In this document: positions 1-35,624 of the stretch, in pieces
Layout of the letters: each line of letters begins with the position of its first letter
Position numbering within the stretch: the first letter of the stretch is position 1
DNA from: Saprospiraceae bacterium
GTDB lineage: Bacteria; Bacteroidota; Bacteroidia; Chitinophagales; Saprospiraceae
Direction: 5' to 3'
Assembly (NCBI GenBank): GCA_022841505.1
Contig: JALHRK010000023.1
Coordinates: 1 to 35,624, forward strand
DNA: 35,624 nucleotides
Notes under the pieces: model-generated
Seen by the model: only the letters and a program-made list of their open reading frames with translations
Databases searched by the model: none
Told to the model about the DNA's origin: nothing
Program-made: the position numbers and the translations under genes

Positions 1-1
1 T

Positions 2-52
2 CCTATACGGCTCCAGGAAATTCTGATCCGCCAGCGATATCCGCTTCAATGA
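2..52 (+). CDS. 3' end of a truncated gene, possibly an ECF sigma factor
   Basis: The left edge cuts into a gene. Frame 2 reads a short basic, amphipathic tail containing RLQEIL and stops with TGA at 50-52. The next gene looks like an anti-sigma protein, and in Bacteroidota such genes usually follow an ECF sigma factor, so a sigma-factor C-terminus is plausible. Frames 1 and 3 also end nearby (stops at 58-60 and 22-24), so the frame is not certain. This is inference from context; only 16 codons are visible. Confidence 0.25.
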   Translation, partial: PIRLQEILIRQRYPLQ

Positions 53-87
53 ATCGTTAACGCATTCGAGCACAAAAAAAAACAACT

Positions 88-507
88 ATGAAAAAGAGAA
101 GAGACGTCTTTGACGCTTTTCGCGAAAGTGGCCAACAGCTAAAAGTAACCCCCTCCGGCTCGGCCTGGCGCAAATTGGAAGGCAAGCTGGACGCACAGCG
201 GCGCAGGCGGCGCATTCAGTTTTTCGGCATCACCAGCATTGCTGCAGTGCTTGCTTTCGTGGTCGCTTTGGCAGCTATTCTACCTTTGTTAGACAACAAT
301 AGCCGGAACGCTTACGCCGAAAAGGAAAATCCGGCACCCCAAAGCTTTGAAGTCCTGACTCCTGTTTCAGAGGCAGACGAAACCCCGATCCGTGCGGTTG
401 AATTTTCGAGGCAGCATGAGCGGGCTGCCCGCCCCATTGCAGAAGGGAGCAGGGACCGGAAATTAATTCTGGCTTTTCAGGTTGTTGAAACCAGCAAGTC
501 GAAATGA
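88..507 (+). CDS. Anti-sigma-factor-like single-pass membrane protein
   Basis: A 139-residue protein with a charged cytoplasmic N-terminus (about 1-45, containing SGSAWRKLEGKLD and a run of arginines), one membrane segment (about 46-68) and an exported, probably disordered tail. This is the usual shape of the short membrane proteins encoded directly after ECF sigma factors in Bacteroidota, where the N-terminal part would hold the sigma factor. There is no zinc-finger HxxxCxxC motif. The A-rich tract just before the ATG at 88 resembles Bacteroidota start sites, which often lack a Shine-Dalgarno sequence. Function is inferred from architecture and position; no decisive motif is present. Confidence 0.5.
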   Translation: MKKRRDVFDAFRESGQQLKVTPSGSAWRKLEGKLDAQRRRRRIQFFGITSIAAVLAFVVALAAILPLLDNNSRNAYAEKENPAPQSFEVLTPVSEADETPIRAVEFSRQHERAARPIAEGSRDRKLILAFQVVETSKSK

Positions 508-559
508 AAGTTTTGATAAACACCCTGGCTTTTCAAACAAAACGGAGCCGATTGTTTTG

Positions 560-567
560 TATATTTG
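560..567 (+). promoter_or_regulatory. Bacteroidota-type -7 box TATATTTG
   Basis: An exact match to the Bacteroidota -7 consensus TAnnTTTG, 16 bases before the ATG of the DUF4058 remnant. No convincing -33 TTTG is seen at the right distance, so the promoter may itself be a relic. Confidence 0.35.
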
Positions 568-583
568 TAGGTAAATCGTATAA

Positions 584-739
584 ATGAAATCGGTATTCCC
601 AGGCATGGATCCTTTTCTGGGAGGTCATTTATGGCCGGATGTACACAGCAGTTTGGCTAGTGTCATAAAGGAATTGTTGGCTCCTTTGCTTGCCCCCAAA
701 TACGTTGCTCGCCTTGAAACATATACAGTAGTCGCCTGA
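584..739 (+). pseudogene. Truncated DUF4058 family gene, N-terminal remnant
   Basis: An ATG at 584 opens a 51-codon frame ending in TGA at 737-739. The translation contains FPGMDPFL, then W-PDVH and, further on, LAPKYVARLE. This is the typical start of DUF4058 proteins (FPGMDPYLE, WPDVH, L.P.YVARVE), which are normally about 250 residues long. Everything after the first 50 residues is missing, and a perfect hairpin starts one base after the stop. A promoter-like TATATTTG lies at 560-567. It is most likely a decayed gene or deletion relic. DUF4058 has no established function. Confidence 0.65.
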
Positions 740-740
740 A

Positions 741-782
741 ATGCCATTAGGCATCCCAATAATTTGGGATGCCTAATGGCAT
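741..782. repeat. Perfect 19-bp inverted repeat, 4-nt loop
   Basis: Arms 741-759 and 764-782 are perfect reverse complements around a TAAT loop. The left arm begins ATGCCATTAGGCATCCC. The hairpin starts directly after the stop of the DUF4058 remnant. No long T tract follows, so a classical terminator is less likely than a repeat-type palindrome or the scar of a rearrangement. Confidence 0.85.
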
Positions 783-819
783 GTTTGCTAAAAAACAATT
801 AATTAGAATATGTCAAATC

Positions 820-885
820 CTTTAGAGTTCGATTGCTATGGTCGTTTCGACTCCGCTCAACGACCATAGCAATCGAACTCTAAAG
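820..885. repeat. Perfect 27-bp inverted repeat with TCGACTCCGCTC loop; TCGAACTCTAAAG family copy 1
   Basis: Arms 820-846 and 859-885 are perfect reverse complements with a 12-nt loop. The outer ends read CTTTAGAGTTCGA and TCGAACTCTAAAG, a core shared with elements at 6384-6513 and 23373-23427. The loop and flanks include TTTCGACTCCGCTCAACGA, whose reverse complement recurs near 24354. It lies just 11 bp beyond the stop of the convergent minus-strand gene at 897, so it could also act as that gene's terminator. Confidence 0.85.
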
Positions 886-896
886 AAAAACCTTTT

Positions 897-2459
897 CTAG
901 TCTCGTACCAACTCAAAATCCGTCCGCCGGTTCTGAGCCCGTCCACTTTCACTGCTGTTGGAACCGACCGGTTTATCCGGGCCATTGCCAACGACAATGA
1001 AACGGTTCGCCGACATGCCATGCGCCTTGGCTAAGTAGTCCGCAACCGATTGCGCCCGTTTCTGAGAAAGGGCAATATTGGAAGCGCGATTACCCACATT
1101 ATCGGTATTGCCTTCGATACGAATTCTGGAATTCCCGAAAGCTTTCGCAATGTCTACGAATTCTTTGTCAATGATGTATTTCGCATTTTCATCCAGCAAA
1201 AACTCGCCGCTCCGGAAACTGATGCTCACGCGTTTGGTGGCAAAAGCTTCTTTTTCTTTTCCTTCATCCGCAGCAACTTTGGTAAAAGCCTTTTGCCCTT
1301 CTGCTGCATGTTCGCTTCCGCTGAGCGAGTTCGTAGCAGTGACCAATCCTGGATAGGCGATCTGGCGGAATAATGGAACACGTCCTTCAATGTAGTTCAG
1401 CGCAGCATATTTTTCAGACATGTTGGTGTACAGGTTATTACCCGTTACGCCTTTGAAGCCCGAGTTCAGGCCAAAGAAGTTTTGGTTGTCGCCATGCGTA
1501 ACTAAGCGCACATTGCCAATCATCTGGTCGGCTTCATCCGTTGTCAGTGCGGTGCCGCGTTCTGTGAATTCTTCTGCCAGAATTTGGGCAGCTTTCCTGC
1601 GGGATTCTTTGGAAGCATTAATTTCGGCGGCGCCGCGCATCCAGCCTTCGTACAACTTTTGAAGCTTTGCTTTATTTTTTTCCGCGTACTCGCGCTTTGC
1701 CAAAAAAACATCGGCAATGATGAACGAAGCAGACCGGGTGCTTTCCAAAATACGCGAACCGGGCACTGCTTTTGTGCAAAGGATGTCGTCCGGGCTCCAC
1801 ACCACAGCAGCATCCACATTGCGGCTTTTGAACACTTCCGCTGCGTCAATGGCGTTTGGCTGTGCAACAATCTCTATATCATTGGCGGTAAGGCCGCCCG
1901 CTTCGAGCAACCAAAGCAGGAAAGAATGCGAAGGCGTCAACTCGGCAACAGCAACTTTTTTGCCTTTCAGGTCAGATACTTTCGTAATGCCGGGCCGCGC
2001 GACTACGGCGTCGCCGCCCCTCGACCAGTCGGATTGGAAAACCACAACCGGGTCAAAATCCGCGAGTCCGTTTACTTCTGTAGGAAATGCGTCTATCGTT
2101 TGCCAAAGCAGGTTGACTTCATCCGCCTTAAAAGCATTCCTCGAAGCTTCAAAATCATCCAATACTTTAAATTCAACATCAATGCCGTATTCTTTTGAAA
2201 AGCGGGACTTGGCACTGGCTTCAAAGCCTTCGTTGAAGTATTGCCCGCCAGCGTATCCGCCCCAGGTAACAACGCCGACCTTAATGACGTCGTCGTCTCC
2301 GGCGCTGCTTTTGCTGTTAGACTTTTTCTCTTCTTTGGTTTCCGATGTGCCGTCCGCGGCGCCATCCAAAACTCCGGAATATTTTAATCCAAAAAAAGTA
2401 CCACCCAAGACTGCCAGAACGATGAGCAGTTTGGAAAAGGTAGTGAGTCGTGCTGCCAT
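897..2459 (-). CDS. Periplasmic substrate-binding protein fused to an OmpA peptidoglycan-binding domain
   Basis: A 520-residue protein. It has an N-terminal membrane segment (about 8-28) without a clear cleavage site, a Ser/Lys/Asp-rich linker, a periplasmic-binding fold of the NMT1/TauA or PstS-like kind (about 58-330, starting IKVGVVTWGGYAGG), and a C-terminal OmpA-like domain (about 405-520). The OmpA domain shows the peptidoglycan-binding signature: IRIEGNTDNVG, then LSQKRAQSVADYL and NRRTDFEL. The layout suggests a protein anchored in the inner membrane whose far end grips peptidoglycan, with a ligand sensor in between. No ABC permease or ATPase is nearby, so a transport role is unlikely. 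It is last in the minus-strand set beginning at 4573, separated from the upstream coiled-coil gene by 112 bp with a hairpin. The natural ligand is unknown. Confidence 0.85.
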   Translation of the reverse strand: MAARLTTFSKLLIVLAVLGGTFFGLKYSGVLDGAADGTSETKEEKKSNSKSSAGDDDVIKVGVVTWGGYAGGQYFNEGFEASAKSRFSKEYGIDVEFKVLDDFEASRNAFKADEVNLLWQTIDAFPTEVNGLADFDPVVVFQSDWSRGGDAVVARPGITKVSDLKGKKVAVAELTPSHSFLLWLLEAGGLTANDIEIVAQPNAIDAAEVFKSRNVDAAVVWSPDDILCTKAVPGSRILESTRSASFIIADVFLAKREYAEKNKAKLQKLYEGWMRGAAEINASKESRRKAAQILAEEFTERGTALTTDEADQMIGNVRLVTHGDNQNFFGLNSGFKGVTGNNLYTNMSEKYAALNYIEGRVPLFRQIAYPGLVTATNSLSGSEHAAEGQKAFTKVAADEGKEKEAFATKRVSISFRSGEFLLDENAKYIIDKEFVDIAKAFGNSRIRIEGNTDNVGNRASNIALSQKRAQSVADYLAKAHGMSANRFIVVGNGPDKPVGSNSSESGRAQNRRTDFELVRD

Positions 2460-2523
2460 GATTGGTTAATTATAGAGAAGTGTGAGGTATAAGATTTTAC
2501 AGGGTATGCTATGGGGAAATAAC

Positions 2524-2555
2524 TACGCCCGACGCCAATTCATGTGCCGGGCGTA
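2524..2555 (-). terminator. Intercistronic hairpin, 8-bp GC-rich stem
   Basis: TACGCCCG (2524-2531) pairs with CGGGCGTA (2548-2555). It lies between the PspA-like gene and the SBP-OmpA gene, on the transcript of both. It lacks a strong T tract, so it may be a partial terminator or an RNA-stability element setting the ratio of the two proteins. Confidence 0.4.
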
Positions 2556-2571
2556 ATTATGCTGTTTTATA

Positions 2572-3606
2572 CTAAGATTCAAAGAAGTTGTCGTACTGGT
2601 TTTTGTGGCTCGTTTCGCGAACCGGGGTTTTCATCGGTTCATTCAAATCGAGCACTTCTGTTTCATCGTTTGCCTGAACGAGCAAGCGTTGTTTTTCTTC
2701 GCCCAACAGGAAAGAAACGCCTTCGTTTTCCCATTTTTCCAGCATTTTCAGGCCTTCCTCTTCAAAAATACCATTCTGGAGATCCACAGAATCCATAAAC
2801 CCGGAAGACATTTCCATAAACCGCTCCATTTCACCAACTTTATTGGCCACATCTTCGGTGATGGCTTCCATTGCCATATCGAACATGGCGCGTTTATCCG
2901 GATCGCCGGAGATGATGCTCATGGCCGAACGCATGGCGCCGTGGCTGGCGTGGATGGCTTTGCGCTCCTGCTCTTTTACGTCCACCTGGTCTTTGATGTC
3001 TTCCATCAAAACCTGAGAGTTTTCGTACATTTTGGTCAGAACGCGGTAAAGGATTTCCATTTTTTTGTACAAATCCTCAAGGCGAATATTGGATTCCTGA
3101 AGGCGGCCTGCACGGCGGGATTTCAGGATCATCACCGATTGTTTGTTCGTTTCCTTTGCCTTGCTGGCGATGTGCAGGTTGCTTTGGATTTCTTTTTTGT
3201 TGTTGACAATGACTTCCTGCAGCTTGTGCATTTGTCCGCGCAACTGGCTGATCTGGCGGTTCATTTTGCGCAGGTTGTCCGATAAATCCTCGACATAAGT
3301 TTTCAGAATGCCGATGGGATCAATTTGCACAAAAAGGCCGGTCAACCACCGCATGATGCTTTTATAGCCGTACCAGACTAAATTCCGCATTTTCGGGTCG
3401 AGTACCATATAAACGATGGCGCCGATCGCGACCAGCATCAAGCTCAGATAGAGCGTATTTTGGGCCAGGGTCAACAAAAATGGCAGAGCCGTGTAAAGCA
3501 GAAAACCGCCGCCCAGTAACACTCCGCCCAATACCAGCGCTCCGGTGACACCTTCGGGGCGTTGCCAAAATGATTTAGCTTTAAATTCTTTGCTGTAATT
3601 TTCCAT
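2572..3606 (-). CDS. Membrane-anchored PspA-like coiled-coil protein
   Basis: 344 residues from the ATG at 3606, which begins MENYSKEFKAKSFW. An in-frame ATG at 3687 would add 27 residues with no family look, so the shorter start is preferred. Two membrane segments lie close together at about 23-70, followed by a long helical region (about 85-320) with heptad character. The segment after the second helix starts with a D-P motif (QIDPIGILKTYVEDLSDNL), resembling the way PspA/IM30 proteins begin their membrane-remodelling hairpin. The C-terminus is acidic and ends in NFFES. It is encoded with a small membrane protein, a second coiled-coil protein and the SBP-OmpA fusion, suggesting an envelope-stress or membrane-integrity complex. 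The PspA/ESCRT-III likeness is judged by eye and needs profile confirmation. Confidence 0.65.
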   Translation of the reverse strand: MENYSKEFKAKSFWQRPEGVTGALVLGGVLLGGGFLLYTALPFLLTLAQNTLYLSLMLVAIGAIVYMVLDPKMRNLVWYGYKSIMRWLTGLFVQIDPIGILKTYVEDLSDNLRKMNRQISQLRGQMHKLQEVIVNNKKEIQSNLHIASKAKETNKQSVMILKSRRAGRLQESNIRLEDLYKKMEILYRVLTKMYENSQVLMEDIKDQVDVKEQERKAIHASHGAMRSAMSIISGDPDKRAMFDMAMEAITEDVANKVGEMERFMEMSSGFMDSVDLQNGIFEEEGLKMLEKWENEGVSFLLGEEKQRLLVQANDETEVLDLNEPMKTPVRETSHKNQYDNFFES

Positions 3607-3704
3607 TAGAAACCGATTGATTTTTCCTTTTGAGCAATTGCCCTGTAAATATAATGCAAGATGTAAAACCTCCATAACAGGAGTCAAAAAACATGCCGTT
3701 CCTT

Positions 3705-3890
3705 TCAGGTTTTCTTCTTCAACATGCGGGAAATCATATAAACGCCTGCCAATACCAGCGCCACAATGACGGCAAGGTAGATGAGGTTGAAAGCAATGGA
3801 CAACAAGGCCGGCAAAAACCGGATGAGTACGATGGCTGCCAAAACGATGACGCCAATGCCTACGACTCTGTTGATCTGTTGTTGTTGCAT
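3705..3890 (-). CDS. 61-residue two-helix membrane protein
   Basis: A short protein that is almost wholly hydrophobic between residues about 8 and 55, with a Gln-rich N-terminus (MQQQQINR) and a basic C-terminus (RMLKKKT). This pattern suggests two membrane helices or a hairpin with the basic end in the cytoplasm. Its start lies only 5 nt after the stop of the upstream coiled-coil gene, so the two are surely co-transcribed and probably translationally coupled. Small membrane proteins of this size accompany PspA-like proteins in stress operons. I recognise no named family. Confidence 0.65.
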   Translation of the reverse strand: MQQQQINRVVGIGVIVLAAIVLIRFLPALLSIAFNLIYLAVIVALVLAGVYMISRMLKKKT

Positions 3891-3895
3891 GATCG

Positions 3896-4573
3896 TTATT
3901 TTAAGAAGTTTTTGATGTTATCGAGATCGCCGCGAATTTGCTGTACCAGCGCTTCATAAGACGCAACGAAATTGCTTCGGGTAGTTTCCACTTTAACGCT
4001 GGCTTCCGTCATTTCCTGCTTCATTTGTTTGGCTTTCGCCTGATCCGCTTCTATTTCAACGGTGAGTTGCTTGATTTGCTCCGCTTTTGCTTTAATGGCT
4101 TCTTCCAGTTTGAGGATGTGTTGTTCTTTTTCCCCAATTTGCTTCGCTTTTTGGTTGTTCACCGCCGTCTCAAACTTCTGCTCTTCCTGTTTTAACACAT
4201 TCAGATAATGCTCACCGGTTTGCAGGAGTCGCTCCACCGTCACGCCCATCGTCTGCGCCATGGCAAAGGCGGATTGATAGCGGGTTTGCTCGTCCATGGG
4301 CATTTTTTTCAGCGAATTGAGCGATTGTTTGAATTCCAAATAATCAAACCCATCCACATTATTTTGCTCCATCGCTTTGAACAGCACCTCTGTCAGCTCC
4401 GGCACTGCTTTCCCTGGTTCAGCAGGCCCGGTTGCAGGCGCAGCGTTTTGGGTTGTTTTGGAAGCAGGTTGCTGTTCTTTCAGACCCGCTTTACCTTGCT
4501 GAGGGTCTGACGAAGGCGCTTTATTTGAATTTTCTTCTTCAACAACAAAAAGGGACTTCAGATTTTTAAACAT
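3896..4573 (-). CDS. Cytoplasmic coiled-coil protein, first gene of the envelope module
   Basis: 225 residues from the ATG at 4573 (MFKNLKSLF); an ATG 33 bases upstream lacks support. An Ala/Pro/Gln/Lys-rich linker (about 15-65) is followed by a compact helical domain (about 68-130, with FKAMEQNNVDGFDYLEFKQSL) and a long coiled coil (about 130-215) rich in Lys, Glu and Gln, ending DLDNIKNFLK. There is no signal peptide or membrane segment. The middle domain resembles small helical modules in tellurite/stress-type proteins, but I cannot assign a family. It is the promoter-proximal gene: 5 nt to the small membrane protein, then the PspA-like gene and the SBP-OmpA gene. Confidence 0.65.
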   Translation of the reverse strand: MFKNLKSLFVVEEENSNKAPSSDPQQGKAGLKEQQPASKTTQNAAPATGPAEPGKAVPELTEVLFKAMEQNNVDGFDYLEFKQSLNSLKKMPMDEQTRYQSAFAMAQTMGVTVERLLQTGEHYLNVLKQEEQKFETAVNNQKAKQIGEKEQHILKLEEAIKAKAEQIKQLTVEIEADQAKAKQMKQEMTEASVKVETTRSNFVASYEALVQQIRGDLDNIKNFLK

Positions 4574-4594
4574 GCTTAGAATATTGTGATGTTG

Positions 4595-4602
4595 CAAAGA
4601 TA
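4595..4602 (-). promoter_or_regulatory. Bacteroidota-type -7 box TATCTTTG of the envelope module
   Basis: On the minus strand TATCTTTG matches TAnnTTTG exactly, 21 bases upstream of the ATG at 4573. No good -33 TTG is seen, so a dedicated regulator or alternative sigma factor may be involved. Confidence 0.45.
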
Positions 4603-4733
4603 ACACGTAAATGCGGCGAATGCGTTGCGTGCGTTAGACTAAAAAGGATTAAAACTCTACAAAGGAAGAAAAAAAGCGCTGATTCTACAAAGGAAGCCCC
4701 TATTCCATACTTTTGCGCGATAATCTGTTGCCT

Positions 4734-5474
4734 ATGACTTTCGATGTTACGATTCCTGTATTAAACGAAGAAGCGACGCTTGCGCAAAATGTGCGCATCC
4801 TGCATGCTTTTCTGAAAACGCATTTCCAGGAACACAGCCAATGGCGCATTGTGATCGCCGATAATGGCTCTACCGACAAAACCCCAGAAATCGGTCGTCA
4901 ACTGATGGCCGAATTTCCGGAAGTTGCTTTCCTCAAAGTGCCGAAAAAAGGCGTTGGCTTAGCGCTAAAAACTTCCTGGGGGCAATCACAAGCCGACATC
5001 GTAGGCTATATGGACCTCGATCTGGCTACCGATTTATCTCATTTCCTGGAAGCTTACGAGGCCATCGCGCACAAAAACTACGACATCGTTTATGCCACCC
5101 GCCTCCACCGGCGCTCAAAAGTCATCGGAAGAACCCTGAAACGGGAAATTGCGTCCAGGGTATTCAACCTGTTGCTGAAAATCTACCTCGGCATCCGGTT
5201 TTCAGACGGCATGTGTGGTTTTAAATTCCTGAAACGCAGCGTATATGAAGGGCTCCGCCAGGGTGGCGCCCAAAACGACGGCTGGTTTTTTTCCACAGAA
5301 CTTTTAGTCGTTTCTGAGTGGAAAGGCCTGAAAATATTTGAATTACCCGTTACCTGGACCGACGACACCAGCAGCAGCCGGGTGCAGGTGATTCCGTTGG
5401 CTAAAAAATACATCGCCGACATGCGGGCCCTGCGCCGGAAAAAATTTGCAAAATCCGATTCCCTGCCATCATGA
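4734..5474 (+). CDS. Glycosyltransferase family 2, polyprenyl-phosphate sugar transferase type
   Basis: Start taken at the ATG at 4734, giving MTFDVTIPVLNEEATL. An in-frame TTG at 4713 is less likely because the family begins close to the T-I-P-V-x-N-E-E strand. It is a GT-A fold enzyme with VIADNGSTDKT (about residues 41-51) and the metal-binding DLDLATD near residue 100, as in dolichyl- or undecaprenyl-phosphate glycosyltransferases (DPM1/GtrB group). No membrane helices are evident, so it is probably peripheral at the cytoplasmic face. Its TGA overlaps the ATG of the EamA permease (ATGA at 5471-5474), implying translational coupling. The sugar and acceptor cannot be read from sequence. Confidence 0.85.
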   Translation: MTFDVTIPVLNEEATLAQNVRILHAFLKTHFQEHSQWRIVIADNGSTDKTPEIGRQLMAEFPEVAFLKVPKKGVGLALKTSWGQSQADIVGYMDLDLATDLSHFLEAYEAIAHKNYDIVYATRLHRRSKVIGRTLKREIASRVFNLLLKIYLGIRFSDGMCGFKFLKRSVYEGLRQGGAQNDGWFFSTELLVVSEWKGLKIFELPVTWTDDTSSSRVQVIPLAKKYIADMRALRRKKFAKSDSLPS

Positions 5475-6343
5475 CTTTTTTGAAACGACTCTCTTCCCAC
5501 CAGGCGGGCATTCTTGCAGTGGTGGTTGCTGCGATTTTGTGGAGTACCGGCGGACTCTTCATTAAATTACTGCCATTCGATCCGTTCACCATCCTGTTTT
5601 ACCGCTCGGCGATTGCTGCGGTTTTGTTTGGCTATATCTGCCGCCGCAAACTTTTCGACATCAACCGCAAAATGGTTATTGCGGTGCTGTTCTACACAGC
5701 TTTGCTGGTTTCTTTTGTGGTGGCAACGAAGCTCACAACTGCGGCCAATGCCATTTTTTTGCAATACACCGCCCCGATCTACGTCCTGCTCATGGAACCC
5801 CTGCTGTTTCGCCTGAAATTAGAACGCATCAACGTGTTGACCATCCTGGTTTGCATCGCCGGTATGCTTCTTTTCTTCGTCGGAGACCTGCAGGTGGGCA
5901 ATATGGGCGGCAACTTGCTGGCTTTACTGTCCGGCATTTGTCTGGCCGGTTTTATGCTGACTCAGCGCATCAATCACCCTGATAAGCAGGAAGTTTCGAT
6001 CTTTTGGGGCAATATTCTGGTGGCTTTGGTGGGATTGCCCTGGTTTTTGGAATCGGCTACTCCTACCCTGCCGCAATGGGGCATGATTGCGTTTTTGGGG
6101 TTGGTCCAAATTGGGTTTGGTTACCTGTTGTTTACTTATGGCTTAAAACGCACCTTAGCTGTGGAAAGCGCCCTGATTGCCATGCTGGAACCCATTCTGA
6201 ACCCGGTCTGGGTATTCATTGGTTATGGCGAACGCCCGGCCAATCTGGCCATTCTTGGCGGATTGGTCATTATTGCCATGCTGGTCATCCGGACAATTGT
6301 CACCGAACGGGCCAAATTGCGCAGAAAGCAGGCTGCTTTTTGA
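5471..6343 (+). CDS. EamA/DMT superfamily membrane transporter
   Basis: A 290-residue protein with about ten hydrophobic segments arranged as two EamA repeats. The first half starts with AAILWSTGGLFIKLLPFDP, the typical opening of EamA members. The second half has the conserved ...SALIAMLEPILNPVWVFIGYGERP segment, and the C-terminus is basic (ERAKLRRKQ). The family moves small metabolites such as amino acids, nucleotide sugars or other drugs/metabolites. The ATGA overlap with the glycosyltransferase suggests joint expression, perhaps export or flipping of something linked to glycosylation, but that is inference. Confidence 0.85.
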   Translation: MTFLKRLSSHQAGILAVVVAAILWSTGGLFIKLLPFDPFTILFYRSAIAAVLFGYICRRKLFDINRKMVIAVLFYTALLVSFVVATKLTTAANAIFLQYTAPIYVLLMEPLLFRLKLERINVLTILVCIAGMLLFFVGDLQVGNMGGNLLALLSGICLAGFMLTQRINHPDKQEVSIFWGNILVALVGLPWFLESATPTLPQWGMIAFLGLVQIGFGYLLFTYGLKRTLAVESALIAMLEPILNPVWVFIGYGERPANLAILGGLVIIAMLVIRTIVTERAKLRRKQAAF

Positions 6344-6383
6344 CCGATTCAGGGCAAACTGATTATCTTTCTGCCACTTTGAT

Positions 6384-6513
6384 TAGTGTCTGTCTTTAGA
6401 GTCCGATAGCTGCGTTATGCGAGGGCCAGAAAAGCGTCATTTACGCGAGTAAACTCCGATTTTCTGGCCCTCGCATGCCTTGCTCTCGAACTCTAAAGAA
6501 CAGACACCGACTA
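6384..6513. repeat. Nested inverted repeat, about 130 bp; MITE-like family copy 2
   Basis: The outer arms read TAGTGTCTGTCTTTAGAG at the left end and, as reverse complement on the right, TAGTCGGTGTCTGTTCTTTA. The inner arms 6417-6433 and 6460-6476 (GCGAGGGCCAGAAAA and complement) are perfect over 17 bp. The TCGAACTCTAAAG core matches the elements at 820-885 and 23373-23427. It fills the space between the EamA gene and the FGE-like gene and has no coding capacity. It resembles a non-autonomous mobile element or REP-like palindrome. Confidence 0.7.
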
Positions 6514-6534
6514 AAAATTAATGTTGACACTAAG

Positions 6535-7497
6535 ATGAACCACTCGTTTCTCGCAGCTTTGCTCTTGCTTTCAACCGGAATTTGCGCCCAATCCGTTGCG
6601 CCAAAAGTCGAAAACATCGCCATTCCCGGCACGCAACAATCTTTCCGGATGGCCTTGCTGCCTGCCGGAACCTTTGAGATGGGTAGTCCAGAAACGGAAG
6701 CTGGCCGGGCTGCCAATGAAGGGCAGCATCAAGTGGAAGTCAACAGCTTTTGGATCGGTGTGCATGAAGTGACGTTCGACGAGTTTTTTTGTTTTCAGTT
6801 CAAAGAATTTGACTCTGATACGGCTGCTACACCGGATTTTAAAGCCGACGCCGTGGCACGCCCTTCCCCACCCTACTACGATTTTACGTATGGCCGGGGA
6901 AAAGCAGACGGATTTCCGGCGACGACCATGACCCAGCAGTCCGCCCTCCGTTATTGCCAGTGGCTATCCGACAAAACTGGCGATTTTTACCGCTTGCCAA
7001 CGGAAGCAGAATGGGAATACGCCTGCCGTGCTGGCACAAATTCCGCCTATTCCTGGGGCAACGACGCTTCCAAAGCGCTGGAATACGCCTGGTTTTTTGA
7101 AAACAGCAGCGGTTCTTATCAAAAAACCGGCACAAAAAAGCCCAATCCCTGGGGTTTGTACGATATGCACGGCAATGTGATGGAATGGTGCCTCGATTTT
7201 TATGTGGAAGACTATTTTCAACGCTTAGATACAGCATCGGTCAACCCTTTGATCTTACCCACCAAAAAACACTCTCGCACCCTGAAAGGCGGCAGCTTTG
7301 AAGACGATACCCCAGCCCTGCGCAGCGCTGCCCGCCGCAAAAGTGACCCGAAATGGCAGGCCCGCGATCCTCAAATTCCAAAAAGTAAGTGGTGGAATCC
7401 GGAATCGCCGTTTGTCGGTTTTCGAATCATACGGGAAACGAAACCAGTTTCCAAAGCGGAACGGGATCGGTTTTTTGAGCAGGTCATTAAGGATTGA
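6535..7497 (+). CDS. Secreted FGE/SUMF1-fold protein lacking the catalytic cysteines
   Basis: 320 residues from the ATG at 6535, which gives a clean signal peptide (MNHSFLAALLLLSTGICAQ). An upstream ATG at 6475 lies inside the repeat element and would spoil the signal, so it is rejected. The formylglycine-generating-enzyme fold is clear: LPAGTFEMGSP, WIGVHEVTFDEF, LPTEAEWEYACRAG, NPWGLYDMHGNVMEWC, and LKGGSF, with GFRIIRE near the end. True sulfatase-activating enzymes have a conserved cysteine pair just before that last motif; here the segment reads ALRSAARRKSDP without Cys. It is therefore probably a binding or structural FGE-fold protein, possibly acting in the periplasm with the oxidoreductase encoded next. 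Confidence 0.85.
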   Translation: MNHSFLAALLLLSTGICAQSVAPKVENIAIPGTQQSFRMALLPAGTFEMGSPETEAGRAANEGQHQVEVNSFWIGVHEVTFDEFFCFQFKEFDSDTAATPDFKADAVARPSPPYYDFTYGRGKADGFPATTMTQQSALRYCQWLSDKTGDFYRLPTEAEWEYACRAGTNSAYSWGNDASKALEYAWFFENSSGSYQKTGTKKPNPWGLYDMHGNVMEWCLDFYVEDYFQRLDTASVNPLILPTKKHSRTLKGGSFEDDTPALRSAARRKSDPKWQARDPQIPKSKWWNPESPFVGFRIIRETKPVSKAERDRFFEQVIKD

Positions 7498-7529
7498 AGG
7501 TATCAATTACAACGATAAACTATACACAG

Positions 7530-8861
7530 ATGAGTAAAACAACCAGACGCGAATTCATCAAAACGTCCACCGCAGTAACCGGTGGCATGATGCTTGGAGG
7601 CCTCTCCTTAGCACAAGCGGCCAACAGCTTTACAGACGACGCCATCAAAGTGGCTTTGGTTGGCTGCGGCGGACGCGGCACCGGAGCGGCGGTACAAGCC
7701 CTGCTGACGAAACAAAACGTAAAATTGGTGGCTATGGCTGATGCTTTCCGGCATCGCCTCGACGACGCTTACAAAAGCATTACCGCCGACGACCTTGCCG
7801 ACGTCATTGGCGTAGAAGGCAACGTCAAAAGCCGGGTAGATGTGCCCGAAGAGCGCAAATATGTTGGTTTTGATGCTTACAAAAAAGCCATCGCGCACGC
7901 CGACGTGGTCATCTTAGCCACGCCGCCGGGCTTCCGTCCGGATCATTTTGCCGAGGCCGTCGCGCAAGGCAAGCAGGTTTTTATGGAAAAACCGGTTGCC
8001 ACCGATGCGCCGGGCATCCGCAAAGTGCTGGAAGCTGCCGAAATGGCAAAGCAAAAGAAACTGAATGTGGTGGTTGGCCTGCAACGCCACTACCAAAAGG
8101 TCTACCGCCAATGGGTGGACATGCTGCAAAACGGCGCTATCGGAGACATCGTTTCTTCGCGGGTGTACTGGAATATGGGCGCATTATGGGTGAAGCCCCG
8201 CAAACCGGACGCTACTGAAATGGCTTATCAGATGGACAACTGGTACTATTTCAACTGGCTGTGTGGTGACCACATCGTGGAACAGCACGTTCATAACATT
8301 GACGTCTCCAACTGGGTGAAACAGGCCTACCCGATCCGCGCTTACGGCAGTGGCGGGCGCCAGGTACGCGTGGGCAAAGAATACGGTGAAATTTTCGACC
8401 ACCACGTGGTGGAGTTTGAATACGCCGACGGATCGCGCATGTTCAGCCAATGCCGCCAGATTCCGGGTACGAAAGAATCCGTAACGGAAGCTTTTCACGG
8501 CACCAACGGCACAGCTCCCTGGCCGGGCCGCATCCAGACCCGCAGCGGCTATGCGCTGATGAATTACAACGACAAAGGCGATCCGGATCCATACCAGAAT
8601 GAGCACGATGAGTTGTTCGCAGCCATTGCAAAATCAGAATACAAATTTGCCGACGCAGAAAACGCGGCGAAAAGTACGATGACGGCCATCATGGGCCGCA
8701 TGGCCACTTACTCCGGTCAACTCATCGAGTGGGACGCCGCGCTCAATTCTAAAATCAACCTGATGCCGGAAAAATTGGATTGGAACGCTAACCCGAAATT
8801 GTTGCCCGGAGCGGATGGGATGTATGCTTGTGCGGTGCCGGGAATTACGAAAGTGGTGTAA
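7530..8861 (+). CDS. Tat-exported Gfo/Idh/MocA family oxidoreductase
   Basis: 443 residues from the ATG at 7530. The ATG at 7494, overlapping the previous stop, would push the Tat motif away from the N-terminus, so 7530 is preferred. The N-terminus carries a twin-arginine signal (TTRREFIKTS, then a Gly/Ala-rich core), so the protein is exported folded, presumably with its dinucleotide. A Rossmann fold follows: VALVGCGGRGTGA, then EKPVATDAPG, the conserved E-K-P of the family. The C-terminal part has WYYFNWLCGDHIVEQHVHNID, resembling the catalytic region of secreted sugar-processing members. The likely role is NAD(H)-dependent oxidation or epimerisation of a sugar. The gap to the FGE-like gene is 32 nt, so they are probably co-transcribed. 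Confidence 0.88.
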   Translation: MSKTTRREFIKTSTAVTGGMMLGGLSLAQAANSFTDDAIKVALVGCGGRGTGAAVQALLTKQNVKLVAMADAFRHRLDDAYKSITADDLADVIGVEGNVKSRVDVPEERKYVGFDAYKKAIAHADVVILATPPGFRPDHFAEAVAQGKQVFMEKPVATDAPGIRKVLEAAEMAKQKKLNVVVGLQRHYQKVYRQWVDMLQNGAIGDIVSSRVYWNMGALWVKPRKPDATEMAYQMDNWYYFNWLCGDHIVEQHVHNIDVSNWVKQAYPIRAYGSGGRQVRVGKEYGEIFDHHVVEFEYADGSRMFSQCRQIPGTKESVTEAFHGTNGTAPWPGRIQTRSGYALMNYNDKGDPDPYQNEHDELFAAIAKSEYKFADAENAAKSTMTAIMGRMATYSGQLIEWDAALNSKINLMPEKLDWNANPKLLPGADGMYACAVPGITKVV

Positions 8862-8863
8862 TA

Positions 8864-8900
8864 ATTTGAAAATTTGAAGATTTGAAAATTTGATGATTCG
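8864..8900. repeat. TTTGAAAA-word repeat, tandem copies
   Basis: Directly after the oxidoreductase stop comes a run of the words AATTTGAAAATTTGAAGAT with small changes. Related words occur as inverted repeats at 10032-10084 and 27359-27436. Here only one strand's version is present, so it would not fold as a long hairpin. Confidence 0.6.
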
Positions 8901-8946
8901 AAGGGCGGGAAGATGCAATGTGAATTTTCGAATGATGTAAAAAGCT

Positions 8947-9063
8947 TCCTTAGCGGCCTTTGTGAGAGATTGTTTCCCGCAAAGGTCGCAAGGGATACGC
9001 TAAGTCCGCAAAGCAAGACGCCATCCTTAACGCCCTTTGCGAGTCCGTTGCGTTCTTTGCGGG
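8947..9063. repeat. CTTAGCG/GCAAAGG intergenic element
   Basis: The stretch alternates the words CCTTAGCGGCCTTTG, CCCGCAAAGGTCGCAAGGG, ACGCTAAGTCCGCAAAG and CCCTTTGCGAGTCCGTTGCG, each partly complementary to others. It looks like the short intergenic elements found in many Bacteroidota genomes. It reads open in the ApbE frame by chance, which makes the upstream ATG at 8913 a doubtful start. Confidence 0.55.
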
Positions 9064-10013
9064 GAATCTTAAATGTATACACCATCTTTAACCTTTCTAA
9101 ATTTTCCTTCGTTCTTTTTCTGCTACTTCCGATTCTCTTAACTTCACAACAACGATACGAGTTTTCCCACCCCCAAATGGGCACCGTTTTTCGCCTGGTT
9201 TTTTACACCGAAAAAGACTCAGCAACCGCACAGTCTATTGTTTCCCATATTTTTGCAAGGGTGGATACCCTGAACGCCATTTTTTCCGATTACCTCCCTG
9301 AAAGTGAACTCAACCGCCTGAGTGACCAAGCTGGGAGCGGCGAAAAAATTCAGGTTTCTGAAGCGCTTTGGAGTATCCTTCAACAAGCCAAACGCTACGC
9401 CAAAGCCAGCGACGGCGCTTTTGATCCCACAGTAGGTGCATTGACAAGGCTGTGGCGGCGGGCACGCAACCTGAAAGAACCACCCGATTCGACGCGGATT
9501 GCCGCTGCCCTCGAAACGGTGGATTACCGCTCGATTCGCTTGTACAAAAACCGCCGTGTTCAATTGAAAATAAAAGGCGCCCGTTTTGACCTTGGCGGCA
9601 TCGCGCAGGGCTACGCTGCGGATGAATGCCTGACAATGCTTCGGGAATCAGGGATTTCCATCGCTTTGGCGGATGCTGGCGGCGATATTGCACTTGGCGA
9701 TGCGCCACCCGGCGCTAAAGGTTGGAACATTGAGCGAATCACGTCGGATTCCACTAAAGAAACCCTGGTTTTAGCAAACTGCGGCATCACGACTTCCGGG
9801 GCAACTTACCGATATTTTGAGGCTGCCAATAGCGTCAGGTATTCTCATATTGTAGATCCGCGAACGGGCTGGGGGATCACAGAGCAGCGGTTGGTGACGG
9901 TGCTGGCTCCTAATGCGGTTACTGCAGATGCTTGGGCGACGGCATTGTCGGTTAGTGGAAAAGCAAGCAGAAAAATCGGATTCAAGATTAAGATATGGAT
10001 AATTCCAATTTGA
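9057..10013 (+). CDS. apbE: FAD:protein FMN transferase, ApbE family, short C-terminus
   Basis: ApbE enzymes attach FMN from FAD covalently to threonine in exported electron-transfer proteins. Family marks seen are HPQMGTVFRLVFY, SRLSDQAGSG-like LNRLSDQAGSG, GAFDPTVGALTRLW, DLGGIAQGYAAD, LADAGGDIA, TTSGATYRYF, YSHIVDPRTGWG and AVTADAWATALSV. The start is uncertain. The only upstream in-frame ATG is at 8913, but its first 48 codons run through a repeat element. A TTG at 9057 gives a good signal sequence (SKFSFVLFLLLPILLTSQQ). The C-terminus ends about 20 residues after the ADAWATAL motif, in Lys/Ile-rich residues next to repeat DNA, somewhat shorter than usual. Both ends may have been reshaped by the flanking repeats. 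Confidence 0.8.
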   Translation: MRGILNVYTIFNLSKFSFVLFLLLPILLTSQQRYEFSHPQMGTVFRLVFYTEKDSATAQSIVSHIFARVDTLNAIFSDYLPESELNRLSDQAGSGEKIQVSEALWSILQQAKRYAKASDGAFDPTVGALTRLWRRARNLKEPPDSTRIAAALETVDYRSIRLYKNRRVQLKIKGARFDLGGIAQGYAADECLTMLRESGISIALADAGGDIALGDAPPGAKGWNIERITSDSTKETLVLANCGITTSGATYRYFEAANSVRYSHIVDPRTGWGITEQRLVTVLAPNAVTADAWATALSVSGKASRKIGFKIKIWIIPI

Positions 10014-10031
10014 AAATTAGGTGATTTTAAG

Positions 10032-10086
10032 ATTTGAAGATGCCGTTCTAATCTTCAAATTTTCAAATCAACTCATCTTCAAATCA
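10032..10086. repeat. TTTGAAGAT-word inverted repeat between convergent genes
   Basis: ATTTGAAGAT (10032-10041) pairs with ATCTTCAAAT (10051-10060), and further copies of the complementary words continue to the stop of the minus-strand WD40 gene. It sits between the converging ApbE and WD40 genes, so it may work as a bidirectional terminator. Confidence 0.6.
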
Positions 10087-12516
10087 CTTCCCTTCTTCCA
10101 TCAACTTCCGAATATTCTTTTCTATCACAACCCCTTCCCCTTGTGGATCCAAAGCTGCCGATTTTGTCGCCAATTGCAGGGCGGTGCGGATATTTTCCGG
10201 GTCATAGCGCGAAAGTTTGTACGTGCCAAAGTTCTTTTTCAAAAAGTATTTGGCGCAGTTGGCCAATTCGGCTGGGTCCATTGAAGCGGAACAGTCGGCT
10301 TCCTTCATCAACCCATTTTCGATGCGCTGCTGAATGGTGAGCGGGGCAATGTAGCCGGTTTTGTCTAAGTTTATGATGTCGCTAAAATAAGGGAAGAAAT
10401 ACGGGCCGGAGCCGAGCAGAACCCGCTCGCCTTTCGGCGAAAAAGCCACCGAATAACAAGTTCCACGCAGGTTCCAGGTATAAGCGGGTTGGGTATTGTT
10501 CCTTTGGCCAGTGTGCCATAAATGGGCTGTTTTATCTTCACAGCCAGTTAAAATAGTCAGCCCATCCGGAGAAAAAGCGACCGACCTGATGGCCGATGTA
10601 AATCCTGTATAGCGTTCGATTTCGACGCCCCTCAAATCCCAGATTTTGGCTGTTTTATCCCAACCTCCGGTCAACACACGCTTTCCGTCGGAGGAAAATG
10701 CAACCGACAGCACGCCGGATTCATGGCCCCGAAAAGTCTGGATGGTTCTCCCGGTCAAATCCCAAAGCCGTGCAAGGTAATCCCAACTGCCCGTCAAAAC
10801 GCTTTGTCCGTCGGGCGCAAATGCGACGGACCAAACGCTGGATTGGTGGCCAGAAAAGGTTTGAAGTTCTTTGCCGGTCAAATCCCAAAGCTTAGCCGTT
10901 CGGTCAAAACTACCGGTTAATACGGAATTGCCGTCCGGTGAAAAAGCAACTGCGGTAACCCCAAAAGTATGTCCGGAAAAGGTCTGAAGTTCCTGCCCGT
11001 TAATGTCCCAAAGTTTGGCGGTGCCGTCCCAACTTCCGGTTAGCACCCGTTTTCCGTCCGGTGAAAATGCCACCGAGGAAACGACCTCTGCGTGGCCTTT
11101 AAAAGACTGGAGTTCGCGTTCACTCAAATCCCAGAGTTTGACGCCGCCGTTCCAGGTTCCGGTCAAAATGCGTTGCCCGTCGGGGGAAAAAGCCACAGAT
11201 CGGACGATTTCCGAGTCTCCGGCAAAATACCGGGGTTCGATTCGCCGCATGTCCCAAAGCTTCACAACCCCATCTTCACTGGCGGTCAGAAAATTGCTCC
11301 CATCCGGAGAAAAAGCCAAAGAGCTTACGGCTTTGGTGTGCCCCATGCAGACCTGAAGTTCCCGTCCGTTCAAATCCCAAAGCTTGGCGGTGGTATCAAA
11401 ACTGCCGGTCAGCAGGTATTTCCCATTGGGGGCAACCGAAATGGGCCAAACAGCCCCTTCATGGCCAAAAAAAGTTCGAATTTCTTTTCCTTTTAAATCC
11501 CACAACTTAGCCGTTCTGTCCAAACTGCCGGTCAGCACGTTTTTTCCATCCGGGGTAAACTCCACAGACCAAACAGCGGCAGTGTGCCCCAAAAACGTTT
11601 CCAGTTCCCGGCCTTTCAAGTCCCATAATTTGGCGGTGCCGTCTTCGCTGCCGGTGAGTATGGATTGTCCGTTCGGAGCGAAGGCCACCGCCTGAACAGC
11701 GTCTTTATGGCCGCTGAATACCTGGAGTTCCTGGCCGTTTATATCCCAAAGTTTGGCAACCTTATCCAAGCTACCAGTCAGTATAAGCTGCCCATCGGGT
11801 GAAAAAGCGACCGATTCCACCCCTTCCTGGTGCCCTGAAAAAGTCCGGATTTCACGCCCGTTCAAATCCCAGAGCTTGGCCGTTTTATCCAAGCTACCCG
11901 TCAGTACAAATTGCCCGTCGGGAGAAAAAGCAACCGATTCTACCCCTTCGCGGTGCCCCATAAAAGACTGGATTTCGTGGCCGTTTAAGTCCCACAGTTT
12001 CGCCAATTTATCGCTACTGCCCGTCAGGATGCGCTGCCCGTCGGGAGAAAACACGACAGATAAAACCTCGGCAGCGTGTCCGACAAAAGTAGCGGTGGCA
12101 AAAGTATTTGCGGGGTCGCTCAACAGGTTGAAGCGGTTTTTAATGTACAAAGGACTCTCACCCATCGTAACCAGACAAGCTTCGTGGGTCAGGCGCAGGA
12201 GTAAGGTGCGGTCGTAATTCGGCTGCGCCATCAAATCGGTCATTTTTGAAGTCAATTCTGCAGCGCGGGTGCTTCTGGCAAAAGCTGCTTTTTCAGCATC
12301 AATGCCGGCGCTGATCGAATCGAGTAGCCCGGCGATGGTTTGCGTCGTTCCCGGGCACAGGGGCAACGCAGCTTCACAATATTCCCGGGCGGCAAGCCAT
12401 TTTTTAGCAGCAAGATTGACCCGGGCTTTTTGCAACATTTCCCGGCAAAAGCGCGGATCCTGAGCGAGGAGTTTACAAGCAAACAACAAAAACAGAACGG
12501 TACATATCTTTTTCAT
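10084..12516 (-). CDS. Secreted 14-repeat WD40 protein (two propellers)
   Basis: 810 residues with a cleavable signal peptide (MKKICTVLFLLFACKLLAQ), a helical TPR-like region (about 20-140) and fourteen WD40 repeats of about 41 residues (from about 142 to 705). The last repeat is degenerate. The repeats are strikingly alike, with core GHxxxVxSVAFSPDG and then LTGSxDxTAKLWDLxG, consistent with two seven-bladed propellers. A helical C-terminal tail of about 100 residues follows (NCAKYFLKKNFGTYKLSRYDPEN). This arrangement is typical of a scaffold for protein complexes. Near-identical repeats suggest recent internal duplication. It lies 26 nt after a membrane coiled-coil gene on the same strand, and the pair looks like the C-terminal half of nSTAND-WD40 proteins split in two. 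No enzyme domain is present. Confidence 0.9.
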   Translation of the reverse strand: MKKICTVLFLLFACKLLAQDPRFCREMLQKARVNLAAKKWLAAREYCEAALPLCPGTTQTIAGLLDSISAGIDAEKAAFARSTRAAELTSKMTDLMAQPNYDRTLLLRLTHEACLVTMGESPLYIKNRFNLLSDPANTFATATFVGHAAEVLSVVFSPDGQRILTGSSDKLAKLWDLNGHEIQSFMGHREGVESVAFSPDGQFVLTGSLDKTAKLWDLNGREIRTFSGHQEGVESVAFSPDGQLILTGSLDKVAKLWDINGQELQVFSGHKDAVQAVAFAPNGQSILTGSEDGTAKLWDLKGRELETFLGHTAAVWSVEFTPDGKNVLTGSLDRTAKLWDLKGKEIRTFFGHEGAVWPISVAPNGKYLLTGSFDTTAKLWDLNGRELQVCMGHTKAVSSLAFSPDGSNFLTASEDGVVKLWDMRRIEPRYFAGDSEIVRSVAFSPDGQRILTGTWNGGVKLWDLSERELQSFKGHAEVVSSVAFSPDGKRVLTGSWDGTAKLWDINGQELQTFSGHTFGVTAVAFSPDGNSVLTGSFDRTAKLWDLTGKELQTFSGHQSSVWSVAFAPDGQSVLTGSWDYLARLWDLTGRTIQTFRGHESGVLSVAFSSDGKRVLTGGWDKTAKIWDLRGVEIERYTGFTSAIRSVAFSPDGLTILTGCEDKTAHLWHTGQRNNTQPAYTWNLRGTCYSVAFSPKGERVLLGSGPYFFPYFSDIINLDKTGYIAPLTIQQRIENGLMKEADCSASMDPAELANCAKYFLKKNFGTYKLSRYDPENIRTALQLATKSAALDPQGEGVVIEKNIRKLMEEGK
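10404..12081 (-). repeat. Tandem 123-bp coding repeats (WD40 blades)
   Basis: About fourteen imperfect 123-bp units inside the WD40 gene, each encoding one blade. Nucleotide similarity between neighbours is high; the stretch TCCGTCGGAG/GCCCGTCGGG around the S-P-D-G codons recurs in nearly every unit. Such repeats can expand or contract by recombination. Confidence 0.85.
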
Positions 12517-12542
12517 AAACGAGGCAGCATTTGGGTCTGGCT

Positions 12543-13064
12543 TTATTCGATTTCTTTCAACAGCGCAATAATTTCCGCATTGGCTTTGTCCAATTTTTGC
12601 GCTTCCAATAAAATTTGATGGGCCATATCCCGATCCCCTACCCGCATCATCCGACGGGCTGAGGCAATGTATTTTTCCACCTCAATGCGGTTCCGTTCTG
12701 CTTTTTCGGCCTCAAGCTCAGCAATTCTTTTTTTTGCTTCCTGCAACGCAGTTTCTACGGTTTGTTTTTCAAGCCGGGCAATGCTATCCTTCCGAAGCGT
12801 TTCTTTGATGTTTCCTTCTGCAATCCGGATGTTTTCCTCTGCCGTACGCAGTTGTTTTTCTGCCGCCTGTTTTCCTTTTTCCGCTACGGCATACAACCAA
12901 ATCACAAGGACTAAGGCAATAAGAGAGATGACGTTTATGGTCGTTACAACCATTCGCAATCGCCTTCTCAAAAGGCTGTGCCGTTGACTGGGTATTTCTT
13001 TTTCCTTAATCATGGCGGTCATTTTCGGGGATCCTTGTTGGCGGTGATAAAAGCTGGTCAACAA
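12543..13064 (-). CDS. Membrane-anchored coiled-coil protein paired with the WD40 protein
   Basis: 173 residues: a basic cytoplasmic N-terminus (HSLLRRRLRM), one membrane helix (about 39-62, VVTTINVISLIALVLVIWLY), a long Glu/Lys/Ala coiled coil (about 65-130), and a short helical pair at the end (EVEKYIASARRMMRVGDRDMAHQILLEAQ) that looks TPR-like. In-frame ATGs at 13022 and 13013 are also possible starts. The layout is very like the transmembrane-coiled-coil linker that joins NTPase and WD40 parts in nSTAND proteins, but here it stands alone. The WD40 gene starts 26 nt downstream, so they form an operon. Function unknown. Confidence 0.7.
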   Translation of the reverse strand: MLTSFYHRQQGSPKMTAMIKEKEIPSQRHSLLRRRLRMVVTTINVISLIALVLVIWLYAVAEKGKQAAEKQLRTAEENIRIAEGNIKETLRKDSIARLEKQTVETALQEAKKRIAELEAEKAERNRIEVEKYIASARRMMRVGDRDMAHQILLEAQKLDKANAEIIALLKEIE

Positions 13065-13229
13065 TTTTCTCCCTGTGTGTTTATCTCATATTCAAAAAAG
13101 AATGGAATTCTTTGGAAAGCGCAAGCTAAGGATTTACGGTAAAATTGCCAATAGTCCCGAGTTTTGGAAATCAGAATAATTGACCTGAGAAAACATCGCC
13201 CCATTGGAAACAGGTATAAAAAAATCCGC

Positions 13230-13237
13230 TATACTTG
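13230..13237 (+). promoter_or_regulatory. Possible -7 box TATACTTG for the esterase gene
   Basis: TATACTTG matches TAnnTTTG at seven of eight positions, with a TTG at 13204-13206 about 23 bases upstream. It lies 51 bases before the ATG at 13289. Confidence 0.35.
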
Positions 13238-13288
13238 CAAAAGCTGGATCGTTCATTCGGGCTTTTTCATCAAAACGCATCTTTTCCT

Positions 13289-15262
13289 ATGTCAAAATTC
13301 CTGTCTACCTTCACTTTGTTAATGATGTTGCTGCAAACTGATGCTTTATTCGGGCAAATCAAACTGCCGCGCTTATTGGGAAATAATGCTGTCCTTCAGC
13401 GCGACTTGCGCTTGCCTTTACGAGGCCAGGCTGCAAAAAAAAGCAAGGTTTCCATCGTTTTTGCCGGGAGCTCTTACGAAACACGCTCCGATAAAGATGG
13501 CAATTGGGCCATAGAACTGCCGCCCCTTGCAGCCGGCGGGCCTTTCCAGATGCGGATCCGCGATAAAAATGAAATCTTGATACTCGACAACATCCTCGTT
13601 GGCGATATTTGGGTCTGCTCGGGTCAATCGAATATGGAATGGGTTTTGCGGGAAGCGAACAACGCCGAATCAGAAATTGCAGCAGCAAACGACCCAATGA
13701 TCCGGCATTTTTATGTGGAACATACTGCTTCATTGCGGCCGATAGACACCCTGAAAAGTGGTAGCTGGAATGTGTGCAGCCCTGCAACAGCAGGCGATTT
13801 CACAGCCGTGGGTTATTTTTTCGCAAAACACCTGCGCGAAAAAACGGGTGTGCCCATTGGCCTCCTGCACAGTTCCTGGGGAGGAAGCCGCATTGAACCC
13901 TGGATGGATGCGGTGACTTTGGGCTTTAAAGATGCCAGTGACCTGGAATTATATCTTGGGCAACGCTTAGCCTTGCAGAAGGCACGGATTGACGAATTTT
14001 TAAATAATAAATTCGGCGGTCAGATACCTCTTGAGGACAAAGGAATACAAAACGGGAAAGCCGTTTGGGCTGCACCCGACTTCAACGATGGGGATTGGCA
14101 AACCATGAGTTTGCCCGGTTTATGGGAAGGCCAGAGCTGGGAAATGCTCGACGGCATCGTCTGGTTTCGGAAAGAAATTACCCTAACGGAGGCAGAGGCG
14201 GCCCAGGCGGCTACGTTAGGCCTGGCGATGATTGACGACAGCGATGAAGCCTGGATCAATGGTGTCCGGGTTGGCGGTATGCAGTTAAAATACAATGTAA
14301 TACGCAGTTATGAAATCCCAACCGGGGTTTTGCGCGCCGGAAAAAATGTAATCGCTGTTCGGGTGGAAGATACGGGTTACGGCGGCGGTTTTCACGGGAA
14401 GGCGGAATTGCTTTATCTCCGGACTTCAGCAGGTGAAATGTCGTTGGCCGGCAACTGGAAAATGAAGGTAGGCAAAGCGTTGGGCAGTTTGCCCGGCGCA
14501 AACGACAACCAATTGCCAACCAAACTTTACAACGCCATGATCAAACCCATCCAGTGGTTTCCAATCAAAGGCGTGATCTGGTACCAGGGCGAAAGCAATG
14601 CGGACAACGCCGCAGATGCCGTGGCTTATCAGACCTTATTTCAAAAAATGATCACGCAATGGCGGCAGCAATGGGGAGTCGGCGATTTTCCGTTCCTTTT
14701 TGCCCAACTGGCAAACTACCACGCCCCGGAACCAGAGCCGGGTAACGCCAGCTGGCCGCTGCTCCGCGAAGGACAATCGGCAGCTTTGAGTCTGCCAAAT
14801 ACAGCACAGGCGGTCATCATTGATATTGGCGATGCCAGCGACATCCACCCCCGGAACAAACAGGATGTTGGATACCGTTTGGCCCTTGGCGCCCGCCGAT
14901 TCGCTTATGGAGAAAAAGAAATTGTTTACAGCGGCCCCACCTTCAGGGGGATGATCGTGGATCAGGCAAAGGAAGGAAGCGGTCGCCCGGCGTCGTTGCG
15001 TATGCAGTTCAACAACCAGGGTAGCGGGTTGATCGCCAAAGGCGACCGCTATGGATATCTTCGGGGTTTTGCAATTGCTGGCGCCGACCGGAAATTTGTA
15101 TGGGCTAAGGCGGTCATTGAAGGCAACGACGTGGTCGTCTGGAGCGAAAAAGTGCCCATCCCGGTCGCTGTGCGCTACGCCTGGGCTGATAATCCGGACG
15201 ACGCCAACCTGTTTAATGTGGAAGGGCTGCCGGCTTGCCCTTTCAGAACGGATAAATGGTGA
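13289..15262 (+). CDS. Secreted sialate O-acetylesterase (SGNH-type), with inserted beta-sandwich
   Basis: 657 residues from the ATG at 13289, which begins a signal peptide ending in ALFGQ; a TTG at 13235 is rejected. After an N-terminal sandwich domain comes the nucleophile motif CSGQSNMEW (Ser about 114), then LHSSWGGSRIEPW, the block WYQGESNAD and the catalytic Asp-His block SDIHPRNKQDVGYRLA. An inserted jelly-roll domain (about 245-395, with WFRKEITL and DDSDEAWINGVRVG) resembles the galactose-binding-like insert of this family. It removes O-acetyl esters from sialic acids or other acetylated glycans in the periplasm or outside. The gene stands alone on its strand between convergent or divergent neighbours. 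Confidence 0.9.
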   Translation: MSKFLSTFTLLMMLLQTDALFGQIKLPRLLGNNAVLQRDLRLPLRGQAAKKSKVSIVFAGSSYETRSDKDGNWAIELPPLAAGGPFQMRIRDKNEILILDNILVGDIWVCSGQSNMEWVLREANNAESEIAAANDPMIRHFYVEHTASLRPIDTLKSGSWNVCSPATAGDFTAVGYFFAKHLREKTGVPIGLLHSSWGGSRIEPWMDAVTLGFKDASDLELYLGQRLALQKARIDEFLNNKFGGQIPLEDKGIQNGKAVWAAPDFNDGDWQTMSLPGLWEGQSWEMLDGIVWFRKEITLTEAEAAQAATLGLAMIDDSDEAWINGVRVGGMQLKYNVIRSYEIPTGVLRAGKNVIAVRVEDTGYGGGFHGKAELLYLRTSAGEMSLAGNWKMKVGKALGSLPGANDNQLPTKLYNAMIKPIQWFPIKGVIWYQGESNADNAADAVAYQTLFQKMITQWRQQWGVGDFPFLFAQLANYHAPEPEPGNASWPLLREGQSAALSLPNTAQAVIIDIGDASDIHPRNKQDVGYRLALGARRFAYGEKEIVYSGPTFRGMIVDQAKEGSGRPASLRMQFNNQGSGLIAKGDRYGYLRGFAIAGADRKFVWAKAVIEGNDVVVWSEKVPIPVAVRYAWADNPDDANLFNVEGLPACPFRTDKW

Positions 15263-15272
15263 GGTTTTGTTA

Positions 15273-15369
15273 TAAGAGGCAAGGGGCAAGGGGCAAGGGG
15301 CAAATATGCAAACTGGCACAATCCTAATTTGCCAATTTGCCCCTTGCCAACTTGCAAACTTGCCTCTTA
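15273..15369. repeat. GGCAAGG-word inverted repeat between convergent genes
   Basis: Outer arms TAAGAGGCAAG (15273-15283) and CTTGCCTCTTA (15359-15369) are perfect complements. Inside are repeated GGGGCAA words and, on the other side, TTGCCCCTTGCC words. The right arm includes the stop codon of the minus-strand SRPBCC gene. It is likely a bidirectional terminator. A sister copy lies at 15976-16046. Confidence 0.65.
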
Positions 15370-15948
15370 CACCCCGGTTGCGGACTGAGATTTAGTCTGA
15401 TTTTCAGGTTTATAATAGAGGTTGTGCGGAAAAGTCGGCCCTGGCGGTTCCGGTATGGCTGCCAGTTCGGCGTCCGTTTCTGCCCGACGACGGCGGAGTT
15501 CAAGCAATAAACTTTCTTCCCCTTTGCGCATCGCCCAAAGGTGATTGGCGGAAAAAACCGGTCGCAATAAAAAACTCAGCATTTTGAGCAGGGGTTTTTC
15601 TGCGTTGATCCGCCAATCGTAGGTAATCTCACAGTGTTGCTCGTCTGCCTGTTTGAACGTCCAAACGCCCGTGCCTGCAAAATCACCGACCGCATCCAAA
15701 GAAAATCCCGTAGGGAAATGGGTTTCTGTGACGTTGAATTGCCAGCGCAGCGTGTAGGGCAACCAGCCTTTGGTAAACAGGGACACCACTTTACCAACGC
15801 CACCAGGCCTGCCCTTTTCCAATTGCTTCACTTCGAGGTAAACACTGGGCCACCAACGGGGTAACGCTTCCACATCTTCAAGAATGCGGTAGACCTCTTC
15901 GCATGTGGCCTCTACGCGCCAGTGGGTGATAAAGTGATAAGTATTCAT
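15367..15948 (-). CDS. SRPBCC (START/Bet v1-like) domain protein
   Basis: 193 residues with no signal peptide. The N-terminus, HFITHWRVEATCEEVYRILED, followed by LPRWWPSVYLEV, is the usual start of polyketide-cyclase/dehydrase-like SRPBCC proteins that bind hydrophobic ligands in a helix-grip pocket. Further marks are GVWTFKQAD and CEITYDWRINAEKP. The C-terminal 35 residues are Pro-rich and probably flexible. The next gene upstream on the same strand (16953-16057) encodes SnoaL domains, another small-ligand pocket fold. Ligand and role are unknown. Confidence 0.8.
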   Translation of the reverse strand: MNTYHFITHWRVEATCEEVYRILEDVEALPRWWPSVYLEVKQLEKGRPGGVGKVVSLFTKGWLPYTLRWQFNVTETHFPTGFSLDAVGDFAGTGVWTFKQADEQHCEITYDWRINAEKPLLKMLSFLLRPVFSANHLWAMRKGEESLLLELRRRRAETDAELAAIPEPPGPTFPHNLYYKPENQTKSQSATGV

Positions 15949-15975
15949 GATGTGCTGCTTTAATGATTATGGGAA

Positions 15976-16046
15976 AAGGGGCAAGTTTGCAAATTCCCAA
16001 CTTGCCTCTTGCCTCTTGCCAATTTGCCTTTTGCACCTTGCCCCTT
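15976..16046. repeat. GGCAAG-word inverted repeat, second copy
   Basis: AAGGGGCAAG (15976-15985) pairs with CTTGCCCCTT (16037-16046), with further TTGCCTC words between. It shares its vocabulary with the element at 15273-15369 on the other side of the SRPBCC gene, so that gene is bracketed by related repeats. Confidence 0.6.
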
Positions 16047-16056
16047 CTATTAATTG

Positions 16057-16953
16057 TCAGTTATTCTTAGGCGCGGGAGCAGGCAATGCACCTAATTGTG
16101 CCAAAAGCCCCAAAAAATCGGCGTTCAACCACAATTCTTTGGCTTTTCCATTTTCAAAGTGGAAAGTAACCGTTGCGGTAACGACCACTTTGCGGCCGGT
16201 TTTAGGAATCCCCTGGAAAGCGGCTCCGGTGTGTGTGCCTTCCAGTTGGTGGCGCCTTACAACTTTGTCGCCTTCAGAAATCACATCCAGCGTTGTAAAC
16301 TTTGCATCCGGGAACGCTGCCAATATCTCAGACATTGCCATGTGATAACCCTTCACATCTATTGTTTGTGGCCCCCAGCCATGAAAGCGGGCATCTGCAG
16401 TATAGTGTTTGACGACGGCGTCTAAGTTGCGGTTGTTCAGTTCGGCAAAAATTTGGTCGGATACTTCTTTGTTCGAGCTTTGCGTCAAGCCTTTCATCAA
16501 TTGTGCGTTAAAAGCAGCCAGGTCAAAAGCGATTTCCAGGCGAATTGCTTTTCCAGATGCGTCAAAAGTCCAGTATTGCAAAAACGGAAGTTCAACGCGA
16601 TTGCCTGTAGGCGGATTGCCCATGAGGGAACCTGTGTTCGTACCTAAAAACAAGCCCCGGACTGCCGCCGTCATTTTTCCTTCCGTGCATTCTAATATTT
16701 TGTGTTGGATATCGGGAAAACCGGCCCGAAAAGTCATACCAACGCCTTTATAAGCCTCTAAATTTAATGGCGCAGGCGAAAATGGCAGAAAAACCTGGAT
16801 GTCAGGGCTGAGAAACTGCACTGCTTTGTCAAATTCACCCAGGTCTACCGCTGACCAAAAGCTGCGGACCTGGGTTTCGAGTTTACCGGCATGCGCGGTT
16901 TGAAAAGCGGCAAACAGCAATGCGATCAGAATGGAAGTTTTGAACGATTTCAT
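16057..16953 (-). CDS. Secreted double SnoaL/NTF2-like (ester-cyclase type) protein
   Basis: 298 residues with a signal peptide (MKSFKTSILIALLFAAFQTAHA) and two NTF2-like domains in tandem (about 25-155 and 165-290). Both follow the SnoaL-like polyketide cyclase pattern: VRSFWSAVDLGEFDKAVQFLSPD in domain 1, and IFAELNNRNLDAVVKHYTADA plus HGWGPQTIDVKGYHMAMSEILAAFPD in domain 2. Domain 2 also carries GTHTGAAFQGIPKTGRKV, a hallmark of the ester-cyclase subgroup. Domain 1 is more diverged. The tandem may form an internal dimer-like pocket. The ligand is unknown and the family often lacks enzymatic activity. Confidence 0.8.
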   Translation of the reverse strand: MKSFKTSILIALLFAAFQTAHAGKLETQVRSFWSAVDLGEFDKAVQFLSPDIQVFLPFSPAPLNLEAYKGVGMTFRAGFPDIQHKILECTEGKMTAAVRGLFLGTNTGSLMGNPPTGNRVELPFLQYWTFDASGKAIRLEIAFDLAAFNAQLMKGLTQSSNKEVSDQIFAELNNRNLDAVVKHYTADARFHGWGPQTIDVKGYHMAMSEILAAFPDAKFTTLDVISEGDKVVRRHQLEGTHTGAAFQGIPKTGRKVVVTATVTFHFENGKAKELWLNADFLGLLAQLGALPAPAPKNN

Positions 16954-17142
16954 AATGTAAAGGATAAGGTAAGTGAGTAATCAGATTAAATGTCACATCT
17001 ACCCTGCAAAATTGGCCCTGCAAACCACTGGCAATCAACCCGCTGAAAACAGGATTTTTTTCTACCGGAAAAAGGGGATTTTGCATACAGGACTTGCGAA
17101 GACGGTAAGGAATGCGGTACATTGGGTAAAATTTAAGCGCTT

Positions 17143-19131
17143 ATGCCAATGAAGCCCTTGTTATCCGTTGCGCTGTTGTTGTGCTTGATCTCCGGGCCGA
17201 TGCTGGGTCAGGATGCCTCTAAGCAGGATAGTTTATTGAAATTAGCGCGGGAGGCGCCATCAGATACCGCTAAAGTGTGGGCGCTGATGGAAACTGGCAA
17301 GCTCTTTTTAAACAAGCAATCGGATACGGCAGTGTTTTACCTCAATCAGGCGCTGCACTTAGCGGAAAGCATCCAATTTGAGCGAGGGGTTGCGCGTTGC
17401 CGGATCAATAAGGCAGTGGGCCTGTACGATCTTGGACAATTCGATACGGTAATAAATCTTTGCAAGGCAAGTATTCCCATTTGCGAAAAGCTGAAAATGG
17501 GCAAAGAATTGGTGGCTATTTACAACATGATGGGCAATACCTGGAATTTAAAAGGCAATTACTGGTTGGCCATTGAATATTTTGAAAAATGCTTAGAGGC
17601 GATGAAAACAGCCACCGTGCCGCCCCATTTCCCGGTGGTGGTGAATGACAACCTTTCCATCCTTTACATTAACCTGCATTTGTACGATAAAGCCTTGTTT
17701 TATGCCTCCGGTAGTTTGCAGTTAGCAGAAGAAATCGGCGACGAAGCTACCATCGGAACAGCCTGCCAGCACATCGGATCTGCTTATATTGGATTACAAC
17801 AGAAAGAAAAAGCCCTAACTTATTTCCAACGCGCAGTAGACATTGCCCGAAAACTCGATTACCACCGCTTATTCACGACTTCTATCTCAAATGTTGCCGA
17901 AATCTTAGCTTTTAAGGGCGATCATAAAAAAGCGAAGGCGCTCTACGAAGAAGGGCTGGCTGTATCCAGGAAGCACGATGACCGGGAAGGGTTGGTTTAT
18001 AACCTGCACGGTCTGAGTCTGGAAGCATTCAATGAAAGCAATTACCCGGCAGCAAAAAAATATGCGCAGGAAGGGTTGAAGTGGGCCCAGGAAATGCAGC
18101 TTTCCAGTTACAGCTACGCGCTATATCTGACCCTTTCCGACATTGCCTTACTCGAAGGCGATTCAAAGACTTATACAACTTACCGGAATCGCTACCGCGA
18201 GCTTCGGGATTCGGTTGCTTCCGGAGCGCTGGTTCATGCCCTCCAGGAATTGGAGACCAAATACGAAACTGAAAAAAAGGAGCAGCGCATTACCCAATTG
18301 GAGCAGGAAAAGGAATTGCAACAACTCCGGATTCGCCAAAAAAACAGCCTGATCCTGGGGCTGACGTTTGCCGCTATCGCTTTAGTTGTGCTGGCGTTTT
18401 TATTGCGGCGAAACTTTCGGAACCGTCGAAAAATTCTCGATCAGGAATTGTTAATCCACCGCCAAACCATTAAAGAAATGGAACAGGAACGGCAATTGAA
18501 TATTGCAGCGGCGGTTTTGCAGGGTCAGGAAAAAGAACGGGGCCGCCTCGCGCGCGACCTCCACGACGGCCTCGGAGGCATGCTGTCGGGCATCAAACAG
18601 TCGCTTTTTGCACTCAAAGGTACGGCGCTGAAACCGGAAGCTTCATCGGCGGCCTTAGGGAAGGTTATCGGCGACCTCGACAGCTCGATCGGCGAACTGC
18701 GACACATTGCCCGCAACATGATGCCGGAAGCGCTTGTGCGTTTTGGCCTCAAGGATGCGTTGGAGGATTATTGCGACCACCTCAGGCAAGCCGGCGCCCT
18801 CGACCTCCATTTTCAGGCCTTCGGGATGGAGGCACGCCTACCGCAGGAAACGGAAGTCGTTGTTTTTCGAATTGCTCAGGAATTGCTTAATAATGTGGTT
18901 CGGCATTCCGGTGCATCCCAGGCTTTGGTGCAATTACTGCGCGACGGCAAACGGGTGACCCTGACGGTAGAAGACAACGGCAAAGGCTTTGATTCGGAAT
19001 CGCTTGAACGCGTACAAGGCGTGGGCTGGATGAATATCCGTTCGCGGGTCAGTTATTTGGACGGTTTGTTAGACGTGCGCACAGCGCCGGGCAAAGGTTG
19101 TTCCATCACCATTGAATTTGAAATCTCATGA
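17143..19131 (+). CDS. TPR sensor histidine kinase, NarX/DegS type (HisKA_3)
   Basis: 662 residues: a signal peptide (about 1-22), tetratricopeptide repeats in the periplasm (about 30-330), a coiled coil (about 350-395), one membrane helix (about 400-422), a second coiled coil, a HisKA_3 dimerisation/phosphoacceptor segment (ERGRLARDLHDGLGGMLSGI, His about 474) and an HATPase domain with EDNGKGF and a VGWMNIRSRV lid region. Such kinases phosphorylate a NarL-type regulator. The partner begins inside the last codons (ATGA overlap at 19128-19131). The start at 17143 has a second ATG two codons later. The TPR sensor suggests a protein or peptide ligand in the periplasm. Confidence 0.92.
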   Translation: MPMKPLLSVALLLCLISGPMLGQDASKQDSLLKLAREAPSDTAKVWALMETGKLFLNKQSDTAVFYLNQALHLAESIQFERGVARCRINKAVGLYDLGQFDTVINLCKASIPICEKLKMGKELVAIYNMMGNTWNLKGNYWLAIEYFEKCLEAMKTATVPPHFPVVVNDNLSILYINLHLYDKALFYASGSLQLAEEIGDEATIGTACQHIGSAYIGLQQKEKALTYFQRAVDIARKLDYHRLFTTSISNVAEILAFKGDHKKAKALYEEGLAVSRKHDDREGLVYNLHGLSLEAFNESNYPAAKKYAQEGLKWAQEMQLSSYSYALYLTLSDIALLEGDSKTYTTYRNRYRELRDSVASGALVHALQELETKYETEKKEQRITQLEQEKELQQLRIRQKNSLILGLTFAAIALVVLAFLLRRNFRNRRKILDQELLIHRQTIKEMEQERQLNIAAAVLQGQEKERGRLARDLHDGLGGMLSGIKQSLFALKGTALKPEASSAALGKVIGDLDSSIGELRHIARNMMPEALVRFGLKDALEDYCDHLRQAGALDLHFQAFGMEARLPQETEVVVFRIAQELLNNVVRHSGASQALVQLLRDGKRVTLTVEDNGKGFDSESLERVQGVGWMNIRSRVSYLDGLLDVRTAPGKGCSITIEFEIS

Positions 19132-19754
19132 TCAGGGTATTTATCATTGACGACCATCCGATGGTCATAGAAGGCATCAAATCGCTTTTGGCGCAATCTT
19201 CAGTCGCGGAAATTTGCGGCAGCGCACAAGATGGCAGCACGGCGTTGGAAGCCTTGAAATCCATAGAACCGGAAGTCGCTCTGGTGGACATCAACCTGCC
19301 GGATCTCAATGGAATTGACCTTTGCGGAATGCTCAAAAAACAATTCCCGAAAATCAAAGTACTGGGGCTCAGTACCTTCAAAGAGCGCAGTTACATCACG
19401 CGCATGATCAGTGCGGGCGCCTCCGGTTATCTATTAAAAAACGCTTCCCGCGAGGAATTGGAAGACGCCATCACCGCTGCCTGGCGGGGGCAATTGTACA
19501 TGAGTCTGGAAGCCGCGGCCATCCTCACCAAACCGGCGCCTGATACGCCCGAACTCCCCATGCTCACCGCACGAGAAAAAGAGATTCTGCTGCTAATTGC
19601 AGAAGGTTTGACGAATCAGGAAATTGCCGAAAAGCTGTTCATCAGTCCGCTAACCGTGGATAGCCACCGCAAGAACCTGCTGGCTAAATTTGGAGTAAAA
19701 AACACAGCGGCTATGGTGCGGTTTGCCATAGAATTCAAATTGATCGAATATTAG
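19128..19754 (+). CDS. NarL/LuxR-family response regulator
   Basis: 208 residues: a receiver domain with the acidic pair DD (8-9), phosphoacceptor Asp about 54 (ALVDINLPDLNG) and a conserved Lys in LLKNAS, then a LuxR-type helix-turn-helix (LTAREKEILLLIAEGLTNQE, then LFISPLTVDSHRKNLLAKFG). It is the DNA-binding partner of the TPR kinase, whose stop it overlaps by 4 nt. Its 3' end overlaps the convergent DUF2063 gene by 20 bp, so the two transcripts are antisense at their ends. Confidence 0.95.
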   Translation: MIRVFIIDDHPMVIEGIKSLLAQSSVAEICGSAQDGSTALEALKSIEPEVALVDINLPDLNGIDLCGMLKKQFPKIKVLGLSTFKERSYITRMISAGASGYLLKNASREELEDAITAAWRGQLYMSLEAAAILTKPAPDTPELPMLTAREKEILLLIAEGLTNQEIAEKLFISPLTVDSHRKNLLAKFGVKNTAAMVRFAIEFKLIEY

Positions 19755-20550
19755 CGATAAAAAAACCAGCTTCGAGCCAGGCTTTTTTCCAGTCCATCCA
19801 GGCTTCCCGTGCTTCATTTTCGGGTTTATCGTAAAGCTTAGCCGTCCAATTCAGGGCTTCCTGTACGGTACTGCCTTCCGTCATTTTCTGAAGAAAAGCG
19901 TATTGCGGTGGCAATAAATTAAAAACAGCCGTGCGAAAATCTTTCCGGACAATGGCGATAAAATGTTCCCGGGGCGATGGGATATCCGGATCCTGGTCAC
20001 CCGCCACAGCGCTGTAATAAACGTTCACCGGAAAATCGTATTTGTGGATAGAAAAACAAGGCTGTAGCTGAAGATTTTCTTCGGAATCCGATGCGGCAGC
20101 GTAAGCTTTTCCTTCGTGTCCGGGCGCGTCAAACATCGAATACAAATCCCATTCAAACTGCGCCAGATCAATCATAAAATCAATCCAGGGTTCTTTTTCG
20201 TCCGCTTCCTGATCGGGCCGGGTTTCGCGCAGAAAGGCCGGAAAGCGGGCGCCAAGCAGCGCAAGCGTAGGGCTTGATGAAGGGTATTGCCGGAGGTATT
20301 CTTTGGCGAAATCGTCGAAGAGTTCTTTACCCAGGGCATGGCACAGTGCTTTAAATTGTCCTTCCAAACACTGCAGCAGCCGGGCAACGTACCCCCGCTG
20401 GTAAATAGCCAAACGCTGGGTGGCAGACAAGGTATGGGATGGGGCAATGTGTATAACCGTTTCCTCCTGCAAGCCGGCTTGTCCCGGAAACATCAGCGCT
20501 TGTTGCATCCACGTTTGTATGGCTTCCAGATGTTTGCTGTTCGGATCCAT
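19735..20550 (-). CDS. DUF2063 / HvfC-BufC-like partner of the MNIO enzyme
   Basis: About 271 residues from the ATG at 20550 (MDPNSKHLEAIQTWMQQAL). A TTG at 20559 overlapping the previous stop is the alternative. The N-terminal domain has the marks of the DUF2063 family: LSATQRLAIYQRGYVARLLQCLEGQF, then LGKELFDDFAKEYL and SPTLALLGARFPAFL. The C-terminal part (about 150-271) would be the second, winged-helix-like portion. Such proteins are encoded beside DUF692 enzymes and are thought to present the peptide substrate to them. It lies 5 nt behind the DUF692 gene, in the same operon as the Cys-rich protein. Its 3' end overlaps the convergent response regulator by 20 bp. Confidence 0.85.
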   Translation of the reverse strand: MDPNSKHLEAIQTWMQQALMFPGQAGLQEETVIHIAPSHTLSATQRLAIYQRGYVARLLQCLEGQFKALCHALGKELFDDFAKEYLRQYPSSSPTLALLGARFPAFLRETRPDQEADEKEPWIDFMIDLAQFEWDLYSMFDAPGHEGKAYAAASDSEENLQLQPCFSIHKYDFPVNVYYSAVAGDQDPDIPSPREHFIAIVRKDFRTAVFNLLPPQYAFLQKMTEGSTVQEALNWTAKLYDKPENEAREAWMDWKKAWLEAGFFIANIRSI

Positions 20551-20555
20551 ATTGG

Positions 20556-21521
20556 TCAATTGGTAACGGTATCTTCCATGATTTGTGGCAACAAAAAGCT
20601 GATGGGCGTGGCCACACCATCGTAATTGATGGATGCAGGGTCTTCCGGTTTTGCAGCAACTGTTGCTTGCCCCATAAAATTCCGGGCTTTGTGCAATTCA
20701 GCCAGGCAAGCTTCAAACGAAGGAATATTGCCGTCCCATTCCAGCAAGGTTGAAACCCCGCCGGTTTTGTGCCAGGCTAAGCGGAACAATTCCCAAACCT
20801 CAGATACCACAGGCCGGTCGTGGGTGTCAATGATGTGGGTTCCGCAATGCTGGTGTCCGGCTAAGTGCATTTGAACAATGCTTTCCTGTGGCAAGGTTTC
20901 AATATAAGCCACCGGGTCAAGGCCGGAATTAAAACAAGTCACATAGGTATTGTTGACGTCCAGCAGCAAGCCGCATCCGGTTTCCGCAACTAAACCACTC
21001 AGGAATTCCGGTTCAGGAATTGTCGCATGCGTAAAACTGAGGTAAGTACTCGGATTTTCCAATACCAAAGGCCGTTCTAAATAATCCTGTACCACCCGAA
21101 CCCGATCCACCACATGGCGAAAAGCTTCTTCTGTGAGCGGCAACGGCAGTAAATCGTGCGTATTTGCGCCAAGCACCCCGGTCCAGCACAAATGGTCGCT
21201 GATCCATTTGGGCTGCACCTCGGCTGCAAGCTCGCGCAGGGCTTTGAGGTAGCCAAAATCTACCGGCGCGGTGCTTCCAATGGAGAGCGAAACGCCATGC
21301 ATCACCACCGGGTAGCGCTCGGCAACCTGGCGCAGGACGTGGCGGGGGCGGCCGGCTGAAAACATGAAGTTCTCCGAAATGACTTCAAACCAGTCCACCT
21401 CAGGCCAGTTCGACTGGATATAGTCAAAATGCACATGGCGCAAACCGAGTCCCAGGCCCAGGTTCGGCATGGCTGCCACCTGAGCCTGGAGCTGGGCAAT
21501 ATGGCTGCGATCGGTGCTCAT
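20556..21521 (-). CDS. DUF692 multinuclear non-haem iron oxidative enzyme (MNIO: MbnB/TglH/ChrH/HvfB-like)
   Basis: 321 residues from the ATG at 21521; a TTG at 21527 would add two residues. TIM-barrel marks with the metal ligands of the family are present: [21 protein letters not shown] (Glu about 50), HGVSLSIGS (His about 75), SDHLCWTG (Asp/His about 109-110), [37 protein letters not shown] and LLEWDGNIP. Characterised members use two or three irons to convert peptidyl cysteines (oxazolone/thioamide in methanobactin, cysteine excision in TglH, thiooxazole in bufferins). The ATG overlaps the stop of the Cys-rich protein (ATGA), so substrate and enzyme are translationally coupled. The DUF2063 partner follows. 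Reaction and exact substrate residues are inferred. Confidence 0.93.
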
Positions 21522-21988
21522 ATACAACTGCCGCCCCCGCTCATGCCGCTGGCGCCGCAGGCGTTGTAATCCGGGTTGTAATTTTTTTTGAGCCAGGCAG
21601 TTGGAGGACCAACGGGAGACGGAGATGGCCCAAAAGTCCGGCCTGACCGGTTCATCTTCTGTTCGAATATCGTTCTTGCCCGCTGCCAGACGCTTTTGCC
21701 CTGGTTGGGGCCGTCTGTGGAGAACCGTTCGGCATTGATGGGCACAGCGCAGGAGCCTTGCCAGGAACAGGGATTGTCTCCGGGGCGGTTTTGTTCTTCT
21801 GCATTACCATAAAGCCCGCAGCCGCCTTGTCCGCGACAATTGTTCAGGGTATGGCAGGAATGTTCGGCAGCAGTGGCGCAGGTTCCCATGCCCGAACATT
21901 CGTTGGTTCCAAGGCGGTCGTGCCCTTTACAGGCATTCAACCCCATACAAGCGTGCAATTCTAACGGAATATGATTTTGTGAACTCAT
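21518..21988 (-). CDS. 156-residue Cys-rich protein with five CX5C units, candidate MNIO substrate
   Basis: Eleven cysteines. Ten of them form five C-x5-C pairs (CMGLNAC, CSGMGTC, CHTLNNC, CRGQGGC and CSWQGSC share the pattern; the third and fourth units are adjoining), and a final C-x10-C ([12 protein letters not shown]) ends one residue before the stop. The pairs lie in the first 80 residues. A basic, Pro-rich middle (about 95-135, [16 protein letters not shown] and [11 protein letters not shown]) separates them from the Gly-rich Cys tail. There is no signal peptide, so if modified it would first be made in the cytoplasm. It is larger than typical RiPP precursors. Its stop overlaps the start of the DUF692 enzyme and it begins 18 nt after the ferritin-like gene. 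I know no function for this family; a metal-binding role is the alternative to being a modified precursor. Confidence 0.8.
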
Positions 21989-22006
21989 GTTGATTCATTT
22001 AATGGT

Positions 22007-23275
22007 TTAAAAACGCACAATGCCATCTGCGCCCACATTTACATCGGGCAGGACTTCGATCCGCTGAATGATATTGGGATCCAATCCCAAAGAGGCAGGA
22101 ACAGCGTTCGCCAAAGCGACTAATTCCTGTTTTGCGGAAGCCAGACTTGTAAATTGGTAATTTTCAAACGTGGGTGCTAAAACTTCCCCTGCTTTGTTGT
22201 TCAAATACAGGTAGCGCATTCCGCCCAGGATTTTATCCAAGATAAAAATCATGCCTTTGTGCATGCCGACATAAAACAGCGTGCTTTGCGCGCTACCTTT
22301 TAAAGTAAAGCTGACTTCTGTGATCAAAAGCAAATAGGAATAAACGGCATTGGCAAGATCAACTAATGGTAAAAACTGGCTTGGATAACCTGCCCGCGTT
22401 GGATTTTCAGGAAACGGATGGACAAAACAATTGAGGTCGTCCGCTTTGAATTTTTTGATCTCTTTGGCCAATTCGTTGTATTTAAACCAGTGGGAATCCT
22501 CGTCTTTTTCCGGATCATCGGCTTTATGCGTTGGATCATCGGCATACCCTTCGCCCTGATGCTGAATGATGCTGATGGCTTTTAAAGCAGATTTTTTGTC
22601 TTTAACCACCATTAATCCGCCGCTGTCTTCATTGTTGGGGTATATGGCCTGGTCGGCGCCCCTTGCCGCAGGATCGAGCGGATTTTCCGGTTGCTGAATG
22701 TAATAAGCGTCTTTCGGGTAAATCGTGTCCACATTATTGGCGGAATAGTACCCCTTTCCTGTTCCTAACTGGTGCGCTTCGTATTTAAAATCGGCGTCGG
22801 TGGTCTGTTCTACGATTAAATTCTCAATATAATCGTAAAACTGGCCGATGGTTTCCCAATTGTCGCCTTCAGGTTTAGCGCCTCTTTTCTCAGGCTTTTC
22901 AATCCCGAGAAACTTCTCTAACTGGCTGTGGGAAAGCTTCGACAATCCTACCGAAAACCCGGCCTTGTGGTGCGGCAGGTTGGTTGGATAAGCGCCCGGA
23001 GATTTGCCGTAAATTTTCGGGGCGCCCCCAAGCGATCGCATGAGGTTGCAGGCCAGCGACATGTGGAGCATTTCTTCCACCGCGACGCTCATAATCAGCC
23101 CGCCGGCCCGGTTTGCAAAAGTGGCCAATGCCTGGCCATCTTTTAGCGGATCACAGGCGCTTGGCAACCGGTTGATCGAATAATAGGTGTACAGATAAAT
23201 GGGAATGGTGCTCAATTCGATCTCCACTGCTGTCTGGAGATGGGCGAGCAGGTTCTGACGTTGGGAATCTGTCAT
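22007..23275 (-). CDS. Ferritin-like protein (PF12902, VioB/RebD-C-terminal type)
   Basis: 422 residues without a signal peptide. It opens with LLAHLQTAVEIELSTIPIYLYTYYSI and continues with VAVEEMLHMSLACNLMRSLGGAP: the E-x-x-H and preceding Glu expected for a diiron four-helix bundle. Two more helices (about 290-350, LANAVYSYLLLITEVSF, then FYVGMHKGMIFILDKILGGM) would complete the bundle. Relatives occur as domains of VioB/StaD/RebD (bisindole biosynthesis) and as stand-alone proteins near Cys-rich peptides. As first gene of the operon, 18 nt before the Cys-rich protein, it could oxidise that protein, supply iron to the MNIO enzyme or act on another substrate. A promoter-like TATATTTG lies upstream. 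Confidence 0.85.
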   Translation of the reverse strand: MTDSQRQNLLAHLQTAVEIELSTIPIYLYTYYSINRLPSACDPLKDGQALATFANRAGGLIMSVAVEEMLHMSLACNLMRSLGGAPKIYGKSPGAYPTNLPHHKAGFSVGLSKLSHSQLEKFLGIEKPEKRGAKPEGDNWETIGQFYDYIENLIVEQTTDADFKYEAHQLGTGKGYYSANNVDTIYPKDAYYIQQPENPLDPAARGADQAIYPNNEDSGGLMVVKDKKSALKAISIIQHQGEGYADDPTHKADDPEKDEDSHWFKYNELAKEIKKFKADDLNCFVHPFPENPTRAGYPSQFLPLVDLANAVYSYLLLITEVSFTLKGSAQSTLFYVGMHKGMIFILDKILGGMRYLYLNNKAGEVLAPTFENYQFTSLASAKQELVALANAVPASLGLDPNIIQRIEVLPDVNVGADGIVRF

Positions 23276-23308
23276 AAGCGTTGTGTTGTAGTGGTTTAGT
23301 TTTGTCTA

Positions 23309-23316
23309 CAAATATA
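23309..23316 (-). promoter_or_regulatory. Bacteroidota-type -7 box TATATTTG of the MNIO operon
   Basis: An exact TAnnTTTG on the minus strand, 33 bases upstream of the ATG at 23275. A TTG lies about 22 bases further upstream, so both parts of the Bacteroidota promoter are present at a suitable distance. It is the only evident promoter for the four genes. Confidence 0.55.
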
Positions 23317-23372
23317 TCACAACGCCTTAATATTTATTCAAATGCTAAAATAAATCTATGTCAATTTTCAAA

Positions 23373-23427
23373 TAGTGTCTGTCTTTATAGTTCGAGAGCA
23401 GACACCCGACTAAATGGACAGACACTA
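23373..23427. repeat. Palindromic element with 11-bp ends, MITE-like family copy 3
   Basis: TAGTGTCTGTC (23373-23383) and GACAGACACTA (23417-23427) are perfect complements. The interior TTATAGTTCGAGAGCAGACA matches the ends of the element at 6384-6513. The right end supplies the stop codon (TAG on the minus strand) of the MBL gene. Confidence 0.7.
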
Positions 23428-24270
23428 AATAGTGATTGGATTTCCAATTACGATCCTGCCATGCAGCGCTTCATCGCGCACCACCGTCGCGCATCCAATT
23501 GCAGGGTCGTGTTCAAAAATGAGCCGGTGGCCGTGATCGGCTGCCTCCTTGAGGATACGGGCCTTTTCTTCTAAGGTCAGCAGTGGGCGTACATCGTATG
23601 CCATGACATAAGGCATGCCAATATGGTGGGAAGAAGGGATCACATCCGCGCAATACAGGTACGTATGCTCGTGGTCGGTGAGCATTGGCAGCATCATGGC
23701 TTCCGTGTGGCCGTATACAAAGCGGAGCGATATCCCCGGCAGCCATTCCACATCTGTGTCCGAAACAGGGATAAAACGCAGAACCCCGGCTTCCTGGAGG
23801 GGCACAAAATTTTCCTGCAAAAACGAGGCTTTTTCCCGGGCATTGGGCTGCATTGCCCAGGCGTAGTGCCGTTCATTCGACCAGTAGGTTGCTTTGGGAA
23901 AAGCGGGGACTAATTGCCCGTTTTCGTCCATTTTTACAGCACCACCGCAATGGTCGAAGTGCAGGTGTGTGAGAAAAACATCGGTAATGTCTTCCGGCGC
24001 AAACCCTTTTTTGCGCAGCGAATCCAACAGCGAAGCATCCCCATGCGGTTCGAAGTGCTTGCGGAAACGGGCGTCCTGCTTGTCGCCGATGCCGGTGTCA
24101 ATCAGGATGATCCGGCCGTTCGTTTCCACCAAAAGGCAGCGCATGGCCCAGGTGCAGAGGTTTTTATCATCGGGCGGATTGAGTTTCCCCCAAATGCTTT
24201 GCGGTACGATGCCAAACATGGCGCCGCCGTCTAATTTGAAATAACCGGTGTCTATGGTGGAAATGATCAT
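23425..24270 (-). CDS. Metallo-beta-lactamase-fold hydrolase
   Basis: 281 residues with the MBL metal motif THLHFDHCGG (about 102-111), a further His in YGHTEAM and Asp in CADVIPS, and a last His in FEHDPA: a full set for two metal ions. The N-terminus (STIDTGYFKLDGGAMFG, then WAMRCLLVETNGRIILIDTG) resembles the lactonase/quorum-quenching and general MBL hydrolase group. It is cytoplasmic, with no signal. Its stop codon lies in the terminal repeat of the palindromic element at 23373-23427, so the last residues may differ from relatives. The substrate is unknown. Confidence 0.9.
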   Translation of the reverse strand: MIISTIDTGYFKLDGGAMFGIVPQSIWGKLNPPDDKNLCTWAMRCLLVETNGRIILIDTGIGDKQDARFRKHFEPHGDASLLDSLRKKGFAPEDITDVFLTHLHFDHCGGAVKMDENGQLVPAFPKATYWSNERHYAWAMQPNAREKASFLQENFVPLQEAGVLRFIPVSDTDVEWLPGISLRFVYGHTEAMMLPMLTDHEHTYLYCADVIPSSHHIGMPYVMAYDVRPLLTLEEKARILKEAADHGHRLIFEHDPAIGCATVVRDEALHGRIVIGNPITI

Positions 24271-24272
24271 AG

Positions 24273-24450
24273 TTGTTCGTTGAGCGTTGTAAGTTGTTCG
24301 TTATAGCCGTGATACGATGATATTTTTCGTTCTTGTCGTTGCCGCTGTTCGTTGAGCGGAGTCGAAACGAGCCGAGAAATTTGATCGGGAAAGGCCAACC
24401 TCATCGCTAAGCTAAACCCATCGAACAACGATCAACCAACAACGATTAAC
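24273..24450. repeat. GTTCGTTG-word palindromic region
   Basis: Repeated GTTGTTCGTTGAGCG words on the left are matched on the right by ATCGAACAACGATCAACC and CAACAACGATTAACC. The centre contains TTCGTTGAGCGGAGTCGAAA, the complement of the loop region at 847-865. It lies between the MBL gene and ribH; I see no gene in it. Confidence 0.5.
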
Positions 24451-24970
24451 CCTGCGAGTACCCAATCTTCGATTTCACATTACTCATTTCCTGCTTCAGC
24501 CCACCCATTCGGATGGCCGTCACTGCGGCTTCCACACCTTTGTTGCCGTGTTTGCCGCCAGCCCGGTCGAGCGCCTGTTCTTCGTTGTTGGGGGTAAGTA
24601 ATCCAAAAATAAAAGGAATACCGGAGACAATACCGAGGTTAGTCAGCCCAACAGCCACGGCGTTGTTGATGTATTCGTTGTGTTTGGTTTCTCCTTCGAT
24701 GACGCAGCCCAGACAGATCACCGCATCAAGGGAATAACGGGACACTAAAAGCTTGGCGGCAGTCGGCAATTCAAAAGACCCCGGAACCTGCACCGTATGG
24801 ATATTAGCTTCTACCGCGCCATGTTTAATCAGGGTTTCAAAACAGCCTTCGTACAAAGCATGGGTGATGTGGGCATTCCATTCTGCCACCACAATGCCAA
24901 AACGCATACCCTCTGCGGAAGGCATGGTTGATTCATCATATTGAGAAAGATTTTTTAGCGCACTTGCCAT
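24446..24970 (-). CDS. ribH: 6,7-dimethyl-8-ribityllumazine synthase
   Basis: 174 residues. This enzyme makes the riboflavin precursor from ribityl-amino-uracil and dihydroxybutanone phosphate, in the cytosol as a large oligomer. Signatures are FGIVVAEWNAHITHALYEGC at the N-terminus, VPGSFELPTAAKLL, GCVIEGETKHNEYI (with the catalytic His), and GKHGNKGVEAAVTAIRM. The length is normal. The gene has repeat elements on both sides and no other rib genes nearby, so it is probably transcribed alone. The last dozen residues are unusual but end in the repeat border. Confidence 0.96.
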   Translation of the reverse strand: MASALKNLSQYDESTMPSAEGMRFGIVVAEWNAHITHALYEGCFETLIKHGAVEANIHTVQVPGSFELPTAAKLLVSRYSLDAVICLGCVIEGETKHNEYINNAVAVGLTNLGIVSGIPFIFGLLTPNNEEQALDRAGGKHGNKGVEAAVTAIRMGGLKQEMSNVKSKIGYSQG

Positions 24971-24975
24971 TTGAT

Positions 24976-25107
24976 AGATGTTAGATTTTAGATATTAGAT
25001 TTTAGACAGTAGACATTAAAAAAGAGGCAATTGTTTCATATGATGGAGAATACCTGTTTCATCCAACCATCCGCAATCTAAAATCTCTTATCTAAAATCT
25101 AACATCT
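24976..25107. repeat. TTAGATTTT-word inverted repeat
   Basis: Perfect 19-bp arms at 24976-24994 and 25089-25107 (left arm AGATGTTAGATTTTAGATA), with further TTAGATATTAGATTTTAGAC copies inside. It lies between ribH and the outer-membrane-like gene, both on the minus strand. Confidence 0.7.
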
Positions 25108-25114
25108 AAAAAAA

Positions 25115-25639
25115 TCAGTCCTTCTCCCAGAACTTCCATTTATTGCCTTTGCGGCGATTGGGTTTGTCAAATTTAAAAATGATGTAACGAAGTGAAACGC
25201 CGGTTTGAAAATAGACGCTTTTTACGCCGCCCACGAGGTTGATGGCCGGTTTGATGTCCCAGGAAAGGTTGAGCCGGAACAGGTTCAGTTCAATGCCCCC
25301 GATGAGGGTGACGCCGATCGGATTTTTGTAATCTTCTCCAAATTCAGGGTTATTGAGGTCATCCGTGCGCCATCCCATGTGCGGGCCTGCGCCAAAATAG
25401 GTATTGAATCGGCGGCCAATGAAAGGAAAATGTTGCTCCCCGAGCAAGGTCACCATCGCTTCCGAACGCTTGAATCCCGCCTGAACGATGCCTTCGATGG
25501 TCGTGTGTTCAGCAATCCGCTGTTGTATCGTGATGCCCCAGTCTGTTCCGAGCCGAACGCCAAAAGCCGTGTTGTACCGCTGCGCAAAAGCGCTGGTGGC
25601 CAAGGCTGCTAATGTGATGATGGTTGCTATTTTTTTCAT
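25115..25639 (-). CDS. Small outer-membrane beta-barrel-like protein
   Basis: 174 residues with a clear signal peptide (MKKIATIITLAALATSAFAQ) and alternating, aromatic-rich strands (YNTAFGVRLGTDWGITIQQ, TYFGAGPHMGWR, PIGVTLIGGIELNLFRLNLSWDIKPA, TGVSLRYIIFKF). This is consistent with an eight-stranded barrel of the outer membrane. The C-terminus is basic and Trp-rich (KGNKWKFWEKD) instead of ending in an aromatic residue, which is unusual for such barrels. No specific family is recognised. Confidence 0.7.
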   Translation of the reverse strand: MKKIATIITLAALATSAFAQRYNTAFGVRLGTDWGITIQQRIAEHTTIEGIVQAGFKRSEAMVTLLGEQHFPFIGRRFNTYFGAGPHMGWRTDDLNNPEFGEDYKNPIGVTLIGGIELNLFRLNLSWDIKPAINLVGGVKSVYFQTGVSLRYIIFKFDKPNRRKGNKWKFWEKD

Positions 25640-25724
25640 GTCATCCGAACGCCTGCGATGCTGGGTCTATTATGTGCCTGCGCTCAAAGTTAGCAAGGCA
25701 TTGCCAACTGTGTGTGAAAAAAAA

Positions 25725-25732
25725 TAACTTTA
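25725..25732 (+). promoter_or_regulatory. -7 box TAACTTTA with -33 TTG, M28 peptidase promoter
   Basis: TAACTTTA matches TAnnTTTG at seven of eight positions. A TTG at 25701-25703 lies 21 bases upstream, the usual Bacteroidota spacing. The ATG follows at 25772, leaving a leader of about 35 bases. Confidence 0.45.
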
Positions 25733-25771
25733 CAGCGATCTAGTTGTGTAAAACGCATAAATGAAACTGTT

Positions 25772-27352
25772 ATGAAAAAAACGATTCTTTCGATTGCCCT
25801 CCTTTCTTTGTGCTTTTTTGTTGTAAATGCACAGGACAAACCCGACGAAGCAATCAATAAAATCATCCGGAAACACGGGCTGGAACAAAGCAAGGTGATG
25901 GAAACCGCATTTTGGCTCACCGACGTCTATGGACCGCGCCTCACAGGCTCGCCGATGCTCGATAAAGCAACCGCCTGGGCCCAGGAACAACTAAAATCCT
26001 GGGGGTTGGATCAGGTTCATACCGAAGCCTGGGGTCCGTTTGGCCGGGGTTGGGAACTTAAGCATTTTGAAATGCACGCCGTAGCGCCTTCTTATTATCC
26101 AATCATGGCTTATCCGAAAGCCTGGTCGCCTTCCACCAAAGGATTGGTCACCGGTGAAGTCATTTATTTAGACGCAGACAGCCTGCCACAATTGGCTCAG
26201 TACAAAGGAAAACTGCGTGGCAAATTTGTGCTCACTGACACGAGTCGGGCCATCAAAGAATGGTTTGAAGCGCCTGCCGAACGTTTAAATCCGGAAGACC
26301 TGCTGAAAATGGCCAACGCGCCGGCGCCAACGCCCCGTACCATGCGCAATTTTGGCCGTGATGACAACGAATTCACCACCAAACTCCGCGAATTGCTTTA
26401 CGAAGAGAAGCCGCTTGCCCTGCTGGATAGAAGCTTTAAAGGCGACCTCGGTACCGTATTCGTCGCCGGAGCAAGGTCGAAAGAAGGCAGTGCGCGGGAT
26501 GAAGGCGCAGAAGTGCTGCCACAGGCTACCTTGTCCGTGGAGCACTACAACCGCATTTTCCGGTTGCTGAAAGCGGGCATTCCCGTGAAACTGAGCATGG
26601 ATCTTTCTGCCGCTTACACCAACCCGGATGGCATGGAACACAACATCATCGCAGAAATTCCGGGCACAGATTTGAAAGACGAAGTGGTCATGTTTGGCGC
26701 GCATTTGGATTCCTGGCAAAGCGCTACTGGGGCAACCGACAATGCTGCCGGCTCGGCGGTGATGATGGAAACCGCGCGCATTTTGATGGAAACGATCAAA
26801 GAAAGTGGCATTCGCCCCCGCCGCACCCTGCGGATTGCACTGTGGACTGGTGAAGAACAAGGGCTTTTAGGCTCCATTGCCTATGTCAACCAGCATTTTG
26901 CGGAAGTGAAAGGCCGCACGGTGCAGTCTTTGAAACCGGAACAATCGAAAATATCGGCTTATTATAATTTGGACAACGGCACCGGCAAAATCCGCGGCAT
27001 TTATCTCCAGGGCAACGAGCCCGCCAGGGCAGTTTTCCGCCCCTGGTTAGATGCGTTCAAAGATTTGGAAGCAACGACCATCACGGTTTCCAACACCGGT
27101 GGCACCGACCATCAGGCATTTGATTCCGCAGGCATTCCCGGCTTCCAGTTTATTCAGGATCCGGTAGCCTATTCCACCCGAACCCACCACTCCAATATGG
27201 ACAACTGGGATCACCTTGTTGCGGACGACCTGAAGCAGGCGGCCACGATTATGGCTTCTTTTGTGTGGCATACGTCGCAGCGCGATGAGTTGCTGCCGAG
27301 GAAAAAGCTGGATTTGGGAGAACCGAAGAAGGAAGCTGGTGGGGGGAATTAG
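25772..27352 (+). CDS. Secreted M28-family metallopeptidase
   Basis: 526 residues with a signal peptide (MKKTILSIALLSLCFFVVNAQ). After a prodomain-like N-terminal part with DVYGPRLTGSPML and a PA-like insert (about 125-285) comes the two-zinc catalytic domain: FGAHLDSW (His), GATDNAAGS (Asp), WTGEEQGLLG (Glu), YYNLDNG (Asp) and THHSNMDNWD (His). These are the expected M28 ligands. Family members are aminopeptidases or carboxypeptidases acting on peptides in the periplasm or outside. A probable promoter lies just upstream and a long hairpin follows, so it is a single-gene unit. Confidence 0.92.
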   Translation: MKKTILSIALLSLCFFVVNAQDKPDEAINKIIRKHGLEQSKVMETAFWLTDVYGPRLTGSPMLDKATAWAQEQLKSWGLDQVHTEAWGPFGRGWELKHFEMHAVAPSYYPIMAYPKAWSPSTKGLVTGEVIYLDADSLPQLAQYKGKLRGKFVLTDTSRAIKEWFEAPAERLNPEDLLKMANAPAPTPRTMRNFGRDDNEFTTKLRELLYEEKPLALLDRSFKGDLGTVFVAGARSKEGSARDEGAEVLPQATLSVEHYNRIFRLLKAGIPVKLSMDLSAAYTNPDGMEHNIIAEIPGTDLKDEVVMFGAHLDSWQSATGATDNAAGSAVMMETARILMETIKESGIRPRRTLRIALWTGEEQGLLGSIAYVNQHFAEVKGRTVQSLKPEQSKISAYYNLDNGTGKIRGIYLQGNEPARAVFRPWLDAFKDLEATTITVSNTGGTDHQAFDSAGIPGFQFIQDPVAYSTRTHHSNMDNWDHLVADDLKQAATIMASFVWHTSQRDELLPRKKLDLGEPKKEAGGGN

Positions 27353-27358
27353 GGCAAT

Positions 27359-27436
27359 AATTTGAAAATAAGTTGATTTGAAAATTTGAAGATTGGGAAA
27401 CATTTTCAAATTTTCAAATCAACTTATTTTCAAATT
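27359..27436. terminator. Perfect 32-bp inverted repeat, likely bidirectional terminator
   Basis: Arms 27359-27390 and 27405-27436 are perfect reverse complements over 32 bp with a 14-nt loop, made of TTTGAAAAT and AAGTTGATT words. It lies between the convergent M28 gene and LytTR regulator gene. It is the longest member of the TTTGAAAA-word group. The A/T-rich stem would end in U-rich RNA in both directions. Confidence 0.65.
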
Positions 27437-27444
27437 CCTTCCAA

Positions 27445-28197
27445 CTACTCCTCCCCTGTCAGCCACTTCTTGAACACCGGCGAGCGCTCCGTACTCACCA
27501 CCGTGTCCAGATCGCAGCGGGGAATGAGTTCCAATTTTACACGCGATTTGGAATAGGCGTACATCTCCTTGATGGCGTTGATGTTGACGATGAACTGGCG
27601 GTTGATGCGGAAAAAGGTCTGCGGATCAGCCATTTCTTCCACTTTTTCGAGCGAGATGTCCAATGGGTAGCGTTTGCCGTCTTTGGAGACCAAAAACGTA
27701 ATTTTGCTTTCCGTGTAGAAATAGGCAGCGTCCTGCAGGTCTACCACCCGGATGGTCTGGCCCAGCTTGATCAGGAAGCGCTTTGAAGCGATGTCTTTTT
27801 GCAGCAATTTGGTCAATTCTCTATAGTCGGTGCGCCATTCGCCCTGCCACTTGCGGTATTTTTCGATGGCGTGTTCCAGTTCCTGCCGCTTGATGGGTTT
27901 GAGCAGGTAGTCGAGCGCGTTCACCTGAAAAGCTTGCAGGGCGTATTGGTCGTAAGCGGTCGTAAAAATGACCGGCTTTTCGATTTTGATGTGGTTGAAA
28001 ATTTCAAAACTGGAGCCATCGGCTAAGTGGATGTCCAAAAAAATTAAATCGGGTAACCCGTGGTTGTTTAACCAGGTTAAGGTGGATTCGATGCTGTCCA
28101 ATTCTGCAACGATTTCCATCGAGGGGTCAATTTCCCGGATCAGCTTGTGCAGGCGGCGAGCGGCTGCTTCTTCATCTTCTATGATTAACACTTTCAT
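27445..28197 (-). CDS. LytTR-family response regulator
   Basis: 250 residues: a receiver domain with EDEE (7-10), phosphoacceptor Asp about 55 (LIFLDIHLADG), conserved Thr in FTTAYDQYALQAF and Lys in YLLKPIKRQEL, then a LytTR DNA-binding domain (about 145-245, IRVVDLQDAAYFYTESK, FFRINRQFIVNINAIKEM). It is the partner of the propeller kinase. The start lies 26 bp inside the kinase's 3' end, so the two are translationally coupled. The last residues are VFKKWLTGEE. Confidence 0.95.
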   Translation of the reverse strand: MKVLIIEDEEAAARRLHKLIREIDPSMEIVAELDSIESTLTWLNNHGLPDLIFLDIHLADGSSFEIFNHIKIEKPVIFTTAYDQYALQAFQVNALDYLLKPIKRQELEHAIEKYRKWQGEWRTDYRELTKLLQKDIASKRFLIKLGQTIRVVDLQDAAYFYTESKITFLVSKDGKRYPLDISLEKVEEMADPQTFFRINRQFIVNINAIKEMYAYSKSRVKLELIPRCDLDTVVSTERSPVFKKWLTGEE

Positions 28198-31102
28198 CTT
28201 TCTCGTTTTTTATCAGCGGAATGCGCACCCGAAAGGCATCTGCTGTTTCCTCAATAATAATTTTACTGTCGGTGAGTAATTCATAGCGCCGGGCAATGCT
28301 CTGCAGGCCGAAGCCGGTTGATTTTTCTGCGGTCATTTTGCGTTGCAGGTTATTGGTAACCACCAGGTAGCGGCCATCCGGACTGACAGAAATGGCCACT
28401 TCCAGTTTTTTACCTTTGCTGATGACATTGTGTTTTACGGCGTTTTCAACCAGCATTTGCAGGGTCAGCGGCGGCAATAAGATCGAAAGTTTTGAGCCTG
28501 AATCACATTCAATATGGAGGTTAAAATTATCGCCGTAGCGTTTCTTTAGCAAAAAGACATAGTTCCGCACCAATTCCAGTTCCTCCTCCAACGGGATGAC
28601 TTCTTTTTCGCGGTATTGCAGGATGCTGCGATAATAATCCGACAGGGTTTCGACGTATTCTACCGCCAATCCCGGGTTTTCTTCAATGATGGTGATCAGA
28701 GTGTTGAAACTATTGAACAAAAAGTGCGGATTGATCTGGCTTTTCAGCGCTTCATACTGGCTTTCAATTTTCTCTTTTTTCAACAATGCCGCTTGTTGCA
28801 AACGCTTATCGCGCACTTGGAGAAAATAACGGGCAACGACTGAGCCTGTGATGATTACCAGCAAAATAAACCACCAGCGCATCCAGAAAGGCGGCAGGAT
28901 GGTGAATGCGTACCGAACCACAGGCTCGTCATCAAAAGCGGCATTTTCAGAAGAAGCCACCAGAAACGTGTAGTCTCCGGGCGGCAGATTGGGAAAAACG
29001 GCCCGAAGGTCGGCAGATTCAATCCAATCCATGTTATGCCCCTCCAGCTTGTAGCGGTAACGAACCGCCTCGGGATCGGTGTACCACAAGCCCGTATATT
29101 CAAAAATCAGGTTGTTTTGATCGTGTGAAAACCGGGGTGCTGCATCAAAATCTACCGGTTCTAAAAAAATGGAAACGTTTTTCAGCAGCGTGCGGGGGTG
29201 TATGGCAAGCGTATCATCAAGCGCGCAATACTTGATGATTTGATTGCCAAAGCCCATCCAGATATTGTGTTCTGCATCGGCGCAAAAAGCATTCAGGTTG
29301 GGTTCTGTTTTGGCAATCCCCACTTCATCGTCGTAATAGATCAGGTGTTTGGTCACCGGATCCAAAATGTCTATCCCGGCATTGTGGGTCAAGATCAAAT
29401 CGCCCCGTTGATTGGCCGCCAATCCCATAATAATCATTTTCCGCAGGCCTTCTTTCACACTCAGGCGCGTAAAGTTTTTTCCGTCGAACTCAAAAATACC
29501 CTCTTTGTCTGTACTCATCCAGATATGGCCGCGGTCGTCTTCTGCAATTGAGTACACCGAGCCCAGCCGGATGTCCCCTGCGTGGGTAAAGTTGGTAATT
29601 TTGCCCTTTTCCAAAACGCTGATGCCTTTGCCGTCGGAGCCAAACCAGGTACGTCCTTTGCTGTCTACAAAAGATTTATAGATGAAATTGGACCCCAGGC
29701 CACTTTCATTATTGAGGTTTTGAAAAGTGATCTTCCCCCCTTCGAATGGATTACCTTCCAAAGTCAGGGCCGTTACCCCGCCAAAAGTTGCCAGCCAGAG
29801 CCGGTTTCCAAGGCCCGAAATAGAGATCACGCTATTGGTGGTCAAGCCTCCTTTTTCGTTGATGTGCCGAATCTTGTGACTTACCGGGTTATAACAATAA
29901 GCGCCTTCGTCATAAGTACCAATCCAGATATTGTGGTAAGGGTCTTCGTACAGCGAAACGACGTTGGCATTTTCCGGCAAGGACGACACCCGAATAAACG
30001 CTGCAAGTTCACTGTTTTCAAGTACATAAAGCCCGTTTCCCGTTCCGGCCCATAACCGCTTTTTATGATCCGTAAGCAAGGCCTGAATATTGTCGAAAGA
30101 TACGGTCAGGTATTCGAACCTGCGATTGGCAGAACACACGCCCTCTATATTATTGACCACCCACAAGTTGCCTTCAATGTCGCGGTGCAGGTCGTAAATT
30201 TTAGCTTTCCGAAGCTTTTTCCCGTTGTCCGAAATTTTCTCCAACCGCTTGTCGGCAAAGGCGTAGCGCCACAGGCCATTTCCTTCAGTGGCAATCCACA
30301 GGTCGCGGTTTTCAAAAAGCGTCATGGCATTAATCACCCCAATATCCCAATCCGGCGCGGGATAAGAAAAGGTTTGTTTTTGGGTATTGTAGTAACAAAA
30401 ACCATTGTCGTTCATGCCAATCCAGCAGTTGCCGGCCGCATCATGGACAATTTCCCGAACAATTTCATCGGGTAGTCCGTTGGCTTTAGAAAGATGCTCC
30501 ACTTGTTTTTTACCCTGGTTCAGGGTACAAATGCTGATGCCGTTGTCGGTTCCCACCCACATCCGGCCTTGTTTATCCGGCGACAGCACATAAATATCAT
30601 TGCTGGCCAAACCATCATCGGTGTCAATATTGTACAGATGGTTGTTGTCGTGGTAATAAATCCCTTCTCCGTAAGTGGCAATCCACAACACCCCGTTGCG
30701 GTCTTCGGCAATGCCTTTGATCGGACTGGCCGGTTGGCCTTCTTCCAGTTCCCAGCGCTGTAATCGCCGGTAATTGTTTAAAAAAAAGATAGAACCGTCT
30801 TCGTATCCAACCCAAAGCCGGAATTTGCTGTCGTAAAAAATGGCCGTTACCTGCTGGTTGTTAACGGGTAAATCTGGCGCTTTGAATACGGTAAATTCGA
30901 TGCCATCGTATTGCAAAAGCCCCCGATTGGATCCAAACCACAAAAAGCCGTCCGATGATTCATAGACCAGCGTTACTTTTGCGTTTTCCAAAGCCTCTCC
31001 GAGCAGGTGCCGACGAAAAAACGGTTCCTGCGACCAGCCTGTTTGCTGCACAGTCGAAAGAAGCGCAATTAGCGGAACCAAAATGTAAAGGCGAAGCTTC
31101 AT
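28172..31102 (-). CDS. Two-component sensor: regulator propeller, Y_Y_Y domain and LytS-type histidine kinase
   Basis: 976 residues: a signal peptide (about 1-25), then about fourteen regulator-propeller blades (each like GFLWFGSNRGLLQYDGIEF or MWVGTDNGISI, about 40-660), a Y_Y_Y domain (about 665-730, ending LPPGDYTFLVASSE), one membrane helix (about 740-762), a short coiled coil, and a His_kinase (LytS/YehU) domain with QINPHFLFNSFNTL (His about 793) and the HATPase box LLPPLTLQMLVENAVKHN, with TGFGLQSIARRYELL. In Bacteroidota such sensors respond to ligands in the periplasm; unlike hybrid polysaccharide sensors it has no fused receiver. It is co-transcribed with YceI upstream (7 nt) and the LytTR gene downstream. 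Confidence 0.93.
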   Translation of the reverse strand: MKLRLYILVPLIALLSTVQQTGWSQEPFFRRHLLGEALENAKVTLVYESSDGFLWFGSNRGLLQYDGIEFTVFKAPDLPVNNQQVTAIFYDSKFRLWVGYEDGSIFFLNNYRRLQRWELEEGQPASPIKGIAEDRNGVLWIATYGEGIYYHDNNHLYNIDTDDGLASNDIYVLSPDKQGRMWVGTDNGISICTLNQGKKQVEHLSKANGLPDEIVREIVHDAAGNCWIGMNDNGFCYYNTQKQTFSYPAPDWDIGVINAMTLFENRDLWIATEGNGLWRYAFADKRLEKISDNGKKLRKAKIYDLHRDIEGNLWVVNNIEGVCSANRRFEYLTVSFDNIQALLTDHKKRLWAGTGNGLYVLENSELAAFIRVSSLPENANVVSLYEDPYHNIWIGTYDEGAYCYNPVSHKIRHINEKGGLTTNSVISISGLGNRLWLATFGGVTALTLEGNPFEGGKITFQNLNNESGLGSNFIYKSFVDSKGRTWFGSDGKGISVLEKGKITNFTHAGDIRLGSVYSIAEDDRGHIWMSTDKEGIFEFDGKNFTRLSVKEGLRKMIIMGLAANQRGDLILTHNAGIDILDPVTKHLIYYDDEVGIAKTEPNLNAFCADAEHNIWMGFGNQIIKYCALDDTLAIHPRTLLKNVSIFLEPVDFDAAPRFSHDQNNLIFEYTGLWYTDPEAVRYRYKLEGHNMDWIESADLRAVFPNLPPGDYTFLVASSENAAFDDEPVVRYAFTILPPFWMRWWFILLVIITGSVVARYFLQVRDKRLQQAALLKKEKIESQYEALKSQINPHFLFNSFNTLITIIEENPGLAVEYVETLSDYYRSILQYREKEVIPLEEELELVRNYVFLLKKRYGDNFNLHIECDSGSKLSILLPPLTLQMLVENAVKHNVISKGKKLEVAISVSPDGRYLVVTNNLQRKMTAEKSTGFGLQSIARRYELLTDSKIIIEETADAFRVRIPLIKNEKDESVNHRR

Positions 31103-31109
31103 TGGATGC

Positions 31110-31652
31110 TCAGGCTTTGATCAATGTTGCGGATATTTTCACCTCAATCTCTTCTGCAATCTTCTGAAAAACAATCCTGGGTATATCAATATCGTGTTCT
31201 TTCAGCAAGACCGTAAATTTAGAGGCGATGTAAATTTTTCCACCGCTCACTTTAACCGTACTTTTAATAATGCGCTCCTGTTCAACGCCATGGATGGCTA
31301 ATTTCCCTTTAGCGCGCACGGTGTATTCGCCATCTTTTGAAAAATCGGTTTGCTCAATGATTTTGCCGGAAAAGGTACCGCTGGGAAATTTGTTGCTTTC
31401 TAAATAATTCTCGTTAAAGTGCTCGCGTTGTAAAGCGCTGTTGAACCCCTGAAAGGAATTCATCGGGATGCTGAATGCGAACGTCCGGTTTTCTACATCA
31501 ATAATGCCTTTAATTTCTGGCGATTCCGCTTCGATGAACTCCAGCGGGGCATCCGATTTGAAATAAACTGTACCTTCCGATATTTTGTAACGGGGCTGAG
31601 CGAACCCCGAAAGCTGAAGGCTGCAAAAAATGACGATAATCAAAAAACGCAT
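31110..31652 (-). CDS. Secreted YceI-family lipid-binding protein
   Basis: 180 residues from the ATG at 31652, which gives the signal peptide MRFLIIVIFCSLQLSGFAQ. An ATG 60 bases upstream would destroy it. YceI marks are YKISEGTVYFKSDAPLEFIE-like strand order, then NRTFAFSIPMNSFQGFNSAL, HFNENYLESNKFPSGTFSGK, ARGKLAIHGVEQERII and a C-terminal DIPRIVFQKIAEEIEVKI. The fold is a lipocalin-like barrel that binds isoprenoid or other lipid ligands. It is the first gene of a transcript with the propeller kinase 7 nt downstream, which suggests the kinase may sense something this protein carries (inference). Confidence 0.9.
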   Translation of the reverse strand: MRFLIIVIFCSLQLSGFAQPRYKISEGTVYFKSDAPLEFIEAESPEIKGIIDVENRTFAFSIPMNSFQGFNSALQREHFNENYLESNKFPSGTFSGKIIEQTDFSKDGEYTVRAKGKLAIHGVEQERIIKSTVKVSGGKIYIASKFTVLLKEHDIDIPRIVFQKIAEEIEVKISATLIKA

Positions 31653-31815
31653 GATGGTTGAGGTTGTATTTACAGAATAGTGTACACGCTCCATAAACAA
31701 CGCATGCAACAAGATTACGGTGAAAACCGGAGGAAAGAGAAAGAAAAGCCGTTGAGCGGGAAAAATAGTGTGCTGAAACGGGATTTTTCACTTTGCTTTG
31801 CACAAAATTTACAGG

Positions 31816-32790
31816 ATGTCGCACCGGTCGCTACAATTGATTACGCTTTGCATTGGCACTTTGCTGATGGCCATTAAGTTTGCGGCCTGGTGGCTGACGA
31901 ATTCCAACGCCATTCTTTCGGATGCCTCGGAAAGCATCATCAATATTGCCGCCGGGGTATTTGCGTTTTACAGCCTGGGGCTGGCTGCAAAGCCCCGGGA
32001 CAGCAACCACCCCTACGGTCACGGCAAAATTGAATTCCTCTCTGCCGGATTCGAGGGCGGGTTAATTTTTCTTGCAGGCATTGGCATCGTCATCAAAGCC
32101 GGCTACAACCTGCTTTATCCCCAAAATATCCAGCACTTGGACCTGGGGCTTTACCTGACCGTGTTCAGTGGCGTGATTAATTATGTAATGGGGCATTTGC
32201 TGGAACGCCGGGGCCGTTTAGCCAGCTCGCTAACGCTTATCGCCAGCGGTAAGCACCTCAAATCGGATGCCTGGTCTTCGTTGGGATTGGTGGTCGGCTT
32301 ACTGATTGTGGCGTTTACCAATATTCCTGTTTTAGACAGTGTGGTTGCGGCAATTTTCGGTTTGGTCATTCTGTACACAGGCTTTTCACTGATGCGAAAA
32401 TCAGTTGCCGGTATTATGGACGAAGCAGATTATCAACTCATTGCACAATTGGTGCAGGTGTTGGATCAACACCGCCGCCCCACCTGGATAGACGTCCATA
32501 ACTTCCGGGTCATCAAATACGGCGCCACCCTGCATATTGATTGCCACATCACCGTGCCCTGGTATTTCAGCACCCGGGATTCGCACGCTGAAGTCAAAGC
32601 GTTTGAAAACCTCGTGGTAGAGAAAAATGAATTGCCGGTTGAGTTATTCGTTCATGTTGATCCCTGTGAACCGGACGCTTCATGCCGCATCTGCAAAAAA
32701 ACAGATTGTGCCGTCAGAGGGGCGCCTTTTTCGGACCATATTGCCTGGACGCTGGATAATATTATGGCCGATAAGCCGCATAGTTCGTAG
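31816..32790 (+). CDS. Cation diffusion facilitator family transporter
   Basis: 324 residues from the ATG at 31816 (with AGG a few bases ahead); a TTG at 31798 is rejected. Six membrane helices, with SDASESIINIAAG in helix 2, HPYGHGKIEFLSAGFEG after it, and the site-A pair H-L-K-S-D in helix 5 (HLKSDAWSSLGLVVG). In YiiP-type zinc exporters helix 2 has D-x3-D; here the aligned residues are Glu and Asn, so metal choice may differ. The C-terminal domain ends with a Cys-rich module, HVDPCEPDASCRICKKTDC, which may bind metal. It exports a divalent cation across the inner membrane by proton exchange. The stop codon lies within a GTAGGGGCGCCCCTAC palindrome. Confidence 0.92.
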   Translation: MSHRSLQLITLCIGTLLMAIKFAAWWLTNSNAILSDASESIINIAAGVFAFYSLGLAAKPRDSNHPYGHGKIEFLSAGFEGGLIFLAGIGIVIKAGYNLLYPQNIQHLDLGLYLTVFSGVINYVMGHLLERRGRLASSLTLIASGKHLKSDAWSSLGLVVGLLIVAFTNIPVLDSVVAAIFGLVILYTGFSLMRKSVAGIMDEADYQLIAQLVQVLDQHRRPTWIDVHNFRVIKYGATLHIDCHITVPWYFSTRDSHAEVKAFENLVVEKNELPVELFVHVDPCEPDASCRICKKTDCAVRGAPFSDHIAWTLDNIMADKPHSS

Positions 32791-32802
32791 GGGCGCCCCT
32801 AC
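32787..32802. terminator. Perfect palindrome GTAGGGGCGCCCCTAC at the CDF stop
   Basis: A 16-bp perfect palindrome that includes the TAG stop codon. It lacks a T tract, so termination is only a possibility; similar GTAGGGGC palindromes are common intergenic repeats. Confidence 0.5.
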
Positions 32803-32990
32803 CTTGATTGCTGTGGACACGCCGGCGGTACAATAGGATGTGTGGACACCTTTCGCGGTCGCCCGGAATGAAAAGCCATCAACGACAGATTGATAAAAAA
32901 TAGCCGTTTTCCAGTCGAATACTCAATAATCAAGGGCTTGATTTCCCCCTTTTTCTTAACACGTCACTTATTTGATGACAATGCGAAAAT

Positions 32991-33089
32991 TTTTCCACAT
33001 TAAGTTATCCACAATGTGGAAAACAAAACCAACAAATTAAAGCATTGATTATCAATTTAAAAAACAGGTTATCCACATTTTGTGGAAAA
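32991..33089 (+). promoter_or_regulatory. Cluster of five DnaA-box-like 9-mers upstream of nrdB
   Basis: Plus-strand TTTTCCACA at 32991-32999 and TTATCCACA at 33005-33013 and 33069-33077; minus-strand copies read TGTGGAAAA at 33015-33023 and 33081-33089. Two are perfect TTATCCACA DnaA boxes. Boxes 2/3 and 4/5 form inverted pairs with 1- and 3-nt gaps. The last pair overlaps a possible -33 TTTG (33079-33082). This suggests DnaA- or other palindrome-binding control of the ribonucleotide reductase genes. The rest of the 32803-33120 stretch is A/T-rich with no gene. Confidence 0.6.
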
Positions 33090-33106
33090 GTAAGTCTGCA
33101 AAAACT

Positions 33107-33114
33107 TATCTTTC
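33107..33114 (+). promoter_or_regulatory. Possible nrdB promoter, -7 box TATCTTTC
   Basis: TATCTTTC matches TAnnTTTG at seven of eight positions, with TTTG at 33079-33082 about 24 bases upstream. The transcript would begin near 33121 and carry a leader of about 200 nt. Confidence 0.4.
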
Positions 33115-33120
33115 TGCCCT

Positions 33121-33320
33121 AATTTCGTGAGCGCAACACCCACAAGGTTTGTTACGGCCTTCCACGCGAATGTCGGAACGACCCGGGCAACTTAGTCTTT
33201 ACTCCCACACAGGATTGGTCGTTCCTGAAATACTCAGCAGGTATTAGGTTCAGAGAACAAACACATTAAACTACCGCGAGGTAGCCATATAATTTTTTGT
33301 CTTTTAAATTTAGTAATCAA
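33121..33320 (+). ncRNA. Structured 5' leader of nrdB, candidate cis-regulatory RNA
   Basis: The 200-nt stretch has no ORF and can form several helices. GGAACGACC (33175-33183) pairs perfectly with GGTCGTTCC (33227-33235). An adjoining hairpin pairs CTGAA with TTCAG and AATAC with GTATT (33235-33263). CTACC-GCGA-GGTAG (33271-33284) is a stem with a GNRA-type tetraloop, 37 nt before the start codon, and is followed by T-rich sequence. This could be a riboswitch-like or protein-bound leader controlling nrdB. It does not match the cobalamin riboswitch consensus I know. Function is not established. Confidence 0.35.
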
Positions 33321-34304
33321 ATGACACAGCACGCGCCTATAGAGCCCATTTTAAAGGAGAATCCGAACCGTTTCGTCCTTTTTCCGATCGAACACAGCGA
33401 CATCTGGGCTTTTTACAAAAAATCGGAAGCCAGTTTCTGGACAGCGGAAGAAATTGACCTGGGCGCCGACCAGATTGACTGGGCGGAACGCCTGAACGAC
33501 GACGAGCGCCATTTTATCAAACACGTTCTTGCATTTTTCGCAGCCAGCGACGGGATTGTGAATGAAAACCTGGCAGAAAACTTCGTTTCTGAAGTGCAGT
33601 ACACCGAAGCCAAGTTTTTTTACGGTTTTCAAATCATGATGGAGAACATCCACTCCGAAACCTATTCGCTGCTGATAGACACCTATATAAAAGACAACAA
33701 AGAAAAAGACTACCTTTTTCATGCGATTGACACGTTGGACTGCGTGAAGAAAAAAGCGGAATGGGCCCTGCGCTGGATCAAAAACAGCAGCTTTGCAGAA
33801 CGCCTCATTGCGTTTGCCGCCGTGGAGGGGATTTTCTTTTCCGGTTCGTTTTGTTCCATTTTCTGGCTCAAAAAACGCGGGTTGATGCCGGGGCTTTCAT
33901 TCTCCAACGAACTCATCTCCCGCGATGAAGGCATGCACTGCGATTTTGCCTGCCTGTTGTACAACGACCACATCGTGAATAAGTTATCCCCGGAAACGGT
34001 GCGCACCATCATCACCGACGCGGTCACGATTGAAAAAGAATTCGTTTCCGACGCCATCCCGGTCAAGCTCATCGGCATGAATGCAGATCTGATGTGCCAG
34101 TACATCGAGTTTGTAGCCGACCGCCTGCTCATGGCGTTGAAACAACCAAAAGTCTACAATGCAGAAAATCCGTTCCCGTGGATGGATATGATTTCGCTTC
34201 AAGGCAAAACCAACTTCTTCGAAAAACGCGTGGGCGATTACCAGAAGTCGGGCGTGATGACGACCCGGGCAGAACAGGTATTTACCACGGATGCAGATTT
34301 TTAA
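33321..34304 (+). CDS. nrdB: Ribonucleoside-diphosphate reductase beta subunit, class Ia
   Basis: 327 residues from the ATG at 33321; a TTG at 33297 is rejected. It is the diiron-tyrosyl radical subunit. Helix motifs are [11 protein letters not shown] (Asp ligand), [19 protein letters not shown], and [11 protein letters not shown], where Glu108, His111 and radical Tyr115 follow the E-x2-H-x3-Y spacing of E. coli NrdB, then [13 protein letters not shown] and [13 protein letters not shown] for the second pair of ligands. The C-terminal peptide QVFTTDADF is the conserved tail that docks to the alpha subunit. Transcription likely starts behind a DnaA-box cluster and leader. nrdA follows after 79 bp with a hairpin. 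Confidence 0.97.
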
Positions 34305-34324
34305 CTAACTTACTGATACCTGAA

Positions 34325-34350
34325 GGCGGAGGTTTTGAGGGGCCTCCGCC
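34325..34350 (+). terminator. Intercistronic hairpin between nrdB and nrdA
   Basis: GGCGGAGG (34325-34332) pairs with CCTCCGCC (34343-34350) over a 10-nt loop. No T tract follows directly, so it is better read as an RNA-stability or partial-termination element than a full terminator. Confidence 0.5.
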
Positions 34351-34383
34351 AGAATCATCCCTATTAATATATAAAGCAATATC

Positions 34384-35624
34384 ATGATGCAAGTAATCAA
34401 ACGCTCAGGCCGCCGCGAAGAGGTGTCCTTCGACAAAATCACAGCGCGGCTCCGCAAGTTGTCTTACGGGTTAGACAGCAGCTACGTCAACTTCATAGAC
34501 ATTTCCAAAAAGGTCATCATGGGCCTTTATGACGGCGTCACCACCGTTGAACTGGATAATTTGGCAGCGGAAACGGCAGCCACAATGGCCACCATCCACC
34601 CCGACTATGCCCTGCTTGCTGCCCGTGTGGCCGTGAGCAACCTGCATAAAGAAACGGAGAAGTCCTTCCATAAGGTCATCCAGGCGCTCTACAAATACGT
34701 AGACCCCAAAACCGGCGAAAATGCCGGGTTGATCGGCGAAGAAACCTATCGCATTGTGCAGAAACACAAGGAGCAGTTAGACAGCGCCATCATTTACGAC
34801 CGCGATTTTGACTTCGATTATTTTGGGTTCAAAACCTTAGAGCGTTCCTACCTGATGCGGATGGACGGCAAAGTGGTGGAACGCCCGCAGCACCTGTTCA
34901 TGCGCGTTGCAGTCGGCATCCACGGCGAAGACATCACTTCGGCCATTGAGACCTATAACCTGATGTCGGAAAAGTGGTTCATCCATGCCACGCCTACCCT
35001 CTTCAACGCGGGTACACCCAAACCGCAACTGTCGTCCTGCTTCCTGCTCAGCATGACAGACGACAGCATCGGGGGCATTTTTGAAACGCTGACACGCTGC
35101 GCTAAAATTTCACAATCTGCCGGTGGCATTGGCCTCAGCATCCACAACATCCGTGCAACGGGCAGCTACATCAAAGGCACCGGTGGCACCTCCAACGGCA
35201 TCATTCCGATGTTGCGGGTGTTCAACGACACCGCCCGCTACGTAGACCAGGGCGGCGGAAAACGGAAAGGCGCTTTTGCTATTTACTTAGAACCCTGGCA
35301 TGCCGACATTTACGATTTTTTAGAATTGAAAAAGAACCACGGCAAAGAAGAGCTGCGCGCCCGCGATTTGTTCTTTGCAGCCTGGATTCCCGATTTGTTC
35401 ATGGAGCGCGTGAAGAACGACGCCGAGTGGTCGCTGTTTTGTCCAAACGAAGCGCCAGGGTTGTATGATTGCTACGGTGGCGAGTTTGAAGCCCTTTATC
35501 ACCGCTACGAAAAAGAAGGCCGCGCCCGCAAAGTGGTGCGCGCACAGGAACTGTGGTTTGCCATTCTGGAATCCCAGATCGAAACCGGAACGCCCTATAT
35601 TTTGTATAAAGACCACGCCAACCG
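34384..35624 (+). CDS. nrdA: Ribonucleoside-diphosphate reductase alpha subunit, partial (runs off right edge)
   Basis: 413 codons are visible with no stop; a full protein would be about 800 residues. It starts with an ATP-cone (about 1-95, [20 protein letters not shown]) that senses ATP/dATP, then the catalytic barrel: [20 protein letters not shown] (Cys about 219, one of the redox pair), [38 protein letters not shown], and [18 protein letters not shown]. The radical Cys and C-terminal Cys pair lie beyond the window. With nrdB it makes deoxyribonucleotides. Two ATGs in a row (34384, 34387) leave the exact start open by one codon. Confidence 0.97.

Follow-up and report, generated by a model that had tools for sequence, protein, structure and literature searches.

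The products of MNIO (DUF692) enzymes paired with a DUF2063 protein that have been described so far are mainly signal-bearing peptides, according to PMC12452194. Bufferin-2 (Buf2) precursors are given there as 51–367 residues long, and the adjamnio-I group (Table 2) as signal-less precursors of 122–293 residues with 8–21 cysteines, encoded directly before the MNIO. A match to PF09836 is the criterion for PME-type 1 partners in that text, and signal-less precursors correlate with PME-type 2 partners. For MNIO-PME1 clusters, PMC13097082 argues that 5-thiooxazole is installed broadly.

A conserved four-gene cassette

The stretch of Saprospiraceae DNA analysed here (35,624 nucleotides, hereafter the window) carries on its minus strand a conserved cassette of four genes. 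These encode FER, a ferritin-like (PF12902) protein of 422 aa and candidate diiron protein (22007..23275); CYS, a cysteine-rich, bufferin-2-like protein of 156 aa without a signal-like N terminus and the candidate MNIO substrate (21518..21988); a BufB-type MNIO maturase (20556..21521); and a DUF2063 (PME-type 1) partner protein (19735..20550). An initial annotation of this DNA had called the same four reading frames, all of which are present at the positions it gave, and ATG starts for the MNIO and DUF2063 genes reproduce the junctions it described: a gap of 18 nt, an ATGA overlap in which the MNIO start meets the CYS stop, and a gap of 5 nt. The promoter-like sequence that it placed ahead of the operon is likewise present upstream of FER, as a pattern match only (TTG-N22-TATATTTG, 23309..23341, minus strand). 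The consensus behind this predicted promoter is of the Bacteroidota type.

Among the best 80 of 282 relatives, all four genes occur in 77 loci and the other 3 end at contig ends; FER is present in 79, the remaining locus ending at a contig end. The order FER-CYS-MNIO-PME is found in 74/80 of this set and CYS-MNIO-PME-FER in 3/80, all Actinomycetota. Because only the best 80 of 282 candidates were counted, these figures lean toward close relatives; evenly drawn genome samples form a less biased, but small, control. In a phylum sample of 395 genomes, all partners were adjacent in 7/7 strong matches, and in a class sample of 395 genomes in 8/8 matches, the window's own genome included each time. 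The two samples share that genome and three others, leaving 4/8 class matches new. A 299-genome sample including its own centre gave cassette partners in 2/2. Linkage through close kinship alone is unlikely, because the cassette occurs in at least four phyla (Bacteroidota, Pseudomonadota, Acidobacteriota and Actinomycetota) and its order is changed in the three Actinomycetota. Pairwise distances of the four proteins correlate (r 0.50–0.87; 0/2000 permutations; 73 full loci, 58 after thinning plus the window, without L072, L036, L046 and L062), and CYS distances correlate most weakly with those of MNIO (r 0.50).

The initial annotation proposed the Cys-rich protein as the MNIO substrate and suggested searching databases for whether its family occurs mostly without a DUF692 gene. 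It does not, as MNIO lies beside CYS throughout, in all 80 loci (best 80 of 282) and in the 7/7 and 8/8 sample matches. With its gene directly before MNIO as in buf operons, and with its resemblance to BufA2, CYS is a strong and well-supported candidate for the substrate. Two weak CYS matches (L009 and L010) have no cassette gene nearby and were taken as chance. At L008, a BufA2-like gene with a signal-like N terminus adjoins an MNIO. BufA2 over its cut-off was not found in 99 phylum genomes, which gave one weak match.

CYS and the proteins encoded beside it

CYS has 11 cysteines and five CX5C pairs, and at least five such pairs arise in 21/200,000 shuffles of its sequence (shuffle mean 0.68). 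The five units described earlier thus hold up when counted, but their supposed even spacing does not: the paired cysteines (14, 20, 31, 37, 45, 51, 57, 74 and 80) are unevenly placed, C51 is used by two pairs, and Cys 144 and 155 fall outside any pair. Eight cysteines are invariant in 86/86 sequences; C31 is kept in 81, C144 in 83 and C155 in 81 of the 86. The CYS alignment (46 sequences picked from loci, without L072, a fusion) also conserves L11, H12, M15, N18, W101, R105 and F108. Relatives among the best 80 of 282 are mostly 155–277 aa long with 8–22 cysteines (22 in L033), the length outliers being L088 (324 aa) and L087 (283 aa), both with uncertain starts, and the fusion L072. Pfam gave no match to the window CYS at E ≤ 1 and the PDB nothing better than E 0.5, and its predicted structure is poor (pLDDT 61.7).

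Comparison with L011, the window's closest relative among the best 80 of 282, points to purifying selection on CYS (dN 0.056, dS 1.44), and dN measured against three close relatives is lower for CYS than for the other three cassette proteins. Together with the eight invariant cysteines, this low dN fits a working protein better than a discarded scaffold. Conservation and dN/dS rule out a chance Cys-rich reading frame. Judging from identities to the window, each taken in its own alignment (MNIO 55–74%, CYS 49–89%), CYS is not the most conserved cassette protein over long distances.

An unmodified CYS that serves as a conserved metallochaperone, or as an assembly factor, and feeds metal to MNIO and/or FER would also be consistent with the low dN among close relatives, with conserved non-Cys residues beyond the needs of a simple precursor, and with the fusion of CYS to FER described below. 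We consider it improbable, since the position of CYS directly before MNIO, the bufferin-maturase type of the MNIO and DUF2063 pair and the likeness to BufA2 recall known operons of substrate, enzyme and partner.

The window MNIO matches MbnB_TglH_ChrH (Pfam, 4.8e-104) and scores 346.9 bits against NF050167 (MNIO_BufB), above the cut-off of 310. This model is matched by 20/20 cassette MNIOs picked from loci for alignment, and their His/Asp/Glu motifs are invariant (20/20). A small tree places the cassette MNIOs next to five BufB2 enzymes and away from four BufB1, on a cassette branch that is itself weakly supported (75/61). At one locus (L062) the MNIO is divided between two overlapping frames. 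The partner protein matches DUF2063 (5.8e-19; PF09836 68.6 bits, cut-off 27.2), as do all 42 partners picked from loci for alignment and scanned (PF09836 at E ≤ 0.001); phmmer against the PDB returned no match for it at E 0.01. The best N-terminal 12-residue hydropathy is −0.49 to 1.36 for CYS proteins (n = 46) versus 1.90 to 2.24 for BufA2 controls (n = 9). By these predictions the cassette is an exception to the correlation reported in PMC12452194, as a signal-less precursor stands beside a PME-type 1 partner, and recognition must therefore differ from the published pattern.

FER and its fusion to CYS

FER matches PF12902 (Pfam, 4.6e-43), as do 39/39 cassette FER proteins at E ≤ 0.001. Its AlphaFold model (pLDDT 86.9) has its best fold match in 3hl1, the Caulobacter ferritin-like protein CC_0557 (Z 25.4, rmsd 2.4, 261 aligned), which is also matched by profile (1.8e-19); identity across the aligned part is 23%. 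Ferritins appear in the same fold search at Z 10–11, which for helical bundles may reflect merely a common arrangement. In the FER alignment (39 sequences picked from loci, without L072, a fusion), E20, E67, E68, H71, E242, E259 and H262 are invariant (39/39), and E20, E68xxH71, E242 and E259xxH262 may bind metal as a putative diiron site. The PF12902 domain exists outside the cassette too, since three such proteins (L118, L120 and L121) have no CYS or MNIO in the ~3.4 kb searched around each.

At four loci (L072, L122/L127, L134 and L135), FER and CYS are fused in one open frame of 508 to 751 codons, with PF12902 N-terminal in 4/4. The fusions span at least two clades, and well-supported branches require at least two changes of fusion state; they are a minority, found in 1/80 scan loci (best 80 of 282). 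They strongly support the earlier view that the ferritin-like gene belongs to the system and, because FER and CYS are one chain in some species, the cysteines probably have their function within the cell, in the service of the ferritin-like partner. A fused chain would also be compatible with an enzymatic FER whose target is CYS.

The reading we favour, tentatively and at somewhat less than even confidence, is that MNIO makes thiooxazole-type metal sites from CX5C cysteines on a cytosolic CYS subunit of diiron FER. The cassette product would then be a cytosolic metalloprotein of two parts. Guided by the DUF2063 partner, MNIO would oxidise a subset of the conserved CX5C cysteines in CYS. The most likely product is 5-thiooxazole, which other MNIO and DUF2063 pairs form, and the modified CYS would offer soft-metal sites, most likely for Cu(I). 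Mature CYS would be a bound subunit of diiron FER, or a fused domain in some species, and would give or take metal or electrons in an oxidation run by FER. Gene linkage, the conserved cysteines, the BufB type of the MNIO and the FER–CYS fusions at some loci are observed; the modification chemistry, the metal, the FER–CYS complex in unfused species and the FER reaction are what we infer. Weighing against the scheme are the small number of fusions, the conservation and distance correlation of CYS over long distances, the departure from the published partner pattern, the poor CYS model, the loci where FER has no visible pathway context, and the limitation of the VioA match, described below, to one oxidase.

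CYS could instead be a stand-alone cytosolic metal buffer on which MNIO installs thiooxazoles, with FER an accessory or second maturation oxidase rather than a working partner, acting on CYS or handling iron or oxidant during metal stress. We regard this as doubtful, though a serious competitor. It is consistent with the BufA2 likeness of CYS, the BufB type of its MNIO and the absence of a signal-like N terminus, and borosins provide a precedent for a modifying enzyme fused to its own precursor. It also fits the 32/80 loci (best 80 of 282) that are free-standing operons by a 200-nt rule, with no gene in the same direction lying within 200 nt of either end; at these loci no pathway context is seen for FER. 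However, inspection by eye of the 25 largest flanking clusters brought out no metal-efflux or DoxX-like gene common to many loci, and FER accompanies the cassette in 79/80 loci (best 80 of 282), whereas the text of PMC12452194 gives bufferin clusters other neighbours and does not use the word 'ferritin'.

The window cassette has a single neighbour in the same direction within 200 nt, an MBL-fold gene 149 nt upstream, which recurs in 1/80 loci (L011), and clustering of flanking genes gave no family common to more than 19/80 and a sigma-factor-like cluster in 3/80 (all among the best 80 of 282). Within that set, a flavin amine-oxidase-like family lies beside the cassette at 18 loci and a TPP-decarboxylase-like family at 19, in Flavobacterium only except for one gammaproteobacterial TPP gene; a tryptophan halogenase or a berberine-type oxidase is found near it at single loci. 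Such neighbours could suit a small-molecule pathway that uses CYS the way pearlin biosynthesis uses TglA, as scaffold or carrier, and in which FER, in some hosts with the oxidase and decarboxylase, builds a product on CYS or out of it. We think this highly improbable: the two families are confined as described, no other gene family is widely common to the loci, and eight cysteines are conserved rather than one C-terminal residue.

The VioA and VioB proteins of violacein biosynthesis offer a further comparison. One oxidase neighbour of FER (L023) matches VioA (6.7e-23), but its 81.6 bits are far under the cut-off of 600, and NCBIfam gave no match for an oxidase relative from a different Flavobacterium, so the VioA match concerns one oxidase only. 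FER of the window (422 aa) matches only the ferritin-like part of the 1003-residue VioB model (4.3e-7, 28.1 bits versus a cut-off of 1250), a part matched weakly by 15/39 FER proteins. We ruled out FER as a VioB orthologue, there being no full-length match. To our knowledge, VioA/VioB have neither a Cys-rich partner nor an MNIO. The redox-enzyme neighbours in Flavobacterium and the weak VioB match suggest that FER is an enzyme. A further-reaching reading, which seems to us unlikely, is that MNIO enzymes serve more than secreted metallophores and here mature a built-in, protein-derived metal or redox cofactor, made of thiooxazole cysteines, on a permanent subunit or domain of a ferritin-like oxidase. 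The cassette would then be a cofactor-maturation system for a new two-component oxidase, tied in Flavobacterium to a pathway of amino-acid oxidation.

The strong conservation of a probably cytosolic CYS, its link to FER and its fusion with FER at some loci point to MNIO modification as a means of maturing an intracellular metalloprotein. The natural single-chain versions make the relationship between FER and CYS directly testable.

Comparison with described MNIO systems

We found no literature on MNIO and ferritin-like proteins jointly, with thin coverage of subscription journals and figures, and further searches gave no title or abstract linking the two. 'Ferritin' does not occur in the accessible text (figures aside) of PMC12452194, which names other bufferin-cluster neighbours, or in the text of PMC13097082 (0 occurrences); in PMC7907618, the passages on Dps and on a Haemophilus DUF2063 gene stand in separate contexts.

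Of the initial interpretation, the substrate candidate and the place of the ferritin-like gene stand. Size and the missing signal peptide, which it took as departures from known precursors, have precedents in Buf2 and in signal-less adjamnio-I, as described in PMC12452194, and the CX5C units are unevenly spaced. The kinship to BufA2 and BufB, the FER–CYS fusions and the redox-enzyme neighbours in Flavobacterium go beyond it.

The captophorins or 5-thiooxazole peptides (fontiphorin, oxazolin and gonophorin) of PMC13097082 share the combination of MNIO and PME1 with the cassette; EGKCG repeats set fontiphorin and oxazolin apart from CYS. With 156 aa, 11 cysteines and no signal-like N terminus, the window CYS falls within the description of adjamnio-I. 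However, adjamnio-I has a PME-type 2 partner in its major organisation, whereas cassette partners are DUF2063 proteins in 42/42, and the text of PMC12452194 names no ferritin-like gene for it. CYS as a plain adjamnio-I precursor fails on partner type, although on this comparison by description the two groups may overlap.

Bufferin-2 (BufA2/BufB/BufC; Buf_6/12Cys) shares with the cassette the order precursor-MNIO-DUF2063, CX5C-type cysteine spacing with CxGxNxCKG-like motifs, and a BufB-type MNIO. CYS aligns with a nine-protein BufA2 alignment by hhalign (90.8%, E 1.2e-6, 37 columns), and the six-Cys spacings can be made to agree by eye if an insertion is placed after Cys 2, although the repeats blur the register. 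NF050166 (BufA2) is matched by 39/46 CYS members at E ≤ 0.01, weakly and repeatedly, but the window CYS (21.3 bits) lies below its cut-off of 60 bits. BufA2 precursors bear a Sec signal peptide, whereas CYS has no signal-like N terminus by hydropathy; on these two counts CYS is not a plain BufA2. Unlike Bufferin-2, CYS has additional conserved cysteines and a conserved, W-containing C-terminal region, and the cassette includes a ferritin-like gene in 79/80 loci (best 80 of 282).

Linkage of the four genes

The genes for a ferritin-like PF12902 protein (FER; 22007-23275), a 156-residue Cys-rich protein without a Pfam family (CYS; 21518-21988), a DUF692 enzyme (MNIO; Pfam MbnB_TglH_ChrH; 20556-21521 counted from its own ATG) and a DUF2063 protein (PME; Pfam DUF2063; 19735-20550, again from its own ATG) follow a promoter-like sequence ahead of FER. 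The four-gene, one-direction run described in the initial annotation is present on the minus strand, with its families confirmed by Pfam. An MBL-fold gene in the same direction (23425-24270) lies 149 nt upstream. Its top NCBIfam match, the YtnP quorum-quenching lactonase, is well below cut-off (170.5 bits versus 425), and a gene 86% identical to it precedes the cassette in just one (L011) of the best 80 of 282 candidate CYS loci. A perfect inverted repeat seen by eye (TAGTGTCTGTC/GACAGACACTA, at 23373-23383 and 23417-23427), between the MBL-fold gene's end and FER, could be a terminator or regulator site. The same genome holds a second, distant MNIO (G000:C204:9543-10157, L125; 106.5 bits, 3.9e-30).

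To find CYS relatives, we scanned one genome per species across 84,980 species, took the best 80 of 282 candidate loci and searched these with profiles made from the window genes. The co-occurrence of the Cys-rich family with DUF692, DUF2063 and PF12902, suggested earlier as a check, was borne out: MNIO was present in 80 of these 80 loci, FER in 79 and DUF2063 in 78, with the absent genes falling at contig ends. Gene order was FER-CYS-MNIO-PME in 74 of the 80 (three were cut) and CYS-MNIO-PME-FER in three, all Actinomycetota; cassette hosts also include Bacteroidota, Pseudomonadota and Acidobacteriota. Because the best 80 of 282 are the closest relatives, evenly drawn genome samples were added. 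CYS matched in 10 of 395 genomes of the phylum: all seven strong matches (the window's own genome and six others) adjoined FER, MNIO and DUF2063, two weak ones adjoined none of these, and the last (L008) is a BufA2-like (bufferin-2 precursor) gene with a signal-like start, adjoining an MNIO. In 395 genomes of the class, every partner was present at 8/8 matches; the own genome and G099, G166 and G320 are common to both samples, so four of these matches are new. All partners were also found at both matches in 299 pseudomonadotal genomes, one being the sample's own centre. Distances of the four proteins correlate (r 0.50 to 0.87, 58 loci plus the window; as high in 0/2000 permutations) and phyla are intermingled in the MNIO tree, a sequence pattern that fits a cassette travelling as a unit.

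CYS and its predicted modification

The five CX5C pairs of CYS are above chance (21/200,000 shuffles), and their spacing is uneven rather than even as first described. C14, C20, C37, C45, C51, C57, C74 and C80 are invariant in 86/86 sequences; C31 (81/86), C144 (83/86) and C155 (81/86) are mostly kept, and H12, G16, L17, N18, W101 and R105 are invariant in a 46-row alignment. Between the window and L011, CYS has a dN of 0.056 and a dS of 1.44. Of the four proteins, CYS also shows the smallest dN against L011, L019 and L018 (dS for CYS versus L018 was not computable); at longer distances MNIO is better conserved than CYS.

CYS matches the NCBIfam BufA2 model weakly (21.3 bits, E 2.2e-4, cut-off 60), as do 39/46 family members at E <=0.01; profile comparison gave 90.8% probability (E 1.2e-6) over 37 columns. 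BufA2 proteins in some cassette hosts are hydrophobic at the N-terminus and show CX5CX5CX6CX5C spacing. Given these features and the partial profile likeness, we call CYS bufferin-2-like by sequence, not a bufferin. In L008 (G192), the BufA2-like gene, with CX5CX5CX6CX5CX5C, stands immediately before its MNIO, the BufB2-type enzyme closest to that of the window (56% identity). One Reyranella genome (G404) carries nine BufA2 matches above cut-off on several contigs (L093, L098, L102, L105-L110) besides a FER-CYS cassette.

NCBIfam places the window MNIO among the bufferin maturases (346.9 bits to MNIO_BufB, cut-off 310), and its PDB matches include 3bww, 8hci (a DUF692 protein) and MbnB. H77, H112, E157, D190, N192, H221, D234, H236 and E263, which we take to be metal ligands, are invariant in 20/20 enzymes. 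In one Flavobacterium locus (L062:8503-9476), MNIO is split over two overlapping frames, through gene decay or sequencing error. CYS is very probably the MNIO substrate. All 42 scanned partners carry DUF2063, which defines PME-type 1 in the main text of PMC12452194. The text of PMC13097082 makes the case that 5-thiooxazole installation is a broad property of MNIO-PME1 clusters, and classes their products as copper-associated captophorins; because of this tie, we predict a cytosolic reaction in which MNIO and its DUF2063 partner would oxidise a subset of the CX5C cysteines in CYS to thiooxazoles.

FER, its neighbours and a proposed role

PF12902 was matched by 39/39 FER relatives, and the ferritin-like part of VioB weakly by 15/39. 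The FER model (pLDDT 86.9) is closest in fold to 3hl1 (Z 25.4); its likeness to true ferritins (Z about 10-11) may reflect the shared bundle only. E20, E68xxH71, E242 and E259xxH262, invariant in 39/39, form a set that would be typical of a diiron site.

Among the best 80 of 282 loci, a flavin amine-oxidase-like family adjoins the cassette, upstream or downstream, in 18 Flavobacterium loci, a TPP-decarboxylase-like family likewise in 19 (Flavobacterium and one gammaproteobacterium), and an unassigned 284-530-aa protein family in 16, some outside Flavobacterium; in 32 of the 80, no gene within 200 nt runs in the direction of the cassette. The Flavobacterium loci with redox-type neighbours are L023 and most of L053-L073. 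The L023 oxidase matches VioA (6.7e-23; in L023 only) and PF01593. Across the remaining 17 loci, relatives of this oxidase show 22-40% identity over aligned pieces; the single one scanned (L059) matched no NCBIfam model. The L059 decarboxylase matches indolepyruvate decarboxylase (2e-75); this match and that to VioA are below NCBIfam curated cut-offs. An amino-acid oxidation pathway is possible in Flavobacterium. Elsewhere neighbours vary (lipase, Dyp-type peroxidase, tryptophan halogenase, berberine-type oxidase); in one gammaproteobacterial MAG (L036:32-4116), a TPP-enzyme-like gene and a laminin-G/FAD (berberine-type) oxidase gene precede the cassette.

FER and CYS share a single frame, with FER first, in L072 (a Rhodobacter MAG; 751 codons), L122/L127 (744), L134 (525) and L135 (508). 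PF12902 is present in 4/4 fusions, and MNIO and DUF2063 genes follow each. In a tree of 33 MNIOs, L072 and L122 fall within a pseudomonadotal group, and L134 and L135 split off early among the cassette enzymes, on long branches of unsure placement. Counting only branches with good support, the fusion state must have changed at least twice; the drawn topology requires three changes, and losses may be among them. In view of these fusions, the two proteins probably cooperate through physical contact, either as partners or with one as the enzyme and the other as its substrate. In our preferred reading, put tentatively at a little under even chances, mature, thiooxazole-bearing CYS would be a subunit of FER that handles metal or electrons. 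Somewhat less likely, CYS would instead buffer metal on its own in the cytosol, FER being an accessory or second modifying enzyme.

Comparison with described MNIO systems

Our literature search found no paper combining MNIO with a ferritin-like protein, and 'ferritin' is absent from the running text of PMC12452194 and PMC13097082. According to the text of PMC12452194, PME-type 2 partners tend to accompany signal-less precursors; the CYS family is an exception, being signal-less yet paired with a PME-type 1 partner. The nearest described group, the signal-less adjamnio-I precursors of that text, shares size and Cys count with CYS but differs in partner type, a comparison that draws on the group's description there.
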